Assembly: GCA_024743215.1 (NCBI GenBank)
Contig: JANSWZ010000001.1
Coordinates: 186,001 to 250,000 of the forward strand
Direction of reading: 5' to 3'
DNA from: Alphaproteobacteria bacterium
GTDB lineage: Bacteria > Pseudomonadota > Alphaproteobacteria > Rhizobiales > GCA-2746425
DNA length: 64,000 nt
Under the pieces are notes generated by a model. It searched no databases and had not been told where the DNA came from. It worked only from the letters and a program-made list of their open reading frames with translations. Positions 1 to 64,000 of the stretch are shown here, one piece after another (position 1 is the stretch's first letter; each line of letters opens with the position of its first letter). Both the position numbers and the translations under genes were made by a program.

Positions 1-1
1 G

Positions 2-1225
2 AACCTTGGCTATGCCGTTGATGAGCCAGGGTTTGATCCCTATGAGCGGGATGATGGTATACATCCGACACCGCTTTTAAAACTCAGTGGCAGTAGCTTA
101 AGCTACAATGACTGGCTTCGCGAGAAGGGATATGACAGCGAAAATCCGTGGAATGATTATGCCAATTCCGCAGAAGGTCCTGATGGCGAAGTGCTTTCAG
201 GCTGGGAGCTTCGCAATTCCAGTCTGCCTGCCAGGGTAAAAGAGGAGCATTCCGAGACGGCATTCATGACCGGGCGTGCGCGCGCTTTCATTTCTGAAAT
301 GGGAGATGCCCCGTGGCTTTGTCATTTAAGCTACATCAAGCCTCATTGGCCATATATTGCGCCGTCTCCCTACCATAATATGTATGGACCAGAGAGTTTT
401 CTGCCATTGCAGCGGGATGAATGTGAGCTGCAGGATGCACACCCGGTTTTCGAAGCTTTTACACAGATGCGGGTCAGCCAGACTTTTTCACAGGATCCAA
501 CGCGTGAGACAGTGCTGCCGGGCTATATGGGGTTGATCAAGCAGATTGATGATCATCTTGGAGCGCTGTTTGACTGGCTCGAAAGTGAAGGCAAGCTTGA
601 CGATACGATGATCGTATTTACGTCCGACCATGGCGATTATCTGGGGGATCACTGGATGGGTGAAAAAGAACTGTTCCACGAGGCTTCTGTCAAAGTGCCT
701 TTGATTATCTGCGATCCCAGGCCGGAGGCCGATGCGACACGCGGAACAGCGTCTGATTTGTTGGTTGAGGCTATCGATCTGTTACCAACGTTCCTTGATG
801 CCGTCAGTGCGCCATCAGCGGGGCATCGCCTTGAAGGGCGGTCGCTTGTGCCTGTCTTGCATGGAGAGAAACCGGATGACTGGCGGGAAGCTGCTTTCTC
901 GGAAATTGACTACGCATTTTATACAGCGCGCGAAATGCTGAATGTCGGTACATCGGAGGCTCGGGGCTACATGATCCGCACACATCAGTGGAAATATGTT
1001 CATTTCACAGGCTTTAGACCGCAACTTTTTGATCTGAGAAATGATCCTGAGGAGTTTCATGATCTGGGTGCCAGTGCTGATCATGAGGGCACTAAGCAGA
1101 TGATGCACAATCTGTTGCTGGAGCGTCTGACTGCGCGCAAGAACCGCGTGACGATGGCGGACGACTTCTTTGATACTCTGAGCATCGGTGATGAAGACCT
1201 TGGTATCCGCATTGGCGTCTGGTGA
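2..1225 (+). CDS. Sulfatase / phosphonate monoester hydrolase family protein (5' truncated by window)
   Basis: The reading frame is open from base 2, so the N-terminus and its expected Cys/Ser-x-Pro-x-Arg nucleophile motif lie outside the window. The visible 407 residues are the C-terminal two thirds of an alkaline-phosphatase-superfamily hydrolase. The motif FTSDHGDYLGDHW supplies the metal-binding Asp-His pair, followed by KELFHEASVKVPLII, which is typical of sulfatases and phosphonate monoester hydrolases. The substrate cannot be fixed without the nucleophile. It is convergent with rhaI and borders the rhamnose locus, which would suit desulfation of sulfated rhamnose-containing glycans, but that is inference. 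The family call is firm; sulfatase versus phosphonate monoesterase is open. Confidence 0.85.
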   Translation, partial: NLGYAVDEPGFDPYERDDGIHPTPLLKLSGSSLSYNDWLREKGYDSENPWNDYANSAEGPDGEVLSGWELRNSSLPARVKEEHSETAFMTGRARAFISEMGDAPWLCHLSYIKPHWPYIAPSPYHNMYGPESFLPLQRDECELQDAHPVFEAFTQMRVSQTFSQDPTRETVLPGYMGLIKQIDDHLGALFDWLESEGKLDDTMIVFTSDHGDYLGDHWMGEKELFHEASVKVPLIICDPRPEADATRGTASDLLVEAIDLLPTFLDAVSAPSAGHRLEGRSLVPVLHGEKPDDWREAAFSEIDYAFYTAREMLNVGTSEARGYMIRTHQWKYVHFTGFRPQLFDLRNDPEEFHDLGASADHEGTKQMMHNLLLERLTARKNRVTMADDFFDTLSIGDEDLGIRIGVW

Positions 1226-1292
1226 CCGTGATGCTGGGCATTGGCCGGTTGATAAGGCGGGTCGGTTGCCCACCCAATTTGGTTGAAAATGA

Positions 1293-2573
1293 CTATACGA
1301 TACCGCCACCTGCTCCTGAAACGGCTGGGCGTTCAGCGCTGACTTTTGCCCTGTAACCGGACGCTCTGAAGGCTGAGATCGGGTCTATTGCCGTGCCTTT
1401 CTCTTTGCGGGCCATGGCCAGAATGGGCTCTACATCGGTGCGAAACGCCTGCTTCAGTGTTTTGGTCGCCATGAGGGCATCATTTGCCTCCTGAAACCCC
1501 TCCAGGGCTTCACGGTCTACCAAAAGGGCAAGCGCATAGGCGCGCTGGACTTCCATTGCCGACATGATGAGGCTTTCAATCGGGTCGGTCACATTATGAG
1601 ACTGATCCAGCATATGCGCCGGGTCGAAATCTTCGACCTGACGATATTCTGCGTCGACCAGTTCGTTGAACACAAGAAACAGTCGGAACGGATCAATGGA
1701 GCCGGTATCCAGATCATCATCACCATATTTGGAATCGTTGAAATGGAACCCACCCAACTTTCCGAACTGAATGATGCGGGCAACAATCATTTCCACGTTC
1801 ACATTTGGTGCATGATGTCCAAGATCAACAAGGCAATATGCCTGCTCACCCAATTCCTGCGCGATCATGTAATTGGTGCCCCAATCCTGCACCACTGTTG
1901 AGTAGAAGGCGGGTTCATACATTTTGTGTTCGGTGAAAAGCCGCCAGTCCGCAGGCAGGGCAGCGTAGATCTGTTTGGTTGCATCAAGATAGCGCTCAAA
2001 CTGGCGGGTGAAATTTGTCTGGCCTGGGAAATTGGACCCGTCACCAACCCAGACCGTCAGCGCTTTGGAACCAATCGCTTTGCCAATCTCGATACATTCC
2101 AGATTGTGCTCGACTGCCTGTTGGCGTGTGGCTGTTTCCGCATGAGACAGGGATCCGAATTTATAGGAACGCGTCTGATCCGGTTGATCCTGAAACGTGT
2201 TGGAATTCATGGCATCGAAGGTAAGCCCCAATTGCTCGGCCTTGGCGTTGAGATCATTCGTGTCGGCTTTGTCCCAGGGGATGTGCAGCGAAACAGCAGG
2301 CGTTGCGCCTGTTAGTTGGTGAATGACGCCGCAATCATCGAGCTTGTCGAAAACATCTCTCGGTTCGCCATCGCCAGGAAAACGCGCAAATCGTGTGCCG
2401 CCAGTGCCAACGCCCCAGGATGGAACAGCCACGCCATAATTCGCAACTTTTTGCTTTATGGCGTTGATATCAATTCCGCGCCGGTCAAGTTGCTCGCCCA
2501 GTGCAGAATAATCTGCTTCCAGAGCGCTCGATGGCGCTTCATTTGCCTGCGCTATTGCGTCCTTGGCGATCAT
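1293..2573 (-). CDS. rhaI: L-rhamnose isomerase (RhaI, rhizobial/Pseudomonas type)
   Basis: Cytoplasmic metal-dependent isomerase converting L-rhamnose to L-rhamnulose, the first intracellular step of catabolism. At 426 residues it matches the P. stutzeri/rhizobial family rather than E. coli RhaA. Metal- and substrate-binding segments are visible: FTEHKMYEP (about 213-221, Glu215), DLGHH (250-254) and HFNDSKYGDDDL (277-288). The ATG at 2571-2573 is preceded by GGGAGG at good spacing. It lies about 40 bases downstream of rhaD on the same strand, so the two are probably co-transcribed from the rhaD/rhaR intergenic promoter. This matches the R. leguminosarum arrangement, where rhaD and rhaI form the operon divergent from the transport genes. 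Confidence 0.93.
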   Translation of the reverse strand: MIAKDAIAQANEAPSSALEADYSALGEQLDRRGIDINAIKQKVANYGVAVPSWGVGTGGTRFARFPGDGEPRDVFDKLDDCGVIHQLTGATPAVSLHIPWDKADTNDLNAKAEQLGLTFDAMNSNTFQDQPDQTRSYKFGSLSHAETATRQQAVEHNLECIEIGKAIGSKALTVWVGDGSNFPGQTNFTRQFERYLDATKQIYAALPADWRLFTEHKMYEPAFYSTVVQDWGTNYMIAQELGEQAYCLVDLGHHAPNVNVEMIVARIIQFGKLGGFHFNDSKYGDDDLDTGSIDPFRLFLVFNELVDAEYRQVEDFDPAHMLDQSHNVTDPIESLIMSAMEVQRAYALALLVDREALEGFQEANDALMATKTLKQAFRTDVEPILAMARKEKGTAIDPISAFRASGYRAKVSAERPAVSGAGGGIV

Positions 2574-2614
2574 GGCTGGTGCCTCCCGAGATGATAGTAA
2601 TGGTCTTAAGCGGC

Positions 2615-4717
2615 TTAGCGCGTAAAGGCCTGAACATTGCCAGCATCAACATTGATGATGTTGCCGGTTGATTTGGATGAACTTTCAGATGCGAAGAAAT
2701 AGGTCGCTTCAGCAATATCTTCTGGCAGCACGGAGCGTTTCAGCAGTGACCGTTGACGGTAATGTTCCTCAAGCTCTGACGTGTCTTTGCCGTAGGCGTC
2801 GGCACGCTCCTGCAACCAGTCGCCAGACCAGATTGTTGAACCACGCAAGACCGCATCGGGATTGACAACATTCACGCGAATTCCGCTGGGAGCGCCTTCC
2901 AGTGCAAGGCAGCGTGCCAAGTGAATTTCAGATGCTTTGGCGGTGCAATAGGCTGATGCACCTGGGGATGCGGCGAGGCCATTTTTTGAGGCGATAAAGA
3001 TAATGGAGCCGCCGATGTTCTGCTTGTTCAGGACTTTGAATGCCTCACGAGCGACGAGGAAATAACCCGTCGACAGGATCGACATGTTGAGGTTCCACAA
3101 TTCAAGACTTGTCTCTTCAACCGGTGCAGATGACGCAATGCCAGCGTTGGAGACAATGATGTCGGCACCACCAAATTCAACCGCCATGTTTGCATAGGCG
3201 GCTATAACTGCCTCCTCACTGGTGACGTTCATCAACACGCTTCGAACCACATCTGCAGAATAGCGCGCAATCAGATTGTCTTTGGTCGTTGCCAATGCTG
3301 CTTCGTCAATATCTGCAAGAACCACACAAGCGCCATCGGACAAAAGACGCTCAGCGGTTGCCGAGCCAATGCCACCTGCGCCACCCGTGACAAAGGCAAT
3401 GCGTCCGGCCAGGTTTTTGGGCTTTGGCATACGTTGCAGCTTTGCTTCTTCCAGCAGCCAATACTCAATATCAAAGGCTTCCTGCTCCGGCAGCCCACAA
3501 TAGGTCGATACGGTGGATGCACCACGCATGACGTTGATCGCATTGGTGTAGAATTCACCGGAAATGCGAGCTGTTGCCTTGTCTTTGGCAAAGGTCACCA
3601 TACCAACACCGGGAATGAGATACACGACGGCATTGGCGTCGCGCATGGGTGGGCTGTCATGATGCTTGCAGCGCTCATAATAGGCTGCATAGTCGGCACG
3701 ATAGTTGGCGACAGAGCCCGAAAGCTTTTGGAGCGTCGCGTCCAGATCAGGATTAGCCGGGTCGAAATCGACCAGTAGTGGCCGAATCTTGGTGCGCAAA
3801 AAGTGATCGGGGCAGGAGGTGCCGAGGGCCGCCAGAGCTTCCATATCTTTGGAACATACAAATTGCAGCACAGTTGCAGAATCATCGAAATGCCCGACCA
3901 TGTGCACGTCCTGAGAGACCATGCCACGGATGGCTGGCATCAAGGCTGCCGCGATTTCCCGTCTCTTCTCAACGGGAAGTGGCTCATGATGGTTCCCGCC
4001 AAATATGGGTTTGCTGACAGTTTCCTGTTCGAACCACGCGATGGCGCGGTTGATGATGTCAATGGTCAGATCATAGCAATCCTGTGCCGTGTCAGCCCAA
4101 GTAAAGAGCCCATGACTTTCGAGCACGACACCTTTGGCATCCGGGTTTTCAAGGCAGAATGTTTCCAACCACAGGCCCAATTCATAGCCGGGACGTTTCC
4201 ACGGTAACCAGCCGATTTCATCGCCAAAAATCTTTTGAGTCAATTCCTTGCTGTTTTCAGAAGCCGCAATCGCGATGATTGCATCCGGGTGCATGTGATC
4301 AACATGTTTGCGCGGCACGTAGGCATGTAACGGTGTGTCGATTGAGGCTGCTCGTGGATTTAGGTTGAACGTGCAATGGGGAAGGTATCCAACCATTTCA
4401 TCTTCAAACTCCAAGCCGCGATAGACAGATTTGAGCGCCTGCAGCTTCTCCATATAGAGCGTGGCAAAGCCATCCATCTTTATGGTGCCGACATCGCCAC
4501 CTGATCCTTTAACCCAAAGAATCTCAACAGTTTCTCCCGTTAACGGGTCTTTCTGCATAACTTTGGCTGATGTGTTTCCGCCGCCATAATTGGTGACACG
4601 CTTGTCTGACCCCAGAAGGTTTGACCGGTAAAGCAGAAGCTCCGCTTCGCTCATGCCAGCTGCATTCTCCTGGTTCCAATAATTATCCAGGCGAGACCCG
4701 TTATTCTGTTCGAGCAT
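2615..4717 (-). CDS. rhaD: Bifunctional rhamnulose-1-phosphate aldolase / lactaldehyde dehydrogenase (RhaD)
   Basis: A 700-residue fusion. Residues 1 to about 390 are a class II aldolase/adducin domain with NYGGGNTS (43-50), the metal-binding HMHPD (141-145) and a later SHG (201-203). Residues about 437-700 are a short-chain dehydrogenase with the NAD-binding TGGAGGIGS (444-452), SNAG (523-526) and catalytic YCTAK (590-594). The aldolase half cleaves rhamnulose-1-phosphate to dihydroxyacetone phosphate and L-lactaldehyde; the SDR half is presumed to oxidise the lactaldehyde. The same fusion occurs in rhizobial and some Bacillus rhamnose loci. The ATG is preceded by GGGAGG six bases upstream. 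It heads the operon with rhaI, divergent from rhaR. Confidence 0.94.
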   Translation of the reverse strand: MLEQNNGSRLDNYWNQENAAGMSEAELLLYRSNLLGSDKRVTNYGGGNTSAKVMQKDPLTGETVEILWVKGSGGDVGTIKMDGFATLYMEKLQALKSVYRGLEFEDEMVGYLPHCTFNLNPRAASIDTPLHAYVPRKHVDHMHPDAIIAIAASENSKELTQKIFGDEIGWLPWKRPGYELGLWLETFCLENPDAKGVVLESHGLFTWADTAQDCYDLTIDIINRAIAWFEQETVSKPIFGGNHHEPLPVEKRREIAAALMPAIRGMVSQDVHMVGHFDDSATVLQFVCSKDMEALAALGTSCPDHFLRTKIRPLLVDFDPANPDLDATLQKLSGSVANYRADYAAYYERCKHHDSPPMRDANAVVYLIPGVGMVTFAKDKATARISGEFYTNAINVMRGASTVSTYCGLPEQEAFDIEYWLLEEAKLQRMPKPKNLAGRIAFVTGGAGGIGSATAERLLSDGACVVLADIDEAALATTKDNLIARYSADVVRSVLMNVTSEEAVIAAYANMAVEFGGADIIVSNAGIASSAPVEETSLELWNLNMSILSTGYFLVAREAFKVLNKQNIGGSIIFIASKNGLAASPGASAYCTAKASEIHLARCLALEGAPSGIRVNVVNPDAVLRGSTIWSGDWLQERADAYGKDTSELEEHYRQRSLLKRSVLPEDIAEATYFFASESSSKSTGNIINVDAGNVQAFTR

Positions 4718-4782
4718 GCCATACCTCCCACGCGTTCAGCGAAAATTTGTTGCTGGGAAACTGCCCTCGAATTTGTCGAGTG

Positions 4783-4851
4783 TCAATCAACTTCAATCAA
4801 CTTCAATCATATTGCACTGCAATATGCGCAATTTTGATTGTTTATGATTGA
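4783..4851. promoter_or_regulatory. Probable RhaR operator array in the rhaD/rhaR intergenic region
   Basis: Three TCAATCA heptamers start at 4783, 4793 and 4803, exactly 10 bases apart. Two inverse copies, TGATTG at 4835 and TGATTGA at 4845, are also 10 bases apart. Between them sits a perfect 17-base palindrome (4809-4825) with 8-base arms ATATTGCA/TGCAATAT. The array lies between the divergent rhaD and rhaR starts, where a DeoR-type repressor would control both operons. One-turn spacing in inverted orientation suggests co-operative binding on one DNA face. Assignment to RhaR is inference from position. Confidence 0.7.
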
Positions 4852-4893
4852 CAATGCGCTTTTCCAGTGGAAAGGTTTGGGCAGGAGGACGGC

Positions 4894-5712
4894 ATGCACG
4901 AGAAAGAACGCCAAAGGATTATCCTGTCTCTGATACAGGACAAGCCGCTTGCAACAGTGCAGGAGATGGTCGAGTTGACCTCGTCGTCTGAGGCAACCAT
5001 TCGTCGTGACATTGCGACCTTGCATGTTCAAAAAAAGCTGCGACGGGTCCGTGGTGGTGCTGAATCAATCAACCCACCGCAGTTCGTCGGCCTTGCAGGC
5101 CGTCCATTCAGTGTCAATGAAACCATCAACATGTCACAGAAGCGCGCGATTGCGGTTAAGGCTGCAGAATTGTGCGAAGACGGCGATCCGATCATCATCA
5201 ATGGCGGTACAACGACGTTCCAGATGGTTCATCCGTTTGCGACGAAACGTTGTCAGGTGTTTACCAACTCGTTTCCCATTGCCGAACATCTGCTGAAACA
5301 TTCAAAAAACACTGTGACGTTGTCCGGGGGAACGATCTACCGTGAACAGAACATCATTCTCAGCCCATTCGACAATGATGTAACGCGAAACTTTTATGCC
5401 AAGCGCATGTTTATGGGCGCTCATGGGATGGGGCCACTTGGTCTGATGGAAGCCGATCCGCTGCTGGTTCAGGCGGAACAGAAGCTCGTCAATCAGGCAG
5501 ACGAACTCATTGTCCTTATCGATTCATCCAAATTCGAACAACGATCGAGCCTGATCCTGTGTGCCTTGTCGCGCATAACCAAGGTGATCACAGACGATGG
5601 CGTAGACGACAAGACAGCCGCAATGCTTGAAGCAGCCGGTGTCGAACTCATTGTTGCAGAAGTCGGACGTAGCTCTGCAAGAAATTCTCCGGAGCAAAAA
5701 GCTGCCGGTTGA
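4894..5712 (+). CDS. rhaR: DeoR-family transcriptional regulator of rhamnose catabolism (RhaR)
   Basis: A 272-residue repressor. The N-terminal DeoR helix-turn-helix (about residues 5-57, with VQEMVELTSSSEATIRRDI) is followed by RRVRGGA and a DeoR-C sensor domain (about 75-235) that should bind a phosphorylated sugar intermediate. The ATG at 4894 was chosen because GGAGG lies five bases upstream; a GTG at 4867 in the same frame has no such site. In R. leguminosarum the orthologue is a negative regulator of both rha operons, and the heptamer array just upstream is its likely target. It is the first gene of rhaRSTPQUK; rhaS follows after 31 bases. Confidence 0.92.
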   Translation: MHEKERQRIILSLIQDKPLATVQEMVELTSSSEATIRRDIATLHVQKKLRRVRGGAESINPPQFVGLAGRPFSVNETINMSQKRAIAVKAAELCEDGDPIIINGGTTTFQMVHPFATKRCQVFTNSFPIAEHLLKHSKNTVTLSGGTIYREQNIILSPFDNDVTRNFYAKRMFMGAHGMGPLGLMEADPLLVQAEQKLVNQADELIVLIDSSKFEQRSSLILCALSRITKVITDDGVDDKTAAMLEAAGVELIVAEVGRSSARNSPEQKAAG

Positions 5713-5743
5713 AGAACGTGAATGCAAATCCAGGGAGGAACTT

Positions 5744-6739
5744 ATGAGCATTCTGAAGACCTTACTAACATCCGCGACAGTCGCGGCCACACTGATGGCA
5801 ATGCCTGCCCATGCGCAGGAAACCAAGCGTATTGCACTGGTTGTAAAGGCTTTGGGCATTGGCTTTTTTGAAGCAGCCGCAAAGGGTGCTGAAGAAGCTG
5901 CCAAAGAATTGGGTGATGTTGAAATCATCTACACTGGCCCCACCGACACAACTGCAGAAGGCCAGATTGAAGTGATCAACTCGCTGATCGCTCAACAGGT
6001 TGATGCCATTGCTGTTTCTGCCAATGATACAGACGCATTGGTTCCAACGCTTAAGAAAGCAATGGACCGGGGCATCACAGTGATTTCCTGGGATTCCGGC
6101 GTAGCGGCTGCCGGCCGTGAAATGCATTTGAACCCATCATCCAATCCGTTGATTGGCAACATGATCATCAAACTTGCTGCTGATCATCTGCCTGATGGTG
6201 GCGATGTAGCTGTCTTGTCTGCAACGACCACTTCCACGAACCAGAATACCTGGATTGAGGAAATGACCAAGGTGCAGGGCAATTATCCCGGCATCAATGT
6301 TGTCACAACTGTCTATGGTGATGACAAGGCCGATAAATCCTACACAGAAGCCCAGGGATTGATGCAGTCCTACCCTGATCTGAAGGCTATCATTGCACCG
6401 ACTTCGGTTGGCATTGTTGCTGCAGCTCAAGCTGTGACAGATGCTGGTAAAGCTGGCGAAATCAATGTCACAGGTCTTGGCCTCCCGTCTGAAATGGCAG
6501 GTCATGTTGCTTCCGGTGCTTCCAAATCCTTTGCGATCTGGAACCCGATTGATCTGGGCTATTCCGCAACCATGATTGCTTACAATCTGGCTACGGACAA
6601 AGCCGAAGCAAAGGCTGGCGGCAGCATCCCAATGGGACGCATGGGTTCTGTCATGCTGGATGACAACACTGAAGGCGCTATGGCAGATCCATTTGTCTAT
6701 GACTCGTCCAATATTGACGATTTCAAAGATATCTTTTGA
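5744..6739 (+). CDS. rhaS: Rhamnose ABC transporter substrate-binding protein (RhaS)
   Basis: Periplasmic binding protein of the CUT2 (ribose/rhamnose) ABC family, 331 residues. A Sec signal peptide ends near AHA-QE (residue 24), followed by the type I periplasmic fold that begins KRIALVVKALGIGFFEAA. The start at 5744 is set by GGGAGG upstream; longer in-frame starts would bury the signal peptide. It captures L-rhamnose for RhaT, RhaP and RhaQ encoded next to it. A strong hairpin follows its stop codon. Its place after rhaR and before the ATPase is that of rhizobial rhaRSTPQUK. Confidence 0.94.
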   Translation: MSILKTLLTSATVAATLMAMPAHAQETKRIALVVKALGIGFFEAAAKGAEEAAKELGDVEIIYTGPTDTTAEGQIEVINSLIAQQVDAIAVSANDTDALVPTLKKAMDRGITVISWDSGVAAAGREMHLNPSSNPLIGNMIIKLAADHLPDGGDVAVLSATTTSTNQNTWIEEMTKVQGNYPGINVVTTVYGDDKADKSYTEAQGLMQSYPDLKAIIAPTSVGIVAAAQAVTDAGKAGEINVTGLGLPSEMAGHVASGASKSFAIWNPIDLGYSATMIAYNLATDKAEAKAGGSIPMGRMGSVMLDDNTEGAMADPFVYDSSNIDDFKDIF

Positions 6740-6757
6740 TCTGAAGGCATCTTCATT

Positions 6758-6784
6758 GGTGTCGCTGCCTCTCGCAGCGGCACC
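6758..6784 (+). promoter_or_regulatory. Intercistronic stem-loop between rhaS and rhaT
   Basis: An 11-base stem, GGTGTCGCTGC pairing with GCAGCGGCACC with one G-T wobble, closes a five-base loop. It has no T-run, so it is more likely an RNA processing or stability element, or partial terminator, than a full terminator. Such hairpins after binding-protein genes typically protect that mRNA and give an excess of binding protein over membrane components. A similar hairpin follows the binding-protein gene of the second sugar operon (46206-46235). Confidence 0.65.
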
Positions 6785-6814
6785 ATCTAATCCTTTCCAA
6801 TGAAGGACGCTGTC

Positions 6815-8383
6815 ATGCTGGTGAATACCAAGCAGCCAGAGACCAGTGGCACCCAATCAGATGCGGACACCCAGTCAGGTTTAGGCAGGGCGGTGCTGTC
6901 GCTGAGCGGAATTTCGAAGGAATTTCCAGGCGTCAAAGCGTTGAACAATGTCTCGCTCAATCTTTATGCCGGTCAAGTCACTGCATTGATTGGTGAAAAT
7001 GGCGCGGGCAAGTCCACCATTGTTAAAATCCTGACTGGCATCTATCAGCCCAATGGCGGAACGATCAGTGTCAATGGCGCTGAAATCAATTTCCCAAATG
7101 CGCATGCAGCGTCGGCCGCTGGCGTTACCGCAATTCATCAGGAAACCGTCCTGTTTGACGATCTGACTGTTGCCGAAAACATATTTATCGGACACGCGCC
7201 TCGGGGCCGTTTTGGCCTGATCGATACGGTCAGAATGCGGGCCGATGCAGAAGCGCTTCTGACGCGTGTTGGCGCTGACATCAGCCCGACGGCGCGCTTG
7301 CGCGATCTTGGAATTGCCAACAAACACCTTGTTGCAATCTCGCGCGCCCTGTCGATTGATGCGCAGGTCGTTGTGATGGACGAACCAACAGCTGCCCTGT
7401 CTCACAAGGAAATCGGCGAGCTATATGCGTTGGTCGAGCGGCTGAAGGCCGAAGGTAAGGCAATCCTGTTCATTAGCCACAAATTCGATGAGGTCTTCCG
7501 CATCGCTGATCGCTACACGGTGTTTCGGGACGGCGAAATGGCCGGTGAAGGCATTATGCAGGATGTAAAGGAAGACGATCTGATTCAGATGATGGTCGGT
7601 CGAACTGTTGATCAGATTTTTCCTAAAATCGATGTGGAGCTGGGTGAAACAGTCCTGACGGTGGCCGGTTACAGCCATCCCACTGAGTTTGAAGACATTG
7701 GATTTTCCCTGAAGAAAGGCGAGATTCTGGGCTTTTATGGATTGGTGGGCGCTGGGCGCAGCGAATTCATGCAGTCTCTTTTTGGCATCACAAAACCTTC
7801 CAAGGGGGCGATGCGAATAGATGGAGAAATTGCAATTGTGCGTTCTCCCGCCGAAGCCATCGAGAAGGGCCTTGTTTATGTGCCCGAAGACCGGGGCAAA
7901 CAGGGCGCTGTCATTGGCCTCCCGATTTTCCAGAATATTACGCTGCCGTCGCTCGACAAGACGTCTCGCAAGGGTTTTTTGCAATTGGCCGAAGAGTTCA
8001 AGCTGGCACGGGAATATACTGAGCGCCTTGATTTGCGTGCTGCGGCATTGGATCAGGACATTGGTAATTTATCCGGCGGCAATCAGCAGAAGGTTGTGAT
8101 TGCCAAGTGGCTGGCGACCCAGCCACGTGTCATCATTCTTGATGAGCCGACCAAGGGCATTGATATTGGCTCCAAAGCAGCCGTGCACGAATTCATGGGT
8201 GAATTGGCCAGCAATGGCCTGGCCGTGATTATGGTCTCTTCTGAGTTGCCTGAAATTCTCGGTATGGCTGACCGCGTCATCGTGATGCGCGAGGGGCGTC
8301 TGGCGGGTGAGTTTGATCGTGATACGATGAGTGCTGAGGCATTGGTGCGGGCCGCTGCCGGGATCGGGGAAGTCGCCGCATGA
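6815..8383 (+). CDS. rhaT: Rhamnose ABC transporter ATP-binding protein (RhaT)
   Basis: A CUT2-type ATPase with two fused nucleotide-binding domains, 522 residues from the ATG at 6815 (AAGGA seven bases upstream); an ATG at 6800 is an alternative. The first domain has an intact Walker A, GENGAGKST, and Walker B VVMDEPTAALS, but a degenerate signature. The second has a degenerate Walker A (GLVGAGRSE) and a good signature, LSGGNQQKV. This asymmetry is usual in RbsA/AraG/RhaT proteins. It energises rhamnose import through RhaP and RhaQ. Its stop overlaps the rhaP start by four bases (ATGA). Confidence 0.94.
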   Translation: MLVNTKQPETSGTQSDADTQSGLGRAVLSLSGISKEFPGVKALNNVSLNLYAGQVTALIGENGAGKSTIVKILTGIYQPNGGTISVNGAEINFPNAHAASAAGVTAIHQETVLFDDLTVAENIFIGHAPRGRFGLIDTVRMRADAEALLTRVGADISPTARLRDLGIANKHLVAISRALSIDAQVVVMDEPTAALSHKEIGELYALVERLKAEGKAILFISHKFDEVFRIADRYTVFRDGEMAGEGIMQDVKEDDLIQMMVGRTVDQIFPKIDVELGETVLTVAGYSHPTEFEDIGFSLKKGEILGFYGLVGAGRSEFMQSLFGITKPSKGAMRIDGEIAIVRSPAEAIEKGLVYVPEDRGKQGAVIGLPIFQNITLPSLDKTSRKGFLQLAEEFKLAREYTERLDLRAAALDQDIGNLSGGNQQKVVIAKWLATQPRVIILDEPTKGIDIGSKAAVHEFMGELASNGLAVIMVSSELPEILGMADRVIVMREGRLAGEFDRDTMSAEALVRAAAGIGEVAA

Positions 8384-9363
8384 TCACCCAATTCATCAAA
8401 TCTCGCGAGGCATTGCTGCTTCTGGCAATCGCGATTGTCATTGCACTGGTTTCCACGCGGTTTCCAGATTTTGCGGCCCCTGCCAATGCGGCCAACATCT
8501 TCAATGATACATCCATTCTGATCATGCTGGCATTGGGCCAGATGGTAGTCATTCTGACCCGTTGTATTGATCTGTCCGTAGCATCTAACCTTGCCCTGAG
8601 CGGTATGGTGGTTGCGTTGATCAATTCGATAGTTCCGGGATTGCCGGTTCCGATCCTTTTGATCATCGCCATCAGTCTGGGCATGATCATGGGCGCGTGT
8701 AACGGCATTCTTGTCTGGAAGCTCGATATTCCGCCAATTGTTGTCACGCTTGGTACATTGACAATCTTTCGCGGGATCATTTTTCTGATCTCCAACGGAG
8801 AGTGGATCAACGCTCATGAGATGAGTGCGTCCTTCAAGGCCTTCCCGAGGTTTGAACTGCTTGGTTTGCCGGTCTTGTCCTGGATGGCAGTTCTCACGGT
8901 CATTGTCTTTGCAATAATCGTGATACGAACACCGCTTGGGCGGGCATTTTATGCCGTTGGCGGCAATCCACATGCGGCTGTCTATACAGGCATTGATGTA
9001 GGTTTCACGCGCTTCATGGCCTTTGTGATTGCCGGTGGTGTATCCGGTCTGTGTGGCTATCTTTGGGTATCGCGCTATGCGGTCGCCTATGTGGATATTG
9101 CCGGCGGTTTCGAACTGGAAGTGATTGCGGCCTGTGTCATTGGCGGCATTTCAATTGCCGGCGGTATTGGCTCTGTGGGCGGTGCTGTCCTGGGCGCATT
9201 GTTCCTGGGTATCATCAAAAACGCGCTTCCTGTCATCAACATCTCGCCGTTCTGGCAATTGGCGATTTCAGGCTCAGCGATCATCATAGCGGTTGCGGTG
9301 AATGCGCGGTCTGAAAGCAAAAAAGGGCGTGTGATCCTGAAGAAAGCGGAGCAAACAACATGA
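8380..9363 (+). CDS. rhaP: Rhamnose ABC transporter permease (RhaP)
   Basis: A 327-residue, highly hydrophobic protein of the BPD_transp_2 (RbsC-like) family with about ten membrane segments. Family landmarks include GGNPHAAVYTGID and IGGISIAGGIGSVGGAVLGAL near the C-terminal third. It forms the inner-membrane channel with RhaQ and couples to RhaT. Its start overlaps the rhaT stop and its stop overlaps the rhaQ start, both as ATGA, indicating translational coupling. The P/Q naming follows gene order in R. leguminosarum; sequence alone shows only that it is one of two paralogous permeases. Confidence 0.92.
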   Translation: MITQFIKSREALLLLAIAIVIALVSTRFPDFAAPANAANIFNDTSILIMLALGQMVVILTRCIDLSVASNLALSGMVVALINSIVPGLPVPILLIIAISLGMIMGACNGILVWKLDIPPIVVTLGTLTIFRGIIFLISNGEWINAHEMSASFKAFPRFELLGLPVLSWMAVLTVIVFAIIVIRTPLGRAFYAVGGNPHAAVYTGIDVGFTRFMAFVIAGGVSGLCGYLWVSRYAVAYVDIAGGFELEVIAACVIGGISIAGGIGSVGGAVLGALFLGIIKNALPVINISPFWQLAISGSAIIIAVAVNARSESKKGRVILKKAEQTT

Positions 9364-10355
9364 GTGAAATGGTTGCGCGCAACATCCCGGATCGTCTCAC
9401 ATCACGCGCCCAGCGGGTTCTGAAAAGCTGGGAAACGCTCTTGTTGGCGATTGCCATATTGGTGTTCATCACCAATTCCTTCGCATCTCCTTACTTTCTG
9501 AATGCCTGGAACCTGTCGGACGCGACCTTTAATTTCACAGAAAAAGCAATGATTGCCTTTGCCATGGCAATGCTGATCATTTCCGGCGAGATTGACCTTT
9601 CGGTTGCAGCCATCATTGCGCTTGCGTCCACTGCTATGGGCTTTGTCATGGAACTGGGCTTTGGAACGCCTGTGCTGGTTCTGACCGGACTTACCGTTGG
9701 CATTATATGTGGCGCCTTCAACGGCGTTTTGGTCACACGGCTTGGCTTGCCCTCCATTGTCGTCACCATAGGTACGATGAGCCTGTTTCGGGGCATTTCC
9801 TACATTGTTCTGGGGGACAAAGCCTATACCGGCTATCCAACCGACTTTGCCTTTTTCGGGCAGGGCTATGTCTGGTGGGTGTTTTCGTTTGAGCTTGTTT
9901 TGTTTGCCGTTCTGGCAATCATCTATGCGGTTCTTCTGCACAAGACCAATTTTGGGCGAACGGTTTATGCCATTGGCAACAACCCGGTTGGCGCTCAGTT
10001 TTCTGGCGTGCGTACAGCTCGTGTGAAGTTTGTCCTGTTCCTGCTGACAGGCTTGATGTCCGGCGTGGCTGCTGTCTGTCTGACTTCTCGACTTGGTTCG
10101 ACACGGCCTTCCATTGCCTTCGGCTGGGAGCTGGAAATTGTAACCATGGTGGTGCTGGGCGGCGTCAATATTCTTGGTGGGGCAGGGACCATTCCTGGTG
10201 TCGTGTTGGCGGCCATTATTATGGGCATGGTGACCTTTGGGTTCGGCTTGTTGAACGTACCCGGCATCGTGATGTCGATTTTCATTGGCCTGCTGCTGAT
10301 TGGGGCCATTGCATTGCCACGCGTGTTCGCGATGGTAAAACGGGGGCGTGGGTGA
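9360..10355 (+). CDS. rhaQ: Rhamnose ABC transporter permease (RhaQ)
   Basis: Second RbsC-like inner-membrane permease, 331 residues, with roughly ten transmembrane stretches. The segments [14 protein letters not shown] and [20 protein letters not shown] match the equivalent sites in the upstream permease, so the two are diverged paralogues. It is predicted to pair with RhaP in the membrane and with RhaT on the cytoplasmic side. It begins inside the rhaP stop (ATGA), and its own stop overlaps the rhaU ATG by one base. Confidence 0.92.
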
Positions 10356-10669
10356 TGCAGAAATACGCCTTCAAAATGAAGCTGGCTGACGGCATGGAAG
10401 CTGAATACAGAAAGCGCCACGATGAGATATGGCCAGAGCTTGTGACGCTTCTTAAGGAGGCCGGTGTTTCCGATTACTCAATTCATCTGGACCGCGAGAG
10501 TCACATTCTGTTCGGCGTTTTGTGGCGTCGCTCGGACCATGCCATGGATGAACTTCCTCAGCATCCGGTTATGCAGAAATGGTGGGCTTATATGGCTGAC
10601 ATCATGGACACGAAGCCCGGCAATGAACCCATTGCCATCCCGCTTGAAACCCTGTTTCATCTGGACTGA
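10355..10669 (+). CDS. rhaU: L-rhamnose mutarotase (RhaU)
   Basis: A 104-residue cytoplasmic protein of the RhaM/RhaU family. It interconverts alpha and beta anomers of L-rhamnose to feed the isomerase. Family motifs are [21 protein letters not shown] near the N-terminus, including the catalytic His in the KRHDEIWPE segment, and the conserved Trp pair in [11 protein letters not shown]. The ATG at 10355 shares a base with the rhaQ stop; a GTG three bases earlier is possible. It lies between the transporter and the kinase, as in rhizobia. Confidence 0.93.
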
Positions 10670-10672
10670 TTG

Positions 10673-12067
10673 ATGATTGCGTCACACCACGTCGCTGTCA
10701 TTGATATCGGCAAGACCAATGCAAAACTGGCGATTGTCGATCCGCAGAACTGGCAGGAATTGGCGGTCCGCACCATGGCCAATCGGGTTTTACCCAGCCC
10801 GCCCTATCCGCATTTCAACGTGGAAGCCATCTGGGCGTTTCTTCTGGATTCCATGCGTGAGTTGAATGGGCAGTATCCAGTGGCCAGCATTTCCATCACC
10901 ACTCACGGGGCCTCCGGCGTACTGCTGACTGAGCGTGGCGAGCTTGCCATGCCAGTGCTTGATTATGAGTATGACGGGCCCGACAGCATGCGCGATGCCT
11001 ATGAGGCATTGCGGCCTGATTTTTCTGAGACCGGTTCACCAAAGATCGCTATGGGATTGAACCTTGGAGCCCAGTTCTTCTGGCAGATGCAGGCTTTTCC
11101 GGATCTTGCCACCAATGTGCGGCACATGCTTACCTATCCGCAATATTGGGCGTATCGTCTGACGGGGGTCATGGCGAATGAGGCCACGTCATTGGGCTGT
11201 CATACGGATTTGTGGAATCCCTGGAAAGGCACGTTCTCGTCGATGGTCGAGACCCTGGATTGGACGCCTTTGATGGCTCCGTTCCGCAAGGCGACAGATG
11301 TGCTTGGGCCGATGCATGCGCATCTGGCAGATCAGTTGGGTCTTCCAGCCGCAGTGCCTGTGTATTGCGGAATTCATGATTCCAACGCCTCGCTGTTTCC
11401 GCATTTGATGCAACGGCAAGCGCCCTTCAGTGCTGTATCAACAGGAACCTGGGTCATCTGCATGAGCGTTGGCGGTAAGCAGATTGAGCCTGATCCAATG
11501 CGGGACACGCTGGTCAATGTGAACGCTTTTGGTGACCCGGTCCCGTCCAGCCGCTTTATGGGTGGCAGGGAATTTGACTTGCTTATGGCGGATCGCAAGG
11601 CTGTAGCCTCCAAAAATGCTGTGTCGCGGGTTCTGGACGACAAAATCATGCTGTTCCCATCAGTGGAAAGCCAGACCGGGCCGTTTCAGGGTTGCGAACC
11701 GAAGTGGACAGTGGAGCCGGATACGCTGAATGATGACGAGTATTACGCTGTCGTCTCGTTCTATCTGGCACTGGTGACCAGGGTTTGCCTGGATCTTTGC
11801 GGAGCGGATGGACCCATCATTGTGGAAGGGCCATTCGGTCAAAACAAACTTTATCTGCAGATGCTGGAAAGTGCCTGCGGCAGACAGGTCATCCGATCTG
11901 AAGCAAGTGCAACGGGAACCAGCATTGGTGCAGCGATGCTGACAAACAACAACCCGGATGAAGGATCGCAAGAATCCTTGCCCGCCGAATTTGCCGCAAC
12001 GGATGAGCGTTTCGTCGCCTATGCCCAATTGTGGCAAGAGCAGCTAATTGCCAGAGCAACCGACTGA
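10673..12067 (+). CDS. rhaK: Rhamnulokinase-type FGGY sugar kinase (RhaK)
   Basis: A 464-residue FGGY-family kinase that should phosphorylate L-rhamnulose to the substrate of RhaD. The N-terminal phosphate-binding strand VAVIDIGKTNAKLAIVD, the central CGIHDSNASLFPHL and the STGTWV adenosine-side motif are visible. The ATG at 10673 is preferred over the TTG three bases earlier. In R. leguminosarum RhaK is also needed for activity of the rhamnose ABC transporter, an unusual kinase-transporter dependence that may apply here. It is the last rha gene and ends 28 bases before a convergent gene. Confidence 0.92.
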   Translation: MIASHHVAVIDIGKTNAKLAIVDPQNWQELAVRTMANRVLPSPPYPHFNVEAIWAFLLDSMRELNGQYPVASISITTHGASGVLLTERGELAMPVLDYEYDGPDSMRDAYEALRPDFSETGSPKIAMGLNLGAQFFWQMQAFPDLATNVRHMLTYPQYWAYRLTGVMANEATSLGCHTDLWNPWKGTFSSMVETLDWTPLMAPFRKATDVLGPMHAHLADQLGLPAAVPVYCGIHDSNASLFPHLMQRQAPFSAVSTGTWVICMSVGGKQIEPDPMRDTLVNVNAFGDPVPSSRFMGGREFDLLMADRKAVASKNAVSRVLDDKIMLFPSVESQTGPFQGCEPKWTVEPDTLNDDEYYAVVSFYLALVTRVCLDLCGADGPIIVEGPFGQNKLYLQMLESACGRQVIRSEASATGTSIGAAMLTNNNPDEGSQESLPAEFAATDERFVAYAQLWQEQLIARATD

Positions 12068-12095
12068 GTTTTACCTGTCCGATTCCCTGATCTTA

Positions 12096-12362
12096 TCAAG
12101 CAAAAGAAATATCGTAGTCATCCTCATTGTCTTCCACGGTCAGCGTACCGCTCGCGCGTATCTCAATATTTTCATCATTTTCATATCCAGGCACTGTAAA
12201 CGTGGCCTTGTACTTGCCGGTGGGGACATTGGCAGTCTCGTTGAACTGAAAACCATTGACGCCGCCCCACCGTGCGCCTCCACCATGGCCAATGCCTTGT
12301 AAGGTGACGGTCAGAATGTTCTCTTTGTTGGTGCCTGTGGTTGCGAGTGTGACTGTGGGCAT
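12096..12362 (-). CDS. Unknown 88-residue beta-rich protein, last gene of the XRE-linked module
   Basis: No family is recognised. From the ATG at 12362 (AAGGAA upstream) it encodes MPTVTLATTG followed by alternating hydrophobic/polar residues, a Gly-rich turn (GIGHGGGARWGG) and an acidic C-terminus (VEDNEDDYDISF). This pattern suggests a small beta-sandwich. There is no signal peptide or membrane segment. A longer in-frame start at 12410 gives a basic extension that looks like leader sequence. It is 58 bases downstream of the 355-residue protein on the same strand and is likely in its operon. Confidence 0.6.
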   Translation of the reverse strand: MPTVTLATTGTNKENILTVTLQGIGHGGGARWGGVNGFQFNETANVPTGKYKATFTVPGYENDENIEIRASGTLTVEDNEDDYDISFA

Positions 12363-12420
12363 GGGATTTCCTTTCTTTTTGCATTTGTGCAGGTTTTGTT
12401 GGCTAGGCACTGAGGCAGGG

Positions 12421-13488
12421 TCAGGTGCCTATGAGTGGATAGGTTTCTATTTCCACGGCGATGATTTCGGGCGATTTCTGGGCTTGTGTGTAGGCGATTT
12501 TCGGCATGCTGCCGGTCAAGTCTGAGCTTGTCTGATCAAGGGCCAATGAAATGCCCAATAATTCCAATTTACGGTTCTGAGTGATGCTGGATTGTTGGGA
12601 CTGGGTGAGGTTCTGGTCGCCAGAAAACTTGAGCGAGACATCAAAGCCCACGTAAAATGCTGACACCCGTCCGCGCAGCAGGCCGCTGGACCCGAAGAAC
12701 ATCTCAGGGTTCTTCATATAGCTCTGGCCGACTTGCAGCAGGCCAGACTCAAACCAGTCACCGGGCGAAAGGGTAATCTTGCCCCAATTCTTTGCAGTAA
12801 TTGAAACAGCACTGAATGTTCTCAGCAGGCGTTCTGGCTGGGTGGCGGGGTGGTTTGTTATCAATTCACGGGCCACTGCGCTTGGTTGGCCTCCAGCGTT
12901 CAGCGATATCCGTATGGTCTGGGGCCTTTGTGGTGGTTTGGTAATTGCTTCATTGATCCAGTTTTTGCTGGTTTGACTGGCAACCCAGTTAGGTGCCCAT
13001 CTCAGCACACCAGCTGGCATGATCTTGGTCCATCCGGGGGGAGCCGTTCCGCTTGCAGGACTGGATTTTGGCGCGGTGATGCGTTGCTTTGCCTGTTGCA
13101 GGCCCACAGAGGCAGGGAAAGTTGCCACATCAATCATATTGAGAAACAGGCGGTAGTTTTTGCTGAAACTATCGGAAGAACTGGCAAATTCGCCGCCGTT
13201 TTGGGTGGATTGGGGCAGATTGTCAGCCAGATAAAACTGGTTCGTCGGAATTGACCCGATGGCCGATGTTGACCAATCCCAATTCTGTGAGGGAACCAGC
13301 ACCTGGTTTCTGCCGGTTAGGGGTGTGGCCGACCGGGAGGGGGGAGGCGGCGGAGCACGGCGCGCCATTGCAATTGTCGGAGCGGTTGGCACTCTCATTC
13401 TGTTGGTGATTGGCGCTGCTTCCAGATCATCATCTGCGATCGCGAATTGTGCCAACTCGTCCAGAAATGGCGTAAAAATTCCATCCAT
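12421..13488 (-). CDS. Unknown 355-residue protein, paralogue of the upstream 437-residue protein
   Basis: No known family is recognised. The ATG at 13488 has a GGAG site eight bases upstream. No signal peptide is present. A proline run (RRAPPPPPSRS, about residue 44 onward) precedes the main body. From about residue 145 it aligns by eye with the protein encoded upstream at 13547-14860: APPGWTKI against APRGWTKV, GVLRWAPNW against GVLEWQPSF, and ITLSPGDWFESGLL against VLITPGAWYNGGFL. A following segment (FFGSSGLLRGRVSAFYVGF) also aligns. The C-terminal half looks beta-rich. The paralogy implies a shared fold and possibly a hetero-oligomer. Function is unknown. Confidence 0.7.
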   Translation of the reverse strand: MDGIFTPFLDELAQFAIADDDLEAAPITNRMRVPTAPTIAMARRAPPPPPSRSATPLTGRNQVLVPSQNWDWSTSAIGSIPTNQFYLADNLPQSTQNGGEFASSSDSFSKNYRLFLNMIDVATFPASVGLQQAKQRITAPKSSPASGTAPPGWTKIMPAGVLRWAPNWVASQTSKNWINEAITKPPQRPQTIRISLNAGGQPSAVARELITNHPATQPERLLRTFSAVSITAKNWGKITLSPGDWFESGLLQVGQSYMKNPEMFFGSSGLLRGRVSAFYVGFDVSLKFSGDQNLTQSQQSSITQNRKLELLGISLALDQTSSDLTGSMPKIAYTQAQKSPEIIAVEIETYPLIGT

Positions 13489-13546
13489 TCTGTCAACTCC
13501 TCAAACAGGTTCGGCGCGTACGCCGAACCCAAATTGTTCTATCAAG

Positions 13547-14860
13547 TCAGGGTTTTTCAGTTCCGGGAAAGCCTACCGTGACACCAAGGATCACGGGGTC
13601 ATCGGACGTAGAGCCGCCGGTGACAGTGGTAGAGTTGCCCGTGGTTGACACATCATGCTGGTAATGGCCGCCTGAGCCACCAAAACTGAACGGTCCGATC
13701 CGCAAACCTGCGGAAGCGCTGATGGATTGTTCAAAACTTTTATAGGTGCTGCTTTTCATCGTGATCGAGAAGGAAGGTTTGTAAGCAACAACCAGCCCGG
13801 TCACCATGGTTGAGCAAATGCCGTTTGCACCAAACAGCGGGTGATCGCCGCCGGTCGACGAATAGGGCTGCAGGATGCTGTAACCCGTTCCCTGGGTGCC
13901 CGCATTCGCCATTTGTTTGAGGAACCCACCATTGTACCAGGCGCCGGGCGTGATCAGCACATTCGTTGCTGATTGCAACTTCACAGTCGCAGTGACGGAG
14001 TTATCTGACTTTGTGATGTTTGTTTCAGACCATTTTCCGCTTGCATAAACACCCCAGAACGGTGTGCCGTAGGAGACATTTGCTCCCGCCCAGGATTTGG
14101 TTATGGAACTGTCACTTTTGGAGGCATCCAGTGTGATTGACTTTTCACCTATGGTGCCTTTGGTCAGTTCCTGACGCCAGCTTTGACTCGAAGTTGAAAT
14201 GGTGAAACTGGGCTGCCATTCCAGCACTCCAGCTCCGTTGGCCACTTTGGTCCATCCGCGAGGTGCGTCGCCGGCGCTTGGCGAACTGGTTGGGCGTGCC
14301 ATGAGTGCCAATGCATCCGACAGTTCCGTTGGCTGGTTTGCAGCATTCAGAGACTGTATCTGCTTGAGAATTGCATCCGCCTTTTTGGTCCAGGTTTCCG
14401 CCTCCGTTGCATAGTTTGAGCCAGGGCCAGCCATCCATTCAGCAATGGAGGGATATTGCGCCTCAAAGATTACGCCGCCATTTTGTTTTGCGGTCAGGTA
14501 GGCTGTGTTGGCGTTTGTCCAGGTTTTCGTGACCTCATTCTGTGCTGCAGTCACATTGTCAGATAAGTCTTTGATTTGCTGTTCAATTTCCGGGCTGTTG
14601 TTAAAGCCAACGTGGCCAAAGATTTGACGGTAATTGTCAAATAAAGTGGATGTCCCTACACCGCCAAACGTAGCGACCGGACTGTAGACCGGCGCGGCAC
14701 TCATGAGCTGATAGGCCTCAGGCGCCAATTGACCGGAAGCTGCGACAGGCCAGTTGAATGATTGGGGATTGCCGAGCATCTGGAAGTAGTTGTTGCCAGT
14801 GCCGAGAATCTGTTTTGTGATTTGATCGTAGCTTTGGCTGAATAGATTTTGATTATCCAT
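13547..14860 (-). CDS. Unknown 437-residue protein with helical N-terminal and beta-rich C-terminal halves
   Basis: The ATG at 14860 is preceded by GGAG. There is no signal peptide or lasting hydrophobic segment. Residues about 85-195 look helical and partly coiled (for example PEIEQQIKDLSDNVTAAQNE). From about residue 205 a Ser/Thr/Gly-rich, beta-like region follows, ending in a Gly/Ser/Thr-rich stretch. That second half shares APxGWTK, GVLxWxP and ITPGxWYxxGFL with the 355-residue neighbour. A helical half joined to a beta half with amphipathic Ser/Thr strands is reminiscent of secreted effectors or pore-formers, but nothing proves this. No family is recognised. Confidence 0.72.
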   Translation of the reverse strand: MDNQNLFSQSYDQITKQILGTGNNYFQMLGNPQSFNWPVAASGQLAPEAYQLMSAAPVYSPVATFGGVGTSTLFDNYRQIFGHVGFNNSPEIEQQIKDLSDNVTAAQNEVTKTWTNANTAYLTAKQNGGVIFEAQYPSIAEWMAGPGSNYATEAETWTKKADAILKQIQSLNAANQPTELSDALALMARPTSSPSAGDAPRGWTKVANGAGVLEWQPSFTISTSSQSWRQELTKGTIGEKSITLDASKSDSSITKSWAGANVSYGTPFWGVYASGKWSETNITKSDNSVTATVKLQSATNVLITPGAWYNGGFLKQMANAGTQGTGYSILQPYSSTGGDHPLFGANGICSTMVTGLVVAYKPSFSITMKSSTYKSFEQSISASAGLRIGPFSFGGSGGHYQHDVSTTGNSTTVTGGSTSDDPVILGVTVGFPGTEKP

Positions 14861-14892
14861 GATCGTTCTCCATTGTTAAGCCCAAAGTGGTT

Positions 14893-15210
14893 TCAGGCGG
14901 CCGGTGCGGCCCCGCCATTGTTGATTGGAGCAGGTGGTGGTGGAGGAGGAGCTGTGAACACGAACACCAAAGGCGGATCGCTCAAATTGCTCTCAACCAG
15001 AACGTTGGAAATGAAACCCCCCATGCCATCCACCTGGATGCCATTCACCTGGTAATTATGGTTGTTGTTTAGAAACCCACCCGGCGGAGGATTTTGTGGA
15101 ATGGCGTTACAGGCCACCCAATCGGGGCCTGCAAAACTTGCCTGGTGTTGTGTCACCCACTGCATCCCATTGTTGAGATTGTGAACGACAACACTGTGAA
15201 TTTGCGGCAT
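14893..15210 (-). CDS. Unknown 105-residue Asn/Pro-rich protein, first structural gene of the module
   Basis: No family is recognised. The ATG at 15210 is preceded by AGGGAG with six-base spacing, so it is probably expressed. The body (MPQIHSVVVHNLNNGMQWV onward) looks like a small beta-sandwich with several Trp/Asn/Gly turns. The C-terminus is a proline run plus Asn/Gly/Ala tail (TAPPPPPPAPINNGGAAPAA). There is no signal peptide. It lies 32 bases upstream of the 437-residue gene on the same strand and downstream of an XRE regulator. Confidence 0.62.
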   Translation of the reverse strand: MPQIHSVVVHNLNNGMQWVTQHQASFAGPDWVACNAIPQNPPPGGFLNNNHNYQVNGIQVDGMGGFISNVLVESNLSDPPLVFVFTAPPPPPPAPINNGGAAPAA

Positions 15211-15376
15211 AGCTAACTCCCTTCAGCTGTAAGATATCCCTCAAGATAGATGCATTCTTGGGTCGAATTTTAACAAGTTTGCGCAATTTATAATTGCATG
15301 AAGGTGCGTCTGGTCGTCCTGCTAGGTGTTGCGCAGGGCGCAAGATAAGCGGCAAAATGATGCGCCGGATGCATTG

Positions 15377-15715
15377 TCAGTCGTCGGTAGCCGTTGATAT
15401 GACCTCAACGAGGTGGATCATCGCTGAGGTTACCGCTGGCGGATGCCTTTGCAGAAGCCGCGCCAGTTCCATGGTCAAGAGAACATCGTTGGTTGGAAAT
15501 GATGTTGTTTCCAGATTTTCGCCCAGAAACAGCCAATCCATGGAAACGCCAAGGAAGCGGCATAATGAAATGCCGTGCTGCATGGAAATGGGCTCTCCCT
15601 TTTTCCAACGACTGACCGTGCTTTCATTCACACCCAACGCGTGGGCAATTGCATAGGACTTCTGGAACCCCCGGATTCTTAGGATTGTACACAGTCGATT
15701 CCCCCAATGCGCCAT
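15377..15715 (-). CDS. XRE-family (cI-like) helix-turn-helix regulator
   Basis: A 112-residue protein with an HTH_3-type domain at about residues 15-65: QKSYAIAHALGVNESTVSRWKK is the helix-turn-helix, followed by GISLCRFLGVSMDWLFLGE, a typical end of the XRE fold. The remaining 45 residues are a short helical tail, perhaps for dimerisation. It is the most upstream gene of the same-strand set 15715-12096 and is separated from the next gene by 166 bases, so it may autoregulate and control the four unknown genes. There is no nearby integrase or phage structural gene. Confidence 0.8.
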   Translation of the reverse strand: MAHWGNRLCTILRIRGFQKSYAIAHALGVNESTVSRWKKGEPISMQHGISLCRFLGVSMDWLFLGENLETTSFPTNDVLLTMELARLLQRHPPAVTSAMIHLVEVISTATDD

Positions 15716-15951
15716 GTTTTTCCAGCCCCCATTTTTCGTTTCAAAGATGGGCAGGCATATTCTCAGACGTGTGCATAAGAAAATTATACGATTTTAAATG
15801 GAAATAATTTTGAGGTGATTGGGAACCTGGAATCCGCTGTCAGGCCTCAAAACCGGCCTGGATGCAATCGATCACAATAGTGTGACTCATCCATGAGCGC
15901 GCGTGATCCGTAACTCCTTTAAGACGTTGTGTAACAAAAAGGATTCACTTT

Positions 15952-16623
15952 ATGACTTCCAGGATTTCAGGTCTTGCAGCACTCATCGCCATGTCTGCTT
16001 CACTCGCCGTGGCACCGGTTTCGCTGGCAAGCGCGGAAACCGTCGCATTTGATGGTGGTTGGAAATCTGTAAATTTCAGATCAATACCTAAGACAAAATA
16101 TGGTTTTGGCGGAGGAACTCTTTCCATTGAGGCCTCAAAGAGTTCATCAGTGATCTATAAGCCTGTCCCGGAAGCTTCGCGTGATGCGACCAACGCCAGT
16201 TGGAACTGGTCGGTTCAATCGTCTGTGCCCCCTACAAATTTGGCCAAAAAGGGCGGAGATGACCGGAACATTGCCTTGTATTTCGTGTTTACCGATCAGA
16301 AGACGGCCCGCCGTGCCGGAAAAAATCCGAATATCAAGAGCCTTTTGACAAAACGCAGCAGCCGCATGCTCATTTATGTGCACGGCGGTCAGCACGGTGC
16401 AGGTAGTTATGTACCAAGCCCGTACTTCTCTGGACGCGGCACCACCATCGTCAAGCGCGGTGCAGGGACTGGTTCGTTTTCCGAAAATGTTGATCTGGCA
16501 GCAGACTATCGCCGCGCATTTGGAACTGAACCAGAAGTTCTGGTCGGTTTGGCGGTATCGTCGGATTCCGACGATACCGGAAGCAATTCGCGATCTTCGC
16601 TGAGCTCAATTTCACTGAATTGA
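15952..16623 (+). CDS. Secreted DUF3047-like protein
   Basis: 223 residues with a clear Sec signal peptide (cleavage near ASA-ET, residue 28). The body has features I associate with DUF3047: WKSVNFRSIPKTKY, a WSV strand, KKGGDDRNIALYFVF and a closing region rich in Ser/Asp. The role of the family is unknown; the product is presumably periplasmic. The ATG is preceded by AAGGA at eight bases. The last 25 codons contain a perfect 11-base inverted repeat (16554-16578). It is convergent with the L,D-transpeptidase gene. The DUF assignment is moderately sure. Confidence 0.75.
   Translation: MTSRISGLAALIAMSASLAVAPVSLASAETVAFDGGWKSVNFRSIPKTKYGFGGGTLSIEASKSSSVIYKPVPEASRDATNASWNWSVQSSVPPTNLAKKGGDDRNIALYFVFTDQKTARRAGKNPNIKSLLTKRSSRMLIYVHGGQHGAGSYVPSPYFSGRGTTIVKRGAGTGSFSENVDLAADYRRAFGTEPEVLVGLAVSSDSDDTGSNSRSSLSSISLN
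16554..16578. repeat. Perfect 11-base inverted repeat inside the 3' end of the DUF3047-like gene
   Basis: GGTATCGTCGG at 16554-16564 and its exact reverse complement CCGACGATACC at 16568-16578 are separated by ATT. It encodes part of the Ser/Asp-rich C-terminus and lies 45 bases before the stop. It would fold into a very stable hairpin on either strand. It could act as a transcription or mRNA-decay barrier between the convergent genes; no T-run follows. Confidence 0.6.
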
Positions 16624-16641
16624 ATCCAGACTTTAGGGCGT

Positions 16642-17091
16642 TCAGCGCTGGATTTTGATCTGGACGTTTGAACGCCCATATTTTTTGACAAGCTTGTAGA
16701 GGCGCTTTGCATTGCTTGTGTGCAGGCGAACACAACCGTGGCTGGCCGGGCGGCCAAGACGGCTAACATGGTTTGTGCCATGAACTGCGTAGCCACGATG
16801 GAAGAATACCGAATAGGGCATTGGCGCCATATTGTAACTGCGTGAATGCCACATCTTGTGCGTGCGGGTTGGGCGGTAGCTGCCAACCGGTGTGCGATAT
16901 CCGCTCCGACCTGTTGATACTTTCCAGGAATGTCTGGGTACACCGTTAATGTAAACGCGCATCTTTTGATCAGAGATATCAACCTTGGCGACAACTTTTG
17001 CAGCGTCGGCTTTGCCGATGCTCAACGGCAGGGCGAGCAACAGGCTGCAAGCGAATAACATTGCAGTCTTTTTGAAACTGGAGAACGGCAT
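16642..17091 (-). CDS. L,D-transpeptidase (YkuD domain), periplasmic
   Basis: 149 residues. A Sec signal peptide is predicted to end near KADA-AK (residue 30). The YkuD catalytic motif is complete: HGTNH (104-108) followed by SHGC (117-120) and VRLH, giving the nucleophile Cys120. Enzymes of this type form 3-3 cross-links in peptidoglycan or attach outer-membrane proteins to it; which one applies here is not visible. It is a minimal single-domain form. AAGGATCC precedes the ATG. It is convergent with the DUF3047-like gene. Confidence 0.9.
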   Translation of the reverse strand: MPFSSFKKTAMLFACSLLLALPLSIGKADAAKVVAKVDISDQKMRVYINGVPRHSWKVSTGRSGYRTPVGSYRPTRTHKMWHSRSYNMAPMPYSVFFHRGYAVHGTNHVSRLGRPASHGCVRLHTSNAKRLYKLVKKYGRSNVQIKIQR

Positions 17092-17186
17092 AGTGGATCC
17101 TTATCGAAAACTTCGGCTGGACGCACACTAAATTCGGCTTCTTTATGTTAGGTAAATTCTGTAACACTTTGTGATTAATATAAAAT

Positions 17187-17543
17187 TTAGGATGTTTCGT
17201 TGCTGGAGGCGCACGTGATGCACAGTCTGACTGAAGGGTCGACCGCCAGTCTCTTAAGGGCGATCTCTTCGCCACAACTCGTGCAATAGCCAAACTCGCC
17301 GTCTTCCATCCGGCTCAGTGCACCAATGATGTTTCGCAAATCTGTGTCACGCTTGCGCTGTTGCGCCTGCGACATGGCCTGGACCTGCATGGCATCAATA
17401 CGCGACAGGCGCCCGACAGATTGCTGATCCAGGGGAACAGGTGCCCGGTCTGCTTCGGTTTGCTCTGCCGCCAACTCCAGCACTGCGCGCTGCTGCAGCA
17501 ATTCCTTTTTGAACGCGGCGATTTGTTGAGTGGTTAGCGGCAT
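17187..17543 (-). CDS. TraR/DksA-type C4 zinc-finger protein
   Basis: 118 residues from the ATG at 17543. The N-terminal two thirds are helical (QQIAAFKKELLQQRAVLELA and following). The C-terminal zinc finger has four cysteines in the order YCTSCGEEI and LCITC. DksA/TraR proteins bind in the RNA polymerase secondary channel and modulate initiation, but short members like this are poorly characterised. No clear ribosome-binding site decides the start; a longer form from 17606 would add 21 residues unlike the family. It probably stands alone. Confidence 0.82.
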   Translation of the reverse strand: MPLTTQQIAAFKKELLQQRAVLELAAEQTEADRAPVPLDQQSVGRLSRIDAMQVQAMSQAQQRKRDTDLRNIIGALSRMEDGEFGYCTSCGEEIALKRLAVDPSVRLCITCASSNETS

Positions 17544-17771
17544 GGCACCAGTTGCTATCATCAGTGAAATCAATCGAATTTGTCGCAGAGTAGGCTCTTG
17601 TATCACGAACGCACAATTCCAACCTGTGACTTTGAAAGTTCAACGGGGCAAACCAATTCTCCTTATCGAAAAGAAACGGGCTGGGCATCGGCTGCCTAAA
17701 CACGAAAAATTGTGGCGCTGACGGGTGGCCTCAACCGGCAATTTGTTGAAAAAGAGCGCGCGAAATTATAA

Positions 17772-17793
17772 CAAAAGGTGATTCTACCTTTTG
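17772..17793. promoter_or_regulatory. Inverted repeat just upstream of the NnrU-family gene
   Basis: CAAAAGGT (17772-17779) and ACCTTTTG (17786-17793) form a perfect eight-base inverted repeat with a six-base spacer, ending four bases before the ATG at 17798. It could be an operator or an RNA hairpin that masks the start. No Shine-Dalgarno sequence lies between it and the ATG, so a folded RNA would directly affect translation. The role is inference. Confidence 0.45.
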
Positions 17794-17797
17794 CAGC

Positions 17798-18391
17798 ATG
17801 GGGCATTCTTTCATGACGCTACTGATCATCGGGCTCATTCTGTTCCTGGGAATCCATTCAACACGGATTTTCTTTGAACCTGTTCGAGTCTGGGCCATCA
17901 ACACTTTCGGCGCTGGCAGTTGGCGGGCGATTTACACGATCCTGAGCGTTGCAGGCCTGATCCTGATTGTGATGGGCTTCAGCCCGGCTGCAGAAAACGC
18001 GAGTGTTGTCTGGGTGCCGCCATTTGCATTGCTGCATGTGTCTGCGCTGCTGACGCTGCTGGCATTTGTGTTTGTGGCAGCGGCCTATCTGCCCGCAGGC
18101 CGTATCAAAGCAAATCTGAGACACCCCATGACTGTCGGCGTTCTGGTCTGGGCCACAGCGCATTTGCTGATCAATGGGATGTCACACGAAGTTCTTTTGT
18201 TTGGTTCGATTCTGCTGTGGTCGGTGCTGGTTCTGTTTGCAGCGCTGCGGCGTGACCGGCAGATGAGCCTTGCTTTTCTGGCAGGGCCTGTGCGTAACGA
18301 TTTGCTCGCCATTGTCATCGGGGCAGGGGTTTGGGCCGTTTTTGCTCTGTATGCCCATGAATGGTTGTTTGGGGTCGCACCGCTCGTTTAA
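17798..18391 (+). CDS. NnrU-family membrane protein
   Basis: A 197-residue integral inner-membrane protein with about five or six hydrophobic helices (for example LLIIGLILFLGIHSTRI and the segment LLHVSALLTLLAFVFVAAAYL). The conserved NnrU features HSTR near the N-terminus and RHPMTVGVLVWATAHLLING in the centre are present. The family was named from a gene in denitrification loci and is related to isoprenoid-linked proteins. No nitrogen-oxide genes are nearby, so its role here is unknown. An inverted repeat precedes the start. Confidence 0.85.
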   Translation: MGHSFMTLLIIGLILFLGIHSTRIFFEPVRVWAINTFGAGSWRAIYTILSVAGLILIVMGFSPAAENASVVWVPPFALLHVSALLTLLAFVFVAAAYLPAGRIKANLRHPMTVGVLVWATAHLLINGMSHEVLLFGSILLWSVLVLFAALRRDRQMSLAFLAGPVRNDLLAIVIGAGVWAVFALYAHEWLFGVAPLV

Positions 18392-18513
18392 TGTAATTAA
18401 TTCGTTTCGTGATTGCCTAAGACAGGCGCAACAGATATTGTCCGGCCAATTCTCAAGCCGGGCGCAAAATTCTGCGACACCGGCTGTCATTCGTTTTAGC
18501 AGTAAGGCCAGTA

Positions 18514-19170
18514 ATGTCTGATCAATTTGCAAGAGAGGTCGATGAAGACCTCCGCAGTGAATTTCTTAAAAGCATATGGGACCGTTTTGGCGTTTTCATT
18601 ATTGCTACGGCCGTCATTATTGTAGCAGCAACCGCTGGCTATCGCGGCTGGAGCTATTATCAGGAGCAGGCCGCCCAAAGCGCCGGCGATGCGTTCATGG
18701 AAGCTTTGCAACTTGCCGAAGACGGCGAGGATGCCGAAGCGCTGAAGGGGTTTCAGTCAATTGCGGATGGTGGTCATGAGGGTTATGCCTCTTTGGCGCG
18801 GTTCCGCATTGCTGCTGAATTGGCCAATGAGGGCAATGTGGAAGCGGCGGTTGCCGAGTTTGACCAAATTGCTGAGAATACCAAGAGCGATGAATTGAAA
18901 TCGCTTGCCCAATTGCGGGCAGGGCTTCTTTTGGTGGACACCGGCACATTGGAAGATGTTCAAAGTCGGCTTGCGGTGCTTGCAAACCCCAACAGTTCCT
19001 GGCGACACAGTGCGCGGGAATATATAGCACTGGCAGCTTATCGGGCTGGTGACCTTGAAACCGCCACAACTACATTGGATTTGATTTTAGAAGATGTGGA
19101 ATCGCTCCAAAGTGTTCGGTCACGGGCGCAGATTCTGAAAACGTTGATTGAAGGTGCGAACGCTGGTTAA
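18514..19170 (+). CDS. Membrane-anchored TPR protein (YfgM-like, ancillary to BamB)
   Basis: 218 residues. A short cytoplasmic N-terminus (MSDQFAREVDEDLRSEF) precedes one transmembrane helix (about 28-47), and then a periplasmic region of tetratricopeptide-like helices rich in Ala/Glu. This is the layout of YfgM/TPR_21 proteins, which sit beside bamB and der in many proteobacteria and associate with the Sec/periplasmic chaperone network. Here too bamB follows after 33 bases and der after that, probably as one operon. Confidence 0.85.
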   Translation: MSDQFAREVDEDLRSEFLKSIWDRFGVFIIATAVIIVAATAGYRGWSYYQEQAAQSAGDAFMEALQLAEDGEDAEALKGFQSIADGGHEGYASLARFRIAAELANEGNVEAAVAEFDQIAENTKSDELKSLAQLRAGLLLVDTGTLEDVQSRLAVLANPNSSWRHSAREYIALAAYRAGDLETATTTLDLILEDVESLQSVRSRAQILKTLIEGANAG

Positions 19171-19203
19171 GTCCGGGTTCACTGCCAGACAAAGAGCAGA
19201 TTT

Positions 19204-20601
19204 ATGAACAATAGTTACGTGAAACCGTGCAATTCAGTGTCGAAACCAACTGGCGTTCGCGGCACTTTGTTCAAATTCGGAGTGCTTGGAACTGTTCTTG
19301 TGTCTCTTGCCGGGTGCGCTGGAATCGATGTTCTTGCCGATAGCGTCAAGAGCATCAATCCGTTCGCAGAAGAAGAGCAATTGCTGCCTGGTGCCCGTCG
19401 TGAGGCTTTGCCTTCATCCGACCCATTATTGGTTTCTGGTACCAGAACGGCCTCTATCGCACCTGCTGCCACCCTGTCCAATTGGAACAATCCATCGGGG
19501 AATGATGCCAACAACCCGGGCAATGTTTCTCTGTCGGGCGGTGGTGGCAACCGTGCATGGTCGGCACAGGTTGCCGAACGTCCGGGCCGGCGCAATGTTC
19601 GCGCCTCATCCGGCCCGGTTGTGGAAGAGGGTCGGGTGTATGTCTACGATCCGGAAGGCAATGTAACGGCCTCATCACTGTCTGGTGGTGCGCGCTTGTG
19701 GCGTGTGTCCCTGAGGCCTGATGACGAAAAGCAGCCAGCACCAGGTGGTGGTATCGCATCGGGTGGCGGCTTTGTGTATGCAGCGACCGGATTCAGAGAA
19801 GTTGTTGGCTTGATTGGCCGCTCGGGTCAGGAAGTCTGGCGCTATCCGTTGGAAGAACCTGCACGTGGTGCGCCATCCTATTCCGGCGGACGGGTGTTTG
19901 TGGTGACGGCCAGCAATGAGGTCATTGCTTTGTCGGCCGCCGATGGCTCTTTGCTTTGGACCTATTCCGGCATTCCAGAAACAGCTGGCATTCTGGCAGC
20001 CTCCAGCCCCGCAATATCCGGCTCAACTGTCGTTGTGCCTTACTCATCTGGTGAAATCATTGCTTTTGACGTTGAAAGCGGTGATCCCAAATGGAGTGAC
20101 GCCGTGGTCCGGTCAGCACGCAGTCTTGCCGTATCCGGCCTGACAGACGTATCTGGCTCTCCGGTTATCGCGAATGGAACGGTTTACGCTACTGGCGTTT
20201 CGGGCCGTACAATTGCGGTCAATCTGAGCAGCGGTGAGCGTTTGTGGGAGCGGAGTGTTGGCTCCAGTTTCACACCCGTCGTTTCCGGGAACACTGTATT
20301 CATTCAGGATCTTCAGGACCGGATGGTGGCGCTTGATCGCGCTACAGGAGAAGCTCTTTGGATTACTGACTTGCCGGTTGTTCGCAAGAAGCGTTCACGC
20401 ACTGCATGGGCCGGCCCTGTTCTGGCTGGCGGCGCTTTGTGGTCTGCTTCAAGTGACGGCCAAATCGCTTCCGTTGACGCTCAGACCGGAAAATTGCTGG
20501 GCACGCGAGACGTGAACAAAGACATCTATCTCAAACCAATTGCAGCCAGTGGCAGACTTCTTTTGCTGGCTGGTGATGGAACTATGATAGCCTACAATTA
20601 A
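19204..20601 (+). CDS. bamB: Outer-membrane assembly lipoprotein BamB (PQQ-like beta-propeller)
   Basis: 465 residues. The lipobox LAGC places the lipidated Cys at residue 38 after a hydrophobic signal. The mature part is an eight-bladed beta-propeller of PQQ-enzyme-like repeats, seen as recurring GxxLWxxxL motifs such as DGSLLWTYSG, SGERLWERSV and TGEALWITDL. BamB is an accessory subunit of the BAM complex that inserts beta-barrel proteins into the outer membrane. Synteny TPR-bamB-der supports the call over a generic PQQ-repeat protein. Confidence 0.92.
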   Translation: MNNSYVKPCNSVSKPTGVRGTLFKFGVLGTVLVSLAGCAGIDVLADSVKSINPFAEEEQLLPGARREALPSSDPLLVSGTRTASIAPAATLSNWNNPSGNDANNPGNVSLSGGGGNRAWSAQVAERPGRRNVRASSGPVVEEGRVYVYDPEGNVTASSLSGGARLWRVSLRPDDEKQPAPGGGIASGGGFVYAATGFREVVGLIGRSGQEVWRYPLEEPARGAPSYSGGRVFVVTASNEVIALSAADGSLLWTYSGIPETAGILAASSPAISGSTVVVPYSSGEIIAFDVESGDPKWSDAVVRSARSLAVSGLTDVSGSPVIANGTVYATGVSGRTIAVNLSSGERLWERSVGSSFTPVVSGNTVFIQDLQDRMVALDRATGEALWITDLPVVRKKRSRTAWAGPVLAGGALWSASSDGQIASVDAQTGKLLGTRDVNKDIYLKPIAASGRLLLLAGDGTMIAYN

Positions 20602-20647
20602 GAGGATGTTCGGCGCTGTGCGTCGGCCATCTCCGGGACCCCTTTAA

Positions 20648-22063
20648 ATGTTTACTGTTGCTATCATCGGACGCCCCAATGTGGGTAAGTCCACTCTGTT
20701 CAATCGTTTGGTTGGCAAACGGCTGGCCTTGGTTGACGATACGCCTGGCGTCACTCGTGATCGGCGCTCCGGAGACGGCAAGATCGGCGACATATCTTTC
20801 AATGTCATTGATACAGCTGGCTTGGAAGAAGCGAACATAGAAAGTCTGGAAGGCCGCATGCGGGCCCAGACTGAAGCTGCTATTCTGGAAGCTGACATTT
20901 GCCTGTTTCTGATTGATGCGCGTGCTGGCGTAACGCCGGTCGATGAGCATTTTGCAGATTTTCTGCGCCTGAGTGACAAGCCGATCATCCCCGTTGCCAA
21001 CAAGGCAGAAGGCAAAAAAGGTGAGGCGGGCTATTACGAGGCTTACCGACTTGGCTTTGGCGAGCCTGTGCCGATTTCTGCAGAACATGGTGAGGGGATG
21101 GCTGACCTTTATCAGGCGATCCGGATCATCTCGGAAGCTGATAGGCCGGACGGTGAGGAAGCATTTCCCCCGGACGCAATCGAAGCTGAGGAACAGGAAC
21201 CATTCGATCCTGATGCACCTGCTGAAGAAAAACCAAGGGGGCCAATGCAGCTGGCTGTCGTTGGTCGGCCGAATGTCGGAAAATCAACCTTCATCAATCA
21301 TCTGCTTGGCGAAGACCGTATGTTGACCGGCCCGGAAGCCGGCATCACCAGAGATACAATTTCCGTCGATTGGGTCTGGAATGGCAACCCTATCCGCTTG
21401 TTCGATACCGCGGGCATGCGCCGTAAGGCAAAGGTTCAGGAAAAGCTTGAAAGATTGTCTGTCTCGGACAGTTTGCGAGCCATCCAGTTTGCCCAGATCG
21501 TGGTTGTCATGCTGGATGCAACAATACCGTTCGAAAAACAGGATCTGCAGATCGCGGCATTGATTGCCCGTGAAGGGCGCGGCTGTGTGATTGCATTGAA
21601 TAAATGGGATCTGATTGAAGACCCCGATGCAGCTCTCAAGGAACTGCGGCTTGAGGCGACACGCCTTCTGCCGCAGATGCGCGGTGTTCCGGTTGTGCCT
21701 ATTTCTGGCCTTGCAGGAAATGGCATCGATCAATTGATGAAAGCTGTCTTTAACGTATACAAAACCTGGAATGCGCGCATTTCCACGGCCAAGCTCAACC
21801 GTTGGCTGGATGGCATACTGAACCATCATCCACCCCCCGCAGTCAGTGGCCGTCGGATCAAACTGCGATACATGACCCAGTCCAAAACCCGGCCACCAAC
21901 CTTCTTCGTGTCCTGTTCACGGCCGGAAGCTTTGCCCGCTGCTTATGAGCGATATCTGATCAATGCATTGCGCGATGATTTCAAGCTGATGGGCATTCCT
22001 CTGCGGCTTATGTTCCGCAAGGGCGAAAACCCTTATGAAGGTCGTGCCAAGCGCAAGTCCTAG
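20648..22063 (+). CDS. der: Ribosome assembly GTPase Der (EngA)
   Basis: 471 residues with two tandem GTPase domains and a KH-like C-terminus. The first G1 motif is GRPNVGKST (about 7-15) with DTAGL. The second is GRPNVGKST near residue 204 with DTAGM and a standard NKWD. The base-recognition motif of the first domain reads NKAE instead of NKxD, a substitution I believe is common in alphaproteobacteria. Der is essential for 50S subunit maturation. It follows bamB after 46 bases. A 10-base-pair hairpin lies downstream of the stop. Confidence 0.97.
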
Positions 22064-22101
22064 TCGAGCATAGCAAGAAGGCTGTTCATTGTTTTGATTT
22101 C

Positions 22102-22136
22102 TTGAAACCGGTTGGTGTGAACCACACCGGTTTCAA
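22102..22136 (+). terminator. Hairpin downstream of der, possible terminator
   Basis: TTGAAACCGG (22102-22111) and CCGGTTTCAA (22127-22136) form a perfect 10-base stem, with a further TGGT/ACCA pairing inside the 15-base loop. It begins 38 bases after the der stop, where the operon should end. No U-tract follows, so it may need Rho or act as an RNA 3'-end protector. Confidence 0.55.
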
Positions 22137-22194
22137 ATGTCAGATGTGGTAGGCTGTGCGCCGAACGAGGCATGATCGGAACGGACGACTGTGG

Positions 22195-22542
22195 CTAAAT
22201 CGGTTCCAGATTTCTTGTCGGTACCCAGCCTTCGGAACCATTCCTAGCTGCACACAATGTCCAGCCATGCGTCTCATTTATGGCGAGCAATTCATCTCCA
22301 ACGGCACATGTCAGCTCCATTGCTGAAAACGCAGCGTTCGCATAATGTTTGCCGGCAGCTTGGCTAACCAAAGTGTCTGGTATCCAGCCTTGTTTTCCGA
22401 ATTGGTTTTTGGCCCAAATCCACAGGTGGCCGTCCCAATGATCGGACTTATCGGTCAACCAGATTTCCTCGCCTTGTTTCAAGGCAATTGGGTCCGGGTA
22501 ACTCGCTTTCCATTCAGTTTTCACGCGGTAGCGTTCATGCAT
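22195..22542 (-). CDS. Double SH3-like domain protein
   Basis: 115 residues from the ATG at 22542. Two SH3-like repeats are visible: the first runs from about residue 5 and ends GKQGWIPDTLV, the second ends GSEGWVPTRNLE. Each contains the ALKQGEEIW or AVGDELLAI strand expected of the variant SH3_2 fold. There is no signal peptide. The longer frame (to 22647) adds an unrelated basic extension and was not chosen. It probably has a ligand-binding role; no partner is evident. It stands alone, convergent with der. Confidence 0.7.
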   Translation of the reverse strand: MHERYRVKTEWKASYPDPIALKQGEEIWLTDKSDHWDGHLWIWAKNQFGKQGWIPDTLVSQAAGKHYANAAFSAMELTCAVGDELLAINETHGWTLCAARNGSEGWVPTRNLEPI

Positions 22543-22917
22543 TTTTGTTCCGCTTACATTTGGAGCCTGCTGCCGTTTTTTAGAATATGGCAGATGTCTG
22601 GCACAGCCAATGGCAGCAAAGTCCGGGTTGAGATGGTGTTTGCGCAATTGGTGTGAGCATATTGGTAGCTTGGGCCCTGAGTCATGCCGTCCACTAAGAC
22701 TAGAAGTGATGTCTGGCTGTCGACATCTATTGAGTTGCTGTCATGGCATGCAATTGGCCTCATCCCCGAAAGCCAAGCCAACCATTGCGGTTGCGGCTTC
22801 AGGTGCTTAGCCGCATGGCCAATACTCTCTGGTCAAGCGTAACCCAAGTTCAACATCACTGTAGCCTAGTCAGCAAAGGCAATTAGCGCGGCCCCCACGA
22901 ACAGCACGCAGTTCCAC
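22543..22917. other. Non-coding stretch between the SH3 and ricin-like genes
   Basis: About 375 bases with no convincing gene. Short open frames here have no ribosome-binding site, no recognisable motif and odd composition. It should hold the promoter of the SH3 protein gene on the minus strand. Confidence 0.5.
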
Positions 22918-23454
22918 CTATTCAAGCGAGCTTCTCACGCCCCACATTTGATAGGCCGCTTGGTTGTCGCTGCAAAGCTCAAGAGACAGAACCTTGATCT
23001 GGTTAGCATCACTGCGTCCCGAACGCGTACTTTCTGCGACTGTCATACACATGTCAGGCGCAGAAGCCGGAGTGATTGTGCCTTGACCCGAAAATACAAA
23101 ACTCTGCGCCTCGCTGCCATCACATGCGGCCAATTCAAGCAAACTGCCCGCTTCGGTCGATGATGCTTGAGCGCAGACGTCAAAGTTGACCATGTACAGA
23201 ACACCATCGGCAAACTGTTCAGTGTCAAAAACCTGGTCAAATCCCAGCGCACCGCCGGGGCTGTAACATGTGTGCCCTTGAAGTCCGTCGTCAGGATTGG
23301 CAGCCTCTTCTTTTCCTTTAGCGATGTCTATGCAATAGCCTGCTTGTGTATTGTCCAGCATGTCGAGCAGATATATTTCAACGTTCTCAGCTTGTGCGGC
23401 GCTGGCTGACATGATCAGCCCGACGATTGCAGCTTTTGTTACAGATTTAATCAT
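22918..23454 (-). CDS. Secreted ricin-type beta-trefoil-like protein
   Basis: 178 residues from the ATG at 23454 (AAAGGA upstream). A Sec signal peptide is predicted to end near AQA-EN (about residue 23). The mature part has trefoil-lectin features: YCIDIAKGK, then LLELAACDGSEAQSFVF and SLELCSDNQAAYQMW, each resembling the C-x-x-x-x-x-Q-x-W/F lobe motif of ricin B domains, and paired cysteines. It could bind a glycan at the cell surface or in the periplasm; no catalytic domain is attached. The trefoil call is by pattern and is moderately sure. Confidence 0.65.
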   Translation of the reverse strand: MIKSVTKAAIVGLIMSASAAQAENVEIYLLDMLDNTQAGYCIDIAKGKEEAANPDDGLQGHTCYSPGGALGFDQVFDTEQFADGVLYMVNFDVCAQASSTEAGSLLELAACDGSEAQSFVFSGQGTITPASAPDMCMTVAESTRSGRSDANQIKVLSLELCSDNQAAYQMWGVRSSLE

Positions 23455-24122
23455 TGGAAATTTCCTTTTACGAGATGCCATTGCGAGCGATATCTGAATC
23501 TCGGGCAAGCTTGAACTGCAAACGCACCAAGTTGTCGAGCGCAAGGCATGGGGACCAGATAGGGATCGTCATCAAGCCACTTAGCCCCAAATACCTTAGC
23601 GAAACCAATTTCGCTGTTAACACCGTACCCATTTTCCATAAAATGCGCGCGCATGAGTGAGCAACAGAAGTACCACAGAAACACGTGCTATTTCTGCCGC
23701 GAAATACGCCAGCATGAAGGCGTTGAATGAATAAAGGTGTCTCTTGCATTTCTCCTTGAGTCCAACATGCCAGCACACATATTCAAACGAGCCTTGCAGT
23801 CCGCTGTATGACCGAGCAAGATGTTTAAGATACATACGTGTTTTGTCAGGTTACTCCTCAGCTTCTCCAGAAAAGCTCTTGCCATCGGGATCGTTACTCT
23901 GCCAAAGATTGAGGACACCAGGCAATCGCGATGAAGGGCAAAACGGTCCGCATTATTGACCATGGCAAAAGGTTGATTTTACTCTGTTGGTAAGAGCGAA
24001 ATTGGCTGTTCAGAGCCCTCAGTGACTGACAATCCATACAAGAATATAAACAGACTTCATCGTCGTTGAACCGAGTTGTGTCCTTGCCTGTGTACTTCAA
24101 CTCTATTTTTGGGGCCTAAGTC
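23455..24122. other. Non-coding or degenerate stretch before the GFA gene
   Basis: About 670 bases without a supported gene. The open frames present overlap each other, lack ribosome-binding sites and show no recognised domain. It contains one copy (23946-23980) of a diverged repeat whose other copy is at 24585-24619. It may contain decayed sequence plus promoters for the ricin-like and GFA genes. Confidence 0.5.
23946..23980. repeat. Diverged dispersed repeat, copy A
   Basis: The segment ending AGGTTGATTTT matches 24585-24619 at about 28 of 35 positions by eye, in the same orientation, with weaker similarity continuing downstream. Both copies flank the GFA gene. It may be a remnant of a small repeated element. 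Confidence 0.5.
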
Positions 24123-24548
24123 ATGAAGCATAAATACACCGGAAAATGCCTTTGTGGCGAGGTCAGCTACGTTGCTTGCGGACAACCAATCATCGTTGCG
24201 CAATGTCATTGCGAAGAATGCCGTCGATCAAGCGGAACAGGTCATGCCGTCGGGGCCATGTTTGTTTCAGGGGCGGTTACTCTGAGTGGAAAGACAAATG
24301 AATTCAGGTATATGTCCAGCAAAGACTCAGAGGTAACCAAGGCATCTTGTGCAAGCTGTGGCAGTCCAGTTTTTGGAACGAACACGCGGACACCCGATCA
24401 TTTGACGATCGCGCTTGGTACAATGGACGATGCAAATGGACTGGAAATTGAGGTCGTTATTTTCGCGCGCGATAAACCACACTGGGACCAACTTGGACAA
24501 GATGTTATTTCGTTCGCGGCACAGCCAGATTGGAAGCCTGAAGACTGA
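24123..24548 (+). CDS. GFA (Mss4-like) zinc-binding family protein
   Basis: 141 residues. The glutathione-dependent formaldehyde-activating (GFA) fold is marked by its cysteine sets: KCLCGEVSY near residue 9, QCHCEECRRSSG near residue 28 and ASCASCGSPVF near residue 77. These bind structural and catalytic zinc ions. Members often have unknown substrates despite the family name, and no formaldehyde pathway genes are near. It begins with an ATG at 24123, five bases after a TAA triplet and with no strong ribosome-binding site. Diverged repeats flank it. Confidence 0.88.
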   Translation: MKHKYTGKCLCGEVSYVACGQPIIVAQCHCEECRRSSGTGHAVGAMFVSGAVTLSGKTNEFRYMSSKDSEVTKASCASCGSPVFGTNTRTPDHLTIALGTMDDANGLEIEVVIFARDKPHWDQLGQDVISFAAQPDWKPED

Positions 24549-24584
24549 CCTTCTTGAAAATTGGGCTTTTTACGCGGCCATTTT

Positions 24585-24619
24585 GTCTGCATTGCTGAGC
24601 ATAGCGAGAGGTTGATTTT
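24585..24619. repeat. Diverged dispersed repeat, copy B
   Basis: Matches 23946-23980 at about 80 percent, including the shared AGGTTGATTTT. It lies 37 bases after the GFA stop codon in an otherwise featureless 275-base gap. Confidence 0.5.
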
Positions 24620-24823
24620 CCGCTGATTGTGGGCGCGTAGTTTGCAAGTCAACGCCCATCTGAGGCTCTGGCTGCCGCGTGTCGAATGAGCGCTCTTTAA
24701 CGAGAGATGCTTGGAACCTTGCTTATCACAAAACCCTCGACAGATGCATGAATTGCGTAAGATCAATGGCGTTACCCCTTTAGATTGGTAGCAAAAGGTC
24801 GTGTCTTTCTGCGGGATTTGGAA

Positions 24824-26014
24824 ATGGGCGATTTGCCGGAACTGCTTGTGAACGGGTTTGTCAGCCCAAGATTCGCGGGTGTGAAAACAGCATTCGAAGA
24901 GAATTTCACCAAACGCAATGAACTGGGTGGCGCTTGCTGCGTTTATCTGAACGGCGAAAAGGTCGTCGATCTTTGGGGCGGTGTGCGCGATCCTGCGACA
25001 GGCGCGCCTTGGGAAGATGACACTATGGTCATCGTCTTTTCGCTGACCAAAGGGATGTCGGCCTTCACGCTGGCGTTGGCGCATTCGCGCGGCTGGCTGG
25101 ATTATGATGCATGCGTGGCCATATATTGGCCGGAGTTTGCCCAGAACGGCAAAGAGGCCATCACTGTGCGGCAATTGCTGGCCCATCAGGCGGGTTTGCA
25201 TGCGTTTCACGAAAAGGTCGACCGCAGCATCATTGCCGACCTTGATCGTCTTGCAGCTGTCCTGGCGCGAGAGAAGCCCGCATGGCCTGCCGGCACCCGC
25301 AACGCCTATCACTTCCTGTCGCTCGGATTCTACGAAGGCGAATTGATGCGCCGGGTTGATCCATCTCATCGTAGTTTGGGGCAATTCTTTCAGGAAGAAA
25401 TCGCCGCGCCGCTTGGTTTGGATTTCTACATCCGGCTTCCAGAGGGTTTACCGAACGAACGGTTGGCGCCGCTCAGCCAACCCGGCTTTGTCAAATCGAT
25501 TCTCGGCTATCCGTTTCCCATGATCAGGGCACTTATGAATCCATGGTCCGACGCGTTCCGAGCCTGCATTGTGAATCCTGGATCAGCTGTGGTGATGGAT
25601 AAAGACCGCATCTACGCGCGCAAGTTGGAGGTGCCGTCCGGCGGTGGGGTGGGAACCGCGCGCGCTATCGCCAAGGCATATGGCGTCTTCGCAACAGGTG
25701 GAGCGGAAATTGGATTGCGGCCAGAAACGCTCGCCGCGCTCCGGGCCCCTGCGATACCGCCATCAGAAGGTCCCTTTGACGAAGTGCTCCGGGGTGAGGC
25801 GCAATACGCACTGGGGTTCATGAAGCCGTCTGCGGGCTTTACCTTCGGTCATCCGGACGCCTTTGGCGCGCCAGGCGCAGGCGGGTCGCTCGGCTATGCT
25901 GATCCGGCCATTGGCTTGGGTTATGGATATGTCACCAACCGGATCGAACTGGGCATCGACCCGGACCCAAGGGATGTGGCGTTGCGTGTGGCAATCGCGT
26001 CAGCAATTGGGTGA
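24824..26014 (+). CDS. Serine hydrolase, beta-lactamase/EstB family
   Basis: 396 residues from the ATG at 24824; a TTG at 24785 would add 13 residues. The class C beta-lactamase-fold nucleophile motif S-x-x-K reads SLTK (about 73-76) in VFSLTKGMSA. VRQLLAHQAGLHAF and a Tyr region (NAYHFLSLGFYEGEL) follow, and a Gly-rich end replaces KTG. Related enzymes are carboxylesterases acting on short acyl esters rather than penicillins. No signal peptide is seen, so it is probably cytoplasmic. Substrate unknown. Its GC-rich codon use differs from the AT-richer sequence around it. Confidence 0.87.
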   Translation: MGDLPELLVNGFVSPRFAGVKTAFEENFTKRNELGGACCVYLNGEKVVDLWGGVRDPATGAPWEDDTMVIVFSLTKGMSAFTLALAHSRGWLDYDACVAIYWPEFAQNGKEAITVRQLLAHQAGLHAFHEKVDRSIIADLDRLAAVLAREKPAWPAGTRNAYHFLSLGFYEGELMRRVDPSHRSLGQFFQEEIAAPLGLDFYIRLPEGLPNERLAPLSQPGFVKSILGYPFPMIRALMNPWSDAFRACIVNPGSAVVMDKDRIYARKLEVPSGGGVGTARAIAKAYGVFATGGAEIGLRPETLAALRAPAIPPSEGPFDEVLRGEAQYALGFMKPSAGFTFGHPDAFGAPGAGGSLGYADPAIGLGYGYVTNRIELGIDPDPRDVALRVAIASAIG

Positions 26015-26131
26015 TGTTGCAGTCGCATTTTATGGCCTTCGCCAATCTGCGTGGCCGCTCCGCTGACGAACCCACCATTGTTTCATACAAATCAATGGCC
26101 GTTTCAAAGAACAAGCAGGAAGGTCACATCT

Positions 26132-26473
26132 TTATGTGTCGCCGACATGTTCAGCCGCGCGGCACATGAAAGGGACGTGGGATTCGAGCCAGTCGTGATT
26201 GAGTGGCAGGCCTGCAATGAACTTTCGAAAATAGGGGACAGCAATCGCCATCTCCACGAGATTACGCACTGGCGCATCTGATTTGAGCCCCCCGCGTGCT
26301 TCGGTTGCTGCAAAAATGGATTCAACCCAGGCGATCCGTTCTCGCATGAGTTCGTTTATGACATTTCGAGCGTCTGTGTCGGCAGCTGCCGCTGCTATCA
26401 CTTGTGGTGCTATCTTGGCCCGGGGCGTATCGTTCAGGGCACTTCTGTGCTCACTGTAATCGTAATCTGGCAA
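26132..26473 (-). pseudogene. Remnant of a TetR-family regulator (C-terminal domain only)
   Basis: The frame encodes about 80 residues that resemble a TetR ligand-binding C-terminus (NELMRERIAWVESIFAATE onward and YFRKFIAGLPLNHDWL). The N-terminal helix-turn-helix that should precede it is missing. Only 70 bases separate the frame from the next gene upstream, too little for the missing part, and the only start is a TTG. I read it as a truncated gene, although an unusual small protein cannot be excluded. Confidence 0.5.
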
Positions 26474-26543
26474 CCGCCCATGACAGCTTTGAAGTCAGGC
26501 CAAAATTCAGCGCGGTTTTCCAGGGTTTCTTAGTGAGCGATGT

Positions 26544-27659
26544 TCAGAAGACATTGTCCGCCAGTGCGGCCGATAATTCTCGGACCATTTCATCTACTCT
26601 ATCTGACGCGAAAACATTCGTTGCTACCGCAACCACTAAATCTTTGTCTGGCATCAATGAAAGTACAGCGTACCACATCGTGTTTGAGCCATTGTGCCAA
26701 ATAATGGGGCCGTTCTTTTCCGTAGATTGGACCACCCAGCCAAGCCCGTAATTCTCGGTTACAGGCGACTGCATCATCTGACAGCTCGATTGAGACAGGA
26801 AGTTGGGCAGTCGTCCCTGACAGGCGCGAACATGAAGTTGTCCCCACCTTGCTAAGTCTGTGATGCTCAGATGAATGCTTCCGGCAGGCCCCATCCAGCC
26901 AGGATTGTCTGAATTCGAGCTTTCAGGTGCAACCGCATATTTGAAACCCAGGATGCTGCGATGCCCTCTGGGTGCATCATGTTCTAGCGGCGCGCCAAAT
27001 CCGAGCGATGTCAGATCAAACGGTTCGGCAATTTCGGACAAAATCAACTCTTCCCAAGTTGTTCCTGTTACCTCCTCGACGATGACTCCGGCAACCACAT
27101 ACCCAATGTTGGAATAGGTAAACGTACCGACCTTGTTCCCCAACGGCTCGCCCCACATGGCCGAAAGCACATTGCGCCGATCCTCATAGGGAGAGTGGGA
27201 AGACGTTCTGCGCATGATTGATCGAGGGGCGTTTGCTGGCAGACCTGATGTGTGGCTGAGAAGCTCTTTCAAAGTCGATGCTTTCCAATCGGCATGCATA
27301 TCTTTGCGATAGGCAGGCAAATAGCGTTCGATTGGAACATCCAAGTTCAGCCTGCCTCTTTCCGCTAGTCTCATTACCAACGTGGCTGTAAATGTTTTAC
27401 TGATGGATCCTATGTGCCAACGCGCATCATCGGCGACCGTGATCGCGCCATCACTTTCGGTCGTGCCCGCAGTTTTGGTAACGGGTTCAGAATCTCCAAT
27501 GACATATATTGAGCTGATCGCGAAACGAGAATTCGATTGTGCGAATTGGTCGAAGATTGAGTCAAATTCCGCCTGCTGCGCCATCACGGATCCTGCATAA
27601 ATCCAAATGAGAAACGTCTGAAAAACCAGTCTAATAGTGTTCAATATCGACCAATTCAT
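26544..27659 (-). CDS. Secreted serine hydrolase, class C beta-lactamase family
   Basis: 371 residues with a signal peptide ending near VMA-QQ (residue 27). The nucleophile motif is SISK (85-88) in WHIGSISKTFTATLVMRL. LKELLSHTSGLP and a YSN motif (FTYSNIGYVV) follow, matching the S-x-x-K and Y-x-N signature of beta-lactamase class C/PBP4* hydrolases. It may act on peptidoglycan peptides or on esters in the periplasm; resistance is not implied. It is distantly related in fold to the hydrolase at 24824 but clearly not a recent duplicate. Confidence 0.9.
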   Translation of the reverse strand: MNWSILNTIRLVFQTFLIWIYAGSVMAQQAEFDSIFDQFAQSNSRFAISSIYVIGDSEPVTKTAGTTESDGAITVADDARWHIGSISKTFTATLVMRLAERGRLNLDVPIERYLPAYRKDMHADWKASTLKELLSHTSGLPANAPRSIMRRTSSHSPYEDRRNVLSAMWGEPLGNKVGTFTYSNIGYVVAGVIVEEVTGTTWEELILSEIAEPFDLTSLGFGAPLEHDAPRGHRSILGFKYAVAPESSNSDNPGWMGPAGSIHLSITDLARWGQLHVRACQGRLPNFLSQSSCQMMQSPVTENYGLGWVVQSTEKNGPIIWHNGSNTMWYAVLSLMPDKDLVVAVATNVFASDRVDEMVRELSAALADNVF

Positions 27660-27868
27660 TTCATCAATGTAGGATTTGTTCTGGCATCATTCAATTCAGC
27701 CGTTGATCCGGAATGGCGATGGATGCTGGGACCATTAAGGTCTGTTTTATCCGCGCAGTCGACCTTAGCGAGGTGTCGATTTGACACTATTGATGATGGG
27801 GGTAAATGGGTTTGGGTCGATTGGCTGCATTGCGGGACCAAGCTGCCGCATCTGCAAACGCCATGGGC

Positions 27869-28345
27869 TTAACTCAGGAAATCAATAGTGACTGACGGCG
27901 CGCTGCGTCGTGCCTTGCCATGATACACAGCTTCGATGTTGTTTCCGTCGGGGTCGAGCACGAAAGCAGCGTAGTACCCTGGGTGATAGGCCCGCTCGCC
28001 GGGCGCGCCATTATCGCGCCCTCCATGTGCCAACGCTGTCTGGTAGAAGGAATCTACGGTCGCTCGGTCCTTTGCCTGGAAGGCCAGGTGGTGACGCCCC
28101 GTCAGTTCACCCAACGCTTCTTTGCTTTCAACCGAGGACACGACAAGTTCGTCAGCCCAGAAATAGTCTTCGGTCGTGCCGACGATGGGGATATCCAATA
28201 CGGCCAGAATGGCCGTGTAGAAGGTCTGGCTGGCCTTGAGATCGCGTACAACGAGTTGGATGTGGTCGATCAGGCGACCTCGATGCAATTTGGTTTCTAT
28301 GGTTTTTCTCCACTTAAAAATGGACTTCCGCAGCTTTTCAGACAC
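27869..28345 (-). CDS. VOC-family (glyoxalase-fold) protein
   Basis: 158 residues. A vicinal-oxygen-chelate fold is indicated by LIDHIQLVVRDLKASQTFYTAIL near residue 25, a central GRHHLAFQAKDRATVDSFY and the terminal FVLDPDGNNIEAVYHG. His27, His84 or 85 and Glu near 138 are candidate metal ligands. The substrate is unknown; relatives include glyoxalases and ring-cleavage dioxygenases. The start is uncertain: the longest frame uses a GTG at 28345 with no proper ribosome-binding site, and the first about 20 basic residues may not be translated. Confidence 0.85.
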   Translation of the reverse strand: MSEKLRKSIFKWRKTIETKLHRGRLIDHIQLVVRDLKASQTFYTAILAVLDIPIVGTTEDYFWADELVVSSVESKEALGELTGRHHLAFQAKDRATVDSFYQTALAHGGRDNGAPGERAYHPGYYAAFVLDPDGNNIEAVYHGKARRSAPSVTIDFLS

Positions 28346-28673
28346 TCCCTGTCAGCACGCCGAAATCGCCCGCGAAGGAATGCGTGACCGTCGAATGACT
28401 TGAAGTCTCCGGCCGCTCAGATGAAAACTGTACATTGTGAAAGCGCCACCCGATTGATCTTGCGCAATTGTCTTGCAGAGAAAGGCATTAGGCGTCTTTC
28501 ATCAGCCCAATGGAGCGTCGAGCAACCATTTAAACCCGTCAGGTATGGTGTTGAGTGCCGCCGCTTTGATTTTCCAAACATGCCATGTCGGCACAGCCTC
28601 GACACAATGCATGGATTCTCTCAGTGTTCCGTATATTGTGTAAGCAAGAGCTACAACTAACGGGATAAATCAA
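28346..28673. other. Intergenic region between divergent VOC and secreted-protein genes
   Basis: About 330 bases with no supported gene. It should carry promoters for both divergent genes. No palindrome strong enough to call an operator was seen. Confidence 0.5.
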
Positions 28674-29075
28674 TTGCTTAAAAAGACAGTGGCAAGTTTG
28701 GCTGTTACATCTTTGATGCTGCTCACCACGCCTGTATTCGCCGAGGAAGTCATCGCCGAATATCTGACATGGCTGGATGCCAAAGACACAGTAAGTTCAA
28801 AAGGGGTGAAACTAACCTCGTTCGGTGCGGTTTTGGCACAAGATCGGGCTAACTATCACCGTTTCGGGATCCGGCAGGAACTGGACATGAGCGATCCAGT
28901 TTTCAGCAACAAAGACATGAGGGCAAAACTACCCCAATGGTACAAGGCGGGGGACCCTGTGCAGGCCAATATCCGAAACGATGTGATGAGCGGGCGCGGG
29001 CATTATGTCTTTGTTCGGGTGATGGGTAAGAACGGACGAATTACACATGTGAATGTCTATGAAGGGGCAGGGTAA
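28674..29075 (+). CDS. Small secreted protein of unknown function
   Basis: 133 residues starting at a TTG, with GGGAT upstream. A signal peptide (KKTVASLAVTSLMLLTTPVFA) ends near residue 23. The mature part has no motif I recognise; it contains repeated charged/aromatic stretches (EYLTWLDAKD, LPQWYKAGDP) and ends with VRVMGKNGRITHVNVYEG, which looks beta-stranded. The stop shares a base with the next ATG, so the two products are translationally coupled and probably act together in the periplasm or at the surface. Confidence 0.65.
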   Translation: MLKKTVASLAVTSLMLLTTPVFAEEVIAEYLTWLDAKDTVSSKGVKLTSFGAVLAQDRANYHRFGIRQELDMSDPVFSNKDMRAKLPQWYKAGDPVQANIRNDVMSGRGHYVFVRVMGKNGRITHVNVYEGAG

Positions 29076-30013
29076 TGAAATGGCTTCTTGCCACCATTTT
29101 CTTGAGCGTGTTTCAGGTTTTGCATGCTGCGGCTGCTCCTACCATAACAGAAACACAACCTGTTGAAGGAGATCCATTTAAGGATTTCAGGATAGAAAAT
29201 TGCGATGCAAAATTTGGGTTGGCATTAATTCAGTACGACACTCTGGGTGGTCCGTTCGTCATATCTGACTTCTGCATTGATGCGAAGAATGCTCGATTTA
29301 CGGGTGCTGAGATCAAGCAAGGTTTTGAACTGGTGAGCGACTCCAGAGCGGGCCAAAAATTTGATATTCCAAGCACCAGGGATCGAGCTTATCCACCGAC
29401 AAGTTTTACAATCTTGCGCGAGGATAACGCTTTGAGTTGTAACGTTGAGGGCGTCACATCCTTTGACTACCCATTGTACCAGGAAGAATTGGAGCGGTTT
29501 CCCGAATTTGATTTCGCTTATGCGACGGGGTTTACCTACGATAAAGTTGGAGCCTTACCGACAAGCGTTGAACCTACAGAGGTTTTGTTAAGCCTGACCA
29601 ACTTCAATCAATATGACATCAAAGAAAAATCGTTGAAGGATGCAGAGTTACCAACTGGAACAGGTATTTACTCATCGTTGGTGATGTCAGGCGTCAAGGG
29701 AACCTTGGATGTGATTGAGGGGGATGGTTACTCTACTGGAGATGCGTCAGGCACTCTTTCTGTCGAAATCAGTCCTGACGGTGGGGTAAGTTTGGCAGGA
29801 TCGTTTGAAGCAAAGTCTTTGGACAAAAATGGTCAAGATTACAGCAAGTGGATAGCGATTAGGGGACAGGTAAAGTATTTTCGCGGCTACTTTTTCGGCG
29901 AGCCAGCGAGACAAATTCGCGGATTTGGGCTTGTCGAGGGATCACTCGAGACGGTGTCCGGTGATGTGTATCTGTTTCGCTCTGATGTAAGCATGGCTGG
30001 CTGCTTGCAGTAA
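29075..30013 (+). CDS. Secreted protein of unknown function, coupled to the upstream small protein
   Basis: 312 residues with a signal peptide ending near AAA-AP (about residue 21). No family is recognised. The mature protein looks beta-rich, with Cys residues in ENCDAKF, SDFCIDA, LSCNVEG and the terminal MAGCLQ suggesting two disulfides. A late repeat-like segment (GTLDVIEGDGYSTGDASG) looks like beta-hairpins. It starts within the stop of the preceding gene and ends before a perfect 11-base-pair hairpin. Confidence 0.68.
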   Translation: MKWLLATIFLSVFQVLHAAAAPTITETQPVEGDPFKDFRIENCDAKFGLALIQYDTLGGPFVISDFCIDAKNARFTGAEIKQGFELVSDSRAGQKFDIPSTRDRAYPPTSFTILREDNALSCNVEGVTSFDYPLYQEELERFPEFDFAYATGFTYDKVGALPTSVEPTEVLLSLTNFNQYDIKEKSLKDAELPTGTGIYSSLVMSGVKGTLDVIEGDGYSTGDASGTLSVEISPDGGVSLAGSFEAKSLDKNGQDYSKWIAIRGQVKYFRGYFFGEPARQIRGFGLVEGSLETVSGDVYLFRSDVSMAGCLQ

Positions 30014-30132
30014 GATTCAGACGAGCAGATTCAACGGTCTTGCCGATCATTGAAGAGCGACCTTTTATTGCGGATGCGTGCAGGACCGTATTCGACAGAA
30101 ACTGTTCAAATGATCTAACGTTCCGATATGTA

Positions 30133-30160
30133 ACTGCTCAGCGAGAGTGCGCTGAGCAGT
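30133..30160. terminator. Probable bidirectional terminator between convergent genes
   Basis: ACTGCTCAGCG (30133-30143) and CGCTGAGCAGT (30150-30160) pair perfectly over 11 bases around a six-base loop. The plus strand continues GATTTTGCTTT, a modest U-tract. It separates the secreted pair from the convergent gene at 30183-30443. Confidence 0.7.
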
Positions 30161-30182
30161 GATTTTGCTTTGCGGGTTGAGC

Positions 30183-30443
30183 CTACGCTTCGACCATGAA
30201 CACGACAGTGTCGGCGTGAACGCCATCATGTTTCATCGCCGCCTCGCCGATTGGTCCGTTGTTGATTTTAAGGAACGTGTCGATATCGGGTATATTGGCG
30301 GACATGCCGACCTTGTTTGGCTCCGTCGGGTGAACGAAAGTCACCATGTCAAAAGCTACGTTCTTGAATATCTCTTCACGTTTGGGCGAGGCGAGCCAGT
30401 GCTCGACATCGTCCACATCATGCATCGCTATGATTCTGGGCAT
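30183..30443 (-). CDS. Conserved small protein of unknown function
   Basis: 86 residues, MPRIIAMHDVDDVEHWLASPKREEIF and onward. I recognise it as a widely distributed uncharacterised small soluble protein whose members share the VDDVxHWLASPKREE start and end with GVHADTVVFMVEA-like sequence. It may have an ABM-like alpha-beta fold. It lies 23 bases downstream of the DoxX-like gene on the same strand, so the two are likely co-transcribed and perhaps controlled by the divergent LysR regulator. Confidence 0.75.
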   Translation of the reverse strand: MPRIIAMHDVDDVEHWLASPKREEIFKNVAFDMVTFVHPTEPNKVGMSANIPDIDTFLKINNGPIGEAAMKHDGVHADTVVFMVEA

Positions 30444-30466
30444 AAGTCTTCTCCTTGTTGAGGGTT

Positions 30467-30925
30467 TCAGGTGGTAGCAGGAATGGCTGGAGTCTTTGCC
30501 GCTGGCATGCCAGCTTCAAAAAGGGCCGCATATCTGGTGCGTTGGGCCCAGAAGATCAGGCTGCCGGTTACGATCAGGATTACCACGATCGGAAGCCCGC
30601 CAGGATTGAGCACGGCGTGAAAGAGAATGATGACCGCCATGATTGGCGCCAGCAGAGCCAGCCCCAGCGCAGGCGCCCGGTTGGTCAACAGAAGAAGCGC
30701 ACCCAACAATTCGATGCTTTTCATCAGCGGCCAGAAGAAAACAGCCTCCTTTAGAGCTGCTTCAAAGGCAAGCCCTTCGACAGAGGTTGGCGGATGGATG
30801 AAGTGCGCACCAGTGAAGATGAACGCGAAGCCATCCACCGCACCAATCAGAAAGACACCGCCAAGTAGCAAGCGTGGACCAATGTCGATCAATATCGACT
30901 TTAAGTTTGGCATTGAGAGTGCCAT
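30467..30925 (-). CDS. DoxX-like membrane protein
   Basis: 152 residues with about four transmembrane helices. The N-terminal half (RLLLGGVFLIGAVDGFAFIF) and KSIELLGALLLLTNRAPALGL are typical of the DoxX/DoxD-like family, proposed to take part in thiosulfate or redox membrane chemistry and often found with small soluble partners. It is divergent from a LysR regulator and upstream of the conserved 86-residue gene. The specific function is unknown. Confidence 0.78.
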   Translation of the reverse strand: MALSMPNLKSILIDIGPRLLLGGVFLIGAVDGFAFIFTGAHFIHPPTSVEGLAFEAALKEAVFFWPLMKSIELLGALLLLTNRAPALGLALLAPIMAVIILFHAVLNPGGLPIVVILIVTGSLIFWAQRTRYAALFEAGMPAAKTPAIPATT

Positions 30926-31020
30926 CGAGAATTTCCTTCAGTTGAGGATTGCGTTTCGATCCATTTTTCCCTGAATATGCGGGAGATTGACGCCACTCCA
31001 GCGAATAGTATTCAGACCAG

Positions 31021-31989
31021 ATGAATGAAATTCAGATACGCAACCTCGATCTCAACCTGCTGCTGATCTTTCGCGTGCTGATGGAGGAAGGCAGCGTGAA
31101 CCGGGCGGCCGAGCAGTTGGGCCGCACACCATCGGCGATCAGCCATGCATTGGGCCGGCTCAGGGATCAATTGGGAGATCCTTTGCTGGTGCGGACGGGC
31201 GGCATCATGAAGCCAAGCCCGAGGGCCGAGAGTCTCTACCGGGAAATCCAGCCAATCCTGTGCCAGATTGAACGCGTCGTGCAGCGACCCGCGCCGTTTG
31301 ATCCAGCCACAAGCACTCGTATCTTTAAAATGGCAGGCGCAGCGCTTGATGTCGTGACCACTGCGTTGATCGCCGGGATGCATGCAGGTGGACCTGCCAC
31401 CGGACTGGTGGCACTTCCCTACACAAAAGACACGTTGGGACAGATTATCAGTGGCGAAGTTGATATCGCATACGGAAATGCAAACTTCCCGCTTCCGCAG
31501 GGGCTGAAAGCGCACAATCTGCGGCCGCTTAAGCGCTATGTTCTCGCGCGCCAGGAACATCTCGCCGCCAAAGATTGGTGTGTTGAAAGCTGGATGAAGT
31601 GGCCGCATCTGGTCGTCCGTATTCCATCGGCGACACACGGAACTGTAAGCGAGCATTTCATCAATCTTGGGCTGGAACGCAGAATTGGCCTGCATGCGGC
31701 CAGTTGGTCAGTCATAGGCTCGGCGCTGAAGAGCACGAATATGCTCGGGAATTTTGTCGCCCTATGTTTGCTGGAAGGACAGGGCGGCAAAGATCTGCAA
31801 ATTTTTGAGCCTCCCAAGCCCATGCCAGAATTGAATTTCAGGGTGATCTGGAAAGCAGAACTGGACGCTGACCCCGCCATCACGTGGCTTCGCCAGGTCT
31901 TCATATCGTCATTCGAAGACTTGCTCCAACAGGCGGATAATCTGTTAGCCGCGTCAGAAATTATCAGACCACGTCAGGGTGCAGATTGA
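31021..31989 (+). CDS. LysR-family transcriptional regulator
   Basis: 322 residues. The N-terminal winged helix is clear: LDLNLLLIFRVLMEEGSVNRAAE, then LGRTPSAISHALGRLRDQLGDPLLVRT, followed by a LysR substrate-binding domain. It is divergent from the DoxX-like/86-residue pair with a 95-base gap, the usual arrangement for a LysR regulator and its target. The co-inducer is unknown. Confidence 0.93.
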   Translation: MNEIQIRNLDLNLLLIFRVLMEEGSVNRAAEQLGRTPSAISHALGRLRDQLGDPLLVRTGGIMKPSPRAESLYREIQPILCQIERVVQRPAPFDPATSTRIFKMAGAALDVVTTALIAGMHAGGPATGLVALPYTKDTLGQIISGEVDIAYGNANFPLPQGLKAHNLRPLKRYVLARQEHLAAKDWCVESWMKWPHLVVRIPSATHGTVSEHFINLGLERRIGLHAASWSVIGSALKSTNMLGNFVALCLLEGQGGKDLQIFEPPKPMPELNFRVIWKAELDADPAITWLRQVFISSFEDLLQQADNLLAASEIIRPRQGAD

Positions 31990-32216
31990 TGAACCGTCCC
32001 GAGAAGGGCTGCATTTCCATTTTGTTCTCTTTAATCTGATGCCCATGGTTTGCAGTAGACCGGCTCGTGGTCGCACACCAATCAAAGCGGTGAGAATGAT
32101 TAGTCCACCATTCCGGGTCGGTGAAGCCACATCCCTGAACCCTGTTAATTAATGCGGTTTTGGAGTTGCGCCGATGCGGTATTTTGCTGACTTTGGATCA
32201 ATGCGTTCATTGACAC

Positions 32217-32249
32217 TCTGAAATGCAGAGTGATACTCTGCATTTCAGA
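32217..32249. promoter_or_regulatory. 33-base near-perfect palindrome upstream of the DUF1835 gene
   Basis: TCTGAAATGCAGAGT (32217-32231) is followed by GAT and its exact reverse complement ACTCTGCATTTCAGA (32235-32249). It ends 26 bases before the ATG of the DUF1835 gene. There is no T-tract and it is AT-balanced, so it fits an operator better than a terminator. The downstream winged-helix protein is the obvious candidate to bind it. Confidence 0.65.
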
Positions 32250-32275
32250 ATAATTCTGATTTGAGCGCTTTGAAT

Positions 32276-33280
32276 ATGAAAACACTACACATCACAAATG
32301 GCGATGGAGCCGCTGAAATCATTAAAGAAAGCACCATCACTGGCGATGTGTTGCCGTGGCGTGATCCGATGCATCACGGACCGTTTCCAGCAGGATTGAA
32401 GCTTCAGGAACTGAGCCGCATTCGTACCAAGTACCTGGCAGGACCAGACATGGACCTCACCGATGTGGAGCGGGGCTTTCGGTTGAGAGACTCGCACTTA
32501 CAAGCGGCTCCCGACTACGATCAAGTGGTGCTCTGGTTTGAAAATGATTTGCTGGATCAACTTCAAATTCTTCAAATTCTTGACTGGTTTTCCGATGCAG
32601 ATCTGGGTGCCACAACTCTTGAACTCATCTGTATCGACAACTTTCCAGGAATTGATGACTTTCGTGGTATCGGTCAACTTGATGCAGTTCAAATGGCGTC
32701 TCTATACACCGAGCGACGGCACGTATCGGTCGAAACGTTAGCCGTTGCAAAGCTTGGTTGGGCGGCATTTCGAAACGATGATCCACAGCATCTTCTTGAA
32801 TTCACTACACGCGATTTAGGGGATCTGATATTTCTCAAAAAAGCACTGCTACGCCATTTTGAAGAATACCCCAATACCGGAACAGGATTGAGCCGTACGG
32901 AAAGACAGTTGATGTTGCTGGCCAAAGATAAAAGCTGTGACCCTGTAGAGCTGTTTATCCAGAACATGAATTTTGAAACGGCGCTCTACATTGGCGATTG
33001 GACAACTTATTCGACTCTAGGTTTTCTTTGCGAAGCGTCACTCATGAAATGCCAACCCGGTCCGTTCTGGCACCCACCGCATACCAAAGAGCAACGGCAG
33101 ACGTTTCGGGAACAGCGTCTCGATTTAACGGACCTGGGAAAGCGCATTTTGATCGGCGAACTGAATGCGTTCGGTATTGTCAATCGGGATCTGTGGTTGG
33201 GTGGGGTGCATTTGCGATCCAATCAACCTCATTGGGCATGGGATCCAGATGCAAGTCAGCTTATCATGCGCACCGCATGA
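32276..33280 (+). CDS. DUF1835 domain-containing protein
   Basis: 334 residues from the ATG at 32276; an in-frame TTG 15 bases earlier is less likely. The DUF1835 start is recognisable: LHITNGDGAAEIIKES and VLPWRDPMHHGPFP, with a later ENDLLDQLQILQILDWF. The C-terminal part (SRTERQLMLLAKDKSCDPVELF) resembles the DUF3658 type of extension. Function is unknown. It overlaps the next gene by four bases (ATGA). A striking palindrome precedes it. Confidence 0.82.
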   Translation: MKTLHITNGDGAAEIIKESTITGDVLPWRDPMHHGPFPAGLKLQELSRIRTKYLAGPDMDLTDVERGFRLRDSHLQAAPDYDQVVLWFENDLLDQLQILQILDWFSDADLGATTLELICIDNFPGIDDFRGIGQLDAVQMASLYTERRHVSVETLAVAKLGWAAFRNDDPQHLLEFTTRDLGDLIFLKKALLRHFEEYPNTGTGLSRTERQLMLLAKDKSCDPVELFIQNMNFETALYIGDWTTYSTLGFLCEASLMKCQPGPFWHPPHTKEQRQTFREQRLDLTDLGKRILIGELNAFGIVNRDLWLGGVHLRSNQPHWAWDPDASQLIMRTA

Positions 33281-33588
33281 CCATTTCTTCTCCCCCCCAT
33301 TTCAATCCTGTATTGCACCAACCAATTCGGACACGGATGGCACTTTTGTTGCACGTTGCGGAACCAAGTTTCTCACAGCTAAAATCTGCGCTATCCATTA
33401 CAGACGGCAATTTGGATGCACATCTCAAAAAATTAAGTGGTGCAGGCTACCTCCATAGTCGGATGGTGTTGGAAGGACGACCACACACAGTTTACTGCCT
33501 TTCGGAAAGTGGTACGAAAGAATTCGAAACCTACCTGAAAGCCCTGAGTGATTTCCAGTTGATAGCGCAAGCTGCAACAGAGCCATAA
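33277..33588 (+). CDS. Winged-helix transcriptional regulator (HTH_34/MarR-like)
   Basis: 103 residues starting within the stop codon of the DUF1835 gene (ATGA). The fold is seen in HQPIRTRMALLLHVAE, FSQLKSALSITDGNLDAHLKKL (recognition helix), GAGYLHSRMVLEGRPHTVYCLSESG and a closing helix. This matches the winged-helix family with the TDGNLxxHL motif. Close coupling with the DUF1835 gene suggests joint regulation, and the palindrome at 32217-32249 is a plausible autoregulatory site. Confidence 0.85.
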   Translation: MTISSPPHFNPVLHQPIRTRMALLLHVAEPSFSQLKSALSITDGNLDAHLKKLSGAGYLHSRMVLEGRPHTVYCLSESGTKEFETYLKALSDFQLIAQAATEP

Positions 33589-33788
33589 GCGTCCAGTTTA
33601 GACGACCGCTGGTGTCCTTTAAGGATGCGACGTGGATCATCAATCGCGAAGTGGGGCTTCGGACCAGCTCGAAATTTCTGCGCGGACGCGTGTTGCTATC
33701 CGGACGAAACAGACATTAAGTCAATTTCAGCAATACAAGCAAACTCTGTTGGGCATATGCTTTTTCCAACGGATGTAAGGCGGAATGA

Positions 33789-34643
33789 ATGGCTGTTGAT
33801 CGACCCTTTGTTAGCTATGAAGACAAGCTGAATCGCGTGCTCACATATATTTATGACAACATTGATGAAGATCTAAGTCTCGACACGCTTGCAGATATCG
33901 CGTGCATGTCGAGGTATCATTGGCACCGTGTTTTTAGAGCAATGACCGGCGAAACGCTGGCAGCTGTTGTGCGCAGAATGCGGTTAAACATCGCAGCCAA
34001 TACTCTGATTCATGAAGATACCCCTGTCCGAAAGATCGCTGAACAGGTTGGTTACAAAAATCTGGCGAGTTTCTCGCGCGCTTTCAAAGTTACGCACGGT
34101 GTTTCGCCGGAACAATTTCGAAAGCAAGGCGCAAAAATCACAAGCTTTTTGAACCAGACAGAGACTGTTGAAGGCCTGTATTCGGTCAATGTCAGGGAAT
34201 TGAAGGGATTTAGGGCCGCGGGTGTGTCCCATGTTGGTCCATATCAGGAAATTGGCCGTGCATTCAAAGACTTAGGTGGCGTCCTGATGGCCAACTCGCT
34301 CATGTCACATGTCGGCTTATTGTTTGCGATTTACCACGACCCGCCCGGTTCAAAACCAGGCGCTGAGTTGCGCTCCCATGTTGCGGTATCGATCCACAAG
34401 AAATTCCCAGACAATCTCAACGGGTTGGACTATTTTGACATTGTTGGCGGTAACTACGCTATGTTGGAACACAAAGGACCATATGCGAAATTAAAGACGG
34501 CTTATGATTGGTTATACGGAAAATGGCTGCCAGACTCAGGATTGGAGCTGAAAGACAAGCCTCCGCTGGAGGTGTATATCAGCGACCCTAAGACGACACC
34601 GTCTGCCGACCTCATAACGGAGATCCGGCTTCCATTGTTATAG
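33789..34643 (+). CDS. AraC-family regulator with C-terminal GyrI-like domain
   Basis: 284 residues. Two helix-turn-helix motifs lie at the N-terminus: SLDTLADIACMSRYHWHRVFR and TPVRKIAEQVGYKNLASFSR, then FKVTHGVSPEQFRK. From about residue 130 a GyrI-like small-molecule-binding domain follows, with FRAAGVSHVGPYQEIG and YAMLEHKGPYAKLKTAYDWLY. This Rob/SoxS-like plus GyrI layout is typical of multidrug-response activators. No efflux gene is adjacent. Downstream lies the convergent SDR gene. Confidence 0.92.
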   Translation: MAVDRPFVSYEDKLNRVLTYIYDNIDEDLSLDTLADIACMSRYHWHRVFRAMTGETLAAVVRRMRLNIAANTLIHEDTPVRKIAEQVGYKNLASFSRAFKVTHGVSPEQFRKQGAKITSFLNQTETVEGLYSVNVRELKGFRAAGVSHVGPYQEIGRAFKDLGGVLMANSLMSHVGLLFAIYHDPPGSKPGAELRSHVAVSIHKKFPDNLNGLDYFDIVGGNYAMLEHKGPYAKLKTAYDWLYGKWLPDSGLELKDKPPLEVYISDPKTTPSADLITEIRLPLL

Positions 34644-34770
34644 ATGGTGCTCCTGGACCGTCGATTTCATTCAAAACCAGCGGACAGCAGATTGAAACCA
34701 AAATTTTGGACGATCTCATGGGACCCTACATTTGTGTTCGGGGCATCATCCTAATTCCGGCTCGGATATA

Positions 34771-35556
34771 CTAGGTCTGGCCATAGCCGGGAATGAGATC
34801 AAAAATTGCGTCTTCCTGTATGTCGATCAGTTTCCCGGTTTGGCTGTATCCGGGAAGCATTGTCGCCACGATTTTTTCTGCAATTTCCGCCGGTGTTGGC
34901 AAGGTGTCCGGATCTTCGCCAGGCATGGCTTTGGCGCGCATTGCGGTTCGTGTGGCGCCTGGATTGATAGCATTGACGCACATGGATGTCTGGCGTGTTT
35001 CACCGGCGTAGGTTTTTGCCAGAGCTTCAACCGCAGCTTTTGAAACGGAATAGACGCCCCAATAGGGTTTGCATTTCCAGGCGGCACCTGATGACAGGAG
35101 CAATACGCGGGCGGCATCAGCCTGACGCAACAGTGGATCAAGTGATCGTATGAGGCGGAAATTGGCCGTTACGTTGATGGCCATCACCTTTTCCCATTCA
35201 CTGGGTTTGATATGACCCAGCGGGGATAGAATGCCCAAGATGCCGCCATTGGCGACAAGGCCGTCCAATTTACCCCAGCGTTCGTAAATGGCACCGCCAA
35301 GTCGGTCAATCGCCTCAAAATCCTTAAGGTCCATCGGCACAAGTGTGGCTGAACCGCCCTTGGCCTTGATGGCATCATCCAAATCCTCAAGGCCGCCTAC
35401 TGTGCGGGCAACGGCAATGACATGCGCGCCACGTTCGGCCAGTTGCAGGGCGGTGAAGTAGCCGATGCCGCGGGACGCGCCGGTGACGACGATGACTTGT
35501 CCTTCAAGCGTGCGTTCAACGTTTGATCCTTGATCAGACTTATTCTCAGATGTCAT
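34771..35556 (-). CDS. Short-chain dehydrogenase/reductase
   Basis: 261 residues. A 15-residue polar lead precedes the Rossmann motif TGASRGIG, followed by NGG near residue 108 in place of NNAG, a catalytic Ser region (LLLSSGAAW) and YSVSKAA. The NNAG deviation (VANGGILG) is notable but occurs in related SDRs. Its ATG shares one base with the purF stop, and it is placed directly after purF in many Hyphomicrobiales. The substrate is unknown. Confidence 0.88.
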   Translation of the reverse strand: MTSENKSDQGSNVERTLEGQVIVVTGASRGIGYFTALQLAERGAHVIAVARTVGGLEDLDDAIKAKGGSATLVPMDLKDFEAIDRLGGAIYERWGKLDGLVANGGILGILSPLGHIKPSEWEKVMAINVTANFRLIRSLDPLLRQADAARVLLLSSGAAWKCKPYWGVYSVSKAAVEALAKTYAGETRQTSMCVNAINPGATRTAMRAKAMPGEDPDTLPTPAEIAEKIVATMLPGYSQTGKLIDIQEDAIFDLIPGYGQT

Positions 35557-36998
35557 CAGCTGGCCTCAACCAGTGTTGCGATTTGACTGCTTGCGCGCTC
35601 ATTTTCCTTATCGGTCAGACGCGTTGGATAGTCGCTGGTGAAGCAGGCATCACAATATTGCGGTTGATTGTTGTTGCGGGCATCTTCGCCAACGGCGCGA
35701 TAGAGGCCGTCAAGGCTGAGAAATGCCAGTGAATCCACCTTTATATAGTCCGCCATTTCGGCGATGGACATGCGGGATGCCAGCAGTTTTGATTTTTCCG
35801 GAGTATCTACCCCATAATAGCAGGGGCTCTTTGTCGGCGGGCTTGCAATTCGCATATGAACCTCAGAGGCACCGGCATCGCGCACCATCTGGACAATCTT
35901 GCTGGAGGTTGTGCCTCTGACAATGGAATCATCGACCAGCACGACGCGGCGGCCTTTGAGCACCGAGCTGTTTGCATTGTGTTTCAGCTTTACGCCCATG
36001 TGCCGAATGGCGTCGGATGGCTGAATGAAGGTTCGGCCCACATAGTGGTTGCGGATAATGCCAAGGTCGAAAGGCAGGCCACTTTGTTCAGCATAACCAA
36101 TGGCGGCAGGTGTTCCGGAATCGGGAACGGGAACCACAATGTCTGCGTCGGCAGGAAATTCTGTGGCCAGTTCCTTGCCGATCAATTTGCGCACATCATA
36201 AACGCTTGTGCCCTGAATGATGGAGTCGGGCCGAGCAAAGTAGACATGTTCAAAGATGCAGGAGCGTGATTTTTGAGTCTCGAACGGGCGCAGGCTCTCA
36301 ATGCCGTCATCGGTAATGACCACCATCTCACCTGGGTCAATCTCGCGCACAAAACGCGCTCCGATGATATCCAGTGCACAGGTTTCCGAGGCCAGAATAT
36401 ATGCGCCATCAAGGTCGCCAAGAACAAGCGGGCGAACGCCAAGCGGATCACGGCAGCCAATCATCTTTTTGCGGGAGAGGGCAACGAGTGAATAGGCGCC
36501 TTCAATCTGGTTGAGCGAATCCACTATGCGGTCTACCAGCGGGCCCTTTTCGCTGGTGGCAATCTGGTGGATGATTACTTCGGTATCGGATGTCGATTGA
36601 AAGATGGAACCACGCAGTTGCAATTCACGTTTCAGCGTGTGGGCATTTGTCAGATTGCCATTATGGGCAACGGCAAAGCCACCTCCGGCAAATTCTGCGA
36701 ACAGGGGCTGCACATTGCGCAGGCCGGCACCGCCGGTGGTCGCATAACGGTTGTGGCCGATTGCCCGGTCACCGGAAAGCCGTTTGATAACAGCTGGCTT
36801 GGTAAAATTATCACCGACCAGACCGATATGGCGTTCGGTGTAAAATTGATGGCCATCAAATGATACAATGCCGGCAGCTTCCTGGCCTCGATGTTGCAGC
36901 GCGTGAAGGCCAAGCGTTGTAATAGCGCCTGCATCTGAATGGCCAAACACACCGAAGACGCCACATTCTTCATGAAGTTTGTCGTCGTTCGGGAGCAT
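35556..36998 (-). CDS. purF: Amidophosphoribosyltransferase (PurF)
   Basis: 480 residues. It catalyses the first committed step of purine synthesis, transferring ammonia from glutamine to PRPP. The N-terminal nucleophile Cys12 lies in EECGVFGVFG after an 11-residue propeptide, as in class II glutamine amidotransferases with processing. The PRPP site VVLVDDSIVRGTTS is present, as are the downstream PTKSPCYYG cysteine and EARNNNQPQYCDAC-type C-terminus (here EDARNNNQPQYCDACF). The following SDR gene overlaps its stop by one base. Confidence 0.97.
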   Translation of the reverse strand: MLPNDDKLHEECGVFGVFGHSDAGAITTLGLHALQHRGQEAAGIVSFDGHQFYTERHIGLVGDNFTKPAVIKRLSGDRAIGHNRYATTGGAGLRNVQPLFAEFAGGGFAVAHNGNLTNAHTLKRELQLRGSIFQSTSDTEVIIHQIATSEKGPLVDRIVDSLNQIEGAYSLVALSRKKMIGCRDPLGVRPLVLGDLDGAYILASETCALDIIGARFVREIDPGEMVVITDDGIESLRPFETQKSRSCIFEHVYFARPDSIIQGTSVYDVRKLIGKELATEFPADADIVVPVPDSGTPAAIGYAEQSGLPFDLGIIRNHYVGRTFIQPSDAIRHMGVKLKHNANSSVLKGRRVVLVDDSIVRGTTSSKIVQMVRDAGASEVHMRIASPPTKSPCYYGVDTPEKSKLLASRMSIAEMADYIKVDSLAFLSLDGLYRAVGEDARNNNQPQYCDACFTSDYPTRLTDKENERASSQIATLVEAS

Positions 36999-37000
36999 GA

Positions 37001-37798
37001 TCAGGTTTCCGGGCTGGCGTTGATAATGCGTTCTACGTTTCTGGTGTCGTCTTGAGGAATGCTGGTTGTATCATCCAGAAGTGCAGGCAGTTCTTCACTA
37101 TCCTGAATGGTCGGATTTGACGGTGTGCTGGTGCCATCGGCCGGTGCCGTGAAACCGGATGTTCCCGATGTCGAATTATCAGGTGTGGCCGTGTCCGGCA
37201 CGATTGCACCAGAATCTGAGTTGTTCGGGGCAAGGACAGGTGAGTCCGGATCATCGTTTGGCAGAACCGTGTTGTCCGGTTCAGAATTGTTGCCAAAGAA
37301 TTCAACAATTGTTTCCTGCATGTTTTCAGGCAATGCGGCGGTAATCCGCCCACCAATTTCCATAAGAATTGGAAGCGACTGCGCATTGGTAACCCAGGTT
37401 GGACGCTTTTCGCGCTGCACAAGGCCGTTGAAAAGCATCATGGCCACAACCACGATCAGCAGGCCGCGCAACGCACCAAACATAAAGCCCAGAGTTCTGT
37501 CTATCGGCCCAACACCACTGTCCAGAATGAAGTCTGAAATCCGGATTGTAATGAAGGACACAAGGATCAGCGTTATGAAAAACACAGCTGCTGCCGACAA
37601 GGCCTGAGACAATAAATCATTGCCCACATAGGGTTCGACATAAGGCACGAGCAGGGAATGAAAAAACAGGGCTGCGGCTGCTGCGGCAATCCACGTTCCG
37701 ATGGAGAAGACCTCGCGGATAAAACCGCGCATCATCGCCAGAAAGGCGGATATCAGCATTACGCCCAGCAGTACTCCGTCCAGAATTGTAATGGACAT
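37001..37798 (-). CDS. CvpA-family membrane protein with low-complexity C-terminus
   Basis: 265 residues. Four transmembrane helices occupy about residues 5-125, with the CvpA motif LMISAFLAMMRGFIREVFSI. The remaining 110 residues are a periplasmic or cytoplasmic tail rich in Asn, Pro, Ser, Thr and Asp (for example PDTATPDNSTSGTSG). CvpA is needed for colicin V production and envelope homeostasis in E. coli. It lies directly upstream of purF with only two bases between, the classic cvpA-purF arrangement. Confidence 0.92.
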   Translation of the reverse strand: MSITILDGVLLGVMLISAFLAMMRGFIREVFSIGTWIAAAAAALFFHSLLVPYVEPYVGNDLLSQALSAAAVFFITLILVSFITIRISDFILDSGVGPIDRTLGFMFGALRGLLIVVVAMMLFNGLVQREKRPTWVTNAQSLPILMEIGGRITAALPENMQETIVEFFGNNSEPDNTVLPNDDPDSPVLAPNNSDSGAIVPDTATPDNSTSGTSGFTAPADGTSTPSNPTIQDSEELPALLDDTTSIPQDDTRNVERIINASPET

Positions 37799-37895
37799 AG
37801 GGCAGGCTCCTGGCTTTCTTAATTGACGGTTTGCTTCTTAGCCTGATTATGCTGCATTGCCAAATGTTTCCATGGCTTTTCCAGCAATGTGTGCA

Positions 37896-39287
37896 TCAAG
37901 TCTCTCTTTGCGGTGCGGAGGCTGCAATCCTTGCCACCATGCCGGTCAGATCGGCGGTTGAGTTTATTGAAATTTCCTTCAACCCAGACGTGTTGTCCTG
38001 AGTTGCCTCAGGTGCGGTTGCCAAAGTGAAACCCAGCTTCTCCGCTTCCTTCAAACGTGCCTGTGTGTGGGTGACTGACCGGATGGCTCCTGACAGGCTG
38101 ACTTCACCAAAATAGACACTGTTTTGAGGTAAAGGTGCACCGGTGAGCGACGAGACCAGCGCTGCTGCCACGGCCAAATCTGCTGCTGGTTCGGCTATTC
38201 GCAGGCCGCCCGCAATGTTCAGATAAACATCATTTGCGCCGATTTTTACCCCGCAATGGGTCTCCAACACCGCAATAACCATAGCCAGACGGCTGTTATC
38301 CCAGCCGACGACCGCGCGTCTTGGCGTGCCAAGAGAGGAGGGGGCGACCAGAGCCTGAATTTCAACAAGGACCGGCCGCGTGCCTTCCATGCCTGCAAAA
38401 ACGGCTGTGCCTGGATTGTTGGCTTTACGCTCACCCAGAAACAGCTCTGATGGATTAGAAACTTCGCGCAAACCACCGCCGGTCATTTCAAACACACCGA
38501 TTTCATCGGTTGGACCAAAGCGGTTTTTGACGGCACGCATAATGCGGAACTGATGGCCGCCTTCGCCTTCAAAATAAAACACAGCGTCCACCATGTGCTC
38601 GACAACACGAGGACCGGCAATTTGTCCATCCTTGGTGACGTGGCCGACAAGAATTATGGTCGTGCCGGTTTTTTTTGCATAGCGAATCATCGCCTGCGCG
38701 GCTGTGCGGACCTGAGTGACGGTGCCCGGGGCCGAATCAACCTGCGAGGTCCAGAGCGTCTGGATGGAATCCAGAATGACCAAATGCGGAGGCTCATCGG
38801 CTTCCAATGTGGTGAGGATGTCTTCGACACTGGTTTCAGCTGCCAGGCGTACTGGCGCATCTGCCAGTCCTAGGCGCTGGGCGCGCATGCGGACCTGAGC
38901 AATGGCTTCCTCACCGGAAATATAGATAACCCGACGGCCCAATTTTGCCATGAGCGCGGCCGCTTGCAGCAGAATTGTTGATTTCCCGATGCCAGGATCA
39001 CCGCCCACCAGAAGGGCGGAGCCGGGCACAAACCCGCCGCCGGTGACTCTGTCCAATTCGGTAATGCCACACTGAATTCGAGGGGCTTCCGGCGTCTCTC
39101 CTTCAAGCGGGACCAGTTCCATGACCCGGCCTTTCCCCACCATGCGTTTGGACGCGCCGCCAATACCGGAACCGGGGTTCTCTTCAATAATGGTGTTCCA
39201 GGCATTGCATGCCTCGCATTTGCCGCCCCATCGGGGCGTTACCGCACCACAATTCTGGCAGACATATTGAAGTTTCTGTTTGGCCAA
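37896..39287 (-). CDS. radA: DNA repair protein RadA
   Basis: 463 residues. The N-terminal zinc finger is CQNCGAVTPRWGGKCEAC. The RecA-like core has Walker A GGDPGIGKST, and the RadA hallmark KNRFG is present in RAVKNRFGPTDEIG. A Lon-like C-terminal domain follows. RadA drives branch migration during recombinational repair. The start is a TTG at 39287 because AGGAG lies five bases upstream; another TTG at 39302 overlaps the alr stop and has no site. It is in the dnaB-alr-radA gene order. Confidence 0.96.
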   Translation of the reverse strand: MAKQKLQYVCQNCGAVTPRWGGKCEACNAWNTIIEENPGSGIGGASKRMVGKGRVMELVPLEGETPEAPRIQCGITELDRVTGGGFVPGSALLVGGDPGIGKSTILLQAAALMAKLGRRVIYISGEEAIAQVRMRAQRLGLADAPVRLAAETSVEDILTTLEADEPPHLVILDSIQTLWTSQVDSAPGTVTQVRTAAQAMIRYAKKTGTTIILVGHVTKDGQIAGPRVVEHMVDAVFYFEGEGGHQFRIMRAVKNRFGPTDEIGVFEMTGGGLREVSNPSELFLGERKANNPGTAVFAGMEGTRPVLVEIQALVAPSSLGTPRRAVVGWDNSRLAMVIAVLETHCGVKIGANDVYLNIAGGLRIAEPAADLAVAAALVSSLTGAPLPQNSVYFGEVSLSGAIRSVTHTQARLKEAEKLGFTLATAPEATQDNTSGLKEISINSTADLTGMVARIAASAPQRET

Positions 39288-39298
39288 GGAGGCTCCTG

Positions 39299-40456
39299 TC
39301 AAAGATCGTTGATGTAGGTGCGGTGATAGCGTGTGCCAAGGCTGGTCAGCAACTCATATCCGATTGTTTTTGCACTACAAGCCACTTCATCCAGTGGAAC
39401 CGTTGGGCCAATCAGCTCTATCCATTCATCCTGCCAGTTGTCGCCCATCAGTTGATCAATGTCGGGATGGTCTGTCATATCTACGGTGACAAGATCCATG
39501 GACACACGTCCGATCAAAGGCACCCGAACGCCGCGCCAGGCAGCAAAAGCACCCGACTGCGTATCGCTGCTGCCCGCAGAGCGCAGATATCCGTCTGAAT
39601 AACCTGCCGAGAGCGTTGCCAGAATTCGCTCTCTTCCAGCCGTTCGATCAGAGGGGCGTATTGTTTCCACACCGCCATAGCCAACGCTCGAACCCGGTAA
39701 CACAGATTTCACTTGCAGGATGCGGGCTTCAACACAAATCACCGGTCGCATTGGATTGTTCTGCAAATGGTCCTCAGCAGAAGCCCCGCCATACAGTGCG
39801 ATGCCAGGGCGCACCAAATCATAGTGATAGTCCGGCCCGAGGAAAATTCCGGCAGAATTCGCCAGAGATGTGTTTTTGCAAACGTAACGATCCACTGTCT
39901 TTTGAAACTCGGCCCTCTGCATTTCGTTGAGAGGATGGTTTGGTGAATCTGCGCAGGCCAGATGGCTGATGACAAGGTCTGGCTGGCAAGAGGCGAGCAC
40001 CTCAGATGCCTGCAAAGCCTCGAACTTTGAAATTGACATTCCGAGCCGGTTCATGCCGGTTTCCAACTGGATGGCATAGGGGAGGCGGTCTTTGCCGGAT
40101 GCTTCTATCCAGGAGTTGATTTCATCATTGATGACAGGGCGCAGGGCATGGTCTCTGTAAATTTCGAGCGTCCGAGGCAAATAACCCGCCAAGACATAGA
40201 TAATGGCGTCGGGCGCGGCTTTGCGCACCCGTATGCCTTCCTCCGGCAAGGCGACAAAGAAAGTGCGGCACCCAGCTTTCCACAAAGTGGGAACTGCCTG
40301 TTCAATGCCTATGCCGTAAGCGTCTGATTTCACAACTGCGCTGCATTCGCCCGAGCCTGACAGCTGGTTCAGCAGTTGCCAATTATCTGCAAGTGCGCCC
40401 AGATCGACGGTCAATCGTCCCCCGGCCAGATCGGAATTTTCTGACAGGCTATTCAT
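39299..40456 (-). CDS. alr: Alanine racemase
   Basis: 385 residues from the ATG at 40456, which lies inside the last codons of dnaB and has GGAG four bases upstream. It supplies D-alanine for peptidoglycan. The PLP lysine is Lys43 in VVKSDAYGIG; the opposite-face Tyr is in SVGYGG. The longer open frame (to 40675) overlaps dnaB antisense-free in another frame and is not coding. It overlaps dnaB by eight bases and precedes radA. Confidence 0.95.
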   Translation of the reverse strand: MNSLSENSDLAGGRLTVDLGALADNWQLLNQLSGSGECSAVVKSDAYGIGIEQAVPTLWKAGCRTFFVALPEEGIRVRKAAPDAIIYVLAGYLPRTLEIYRDHALRPVINDEINSWIEASGKDRLPYAIQLETGMNRLGMSISKFEALQASEVLASCQPDLVISHLACADSPNHPLNEMQRAEFQKTVDRYVCKNTSLANSAGIFLGPDYHYDLVRPGIALYGGASAEDHLQNNPMRPVICVEARILQVKSVLPGSSVGYGGVETIRPSDRTAGRERILATLSAGYSDGYLRSAGSSDTQSGAFAAWRGVRVPLIGRVSMDLVTVDMTDHPDIDQLMGDNWQDEWIELIGPTVPLDEVACSAKTIGYELLTSLGTRYHRTYINDL

Positions 40457-41957
40457 ATTGCTCCGGTAGTCGGTCTTCCTGCGCCAGATCGCTGAATCTT
40501 GTGAATTCGCCTTCGAACAACAGTTTAACCGAACCTGTTGGACCGTGACGCTGCTTGCCGACAATGACCTCGGCGACGCCAGCCAGTTCTTCCATCTCTG
40601 CTTGCCATTTGAAGAACTCTTCAGTGCCTTCTTTTGGCATTTGGCGTTGCAGATAATACTCCTCACGATACACAAACATCACCACATCAGCGTCCTGCTC
40701 AATCGATCCAGATTCACGAAGATCAGATAATTGTGGCCGCTTGTCATCCCGGTTTTCCACCTGACGCGATAGTTGCGAGAGCGCAAGGATCGGCACATTC
40801 AGCTCTTTTGCCAGGGCTTTCAATCCGGTCGTAATCTCGGTCAGTTCCTGCACTCTGTTGTCAGACTTTTTGCCGGATCCCTGCAGCAGCTGCAGATAAT
40901 CAATGATGAGCATATCCAGCCCGCGCTGGCGTTTCAGCCGTCGTGCGCGCGCCGTAAGCTGGGATATGGAAATGCCACCGGTGTGATCGATGTAGAAGGG
41001 AATGCTCTGCATTTCCTGACTGGCAATCACGATGTCATTGAATTGCCGCTCATCGATTGACCCGCGCCGGATTTCTGAGGACGACACACCGGATTGCTCC
41101 GCGATAATACGTGTTGCCAATTGTTCGGACGACATTTCCAGTGAGAAAAAGCCAACAATGCCGCCATTCAACGCCTTGGTAGTGCCATCGGGTTGGGTTT
41201 CGCCCACATAGGCCTTGGCGATGTTGAAAGCGATGTTGGTTGCCAGTGCCGTCTTACCCATGGCCGGACGGCCAGCCAAGACAATCAGATCGGATGATTG
41301 CAGACCGCCCATCTGCCTGTCGAGATCCCTCAAACCAGTCGCGACGCCGGACAGGTGGCCATCACGCTGATAGGCTGCGCTGGCCATGTCGATGGCGTCT
41401 TTGAGGGCATCGGTAAAGCTATGAAACCCGCCATCATAGCGGCCTTGTTCTGCCAGTTCGTAGAGACGCTTTTCTGCATCTTCAATCTGGTCGCGAGGGG
41501 CGTGATCAACCGCGGAATCAAACGCGACATTGACCAGATCTTCTCCGATACCGATCAAAGATCGACGAATGGCGAGATCATAGATTGAGCGCCCATAATC
41601 GACCGCGTTGATGATGGTGGTCGCTTGTGTGGCAAGACGGACCAGATATTGACTGACCGTAATTTCGCCGACCTGCTCATCCGCAGGCAAGAAGGTTTTC
41701 AAAGTGATGGGTGTTGCGACCTTGCCCACGCGAATCAATTGCGCGGCGGTCTCATAAATCTGGCTGTGCAGACCCTCGTAAAAATGCTCCGGTTCCAGAA
41801 AATCTGACACCCGGTAAAAAGCCTCATTATTCACCAGAATGGCACCCAGCAACGCTTGCTCAGCCTCGATATTATGTGGTGCAAGCCGATAATTTTCATC
41901 CACCGCTTCCGGCTGATTGGCTGCTGTGTTGATGCTCGTAAGTGCCGTTGTGTTCAT
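40449..41957 (-). CDS. dnaB: Replicative DNA helicase DnaB
   Basis: 502 residues. The N-terminal DnaB domain (HNIEAEQALLGAILVNNEAFY) leads to a RecA-like helicase core with Walker A GRPAMGKTALA, Walker B LDMLIIDYLQLLQG and the conserved SQLSRQVENRDDKRPQLSDL arginine-finger region. It is the hexameric ring helicase loaded at the replication fork. It is the first gene of the dnaB-alr-radA group. The 159 bases upstream, before the ABC ATPase gene, should contain its promoter. Confidence 0.97.
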   Translation of the reverse strand: MNTTALTSINTAANQPEAVDENYRLAPHNIEAEQALLGAILVNNEAFYRVSDFLEPEHFYEGLHSQIYETAAQLIRVGKVATPITLKTFLPADEQVGEITVSQYLVRLATQATTIINAVDYGRSIYDLAIRRSLIGIGEDLVNVAFDSAVDHAPRDQIEDAEKRLYELAEQGRYDGGFHSFTDALKDAIDMASAAYQRDGHLSGVATGLRDLDRQMGGLQSSDLIVLAGRPAMGKTALATNIAFNIAKAYVGETQPDGTTKALNGGIVGFFSLEMSSEQLATRIIAEQSGVSSSEIRRGSIDERQFNDIVIASQEMQSIPFYIDHTGGISISQLTARARRLKRQRGLDMLIIDYLQLLQGSGKKSDNRVQELTEITTGLKALAKELNVPILALSQLSRQVENRDDKRPQLSDLRESGSIEQDADVVMFVYREEYYLQRQMPKEGTEEFFKWQAEMEELAGVAEVIVGKQRHGPTGSVKLLFEGEFTRFSDLAQEDRLPEQYE

Positions 41958-42116
41958 TCTGCTCTCCGCTTCCCACGGGTTTTAACTTTTTCGTAACCAG
42001 AGCGGAAGGGAGTGTGTGCTTTTCCCCGTTACACACAAGAGCATTTTTTGACGGACAATTGACTGAGGTGATTTTTGTTGGCTGAGCCGGTGTTGGCAGT
42101 TGGCGCGCCGATGAAT

Positions 42117-43196
42117 TTACGGGTCCGTTGCAAGCCTTTGGCCGGTCTCACTATCAAAGAAATGAAGGTTTTCAGTGTCAAATCTGAGATGGATCATTTC
42201 ATTGGTCCGCAGTTGGATCGACGGTTCGAGCCGGGCTGTCATGTCTTGATCACAAAAGCGGCAAATTGCCATTGTGTCGGACCCCAGTGGCTCAAACACT
42301 TCGACGACAGGACTGAGTTTGGCGGATTCCTGCGTTGACCAAAGCAAATGTTCCGGGCGGATGCCGACATCTACCCGCGTTCCATCTGCGACCGGTAATT
42401 CTCCGATTTCAATTGCGTCCTCGCCAAGCAGCAATTGAGGCGTGTTGCCTGACCGGTCAACGGTGCCTTCAAAAATATTCATTTGAGGCGAGCCAATGAA
42501 TTCACCGACGAATCTGCAATTGGGTTTTTCATAAAGCTCGATAGGAGGGCCAGCCTGCACGATGTATCCCTCCCGCATGACAACTACTCTGTCTGCCAGG
42601 GTCATGGCTTCGGTCTGATCATGTGTCACATAAATGGTCGTCGTGCCCAGCATGGCGTGCAGACGCTTGATTTGCGTGCGCATCTCCACCCGCAGCTTGG
42701 CATCAAGGTTCGACAGCGGCTCATCAAACAAGAACACCGATGGTTCACGTATAATGGCGCGGCCCATGGCAACACGCTGCCGCTGTCCACCCGACAACTG
42801 GCCGGGCTTGCGCTCCAGAAGCTGTTCGATTTGAAGCATTTTGGCAGTGCTTTTGACACGCGGTGCAATATCATTTTTTCTCCAGCCCCGCATTTTTAGG
42901 CCGAAACCGATGTTTTCCGCATTCGTCATGTGTGGGTAGAGGGCATAATCCTGAAACACCATCGCAACATCGCGATCGCGCGGTTCGACCTCATTCACAA
43001 TGCGTCCGCCAATCCGCAAGGTTCCACCGGTAATATCTTCCAGCCCTGCGATCATCCTTAGAATTGTCGACTTTCCACAGCCCGACGGGCCGACAAAAGC
43101 GACAAAATCGCCGTCTTTCACCTGCAGGTCCACACCATGCACGGCCGAAATGGCACCATACTTCTTGACGATTTTTTCGAGTTGGATGTCCGCCAA
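42117..43196 (-). CDS. ABC transporter ATP-binding protein, MalK/UgpC type
   Basis: 359 residues. Walker A GPSGCGKST, signature LSGGQRQRVAMGRAI, Walker B/D-loop DEPLSNLDAKLR and a C-terminal TOBE regulatory region identify a CUT1 sugar-import ATPase. It is divergent from the GntR regulator and the remaining transporter genes. It probably energises the two permeases encoded at 46284-48052, since no other ATPase is encoded in that locus. Such ATPases can also be shared between systems. Confidence 0.93.
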   Translation of the reverse strand: MADIQLEKIVKKYGAISAVHGVDLQVKDGDFVAFVGPSGCGKSTILRMIAGLEDITGGTLRIGGRIVNEVEPRDRDVAMVFQDYALYPHMTNAENIGFGLKMRGWRKNDIAPRVKSTAKMLQIEQLLERKPGQLSGGQRQRVAMGRAIIREPSVFLFDEPLSNLDAKLRVEMRTQIKRLHAMLGTTTIYVTHDQTEAMTLADRVVVMREGYIVQAGPPIELYEKPNCRFVGEFIGSPQMNIFEGTVDRSGNTPQLLLGEDAIEIGELPVADGTRVDVGIRPEHLLWSTQESAKLSPVVEVFEPLGSDTMAICRFCDQDMTARLEPSIQLRTNEMIHLRFDTENLHFFDSETGQRLATDP

Positions 43197-43240
43197 ATTG
43201 TCCTCCTGGCTTGGTTTCTGCCGACCAAATTATATCTTGC

Positions 43241-43288
43241 AATATCGATAATCGCGATGTTATTAATATCGATAATACGGATATTATC
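43241..43288. promoter_or_regulatory. Probable GntR operator region between the ATPase and GntR genes
   Basis: AATATCGATAAT occurs at 43241-43252 and again at 43265-43276, 24 bases apart. GATAAT at 43271-43276 and ATTATC at 43283-43288 form an inverted repeat with a six-base spacer. The region is very AT-rich and lies between divergent starts, so it should hold both promoters and the binding site of the GntR regulator. Confidence 0.55.
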
Positions 43289-43341
43289 AATAATGATAAG
43301 TGTTTTCTGCTAAAAAGCAGTATTTGGGAGTATAGCCACCA

Positions 43342-44040
43342 ATGGCTGTGGAAAGCTTTTCAGCGCCATCCATCACCAATCTGTTGCCTCGGCAATCGAG
43401 CCGCCGCAGCCATAATGTCTATGTGGCTCTGCAAAAAGAGATTGTGCTGGGTCAGTTGCAGCCGGAAGCGGTTCTTCTGGAACTTGAGATCGCCGAGCGG
43501 TTTCAGTGCAGCCAGGGCACCATTCGCGAAGCTTTGATGCAGTTGAGTGAAGAAGGCCTGGTAAAGCGGTTGCCACATAGGGGAACTCATGTCGCCGCCT
43601 GTCGCTCTGCTGACGCCCGCGCGCTGATTGCCATTCGCCGAGACATCGAATGCGATTATCTTGAACGTGTTCTTGAGCGTGCCGGACCGGAATTACACGC
43701 AGACCTACACAATTACCTGAACGCAATGCGCAACGCTGCGCGTGACGGTGATGAATATCTTCTGTCGGTTCACGACCGTGCTTTTCACACGCGTCTTTTT
43801 GCCGTTGCGGACTTGCCGGTGATCACACCCATTCTGCTGCGTTGCCTGATCCACAATCACCGCTATAAAATTCTCAATTCGCAAACCAGTCGCGCGTTGG
43901 AGGAAACCGCAGAACGCCATGCTCCGATTTTGGCAGCGCTTGAAGCGCAGGACCTGGAGTCGCTGCAGAAAATTTTGAGCCATCACATATCGACGATTGT
44001 CGATTTCGGTCCTGATCTCACTGACGGTGGTACAGGATGA
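43342..44040 (+). CDS. GntR-family (FadR/FCD) transcriptional regulator
   Basis: 232 residues. Winged-helix: VYVALQKEIVLGQLQPEAVLLELE, then FQCSQGTIREALMQLSEEGLVKRLPHRGTHVA. The C-terminal FCD domain (about 95-220) contains the His/Asp/Arg residues expected to bind a carboxylate or sugar-acid ligand. Its stop overlaps the hydrolase start by four bases. It probably represses the divergent ATPase and its own operon through the repeats at 43241-43288. Confidence 0.93.
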   Translation: MAVESFSAPSITNLLPRQSSRRSHNVYVALQKEIVLGQLQPEAVLLELEIAERFQCSQGTIREALMQLSEEGLVKRLPHRGTHVAACRSADARALIAIRRDIECDYLERVLERAGPELHADLHNYLNAMRNAARDGDEYLLSVHDRAFHTRLFAVADLPVITPILLRCLIHNHRYKILNSQTSRALEETAERHAPILAALEAQDLESLQKILSHHISTIVDFGPDLTDGGTG

Positions 44041-44963
44041 GTGAGCCGAGCGCGTCAATGAAGGCTGTTTTGGAACGGCTGATTGTTGAAGATGAAGGGC
44101 TGGTTGACCCAACCACACTGCCATCTGACGCGGGACGTGCCCTGGCCAATCTGACCAATCTGCGCTGGAACGAAGCCCTGCCAGATGTCGCAGAAGCCCG
44201 GACCGTCATGATTGACGATATGCTGGCGCGCTACATTGTTCCACATGATGATTGCGGGACCGACGCGATCTTGCATGTTCATGGTGGTGGTTGGGCTTTT
44301 TGTTCGGTTGCAACCCATGAAGGTGCAGCGCGCAGGCTAGCCGTTCAATCCCGTGCACCCGTTCTGACCTTTGAATACCGGCTCGCGCCTGAACATCCAT
44401 ATCCGTGTGCATTGGAGGATCTGCTGGATATCTGGCAAGCCAGAGATCGCAAGCGTCGATGGGGTATCGCTGGCGATAGTGCGGGGGCAAACCTTGCTCT
44501 TGCCGGGATGTTGCGGCTGCTGGAGGAGGGGGGCGACCTGCCTTCATGTGCCATGCTCTTCTACGGTGTGTACGGCGCTGATTTCACATCCCCATCCTAC
44601 CAGGAGTTTGCCAACGGTCCGGGTCTGACCCGAGGCAAAATGCAGAGATTTTGGGATTGGTACGCGCCTGAGGACATTCGGCACTTGTCTAGTGTCACGC
44701 CACTTCGCGCTGACGATTTACAACTGCGTGCTCTGCCGCCGCTATATCTCAATGCTGCAGAACTGGATCCGCTGCGCAGTGACACCGATGCATTGATCCA
44801 CCGATTGCGTGCTCTGGGTCGGGATGATCGTTTCGATCTGTTCCAGGGTGTCGTGCACGGCTTTATGCAAATGGCTGCCGAATTGCCGGAGGCACAGAGT
44901 GCTTTCGATTTGGCAGGCGAATTTTTCAAACAACAAACCGCTCAAAACGAGCATTTAAAGTAG
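44037..44963 (+). CDS. Alpha/beta hydrolase, hormone-sensitive-lipase type
   Basis: 308 residues. The oxyanion motif HVHGGGW (about 80-86), nucleophile elbow GDSAGANLALAG (Ser about 147), acid ELDPLRSD and VVHGFMQ His complete a class IV esterase. Being co-translated with GntR (ATGA) and 12 bases before the binding-protein gene, it should act on the transported compound, for example removing an acyl group or opening a lactone. It is cytoplasmic, as there is no signal peptide. The substrate is unknown. Confidence 0.9.
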   Translation: MSEPSASMKAVLERLIVEDEGLVDPTTLPSDAGRALANLTNLRWNEALPDVAEARTVMIDDMLARYIVPHDDCGTDAILHVHGGGWAFCSVATHEGAARRLAVQSRAPVLTFEYRLAPEHPYPCALEDLLDIWQARDRKRRWGIAGDSAGANLALAGMLRLLEEGGDLPSCAMLFYGVYGADFTSPSYQEFANGPGLTRGKMQRFWDWYAPEDIRHLSSVTPLRADDLQLRALPPLYLNAAELDPLRSDTDALIHRLRALGRDDRFDLFQGVVHGFMQMAAELPEAQSAFDLAGEFFKQQTAQNEHLK

Positions 44964-44975
44964 GGAGGTAAGACA

Positions 44976-46193
44976 TTGAATATTATTGCAAAACTTGGCC
45001 TGGCAGCGAGCGTGCTTGCTATGAGTTCCAGCATTGCGTCAGCCGAAAGTACGGTTCGCTTCTGGTATCACTTCGACAATGCCGACAATCCGATGAATGA
45101 GCTGGTCGAAAGCTTTGAGTCCCAAAATCCGGGCATTACAATCGAAGCTGAAAACATTCCATGGAACAGCTATTACGATACGCTTTATACATCCATCATC
45201 GGAGGCAATGCACCTGATGCGGCCATGGTGAAAATGTTTGCTCAGCCCCGCCTGATCGAAATGGGTGCTTTGGAGCCAATTGGTGATCGGATTGATGCCT
45301 GGGCGGACAAGTCAGATGTTCAGGAAAACCTGTTTGAGTTGACCAGTGCCCAGGATGGAAGCTCCTATTATCTGCCCGTGCAGTATGTGGTGCTCTATCT
45401 TTATTATCGTCCAGACATGTTTGAAGAACTCGGGCTGGACGTTCCCAAGACCTGCGATGAGTTCCGTGCTGCTGCCAAGGCGCTCACGCGTGACACCGAT
45501 GGTGATGGCCGCACTGATGTCTATGGTTTTGGTCTTCGCGGAAGCAAGGGCGGCCACGACCATTGGGCCAGTCTGACGCTGGGCCGGGATGGTGTAAGCC
45601 TGACTGACGGGATCGAATCTGAAGCGGCCATTGCTGGCAGCCAATTTGTTGTTGATATGTTCCGTGAAGACGGATCCTTCCCGCCATCTGCACCCAATGA
45701 TGGTTTTCAGGAAATCATTGGCGGCTTCAAAGCCGGTAAAACGGCGATGACCATTCACCATATCGGATCAGCCAACGGAATGGTTGAGGCACTTGGCGAC
45801 AAGGTTTCCGCCACGACGGTTCCTGAATGTGGTGGCGGGCACTGGACTGCTTTTGGTGATGAAAGCACGGCCATTCTATCTTCAGCTGAAGACAAGGATG
45901 CTGCGTGGAAGTGGATTTCCTTCCTGTCCACGGCTGGAAACAATGCCAAATTCAACGAGGCAACAGGCCAGCTTCCTGTGACTAAAACAGACAGCGCGAC
46001 CTGGACATTGCACCCTCAGCGGTTTGTCGAGGCGACAGTTGACTCCCTCCCATTTGCCAATTTGTTGCCAAACCGTACTGAAACGTCGGACTTTGTAAAT
46101 ACGGTCTGGCCGGTTTCGATGCAGCGTGCGCTGACTGGCGAAATAACTGCCGCTGAAATGAACGCCGAAATTGCCAAGCTTTACGGCAACTAA
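44976..46193 (+). CDS. Sugar ABC transporter substrate-binding protein (CUT1)
   Basis: 405 residues, starting at a TTG with GGGAGG eight bases upstream. The signal peptide ends near ASA-ES (residue 23). The mature part, TVRFWYHFDNADNPMNELVES onward, is an extracellular solute-binding family 1 protein like MalE/UgpB. Calcium-like repeats (DTDGDGRTDVYGFG) are present, as in several such proteins. It delivers the sugar to the permeases encoded next. The substrate cannot be deduced. A hairpin follows the stop. Confidence 0.93.
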   Translation: MNIIAKLGLAASVLAMSSSIASAESTVRFWYHFDNADNPMNELVESFESQNPGITIEAENIPWNSYYDTLYTSIIGGNAPDAAMVKMFAQPRLIEMGALEPIGDRIDAWADKSDVQENLFELTSAQDGSSYYLPVQYVVLYLYYRPDMFEELGLDVPKTCDEFRAAAKALTRDTDGDGRTDVYGFGLRGSKGGHDHWASLTLGRDGVSLTDGIESEAAIAGSQFVVDMFREDGSFPPSAPNDGFQEIIGGFKAGKTAMTIHHIGSANGMVEALGDKVSATTVPECGGGHWTAFGDESTAILSSAEDKDAAWKWISFLSTAGNNAKFNEATGQLPVTKTDSATWTLHPQRFVEATVDSLPFANLLPNRTETSDFVNTVWPVSMQRALTGEITAAEMNAEIAKLYGN

Positions 46194-46205
46194 GCGTTAC
46201 GCATT

Positions 46206-46235
46206 GATTGGGGCGGTGTATCAGCCGCCTCAATC
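46206..46235 (+). promoter_or_regulatory. Stem-loop between binding-protein and permease genes
   Basis: A 12-base-pair stem with two G-T wobbles, from GATTGGGGCGGT to GCCGCCTCAATC, starts 12 bases after the stop codon. No T-run follows. As with the rhaS-rhaT hairpin it probably stabilises the binding-protein mRNA or reduces readthrough to the permeases. Confidence 0.6.
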
Positions 46236-46283
46236 GCCGTTCCATCTCTCCCATTACCGGAAGCCTCCAAAACAAGTTTTCTG

Positions 46284-47219
46284 ATGGCTATGCAAACTCA
46301 CAACGGTCCGGAATCTGCTGACGATGCCGGGCGGCAATCGCGCCGCAGGCTGAGCAAGCGCATCCTGCCTTATGCAATGCTATCGCCTGCTGTTTTGGTA
46401 ACGTTGACTATCGTTTTTCTGCCGATGCTGCAGACAGCGTGGATGAGCCTTCACGAATATGTTCTGTTTCGACCCAAAGAATTCAAATTCATTGGTTTTG
46501 ATAATTTCGTTGCCGCATTGCAAGACGAGGTTTTTTGGATATCCCTGAAGCACACAATCATCTGGATTGGGGTCACCATACCAGGTCAGATGCTTCTTGG
46601 CCTTGTTACAGCGCTGCTTTTGAATCAGGAGTTTCGCTGGCGGGCGCTGGCACGCGCTTTGATCATTATTCCCTGGGCACTGCCTTCGGTGGTCATCGCG
46701 CTGATGTGGGTCTGGATTTATGACAGTAATTATGGCGTGCTCAACGATTTCATGCTCCGCCTTGGTTTGGTCGAGCAGGCTGTTCCCTGGCTTGCTGATC
46801 CGGACCTTGCCCTTGGAGCCATCATTCTGACCCTGACATGGCAGGGTTTTCCGTTCTTTGCGGTCATGATTTTGGCGGGACTGCAATCCATTCCCAAAAG
46901 CTATTACGAGGCTGCATCGCTGGATGGCGCGAGTGCCTGGCGGCAATTCTGGCACATTACGTTACCCGGCATTTCCGGTGTTCTGGTTACCGCCGTCCTG
47001 TTGCGCACAATCTGGGTGGCGAATTCGTTTGACGTCATATTTGTGATGACCGGCGGGGGCCCTGGATATTCCACTTACACTTTGCCGCTCTATGCGTTCA
47101 TCAAAGCGCGCACCAATCTTGATTTCGGGTATGGTTCAGCGCTTGCTGTGCTGTTCACCTTCCTTTTGATGGGCCTTGTTCTGATCTATCTCAGACGCAC
47201 CGGAAAGGCTGTTCAATAA
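46284..47219 (+). CDS. Sugar ABC transporter permease (MalF-like)
   Basis: 311 residues with about six transmembrane helices after a polar N-terminus. The EAA loop reads YEAASLDGASAWRQFWHITLPG, the interface with the ATPase. It belongs to the CUT1 permease family (UgpA/MalF). Its stop overlaps the next ATG by one base, coupling the two permeases. Confidence 0.93.
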   Translation: MAMQTHNGPESADDAGRQSRRRLSKRILPYAMLSPAVLVTLTIVFLPMLQTAWMSLHEYVLFRPKEFKFIGFDNFVAALQDEVFWISLKHTIIWIGVTIPGQMLLGLVTALLLNQEFRWRALARALIIIPWALPSVVIALMWVWIYDSNYGVLNDFMLRLGLVEQAVPWLADPDLALGAIILTLTWQGFPFFAVMILAGLQSIPKSYYEAASLDGASAWRQFWHITLPGISGVLVTAVLLRTIWVANSFDVIFVMTGGGPGYSTYTLPLYAFIKARTNLDFGYGSALAVLFTFLLMGLVLIYLRRTGKAVQ

Positions 47220-48052
47220 TGGCGCTCGGTAAAATGCCCACGTCACGCCGACTGCTGATTGTGGAGCTTCCCATGCTCCTGATCCTCGCATTTGCGCTTG
47301 GCCCCTATATTTGGATGTTCATTACATCGGTGACCGATGAGAGCCGTCTCTTTACCGAAGGGCCATCCATCATTGGTGCAACCATCGACAATTACACACG
47401 GCTGTTCAGAACTGTGGGTTTTGGTGACAATTTGCTCGACAGTTTTATCGTCGCCAGTGGAACCGTGGTGGTGGGCTTGTCCCTGAGTGTGACAGCTGCC
47501 TATTCGTTTTCGCGGTTTTCCTTCAAGGGCAAACGTGTCCTGATGCTGCAATTCCTGCTGATCAATATGTTCCCTCTGGTTCTGCTGATCCTTCCGCTGT
47601 TTGTGCTTATGCGGGTTTTGGGCCTGTTGGACACGCATCTGGCGCTGATCATTGCCAACTCAACAATTGCAATACCGTTTTCGGTATGGATGATGATCAG
47701 CTACATGAACGGAATACCCAGATCTCTGGACGAAGCTGCCATGACAGATGGTTGCACCCGAATGGGGGCTTTGCGCCGTGTTGTGCTGCCGCTGTGTGTC
47801 CCCGGCATCATTGCTACCGGCATTTATATTTTCATCACATCCTGGAATGAATATCTGTACGCACTGACACTGGGTGGCAGAAATGTTCGCCCGATCACCG
47901 TCGCGGTTCAAACCCTTATCGGTGAATATGAAATTCAGTGGGGCCTTTTGACAGCAGGCGGCATTGTGGGTGCGATGCCGGCCACTGTCCTGTTTCTTTT
48001 GGTTCAAAAACGCCTGATATCAGGATTGACCCAGGGCGCAGTCAAAGGCTGA
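47219..48052 (+). CDS. Sugar ABC transporter permease (MalG-like)
   Basis: 277 residues, six transmembrane helices. EAA loop: [27 protein letters not shown], with [10 protein letters not shown] near the C-terminus, both typical of MalG/UgpE. It forms the membrane pore with the upstream permease and likely uses the divergent MalK-type ATPase. The isomerase gene follows after seven bases. Confidence 0.93.
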
Positions 48053-48059
48053 ATCTGCC

Positions 48060-48968
48060 ATGCCACAAAGGAAAACGCTTTTGGATAATCCAATTGGTAT
48101 CATCTCAATGCAGTTCATTCGCCCGTTTACCGGTGCTGACCTGCATTATTTCGATTACGCAGCAAAGCTCGGCTTTGACTTCATGGAGCTTTTGGTGCCC
48201 GAACCCGAGGATGAAATTGACCTGCGTGTGGCCCGCAAAAAGGCTCATGATTGCGGGATCAGCCTTGTTCTTGCAGCAAGAGTAAATGCGCAACGTTCTA
48301 TAGCGTCAGATGATCAGGATGCGCGACAGGGTGGACTGGATTATCTGGAACATTGTGTCGAAGTTGCTGACCAGCTTGGCGCCTCTATTGTTGGCGGCCC
48401 ACTTTATGGTGAGCCGATGGTATTTGCCGGCAGGCCACCTGTTCCGCGCACAGATGATGAAATCGCGACTCGTGCCGCGCGGACTGTGGACGGGCTGGCA
48501 AAAATTGCACCACTTGCCCGCAGCGCTGGTGTGGTGTTCGGGCTTGAGCCGCTTAACAGATTTGAAACGGACATTATTTCAACTACGCGTCAGGCCATTG
48601 AAGTTATCGATAAGGTTGGTGATGCAGGGCTTGGCGTCATGCTGGACACATTTCATATGAATATGGAAGAGCGTTCCATACCCGATGCAATTCGTGCCTC
48701 AGGCAGCCGTCTGGTGCATTTCCAGGCCAATGAGAACCACCGTGGTTATCCAGGCACCGGACATCTTGACTGGACAGCGATCATGCGCGCACTGGCGCAA
48801 ATTGGCTATCGCGGCCCAGTGTCTCTTGAGCCGTTTCGTCGCGACGATGACCGTGTAGGACTGCCGATTGCGCATTGGCGTGCGCCGCATGAGGATGAAA
48901 GTGCCAAATTGAAGGCTGGCCTCGGGGTGATACGCTCTGCGCTGTCTCTGGCGGAGGTTGACCAATGA
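48060..48968 (+). CDS. TIM-barrel sugar isomerase/epimerase
   Basis: 302 residues. A xylose-isomerase-like AP-endonuclease-2 fold is indicated by [19 protein letters not shown] near the start, [12 protein letters not shown] (metal Glu), [12 protein letters not shown] (Asp/His), [14 protein letters not shown] (His) and a final SLEPF (Glu). These match D-psicose/tagatose 3-epimerases and 3-keto-sugar enzymes. It probably converts the imported sugar. Its stop overlaps the next start (ATGA). Confidence 0.9.
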
Positions 48969-49963
48969 CCCTGAATATCGGCTGGATCGGCTGCGGACGT
49001 CATGCCCGGCAAATGTTGTTGCCCCAGCTTGGTATCAACGATATTCGGATTGCTGCGCTGTGCGACAAGGATGAGGCGGCCATGTCCGGTGTGGGCCGGG
49101 AATACGGAGTTGAAGCCCTGTATTCCGACTATCGTGACCTTGTTGCCCATTCAGGGCTTGATTTCATCGGTATGGCTGTGGGGCCGGATTTGCATGAAAA
49201 TGCATCAATCGCAGCCCTGCAGCGGGGCTTGCCTGTTTTCATGGAAAAACCGCCGGCATCCACCGCGGCTGGCGCACGTGCGGTCGCAGAAGCTTCACGC
49301 CTGGCCGGTCAACCGGTCATTGTGGGCTTTATGAAACGCTATTCTACCGGAAACCGGATTGCCAAAAATATTCTGGAAGAAGGTGATTTCGGGCAAATCC
49401 TGGGCATGACCGGCGCCTATATGACGGCGCCGACTTATTTTGTCGGTGAGCCAGATTACACAGGGTTTTATCTGCACCATTGTGTTCACTATATGGATCT
49501 CATCCCCTGGCTGATGGGGGATGACTTTGATGACATGACCGTACGCAAGGTCAGTCCGTCGCCTGGCAAAATTCTGTTCCATCTTGGATTTAGCGCTGGC
49601 AATGGTGTCATCGGCAATGTGGTGATGGGTACTGTCCAGTCGCGTGGGACGCCCATGGAGGAACTGCGCATCATGGGTGACCATGTGAGGCTAGAGATCG
49701 ACAACATCATAAATGTGGCCTTGTACCGTGATCCGGCTTTCAAAGCCGATGATCCGGCAGCCACGCTTGATCCAGCGGCTGATACGCTGAGCTGGACGCC
49801 AAACTTCACTGCTGCCGCCAATGAGGATCACAAGGGATACAAGGCGCTGATTGCGGACGCTGCGGCAACGGTCCGTGGCGAAAACCGGAATGTCCCGACC
49901 ATTGAAGACGGCCTGCTGGCGATGGAGCGGCTTGAGCGCATGATTGCGCTGATTGAAGCCTAA
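48965..49963 (+). CDS. Gfo/Idh/MocA-family oxidoreductase
   Basis: 332 residues. The N-terminal Rossmann motif [17 protein letters not shown] and the catalytic EKPPAST (about 93-99, Lys of EKP) define the family. A C-terminal alpha/beta domain follows, with [12 protein letters not shown] containing the usual His residues. NAD(P)-dependent oxidation or reduction of a sugar or inositol at C3 or C2 is likely. With the preceding epimerase it resembles 3-keto-sugar pathways. Last gene of the operon. Confidence 0.92.
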
Positions 49964-50043
49964 ATCATTTTCTGCACGGAGATGAATTTTGGTGCAGTGC
50001 TTACCGTATGAACCAATATGTTCTTACATATCCCCACAAACGA

Positions 50044-50070
50044 AAACACCCGGTCATTGACCGGGTGTTT
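50044..50070 (-). terminator. Rho-independent terminator after rplI
   Basis: AAACACCCGGTC (50044-50055) pairs perfectly with GACCGGGTGTTT (50059-50070) around a three-base loop. On the minus strand the stem ends in a short T-run (TTTTCGTTT). It lies 25 bases past the rplI stop and serves the rpsF-rpsR-rplI operon. It may also stop the convergent sugar operon. Confidence 0.85.
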
Positions 50071-50094
50071 GCATAAAGTTGGCGGCTGAAAGTA

Positions 50095-50730
50095 TCAGTC
50101 GGCTTTTTCTTCTTCGGAAGCTTCTTCCGCATCAGCGTCGGCATCATTTGCAATCTCGCCCGCGCCTTCTTCAAAGACTTCTTCCAGGTCAGGAGCATCT
50201 TCGTCGATAGCGACTTCTTCTTCGTCGTCAAAATCATCTCCAGCGACAGAGACATCTTCGCCCTGTGCCTGACGTTCGGCTTCATCTTCTGAACGGGCAA
50301 CGTTGACAGAAACAGACGCATTCACGTCTGCAAAGAGAGCGACTGTGATTTCATGAACGCCGATTTTCTTGATTGGCTCATTCAACTGAATTTGTGAACG
50401 CAGGACATTAAAGCCAGCTTCACTGAGTTCGGCTGCAATATCGCGTGTGTTAACCGAACCATAAAGCTGGCCAGTCTGACCTGCGCGACGGATCATGGTA
50501 ACGGACTGGCCGTTCAAACGCTCTGCAACCTGCTGAGCCTCGGACTGCATTTCCAGATTGCGTGCTTCAATTTCAACACGGCGGCTTTCAAATTCTTTCT
50601 TATTTGCAACCGTTGCGCGCAATGCCTTGCCATTTGGCAGCAGGTAGTTGCGTGCATAACCGTCTTTGACTTTTACAACATCACCGACCTGTCCAAGGCG
50701 GGCGATACGTTCCAGAAGAATGATATTCAT
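50095..50730 (-). CDS. rplI: 50S ribosomal protein L9 with long acidic C-terminal tail
   Basis: 211 residues compared with about 150 in E. coli. Residues 1-150 are standard L9, [19 protein letters not shown] with the connecting helix and the C-terminal RNA-binding domain. The last about 60 residues are an Asp/Glu/Ala-rich tail (for example [18 protein letters not shown]). Related extensions occur in L9 of other Hyphomicrobiales. It follows the DUF2232 gene and ends before a good terminator. Confidence 0.96.
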
Positions 50731-50756
50731 TGGTTTTTCCTTACGTTTGAAACTTA

Positions 50757-51698
50757 CTAATTTGAAGCGCGATCAGATGAACGACCGCGCAGGTTTAAAA
50801 ACCCATCGATCCAACCAAGGATCAGGATGAGCAAAAGCGGGAATGTAAAAAGAATGATGCTGCCATAAGTGGCGAACAGAATGATGCGCTGGGCTGACAA
50901 CCGGCTGGTCAGGGCATGCAGAGCTGCAAAGCCAGCAAAAACCACCAGCGTTGAAGAGGCTCCTGCTATGGCGGCTAGAAACGGATGTGACATTCCACTG
51001 GTCCAAATCATAGCTAAAGACGCCAGGGCGATGATGTGCACGATGCGTGGAATTTCCAGGGATTGGATGCCGCTTGGCGGCCGTTTGAATGTGCCGTAAC
51101 GCCGTGCAATACGAATGGCGAGCACAAGATTCAAGGTTGTGACCACGACAAACCCTGCGGCCGCGACAAATGGAAAAAGCGCCACAAAGAAAACAGCCAG
51201 TTGGTTGATCGTTTCCAGTGTGATCTGGCCACTTTCAATGGTCGGCTCCAACAGGATCAGCGCCTGGGTTTCGATCGCTGTAACCGCTTCGTCGGGCGTA
51301 AAGCCGGAGTAGAAACTCAAGAGAACGAAAACGATGAATGAGGTGCCGGCAATGACCGTCAAAATCCGTCCGAGTGGAAACCACGCTGCCAAATCGTCTT
51401 CCGGGATGTCTGTGTTTTTCAACCCGGCAAGATAACTGGCAATTAAAGCTGGTGTCGCAAAATTGAGTGCAAATGATATGGTTTGACTGGGCAAGCCGGA
51501 GACAAACAGAAGTGCAACGATTGCGGCGAAGGCTCCAATGAAACTGGCGCGGGGACCAAAAGTCAGGCTTGCCGTTTGCAGCGGGAGTTGCGCGAAAATC
51601 TGCATTACTATGGCGATCAGAGACCCTGTCAGGATGCTTGCAAATAGCAAAGCAGACAGCAGTCCGGCACCAATACTGATCAGAAGAATCTGTGTCAT
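50757..51698 (-). CDS. DUF2232 membrane protein
   Basis: 313 residues from the ATG at 51698 ([19 protein letters not shown]). About eight hydrophobic helices are evident. DUF2232 proteins sit between rpsR and rplI in alphaproteobacteria and other groups, as here, and have no established function. A longer frame to 51779 adds a polar extension ahead of the first helix and is not preferred. The last gene of the operon is rplI, 26 bases downstream. Confidence 0.87.
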
Positions 51699-51813
51699 TG
51701 TCGCTGTCCCGCATCTGGCGGTTAGAAACCCGGAAACATTAAGTCTGGGTCTCAACTGAAATTCCGGATGGCGGCTCATCCGCCATCCGGATTAGGTGTT
51801 CGTTCGGTTTTGC

Positions 51814-52062
51814 TTACTTGATAACGTAAGGCAAAAGGCCAAGAAAACGGGAGCGCTTGATGGCCTGAGCCAATTCGCGCTGCTTCTTGGCGGAAACTGC
51901 TGTAATACGCGATGGTACGATTTTACCGCGTTCAGAAACATAGCGCTGCAGCAATTTTACATCTTTATAATCAATCTTCGGGGAGTTAGCTCCGGAGAAT
52001 GGGCATGTTTTGCGACGACGGTGAAACGGGCGGCGTTGCGGAAGTTGTGCAATATCAACCAT
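51814..52062 (-). CDS. rpsR: 30S ribosomal protein S18
   Basis: 82 residues, [35 protein letters not shown] in outline, with the conserved KIVPSRIT and [18 protein letters not shown]. It forms a heterodimer with S6 on the platform of the small subunit. It lies 17 bases downstream of rpsF. Confidence 0.97.
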
Positions 52063-52079
52063 TGAAAATATCCTCCTTC

Positions 52080-52451
52080 TTACCGGTCACGACCACGACC
52101 GCCGCCACCTGGGCGTCGATCATCACGGTCACGTTTTTGCATCATTGCTGTTGGGCCTTCTTCGTGTTCTTTCACACGAATGGTCATGTAACGCAGTACA
52201 TCTTCATTGAGGCGCATCTGACGCTCCATTTCGGCAACAGCCGCATGGGGGGCATCAATGTTCAGGAATGTAAAATGTGCTTTGCGGTTACGCTGAATGC
52301 GATAGGTGAGGGACTTCAGTCCCCAGCTTTCCACAAATGGAATCGTTCCACCATTTTCGGTGACGATTTCTTTCAGGGAGTCGACCAGAGTCTCGACCTG
52401 TTGGCCGGACAAGTCTTGGCGTGCAAGCACGACATGCTCGTAAAGTGGCAT
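52080..52451 (-). CDS. rpsF: 30S ribosomal protein S6
   Basis: 123 residues. [15 protein letters not shown], the [12 protein letters not shown]-like segment (here [13 protein letters not shown]) and [25 protein letters not shown] are diagnostic. A C-terminal Arg/Gly/Asp-rich tail ([15 protein letters not shown]) extends past the globular domain. First gene of the rpsF-rpsR-DUF2232-rplI operon. Confidence 0.97.
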
Positions 52452-52832
52452 ATTGCCTTTCCTTATATAGTAGCTCGGCGCAAAGCCCCATCGAAGCCCT
52501 CTGGCCAGATGACCGTTGGAAAGGCTGATCGAAGACGCATCGAGAGCGGGGACACTGAAAGCCGGGCCTAAGCCCTACTGTTTTCCTCATGATCGTTGTT
52601 TCTCAATGAGAACAATTCCTGCGAGAAGACACAGCCTTTCGTTCAGCCCCCAGCCGAACTGGTTGCGATTGCGGCGTTATACGCGTGGAATCGGTAAATG
52701 CAAGGCGAAACTGGCGCTCAGCCCGGCTTTTGGGGCATTTGAGCTAAAGTTCCTTGACAGAGGGGCGCAGAATGGGGTGTTTCAGCGTTCGTTTCACATA
52801 ATTGTAACATGATAATACAGGGCTTCAATTTC
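52452..52832. other. Divergent promoter region between rpsF and fabD
   Basis: About 380 bases with no supported gene. It should contain the rpsF promoter and leader on the minus strand and the promoter of the fab operon on the plus strand. No clear palindrome was noted. Confidence 0.55.
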
Positions 52833-53762
52833 ATGACACGTGTTTTTACCTTTCCCGGACAGGGCAGCCAGGCCGTTGGCATGGGCAAGGCACTGGCAGA
52901 TGCATCTGCCGCTGCAAGAGAGGTTTTTGCTGAGGTTGATGACGCTTTGGGACAGTCTCTCAGTCAGGTGATCTGGGAGGGTCCTGCAGATGCATTGACG
53001 CTGACCGCCAATACACAGCCAGCATTGATGGCTGTCAGTCTGGCCGCTATCGCAGCAATGAAAGAAGCCGGTGTCACCGTTGATAATTCGGCTGGCTTTG
53101 TTGCGGGGCATTCTCTGGGTGAATATTCCGCACTTGCTGCTGCAGGCAGTCTGAGTGTGGCTGATGCAGCGCGTCTGCTGCGCATTCGTGGTGAAGCCAT
53201 GCAAAGCGCCGTGCCTGTGGGCGAGGGTGCCATGGCAGCCATATTGGGACTGGAACTTGCACAAGTGGAAGGTCTGGCTGTGGAGGCTTCAGAAGTTGGT
53301 GTGTGTGATGTTGCCAATGACAATGGTCCCGGGCAAGTGGTTGTGTCCGGCTCAAAGGCTGGCGTGGAAAAAGCCGCTGAGCTTGCCAAAGCACTGGGCG
53401 CACGCCGCGCATTGATGTTGCCGGTCAGCGCGCCTTTCCATTGTTCTTTAATGCAACCGGCAGCTGATCGTATGGCAGAGGCGCTTGCGGAGGTCACTCT
53501 TACAGCTCCAGGCGTTCCCTTGATTGCCAATGTTCATGCAGCGCCAATTAGTGATCCCGATGAGATACGTACGCATCTTGTCGCGCAGGTCACAGGACGG
53601 GTGCGTTGGCGGGAATCGGTTCTTTGGATGGCAGATAATGGCGTTGATGCAGCGTTCGAGATTGGTGCAGGCAAGGTGTTGACCGGACTGGCCAAGCGTA
53701 TTGCGCCGGGAATTGCCGCCTCGTCAATCTCGACGCCAGATGATATTCAGGCACTCAATTGA
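52833..53762 (+). CDS. fabD: Malonyl-CoA:ACP transacylase (FabD)
   Basis: 309 residues from the ATG at 52833 (MTRVFTFPGQGSQ, the family's usual start); an ATG at 52809 would add eight residues. The nucleophile Ser94 is in GHSLGEYSALAAAG, with the later Arg and FHCSLM segment (PVSAPFHCSLM). It loads malonyl groups on ACP to start fatty-acid elongation. First gene of fabD-fabG-acpP-fabF. Confidence 0.96.
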   Translation: MTRVFTFPGQGSQAVGMGKALADASAAAREVFAEVDDALGQSLSQVIWEGPADALTLTANTQPALMAVSLAAIAAMKEAGVTVDNSAGFVAGHSLGEYSALAAAGSLSVADAARLLRIRGEAMQSAVPVGEGAMAAILGLELAQVEGLAVEASEVGVCDVANDNGPGQVVVSGSKAGVEKAAELAKALGARRALMLPVSAPFHCSLMQPAADRMAEALAEVTLTAPGVPLIANVHAAPISDPDEIRTHLVAQVTGRVRWRESVLWMADNGVDAAFEIGAGKVLTGLAKRIAPGIAASSISTPDDIQALN

Positions 53763-53794
53763 ATTCAGATCGTTAGCAGTAAGTGGAGCCTTGT

Positions 53795-54532
53795 ATGTTT
53801 GACCTGACTGGAAAAGTCGCCCTTGTAACCGGAGCAAGCGGGAGCCTTGGCTCTGCCATTGCCAAAGCGCTACATGCCCATGGCGCCACTGTTGCTTTGC
53901 ATGGAACACGGGTGGAAGCTCTGGAAGCATTGCGAACGGAGTTGGGAGAACGGGCTCATGTGTTCCCTTGCAATTTGTCGGACCGCGCAGCGCGCGCAAC
54001 CCTGGTGCCAAGCGTTACCGAGGAACTGGGACAGATCGATATTCTGGTCAATAATGCAGGCATTACCCGTGATGGGTTGGCGATGCGCATGAAAGATGAA
54101 GATTGGGATAGTGTTGTTGATATCAACCTCAACGCACCTTTTGAATTGGCTCGCGCCTGCCTGCGTGGAATGATGAAGGCTCGGCAAGGGCGCATTATTG
54201 GAATAACGTCTGTCGCTGGCGTTGTCGGGAATGCCGGACAGACAAATTATGCAGCCACAAAAGCGGGTCTCATTGGTATGTCAAAGGCACTGGCACAGGA
54301 AGTTGGCAGCCGGGGTATCACCGTGAACTGCGTTGCGCCGGGACTGATTGATTCAGCGATGAACGACAAGCTTAACGAGAAGCAGCGGGATGGTATTTTG
54401 GCGAATGTTCCCGTGGGCAGACTTGGAACTGCGGACGAAATTGCGGCCGCCGTCGTGTTTCTTTCCAGTCAAGAGGCTGCTTATATCACTGGCGAGACCA
54501 TCCAGATCAATGGTGGCATGGCGATGGTATAA
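53795..54532 (+). CDS. fabG: 3-oxoacyl-ACP reductase (FabG)
   Basis: 245 residues from the ATG at 53795 with GGAG six bases upstream; a GTG at 53783 is less likely. NADPH motif TGASGSLGSA, NNAG, catalytic Ser in ITSVAG, YAATKAG and the C-terminal GETIQINGGM are all FabG-like. It reduces the beta-keto group in each elongation cycle. It is 32 bases after fabD. Confidence 0.95.
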   Translation: MFDLTGKVALVTGASGSLGSAIAKALHAHGATVALHGTRVEALEALRTELGERAHVFPCNLSDRAARATLVPSVTEELGQIDILVNNAGITRDGLAMRMKDEDWDSVVDINLNAPFELARACLRGMMKARQGRIIGITSVAGVVGNAGQTNYAATKAGLIGMSKALAQEVGSRGITVNCVAPGLIDSAMNDKLNEKQRDGILANVPVGRLGTADEIAAAVVFLSSQEAAYITGETIQINGGMAMV

Positions 54533-54952
54533 CGTTTGAAGCGCTGGTTTTGCGGGCCTGAACACGGAGTAAACACTGACGGGATTCTGGCAATTCAAAT
54601 TGAACTGTGTTAGCAAGCCCGTCATTCTGAGGTTGACGTGGCGTTGATGCGGTATTACGTGCTGCCGGGAACTGGGCAATGGTGTTAATTGTCATGCAGG
54701 AGAGAGCCATACTGGCTCTTCTCTGGATCGGTTATGCCAGGCCAAAGAACAGTTGAATAATCCTGCTTGGGTTTTGGTGTATCAAACATTAAGCTGGGAA
54801 AACATAGAATCACCGGCGCATTGAGAGCGCTCAAACGGTGTTCTGGGACAGTTGCGTGAGAATGCACTCGTAGCAAATGTAACGGAATTGCCGGTGTGTA
54901 GTATTATTTGAGCAACCGTGAAATCGCGGTGAAGGAATGAGGAAAGTAACTT
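54533..54952. other. Long fabG-acpP intergenic region
   Basis: 420 bases with no gene recognised. It includes a short hairpin, AGAGCCA (54703-54709) with TGGCTCT (54713-54719), with a T-rich but broken tail, which may attenuate fabG transcripts. It should also hold an acpP promoter, which would explain the high expression expected of ACP. Confidence 0.55.
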
Positions 54953-55192
54953 ATGAGCAATGTTGCCGACAAGGTAAAAGAAATTGTGGTTGGCCATCTC
55001 GATGCCGATCCTGACAAGGTGACAACTGAAGCCAGCTTCATCGAAGATCTGGGCGCAGACAGCCTCGATACTGTTGAATTGGTCATGAAGTTCGAAGAAG
55101 CCTTCGAAATTACCATTCCTGACGAAGCTGCGGAATCCATTGTGACCGTTGGCGATGCCGTCAAATTCATTGAGTCTCAGGCAGACGCATAA
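54953..55192 (+). CDS. acpP: Acyl carrier protein (AcpP)
   Basis: 79 residues, strongly acidic. The phosphopantetheine-bearing Ser37 is in [23 protein letters not shown] upstream of the ATG fits a strong ribosome-binding site. It carries growing acyl chains for the fab enzymes and lipid A synthesis. Confidence 0.98.
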
Positions 55193-55292
55193 TTTGGATT
55201 GCAACGATGCAGCCACAGCATGCTTTCTTTGGCCTGCTGTGGATTGACCGGCATATGCCGATGAATTTTTCAGCTCAGCGGTTGGGTGGATT

Positions 55293-56555
55293 ATGAGACG
55301 TGTGGTTGTAACTGGCCTGGGCACGGTCAATCCGCTTGGCTGCGGAGTTGAAGTTTCATGGTCAAATCTAATTGCCGGGAAAAGCGGTGCTTCACGTGTG
55401 GAGCGCTTCCAGGTTGATGATCTGGCTTGTAAAATTGCCTGTCATATTCCCCATGGTGACGGGTCTAACGGCACCTATAATGCCGATGACTGGATGGCTC
55501 CGAAGGAGCAACGCAAGGTCGACAATTTCATTGTCTATGCCATGGCTGCCGCGCAGCAGGCTCTGGATGATGCGGACTGGCATCCAAGTTCTTATGAGGA
55601 TCAAACTGCCTCAGGAGTCCTGATCGGTTCGGGTATCGGCGGCCTTGAAGGCATAGAAACAGCCTCACATGTCTTGAGAGACAGCGGTCCGCGGCGTATC
55701 AGCCCGTTCTTTATTCCTGGCAGATTGATCAATCTTGCCTCAGGCTATGTGTCGATAAAGCACGGCCTGAAAGGCCCCAATCATTCTGTTGTTACAGCCT
55801 GTTCAACAGGGGCGCATGCCATTGGTGATGCCGGGCGATTTATTGCTCTGGGCGACGCTGACGTGATGGTTGCTGGTGGATCTGAGTCGCCGGTCTGTCG
55901 GTTGTCCCTTGCCGGCTTTGCTGCATGTCGCGCTCTTTCTACCGGTTTTAATGACGATCCGACCCGCGCTTCACGGCCTTATGACAGAGACCGGGATGGA
56001 TTTGTGATGGGAGAAGGTGCAGGGGTTGTCGTTCTTGAAGAGTACGAGCATGCCAAGGCGCGCGGAGCAAAAATCTACGGCGAACTGATCGGATATGGCT
56101 TATCTGGTGATGCTCACCATATTACAGCTCCGGCCGATGATGGGGATGGAGCTTATCGCTGTATGAAGGCTGCGCTGAAGCGCGCCAACCTGACCGCATC
56201 TGATCTCGATTATGTCAATGCGCATGGCACATCAACGCCGCTTGGGGACGAGATTGAGTTGCGTGCCGTCGAACGTCTGGTTGAAGACAGTGCAGAGAAC
56301 CTGACAATGTCTGCGACCAAATCGGCAACCGGACATCTGCTGGGAGCAGCAGGCGCGATTGAAGCCATTTTCTCGCTTTTAGCCATCCGGGATGATATCG
56401 TTCCGCCGACATTGAATCTTGACAATCCATCAGTTGAAACAAAAATTGACCTTGTGCCAAAAACAGCTAAGAAAAAGTCGATTTCTGTTGCCCTATCAAA
56501 CTCGTTCGGATTCGGCGGCACCAATGCATCGCTTATTTTTCGGGATGTTGACTGA
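55293..56555 (+). CDS. fabF: 3-oxoacyl-ACP synthase II (FabF)
   Basis: 420 residues. The active-site Cys170 is in VTACSTGAHAIGDA; catalytic histidines lie in NAHGTSTPLGD and ATGHLLGAAG; FGFGGTNAS closes the fold. It condenses malonyl-ACP with acyl-ACP. It follows acpP after 100 bases; an eight-base hairpin (55213-55242) separates them. Confidence 0.97.
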   Translation: MRRVVVTGLGTVNPLGCGVEVSWSNLIAGKSGASRVERFQVDDLACKIACHIPHGDGSNGTYNADDWMAPKEQRKVDNFIVYAMAAAQQALDDADWHPSSYEDQTASGVLIGSGIGGLEGIETASHVLRDSGPRRISPFFIPGRLINLASGYVSIKHGLKGPNHSVVTACSTGAHAIGDAGRFIALGDADVMVAGGSESPVCRLSLAGFAACRALSTGFNDDPTRASRPYDRDRDGFVMGEGAGVVVLEEYEHAKARGAKIYGELIGYGLSGDAHHITAPADDGDGAYRCMKAALKRANLTASDLDYVNAHGTSTPLGDEIELRAVERLVEDSAENLTMSATKSATGHLLGAAGAIEAIFSLLAIRDDIVPPTLNLDNPSVETKIDLVPKTAKKKSISVALSNSFGFGGTNASLIFRDVD

Positions 56556-56600
56556 CCGGTATTAGTCGGTTGAACTCAACCCCAATTTGGAGACCAATTG

Positions 56601-57776
56601 ATGACACGATCCAGGCGTGGTTCCAGGGATTCAGGGCACGACCGGCTTGATTTTGACAGTGATGATCGCCGCTACACACCACGTAGTGCGCGACAATCCT
56701 TGCAGTCTGAAATTGCTCCACCACCACCGTCTGGGCATAAGCGCGGACGTCATCCTATTGTCTTTCTCCTGAATTTCTTGCTGATGTCAGCCGTGTTTCT
56801 GGTGGTTGGGTTGGGTGCGCTGTTGTATTATGGAAAGTCGATTTACGAAGCAGATGGACCTCTTACGGTCGATAAAACCGTGCTTGTCGAGCGCGGGATG
56901 AACACACAGACCATCGCCAATCTGCTGGATGAAACGAACGTCATCAACAACAAGATCCTGTTCCTGGCAAGTGTGCGTGTAACAGAAGCGCGCGGTCGTT
57001 TGAAAGCTGGCGAGTATTTGTTTGAAGAGGGTGTCTCCATGTCGGACGTGGTTGCGCGTCTGGTTGAGGGCAAATCAATTCTTCATTCGGTTACTGTCCC
57101 AGAAGGGCGAACGTCCAAGCAGATTGTCGATATCCTGAACGGAGATTCTGTTCTCACAGGTGAAATCGTCGACATTCCGGCTGAAGGCACGCTTTTGCCA
57201 GAGACATATAAATTCACCCGTGGCGACAATCGCGCCCAGATACTGGAGCGGATGCGGACCGCTCGGGACCGTGCTGTTTCTGACGTATGGTCCCGACGTT
57301 CGCCAGATTTGCCGATTTCAACACCCGAAGAAATGGTAATTCTGGCCAGCATTGTTGAAAAGGAAACGGCGCTTGCAGATGAACGTCCGCGCGTGGCATC
57401 GGTGTTTATCAACAGGCTGAAGCAGGGCATGCGTTTGCAGACTGATCCAACTGTTATCTATGGGATTGTTGGTGGGGAAGGCTCCCTTGGGCGACCTATT
57501 TCCCGCGCTGACCTGCGCGCTGAAAACCCCTATAATACCTACGTTATTGATGGACTGCCGCCCGGGCCTATTGCCAATCCGGGACGTGCTGCACTCGAGG
57601 CCGTTATCAACCCTGCACGCACGGATGATTTGTTTTTTGTTGCTGATGGATCCGGCGGGCACGCTTTTGCAAAGACCTTTGCAGAGCATCAGGCCAATGT
57701 ACGAAAGTGGCGACAGATTGAGCGCGACAGAGCAGCTCAAGCTGAAGTGACAGACGAGGACAGCGCAGAAAACTAG
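56601..57776 (+). CDS. mltG: Endolytic murein transglycosylase MltG
   Basis: 391 residues. A basic cytoplasmic N-terminus of about 50 residues precedes one transmembrane helix (about 52-74), then the YceG domain. The catalytic Glu lies in ASIVEKETALADERPRVASV, followed by FINRLKQGMRLQTDPTVIYG. It cuts nascent glycan strands in the periplasm and sets their length. The ATG at 56601 has GGAG eight bases upstream. It follows fabF as in many alphaproteobacteria. Confidence 0.95.
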   Translation: MTRSRRGSRDSGHDRLDFDSDDRRYTPRSARQSLQSEIAPPPPSGHKRGRHPIVFLLNFLLMSAVFLVVGLGALLYYGKSIYEADGPLTVDKTVLVERGMNTQTIANLLDETNVINNKILFLASVRVTEARGRLKAGEYLFEEGVSMSDVVARLVEGKSILHSVTVPEGRTSKQIVDILNGDSVLTGEIVDIPAEGTLLPETYKFTRGDNRAQILERMRTARDRAVSDVWSRRSPDLPISTPEEMVILASIVEKETALADERPRVASVFINRLKQGMRLQTDPTVIYGIVGGEGSLGRPISRADLRAENPYNTYVIDGLPPGPIANPGRAALEAVINPARTDDLFFVADGSGGHAFAKTFAEHQANVRKWRQIERDRAAQAEVTDEDSAEN

Positions 57777-57832
57777 TATGCGTTGGTAATAGCGACGGTG
57801 TCTTCCAGTCGCGGTGAAGTGGGGCTTTCATA

Positions 57833-58720
57833 ATGGCGATAAGCAGCATGACTGGTTATGGCCGGTCTGAAGGGACATTTGAAGACCGAAGCTGGTATTG
57901 GGAATTACGGTCTGTAAATGGTCGTGGCCTCGATCTGAAATTCAGACTGCCTAATGGCTTCGATGTTGTTGAACAGACCTGTCGGAAACACGCACAATCG
58001 GTGCTTGGACGCGGAAATCTTCAATGCAATCTCTCCATGGGATTTAGTGAAGGCAGGCCGGCGTTTTCCATAAATGAAGCGGCATTGACACAGGCCCTTG
58101 CTCATATATCTGCAATTGGAAATCGTGTTGAGGTAACCCCTCCGACTGCTGCAGAAGTGTTGGCGATGCCCGGCGTTCTGGAACGGACGGCCGATGAACG
58201 CGATGCCGCAGGCCTTGAGGAACTATCGCTTGCGCTGATAGAAAGCTTCCGTGAGGCCTTGCAGGCTCTTCTTGAAGCCCGTCGGGCGGAAGGCGCACAC
58301 CTTCATAAAGTTGTTTCCGGCCTTGTCGAGCAGATTGCAGGCCTTACCCAACAAGCCGTCGACAATCCGGCGCGAACACCTGAGGCCATCCAGGTGCGGA
58401 TCAGAAAGCAGATTTCGCTGTTGTCCGGCGGACAGGCCAAACTGGATGAGGAACGGCTTCATCAGGAAGCGATGCTGATTGCGACCAAAGCTGACATCCA
58501 GGAAGAGCTGGATCGATTGAAAGCCCATATTGCCGCTGCAATTGACTTGTTGAATCAGGAACAGCCTGTCGGACGAAAATTTGACTTTCTGACGCAGGAG
58601 TTCAATCGGGAGGCCAATACGCTTTGCTCTAAATCGAATGATGCAAATTTGACGAAAATTGGCCTTGCGCTGAAAGCTGTTGTCGATCAAATGCGCGAGC
58701 AGATACAGAACATCGAATAG
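57833..58720 (+). CDS. YicC-family endoribonuclease
   Basis: 295 residues. MTGYGRSEG at the N-terminus and the C-terminal KFDFLTQEFNREANTLCSKSND are the family hallmarks. YicC-type proteins have been characterised as endoribonucleases linked to small-RNA turnover and stationary-phase survival. It is eight bases before gmk, with which it is paired in many bacteria. Confidence 0.93.
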   Translation: MAISSMTGYGRSEGTFEDRSWYWELRSVNGRGLDLKFRLPNGFDVVEQTCRKHAQSVLGRGNLQCNLSMGFSEGRPAFSINEAALTQALAHISAIGNRVEVTPPTAAEVLAMPGVLERTADERDAAGLEELSLALIESFREALQALLEARRAEGAHLHKVVSGLVEQIAGLTQQAVDNPARTPEAIQVRIRKQISLLSGGQAKLDEERLHQEAMLIATKADIQEELDRLKAHIAAAIDLLNQEQPVGRKFDFLTQEFNREANTLCSKSNDANLTKIGLALKAVVDQMREQIQNIE

Positions 58721-58728
58721 GAATCCAG

Positions 58729-59376
58729 ATGCGAAACAGCTCAGCCAGCACGATAGACCGCCGTGGCGTCATGCTTGTTCTGTCGTCCCCATCAGGTGCC
58801 GGAAAATCCAGCATTGCGGTACAAATTCTCAGCCAGAACACGGAAATCGAATTGTCTGTGTCAGTGACGACGCGGGAACAGCGTCCCAGCGAGATTGATG
58901 GAACGCATTATCATTTTATAGATCAGAAGAAATTTTCGGTCATGCGTGACCGCAATGAATTGCTGGAATGGGCCGAGGTCCATGGCAATTTCTATGGAAC
59001 GCCCAGAGACCCGGTCGAAGAAGCGCTTTCTGCGGGGCGGGACGTTCTGTTTGATATTGACTGGCAGGGTACAAAACAGCTGCACGAAAAAATGCCGGAA
59101 GACCTGGTGCGGATTTTTGTCCTGCCGCCTTCCATTGATGAGTTGAAGGCACGGCTTGAACGCCGTGCAGAAGACAGTGCAGACGTGATTGCAAAGCGGC
59201 TGGCAAACTCTGCTCTGGAGATGGAGCAATGGTCTGAGTATGACTATGTCATCATCAATGAAAAGCTGGAATTGTCTTTCGAACGGGTTCAGTCCATTTT
59301 GCATGCAGAACGCATGCGCCGTGACCGTGTGGTAGGCATGAACATGTTTGTTGAAGGGCTCATCAGCCAGCTTTAA
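58729..59376 (+). CDS. gmk: Guanylate kinase (Gmk)
   Basis: 215 residues. The P-loop [12 protein letters not shown] (about 18-28), [16 protein letters not shown]-binding region and DIDWQGTKQ are present. It makes GDP from GMP. It overlaps by four bases, tail to tail, with rsmA on the other strand. Confidence 0.97.
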
Positions 59377-60224
59377 GTGACGGTTTTGGCTGCATCAAGT
59401 GCATTTGCCAAAGCGACAAAGCCGGTGACGGGAATCTGCTCTGCGCGTTCCATTGGCGAAATTCCCGTCTGTTCGAATATCTCACTGGTCACACCGACCG
59501 ACTTCAGGCTTTGGCGCAGCATTTTCCGTCTTTGTCCGAAGGCTGCCGCAGTTACCTTTGACAGGCTTTTCAGAAGGCAGGGTAATGGCTCTGCGCGCGG
59601 CTCAAGATGCACAACACTGGATGTTACCTTGGGCGGTGGCGTGAAGGCTTTTGCGGGTATGTCGAACAAAAGTTCGGTTGTGCAGCGCCATTGTGCCAAT
59701 ACCGCCAAACGCCCATAGGTGCGGCTGCCGGGCGCTGCAACAATGCGCTCAGCGACTTCTTTTTGGAACATCAGCGTCATTGATGCAAAGAAAGGCGGCC
59801 ACGGCTCGGCCTCCAGCCAACTCACCAGCAATGGTGTCGCAATATTATAGGGCAGATTGGCTATAATCCGGGTTTGAAGCTGTGGAGCCAGCTCTGGTTG
59901 ATCCTGAAGGGCATCGCCAGCGATTATGTGCAATTTTCCTGGATAGTGGGCCGATATCTGTTCAAGTGCCCGAAGACAGCGATCATCCCTCTCAATCACG
60001 GTGACGCTTGCCGGGTTCTCTTTCAAGATGGCCCTCGTCAATCCCCCGGGACCAGGGCCGATCTCCAATATGTGCGCGTCTTTCAAGCGACCTGCACTGC
60101 GGGCGATCCGGCTTGTCAAATTCAGATCCAGAAGAAAATTCTGACCCAGTGATTTCTTGGGATGGAGATCAAGTTGCGCCAAGACATCCCGCAATGGAGG
60201 CAGGGCGTCGAATGAATGGCTCAT
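59373..60224 (-). CDS. rsmA: 16S rRNA dimethyladenosine transferase (RsmA/KsgA)
   Basis: 283 residues. SAM-binding motif [16 protein letters not shown], then [11 protein letters not shown] carrying the catalytic NLPY. It dimethylates two adjacent adenosines near the 3' end of 16S r[14 protein letters not shown] near residue 23 is diagnostic. It overlaps pdxA by four bases. Confidence 0.97.
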
Positions 60225-61228
60225 GTATTGGCCTTTGTTGTCATGGCATGCGCCATACGGACGGCGTTTATGAGGCTGTCAGGACGGGCGTTGTTTTTTC
60301 CCGCGATATCGAGCGCTGTACCGTGATCAGGCGACGTGCGCACGAATGGCAGTCCGAGTGTGACATTGACACCTTCATCAAAAGCCAGTGTCTTTGCCGG
60401 GATCAGCGCCTGATCATGATACATGCAGACTGCCACATCATAGGTCGCGCGCGCGCGCGTGTGAAACATGGTATCCGCAGGCAAGGGGCCTTGAACATCC
60501 AAGCCATCCTTGCGCAGTTCTTCCAGTGCCGGTGAAATTACGGTCTGTTCCTCATGGCCCATGGCGCCGTCTTCTCCGGCATGCGGATTCAGCCCGGCGA
60601 CTGCAATGCGCGGTGTTTTGATTCCGAACCGTGCGGTCATCTCTGAATGACAGATCCGTATTGTTGCCTTGATCAATTCGCCATTGAGTTGAGCAGGCAC
60701 ATGGGCAATTGGTATGTGAATGGTCACGGGGACCGTACGCAGGCTGTCGGATGCAATCATCATGACGGGAGTATGGGATTGACCGGTATGCCGGGTCGCC
60801 AATGTGGCAAGATATTCGGTATGACCCGGGTGGGTAAAACCGGCCTCATAAAGGTTTTTCTTGTGAATGGGGCAGGTTACCAACCCTGAAAAATCTCCCT
60901 TGATGACCCCGGCAACAGCCTGATCAATGAATTCAATGACGGCCACCCCATTTGCGGCCTGTAAAACACCGCAGCAATCAGGACTGGCAACTGGAAGGTT
61001 GATCACCGGTATACCGGTTGAATCGGCCTGAGGTATCGCATGCTTTTCAACTGGTGATATGGGGACATCAATGCCCAAAGCTGTTGCGCGCAGTGCGAGC
61101 GTGTCGATACAGCCAAACACGGTGAATGGTGGCAAGTTCAACTGGTCTCGCTGCTGCCAAAGGGAAAGCACCAAATCAGGCCCTATGCCTGATGGCTCGC
61201 CCATGGTCAACGCCAAAGGATTGGTCAC
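60221..61228 (-). CDS. pdxA: 4-hydroxythreonine-4-phosphate dehydrogenase (PdxA)
   Basis: 335 residues. [10 protein letters not shown] at the start, GHTEYLA with a metal-binding His, and [13 protein letters not shown] and [11 protein letters not shown] supply the other metal and NAD-site residues. It acts in vitamin B6 synthesis. It is between rsmA and the SurA-like gene, the usual lptD-surA-pdxA-rsmA order. Confidence 0.96.
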
Positions 61229-61252
61229 AGATTACAGCCGGCAGCTTGGGTG

Positions 61253-62176
61253 TTAGCGGATATCAATGACTGCGTCCTGTCGCAGATCGCGAATATAACG
61301 GCGCGCCAGCAATTGACCCTCTTTGTCCATCATTTCTGTGCGAATTTCATCGAGAGCAGCGGTATCGCTGGCAATTTCGCGAATGTTACAGATAACAAGC
61401 ATCTCAAAACCTTCCTTGATGGGGGCTGGTTCTGTGGATTGACCAATCTGCAATGGGTCGAGTCTTTCAAGCAGGGGGCCAGACAATTGAGATTCATCGC
61501 GTCGGCCAACGGTTTTGACCACCACGTCCTGCATACCCTCGATCTGATCAAGCACGGCATCGCATCCCGCAATGGTCGGTCTGAACCGCTCAGCACGTTT
61601 CTTAATTGCGCTTCTATCTGAGTCGCTTGAGCCCTTTGGCACAATGAAGATAACCTGCTTCAGCGTGAATTCCCTGACCTGGCGCTCGGTGTCGCCTCGG
61701 GCACGTGCTGAAGCTACGACTTCTGCTTCTTCGACCTTGACGGTGCCACGGAACCTTGCGCGCACAGTCCTTGCCCAGGCCAACTCCGCTCTGAGCCTGC
61801 TTTTCAGGGCATTGGCGCTGACACCTGACTTGCTGAGCGCTTGGCCCAGCTGAGACGGGCTCATCTTTGTTCGGCTAGCGATGCTTGCAAAAGCGCTGTC
61901 GACTTCCTGGGGTGTTGGATTGATGCCGCGTCGCGTGGCTTCGCCCAGCTTCAATTTTTCTTCAATCAGTTCTTTAAGAGCTTTTGAGCGCGAGCCAGTG
62001 CGGGTCGTCAATTTTAACAGCTTGGTCCGCTGATCAAGCTCGTAGCTGGTGATTGGATCATCGTTTACGAGCGCTACAATCTTGCTTTGTGCATGGGCTG
62101 AAAATCCAACGGAGACAAACAGACAAGCGAGCGCTGCAAATGCAAAACTGCGTAAGGAATAGGGGACAGACAACAT
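61253..62176 (-). CDS. SurA-like periplasmic chaperone / peptidylprolyl isomerase
   Basis: 307 residues from the ATG at 62176. The signal peptide ends near AHA-QS. A SurA N-terminal segment is seen in IVALVNDDPITSYELDQRTKL, and a short parvulin-like part from about residue 160. It is shorter than E. coli SurA, with a single degenerate isomerase domain, as usual in alphaproteobacteria. It should chaperone outer-membrane proteins including LptD, which is encoded just upstream. Confidence 0.88.
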   Translation of the reverse strand: MLSVPYSLRSFAFAALACLFVSVGFSAHAQSKIVALVNDDPITSYELDQRTKLLKLTTRTGSRSKALKELIEEKLKLGEATRRGINPTPQEVDSAFASIASRTKMSPSQLGQALSKSGVSANALKSRLRAELAWARTVRARFRGTVKVEEAEVVASARARGDTERQVREFTLKQVIFIVPKGSSDSDRSAIKKRAERFRPTIAGCDAVLDQIEGMQDVVVKTVGRRDESQLSGPLLERLDPLQIGQSTEPAPIKEGFEMLVICNIREIASDTAALDEIRTEMMDKEGQLLARRYIRDLRQDAVIDIR

Positions 62177-62296
62177 GAAAATGCCCTTATGAGTAACATG
62201 GGTGTTTGGGTACATTAACCAAAACTGATTTCAGACGTAAACATTTGCCACGCAGATTGGGGTAAAATGAGGCGACCCATCCAAGGAATAAATGTC

Positions 62297-64000
62297 CTAA
62301 TAGCTTGAACTGTCGCTATCGTCTCCGCCCAGATCCTGACTGATCTCTCCACCGCCAATAGTTTTCAGATTGACCCGCAGATAGATTTGTTGATCGCTCT
62401 CAAGATCGGTATAGCGATCATGGGTTTCTGAATAGGTGAGCGAAATTGCAAAACATTCGTCGTCATATGCAATGCCAAGACTATCGCTGACTGCGCCATT
62501 GTTCTCAATGTCGTATCGCATATCACCAAATACGCGCCAGTTTTCGTTGATCTGAAGCGATGCAGAGGCCCGAATTTCCTCGCGGTCATCGACGATGCCC
62601 AAATTAGGTTGCGAATTGAAATAGGCATAGCCAAGTGAGCCCGCGATAAATCCGCGCTTGCCGCTGGCTGTGATTTCCGTGCGATTAACAGCCAAATCGT
62701 CTGAATCCAGCCGCAAAAAGGCATCAAGACGAAGGTCATTGGGTGTGTCAATCGTGAACCGTCCGATGAAATCCGAGCGATCAGATTCCAGACCACTGTC
62801 CAGACCGGTCGCTGCAACATCGGGATTGGCAAACGAGTTCGTTCCAAACAGATGGAATGATTGACCCAGTACAGTCCTGATAGAGACGCCATTGTTCAAA
62901 TTTGCGCGGTGAATAATACCGATATTTGCGCGCGAACCACCTTCGATGCGGTCATATCCAGAGAATTTATTGACGCTGAACAAATTGGTATCGTCGAACA
63001 CCAGACTCTGAGCGTCTTCATTCGGCAGAGAGCCCAACTGGTTTTCATTACTGCGCAGAATAATCTGAGCAACCGGCTCGAAACGCTGTGTTCCCCAAGT
63101 ATGCTGGCTGATGAGCGGCCAGCGCCATTCAACACCTGCCAATGCCAATCCACGAAACGCCTCATCGTCCTCAATGAAGCTTGCCAGTGGCTCGCCATTT
63201 TCCAACCAGAATGCGTCGCCACGTAGCGATGCAAAAGGTGTAAACAGTTGACCCATTGGACCGACAAGCGTTTTCTGCCAAGTCGCTTCGAGGGACAGAC
63301 GGGTATAGGTTCCTTTTGGCCCTAAAATACGGCCCGTTGTGCTGCCATTGCTGCTGCCAAAATCGGTGTTTTCTCGCGACAGGCTGGTAAAATTGACATC
63401 GAATGACAATTCGCCGTCCAGAACCGGATCTCCAAATACCAGATTGTAATCCAGCACTGGATGTACAATTGCCTGCTCTTCCTGGAAATCTGTTCCAACA
63501 CTGTCTTCCAGATCCTCGCTCAAAACTCGGAAATGGTATCCACGCAAGTCAAAGTAGTTCCGCTCGCTCTGACCCGTCAGATAGAGCGTCGAAACGGCTT
63601 CCTGAGTGTCAGAATCGTCCAGATCATAGTCGCGGGTGAAGGTACGGTCACTGATTGCAGTGACATCCCAACCCCATTTCCATTGCTGGTTGATGTTGAA
63701 TTCACCGTCGGACTCCACGTAGCCGCGGAATGTCTCATCGCCCTGCAACCCTTGGAACTCGTCCGGGTCAAACTGAGCGATTCCAGCGCCACGAATACGG
63801 TAGGAGCCGGTGATTAATTTATGACGCCATTCTGCATCCAGCAACACGCCTTGTCCGGTATAGAAAGTCGGGGCAATTGTCAGATCGTAATTCGGAGCCA
63901 GATTAAAGAAGTAAGGTGTGGTCAGTCCCACGCCGAGTGAACTGCTGTAGTTCAGGCTTGGCATCAGGAAGCCGCTCTTACGCTTCACGGTTGGGTCGGC
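62297..64000 (-). CDS. lptD: LPS-assembly protein LptD (5' truncated by window)
   Basis: 567 visible residues, open to the window edge. ADPTVKRKSGFLMPSL and YSSSLGVGLTTPYFFNLAPNYDLTI are classical LptD sequence at the start of the barrel; the rest is a beta-barrel of alternating residues with many aromatic girdle positions and the OstA_C domain. LptD with LptE inserts lipopolysaccharide in the outer leaflet. The N-terminal OstA domain and signal peptide lie outside the window. Confidence 0.95.
   Translation of the reverse strand, partial: ADPTVKRKSGFLMPSLNYSSSLGVGLTTPYFFNLAPNYDLTIAPTFYTGQGVLLDAEWRHKLITGSYRIRGAGIAQFDPDEFQGLQGDETFRGYVESDGEFNINQQWKWGWDVTAISDRTFTRDYDLDDSDTQEAVSTLYLTGQSERNYFDLRGYHFRVLSEDLEDSVGTDFQEEQAIVHPVLDYNLVFGDPVLDGELSFDVNFTSLSRENTDFGSSNGSTTGRILGPKGTYTRLSLEATWQKTLVGPMGQLFTPFASLRGDAFWLENGEPLASFIEDDEAFRGLALAGVEWRWPLISQHTWGTQRFEPVAQIILRSNENQLGSLPNEDAQSLVFDDTNLFSVNKFSGYDRIEGGSRANIGIIHRANLNNGVSIRTVLGQSFHLFGTNSFANPDVAATGLDSGLESDRSDFIGRFTIDTPNDLRLDAFLRLDSDDLAVNRTEITASGKRGFIAGSLGYAYFNSQPNLGIVDDREEIRASASLQINENWRVFGDMRYDIENNGAVSDSLGIAYDDECFAISLTYSETHDRYTDLESDQQIYLRVNLKTIGGGEISQDLGGDDSDSSSY

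Follow-up and report, generated by a model that had tools for sequence, protein, structure and literature searches.

The window (the whole stretch of 64,000 nucleotides of alphaproteobacterial DNA that was analysed) contains five same-strand genes between rhaK and a DUF3047 gene. As had been predicted from the letters, all five open reading frames were found on the minus strand at the following positions, which are given together with the segments of the largest protein, here called A:

12070..15870, no strand assigned: inserted cassette in the rhaK/DUF3047 gap, delimited by its breakpoints against genomes G002, G003 and G001; borders approximate, to some tens of bases
15377-15715, minus strand: cassette gene 1, XRE/Cro-type regulator of 112 aa, HTH_3 above cut-off
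14893-15210, minus strand: 105-aa protein with a proline-rich tail, relatives in the sister species only
13547-14860, minus strand: protein A, 437 aa, proposed pore-former, relatives in several phyla
14303-14593, minus strand: helical middle of A (residues 90-186), from model helices and alignments; absent or much reduced in window B
13955-14140, minus strand: segment H1 of A (residues 241-302), Ser/Thr/Gly-rich with an aromatic tip, proposed membrane hairpin 1
13601-13753, minus strand: segment H2 of A (residues 370-420), rich in Gly and Ser, the second proposed membrane hairpin
12421-13488, minus strand: protein B, 355 aa, paralogue of A that lacks its helical middle and both hairpin segments, from blastp and trees
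12096-12362, minus strand: 88-aa protein with an ATG start, relatives in the sister species only

Counted from the XRE gene, the gaps between the genes are 166, 32, 58 and 58 bases, and the ribosome-binding sites predicted for the four structural genes are present as Shine-Dalgarno-like purine-rich stretches. An alternative GTG start of the 88-aa gene lies 16 codons upstream, with the frame open. A scan of the cassette for promoters and terminators gave signals not above chance. The regulator is a member of HTH_3 (Pfam, 28.7 bits against a cut-off of 23), and the 105-, 437-, 355- and 88-aa proteins, which had been described as lacking a recognisable family, indeed have no above-cut-off match in Pfam or NCBIfam and a best E value of 0.31 against PHROGs. 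No protease family was found among the five cassette proteins in Pfam and NCBIfam, and the neighbours at other loci were partly scanned.

Within the genus, all five genes are carried together by the sister species (G002), whose homology spans positions 12070-22626 of the window. The alignment of G003 ends at 11941 and resumes at 15872, with rhaK adjoining DUF3047 and the module absent; it is also absent from G001, in which DUF3047 is flanked by a different gene (hutU). The DUF3047 gene was present in all five genomes of the genus and the XRE gene in two, exactly those with A. This distribution supports a single cassette, probably gained or lost as a block within the genus. Comparison with the sister species revealed purifying selection on A, B, the XRE gene and the 88-aa gene (dN/dS 0.026, 0.105, 0.095 and 0.085, respectively), the 105-aa gene being left out of this set owing to its differing length between the species.

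Beyond the genus, relatives of A were identified in Pseudomonadota, Actinomycetota, Bacteroidota, a contig binned as Methanosarcinales and a viral contig, and A/B pairs in scattered Pseudomonadota, an actinobacterium and the same kinds of archaeal-binned and viral contig. An adjacent B stands beside A at 13 of the 17 loci of the working set, and at the other four (L010, L014, L033 and L036) A is alone with no other family frame nearby, which indicates that B is not always needed. On the other hand, the XRE, 105-aa and 88-aa genes were found outside the window only in the sister species, and neither plasmids nor 142 genomes of the class yielded a convincing relative of either small protein. Weak matches of these two proteins (E 0.005-0.1) were not followed, as the matched frames were mostly far longer than the query; nor were three weak matches with stop codons in the matched frame, namely L007 (G237), L017 (G648) and L018 (G643). 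Judged from these sequence comparisons, the conserved core is A and B alone. Thus, the original prediction of a five-gene module stands within the genus, where the block is present or absent as a whole; at the loci found farther away the five genes do not travel together. The survey of co-occurrence it proposed, in which genes found apart would speak against a module, left A and B together and separated them from the other three. Since only A with B, or A alone, is shared outside the genus, the XRE-headed multi-subunit assembly is a local arrangement.

Several of these loci lie in suggestive surroundings. On the viral contig, the A/B pair is found beside holins, an endolysin and an Rz-like spanin; in G764 it directly follows a T6SS cluster, and some family loci sit on plasmids. 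These contexts fit toxins. With regard to export, inspection by eye revealed no signal peptide in A or B of the window, and the sheath protein VipB, looked for as the mark of a T6SS, is absent from their own genome; therefore no export route was recognised for the window proteins. The B protein of Photobacterium has a signal-peptide-like N-terminal stretch, likewise judged by eye. A non-exhaustive literature search returned no paper on the A/B family, and absence from print is not claimed.

The homology between the 437-aa and 355-aa proteins (blastp 7e-10) had been overlooked in the original prediction, and it makes A and B paralogues. The two differ in H1 and H2, which are missing or eroded in the B proteins. 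H1 measures 60-65 residues in all 17 A proteins, a nearly fixed length at an identity of only about 16-20% between clades, and in A its aromatic residues are flanked by Ser/Thr/Gly-rich stretches; in 13 B proteins it spans 42-82 residues, lengths that are rough given the poor B alignment there. A exceeded B in G/S/T richness in 12 of 13 pairs for H1 and in 13 of 13 for H2, compared with 8 of 13 for the remainder of the protein, which served as a control. At L009, the H1 G/S/T values were 32.8 (A) and 33.3 (B). A short FWGLW turn is retained in the B proteins of L029, L034 and L037, and the maximum beta-moment of H1 did not clearly separate A from B.

Phylogenetic analysis further indicated that the B proteins do not form a single group. 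Forcing them into one clade lowered the log-likelihood by 123 (p-AU 3e-48, all columns). H1 and H2 account for 98 of the 283 tree columns, and the tree was therefore rebuilt without them; the single B clade was again rejected (log-likelihood 91 lower, p-AU 1e-4). Long branches meet in these trees; three of them (L033_A, L010_A and L035_B) were omitted when the second and third trees were built, and none of the trees includes L021 (C. necator C39), which has the pair and was excluded because it was presumed to resemble L020 and L022 closely. The trees show three changes of A/B label, and all 21 within-clade comparisons show faster divergence for B than for A. There seem to have been about three origins of stripped B twins, unless gene conversion homogenised the pairs; one gain followed by two losses could also account for the three label changes.

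An AlphaFold model of A (pLDDT 69.2, pTM 0.66) places helices in the middle of the protein (residues 90-127, 129-134, 139-143, 148-174 and 178-186) and both H1 and H2 between core strands. Around H1, it contains a strand (240-245), a low-confidence stretch (249-265) and a long strand (290-305); around H2, a long strand (352-369), a helix (370-381) and strands 386-388, 391-393, 400-407 and 410-417. Gasdermins have the order beta3-ED1-beta5 and beta7-alpha4-beta8 (PMC10115629). The modelled strand order of A resembles this order, and H1 and H2 would sit at the positions of the two membrane hairpins of gasdermins. When the model was searched against the PDB with Foldseek, bacterial gasdermins occupied ranks 1-3 of 463, with matches that are not significant (E 0.022, 0.022 and 0.066; TM 0.15-0.17). 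All 50 matches listed by VIA-align cover the helical middle (residues 74-190), and none covers the proposed pore core.

In our best reading, A would form pores by means of two hairpins, and B would be a twin that either holds A back or seeds its pore. A would be soluble and oligomerise, and its H1, with the aromatic tip, and H2 would refold into membrane beta-hairpins, as in gasdermins and MACPF/CDC proteins. B may keep the scaffold that packs against A; having this scaffold and no hairpins, it is proposed to join or cap A assemblies and stop them. The XRE regulator would control the cassette, and the 105-aa and 88-aa proteins may be local accessories. As a whole, the reading of A as a hairpin pore-former with B as its self-derived antidote or regulator and XRE in control of the cassette is tentative but quite possible. 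A broader proposal is somewhat unlikely, namely that pore-formers with two hairpins, a new family spread over bacteria, an archaeon and a virus, have repeatedly made their antidote by tandem duplication and hairpin stripping, the product being a rapidly evolving partner able to cap or poison the pore. The pore-forming set suggested in the original prediction thus gains indirect support from the A/B paralogy, the two S/T/G-rich segments and the non-significant gasdermin matches, and the five-gene assembly is local to the genus.

Other explanations were also considered. Rather unlikely is a non-membrane assembly, with A and B building a filament, inclusion body or surface structure and the Gly/Ser-rich loops used for packing or sugar binding. 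There is no direct sign of membrane activity, the fold matches are not significant and the cassette encodes two further small proteins, all consistent with such a structure; however, the near-fixed H1 length at low identity, the aromatics amid S/T/G-rich flanks and the lysis, T6SS and mobile genes in the neighbourhood argue against it. An obligate two-component pore, in which target-membrane binding or nucleation of A falls to B, as it does to the CDCL long subunit, is considered unlikely. It has a precedent in the CDCLs, which are described as adjacent paralogues with split roles (PMC11169675, PMC11952106), and it would agree with the frequent adjacency of B and with purifying selection on both genes in the genus, but four A genes lack a B, and B, unlike the CDCL subunit so described, is without the presumed hairpins and not one clade.

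Bacterial gasdermins act as self-killing executors against phage (PMC9079055), which raises abortive infection as a further explanation: A would be a gasdermin-like executor that B holds inactive until a phage attacks and A is released. The top Foldseek ranks, though not significant, the lack of a signal peptide seen by eye and the patchy spread point in this direction. However, neither a cassette protease family nor an N-terminal cysteine in A was found, the sole PADLOC match is weak (E 0.042, 1 of 11 members) and the viral contig itself carries the A/B pair, and self-killing therefore appears improbable.

If A is a pore-former, the giant-pore proteins of the gasdermin/MACPF kind would gain a family that lacks their tested sequence hallmarks and is present in bacteria and apparently an archaeon. 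Repeated emergence of twins without hairpins would offer a rare natural experiment on how a pore-former comes by its own regulator, and the A/B contrast poses the direct question of whether hairpin loss turns a subunit into an inhibitor. Even with another function, a five-gene "unknown module" becomes a defined two-gene family with relatives.

Among known systems, bacterial gasdermins (PDB 7n52, 7n50) are characterised by a twisted beta-sheet core with two extension segments that become hairpins. The A model has a similar strand order around two segments that, like ED1 and ED2, are disordered or helical, with the non-significant Foldseek matches given above. Their chains have 240-255 aa, whereas A has 437 aa with an extra helical middle. 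Most carry a conserved palmitoylated N-terminal cysteine; no cysteine occurs within the first 50 residues of the 17 A proteins, several of whose starts were hand-chosen, and the single cysteine of window A is Cys349. Gasdermins have an adjacent activating protease gene, and no protease family was recognised among the five cassette proteins; a short C-terminal autoinhibitory peptide is a further feature of the class. Another difference is that A pairs with a hairpin-less paralogue. The MACPF signature, [YW]G[TS]H[FY]-x6-GG, was absent from all 30 A and B sequences, and the MACPF profile had no Pfam match among 13 A or B proteins. The CDC/CDC-like motif F/Y-F/Y-Xn-YGR (PMC7527733) was likewise sought, and YGR was absent from all 30 sequences; PF01289 had no Pfam match at E up to 1 in window A and B and 11 further A/B proteins. 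Aerolysin-like proteins (PMC5654971) have a five-strand pore-forming region with one insertion loop, in contrast to the two segments suggested by the A model, and gave no Pfam match. Bacteroidota CDCL long and short proteins resemble A and B as adjacent paralogous genes of unequal length. In CDCLs (PMC11169675, PMC11952106), membrane binding is the task of one member and pore building that of the other, the short and the long subunit each occupy branches of their own, and hairpins are extended in the predicted pore form of the long subunit too. Phage-borne or T6SS effector-immunity pairs are similar as two-gene units beside phage lysis genes or T6SS (single loci), but the second gene of the A/B pair is a paralogue of the first and the own genome has no T6SS sheath gene; Ssp4 pore-forming T6SS effectors were dropped, being helical proteins (PMC12669606), and binary insecticidal proteins were weighed as candidates for the two small genes. 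Finally, in the gasdermin-like RCD-1 of Neurospora two diverged versions of one pore-former interact (PMC10989679), as is proposed for A and B; the RCD-1 versions are fungal antagonistic alleles, whereas A and B form a tandem pair with one stripped member.

All five minus-strand genes of the original prediction were found between rhaK and a DUF3047 gene (names taken over from that prediction), in the order XRE regulator, 105 aa, 437 aa (A, the proposed pore-former), 355 aa (B) and 88 aa, with intergenic gaps of 166, 32, 58 and 58 bases and ribosome-site-like stretches. The inserted stretch covers approximately window positions 12070-15870, and the GC content of the cassette is close to that of its flanks. 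The XRE regulator was the sole cassette protein above a family cut-off in Pfam and NCBIfam; neither A nor B reached one, and no integrase family was detected among the five proteins.

The five genes form a cassette, and all of them occur in identical order in the sister species G002 (locus L005). Between the window and G002, dN/dS was 0.026 (A), 0.105 (B), 0.095 (XRE gene) and 0.085 (88-aa gene); the 105-aa gene was left out because its length differs. Within the genus, A was present in two of five genomes and the XRE gene was confined to the same two, while the DUF3047 gene occurred in all five. DUF3047 directly follows rhaK in G003, where there is no module, and in G001, which also lacks the module, it has a different flank, which we take to be hutU. 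A hutU-like neighbour is found in G002 too, with the module present. When window 12070-15870 was compared with loci L005, L060 and L061, the cassette adjoined DUF3047 in two species, the other flank being rhaK or hutU-like; since the two species differ in this far flank, the cassette site has therefore also been rearranged. No plasmid match and no convincing match in 142 class genomes could be found for the 105-aa and 88-aa proteins. These small genes and the XRE regulator are local, and the conserved core of the cassette consists of A and B.

By blastp (7e-10), A and B are paralogues that have diverged. Relatives of A were detected on plasmids of Rhodobacter, Cupriavidus, Photobacterium, Sinorhizobium and, weakly, Klebsiella, on a single IMG/VR contig, in records from Methanosarcinales, Segeticoccus, Rhodobacteraceae and Chitinophagaceae, and in genomes that share the class or phylum of the window. 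The distribution of the family is sparse, with A in 2 of 101 relatives, 4 of 385 class genomes (E <=0.001; own genome and two stop-interrupted matches counted), 2 of 398 phylum genomes, and 3 of 58 genomes of the genus of the pair-bearing genome G764. An adjacent B was present at 13 of the 17 A loci of the working set, from which one more pair (L021) was left out; at L010, L014, L033 and L036, no second family frame was found at E <=1e-3 within 12-17 kb around A. Pairs from a Methanosarcinales MAG (L011:7962-10468) and an actinobacterium (L012:7908-10539) are sisters (identity 71% for A and 42% for B), which implies either cross-domain transfer or an error in binning. A GpgS_Meth-type neighbour on the Methanosarcinales contig (594 bits, under its cut-off of 700) fits archaeal DNA, with binning error as the alternative.

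The neighbourhoods of these loci are diverse. In G764, the T6SS genes TssF, VipB, VasE, IcmF and DotU/OmpA run up to the pair, which is immediately preceded by this T6SS cluster and another DotU/OmpA gene (L029:294-8372 with L039). No T6SS gene was apparent by eye near the pair of another genome, G853 (L034), and no T6SS sheath gene was found in the window's own genome. On the IMG/VR contig (L037:1466-7634), the pair has as neighbours two holins, an endolysin, an Rz-like spanin and head-morphogenesis genes; it may be cargo of a phage, or else host DNA next to the end of a prophage. NarL-type response regulator and HisKA_3 kinase genes are neighbours at L014 and L022; at L014:7107-10520, a lone Bacteroidota A lies between the response regulator and the histidine kinase, near a 105-aa gene that by eye is unrelated to that of the window. 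An 876-aa frame with no match in Pfam overlaps the Sinorhizobium A (L036:6353-8983) and continues downstream of it. The lone A on a conjugative Klebsiella michiganensis plasmid (L010:7134-8934) adjoins a TRL-family protein; approximately 4 kb upstream lies a phage-lysozyme protein.

A and B were compared on an L-INS-i alignment of 30 proteins, with a focus on two Ser/Thr/Gly-rich segments of A, the proposed membrane hairpins H1 (from the strand at residue 241 to a conserved P-G-x-W region) and H2. H1 was 60-65 residues long in all 17 A proteins vs 42-82 in the 13 B proteins. Its Gly/Ser/Thr content was higher in A in 12 of 13 pairs (the exception being L009, 32.8 in A vs 33.3 in B), as was that of H2 in all 13; the remainder of the protein, taken as a control, was richer in A in 8 of 13. 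In the maximal beta-moment of H1, A and B were not clearly distinct. The helical middle of A is absent from the window's B and its closest kin, and is partly retained in B of L016, L020 and L022. B thus represents A without the proposed hairpins, and seems to have arisen more than once.

The A/B labels require four changes on the 30-row tree and three on a second tree (27 rows, 283 columns) from which three long-branched rows had been removed. A single B clade was rejected on the latter (log-likelihood 123 lower, p-AU 2.95e-48). Removal of the 98 H1 and H2 columns, leaving 185, weakened the test and kept its direction, with three label changes still and a single B clade 91 lower in log-likelihood (p-AU 1.0e-4). 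Repeated duplication is the simplest explanation of the label changes. Conversion between the two genes of a pair could also produce them, as could a single gain and two losses, and the long branches in the trees call for caution. B diverged faster than A in all 21 comparisons made within clades; these comparisons are not independent of one another.

In the proposed mechanism, A would assemble on a membrane and insert two hairpins per subunit, and B, with its scaffold kept, would join the assembly and either stop or seed it. In the alternative, CDC-like version, B may seed A assembly. The role of antidote is preferred, because B lacks the presumed inserting segments, is the faster-evolving of the two and does not accompany A at every locus. 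The Photobacterium B begins, by eye, with a signal-peptide-like stretch, which a periplasmic antidote might have.

A structural model of the window's A, built from eleven A and B sequences, had a mean pLDDT of 69.2 and a pTM of 0.66. H1 is mostly of low confidence and is flanked by strands 240-245 and 290-305; H2, between strands 352-369 and 400-407, opens as a helix (370-381). A viral structure library gave nothing useful for this model, and in a second look with VIA-align, all 50 matches listed fell on the helical middle of A. In Foldseek searches against PDB, the top three of 463 matches were bacterial gasdermins (E 0.022, 0.022 and 0.066; TM 0.15-0.17), matches that are suggestive but fall short of significance. 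The family is assigned to none of three known classes: the N-terminal cysteine of gasdermins is absent and no protease family occurs in the cassette (Pfam, NCBIfam), and both the YGR motif of CDC/CDCL and the MACPF signature are absent from 30 of 30 A and B sequences. Gasdermins have an order of strands and segments similar to that in the model of A: their hairpin 1 forms from beta3-beta5 with extension domain 1, and their hairpin 2 from beta7-alpha4-beta8 (PMC10115629). A further source places such loops where MACPF/CDC have helical bundles (PMC11952106). The A/B family may work like gasdermins, CDC/CDCL and MACPF proteins.
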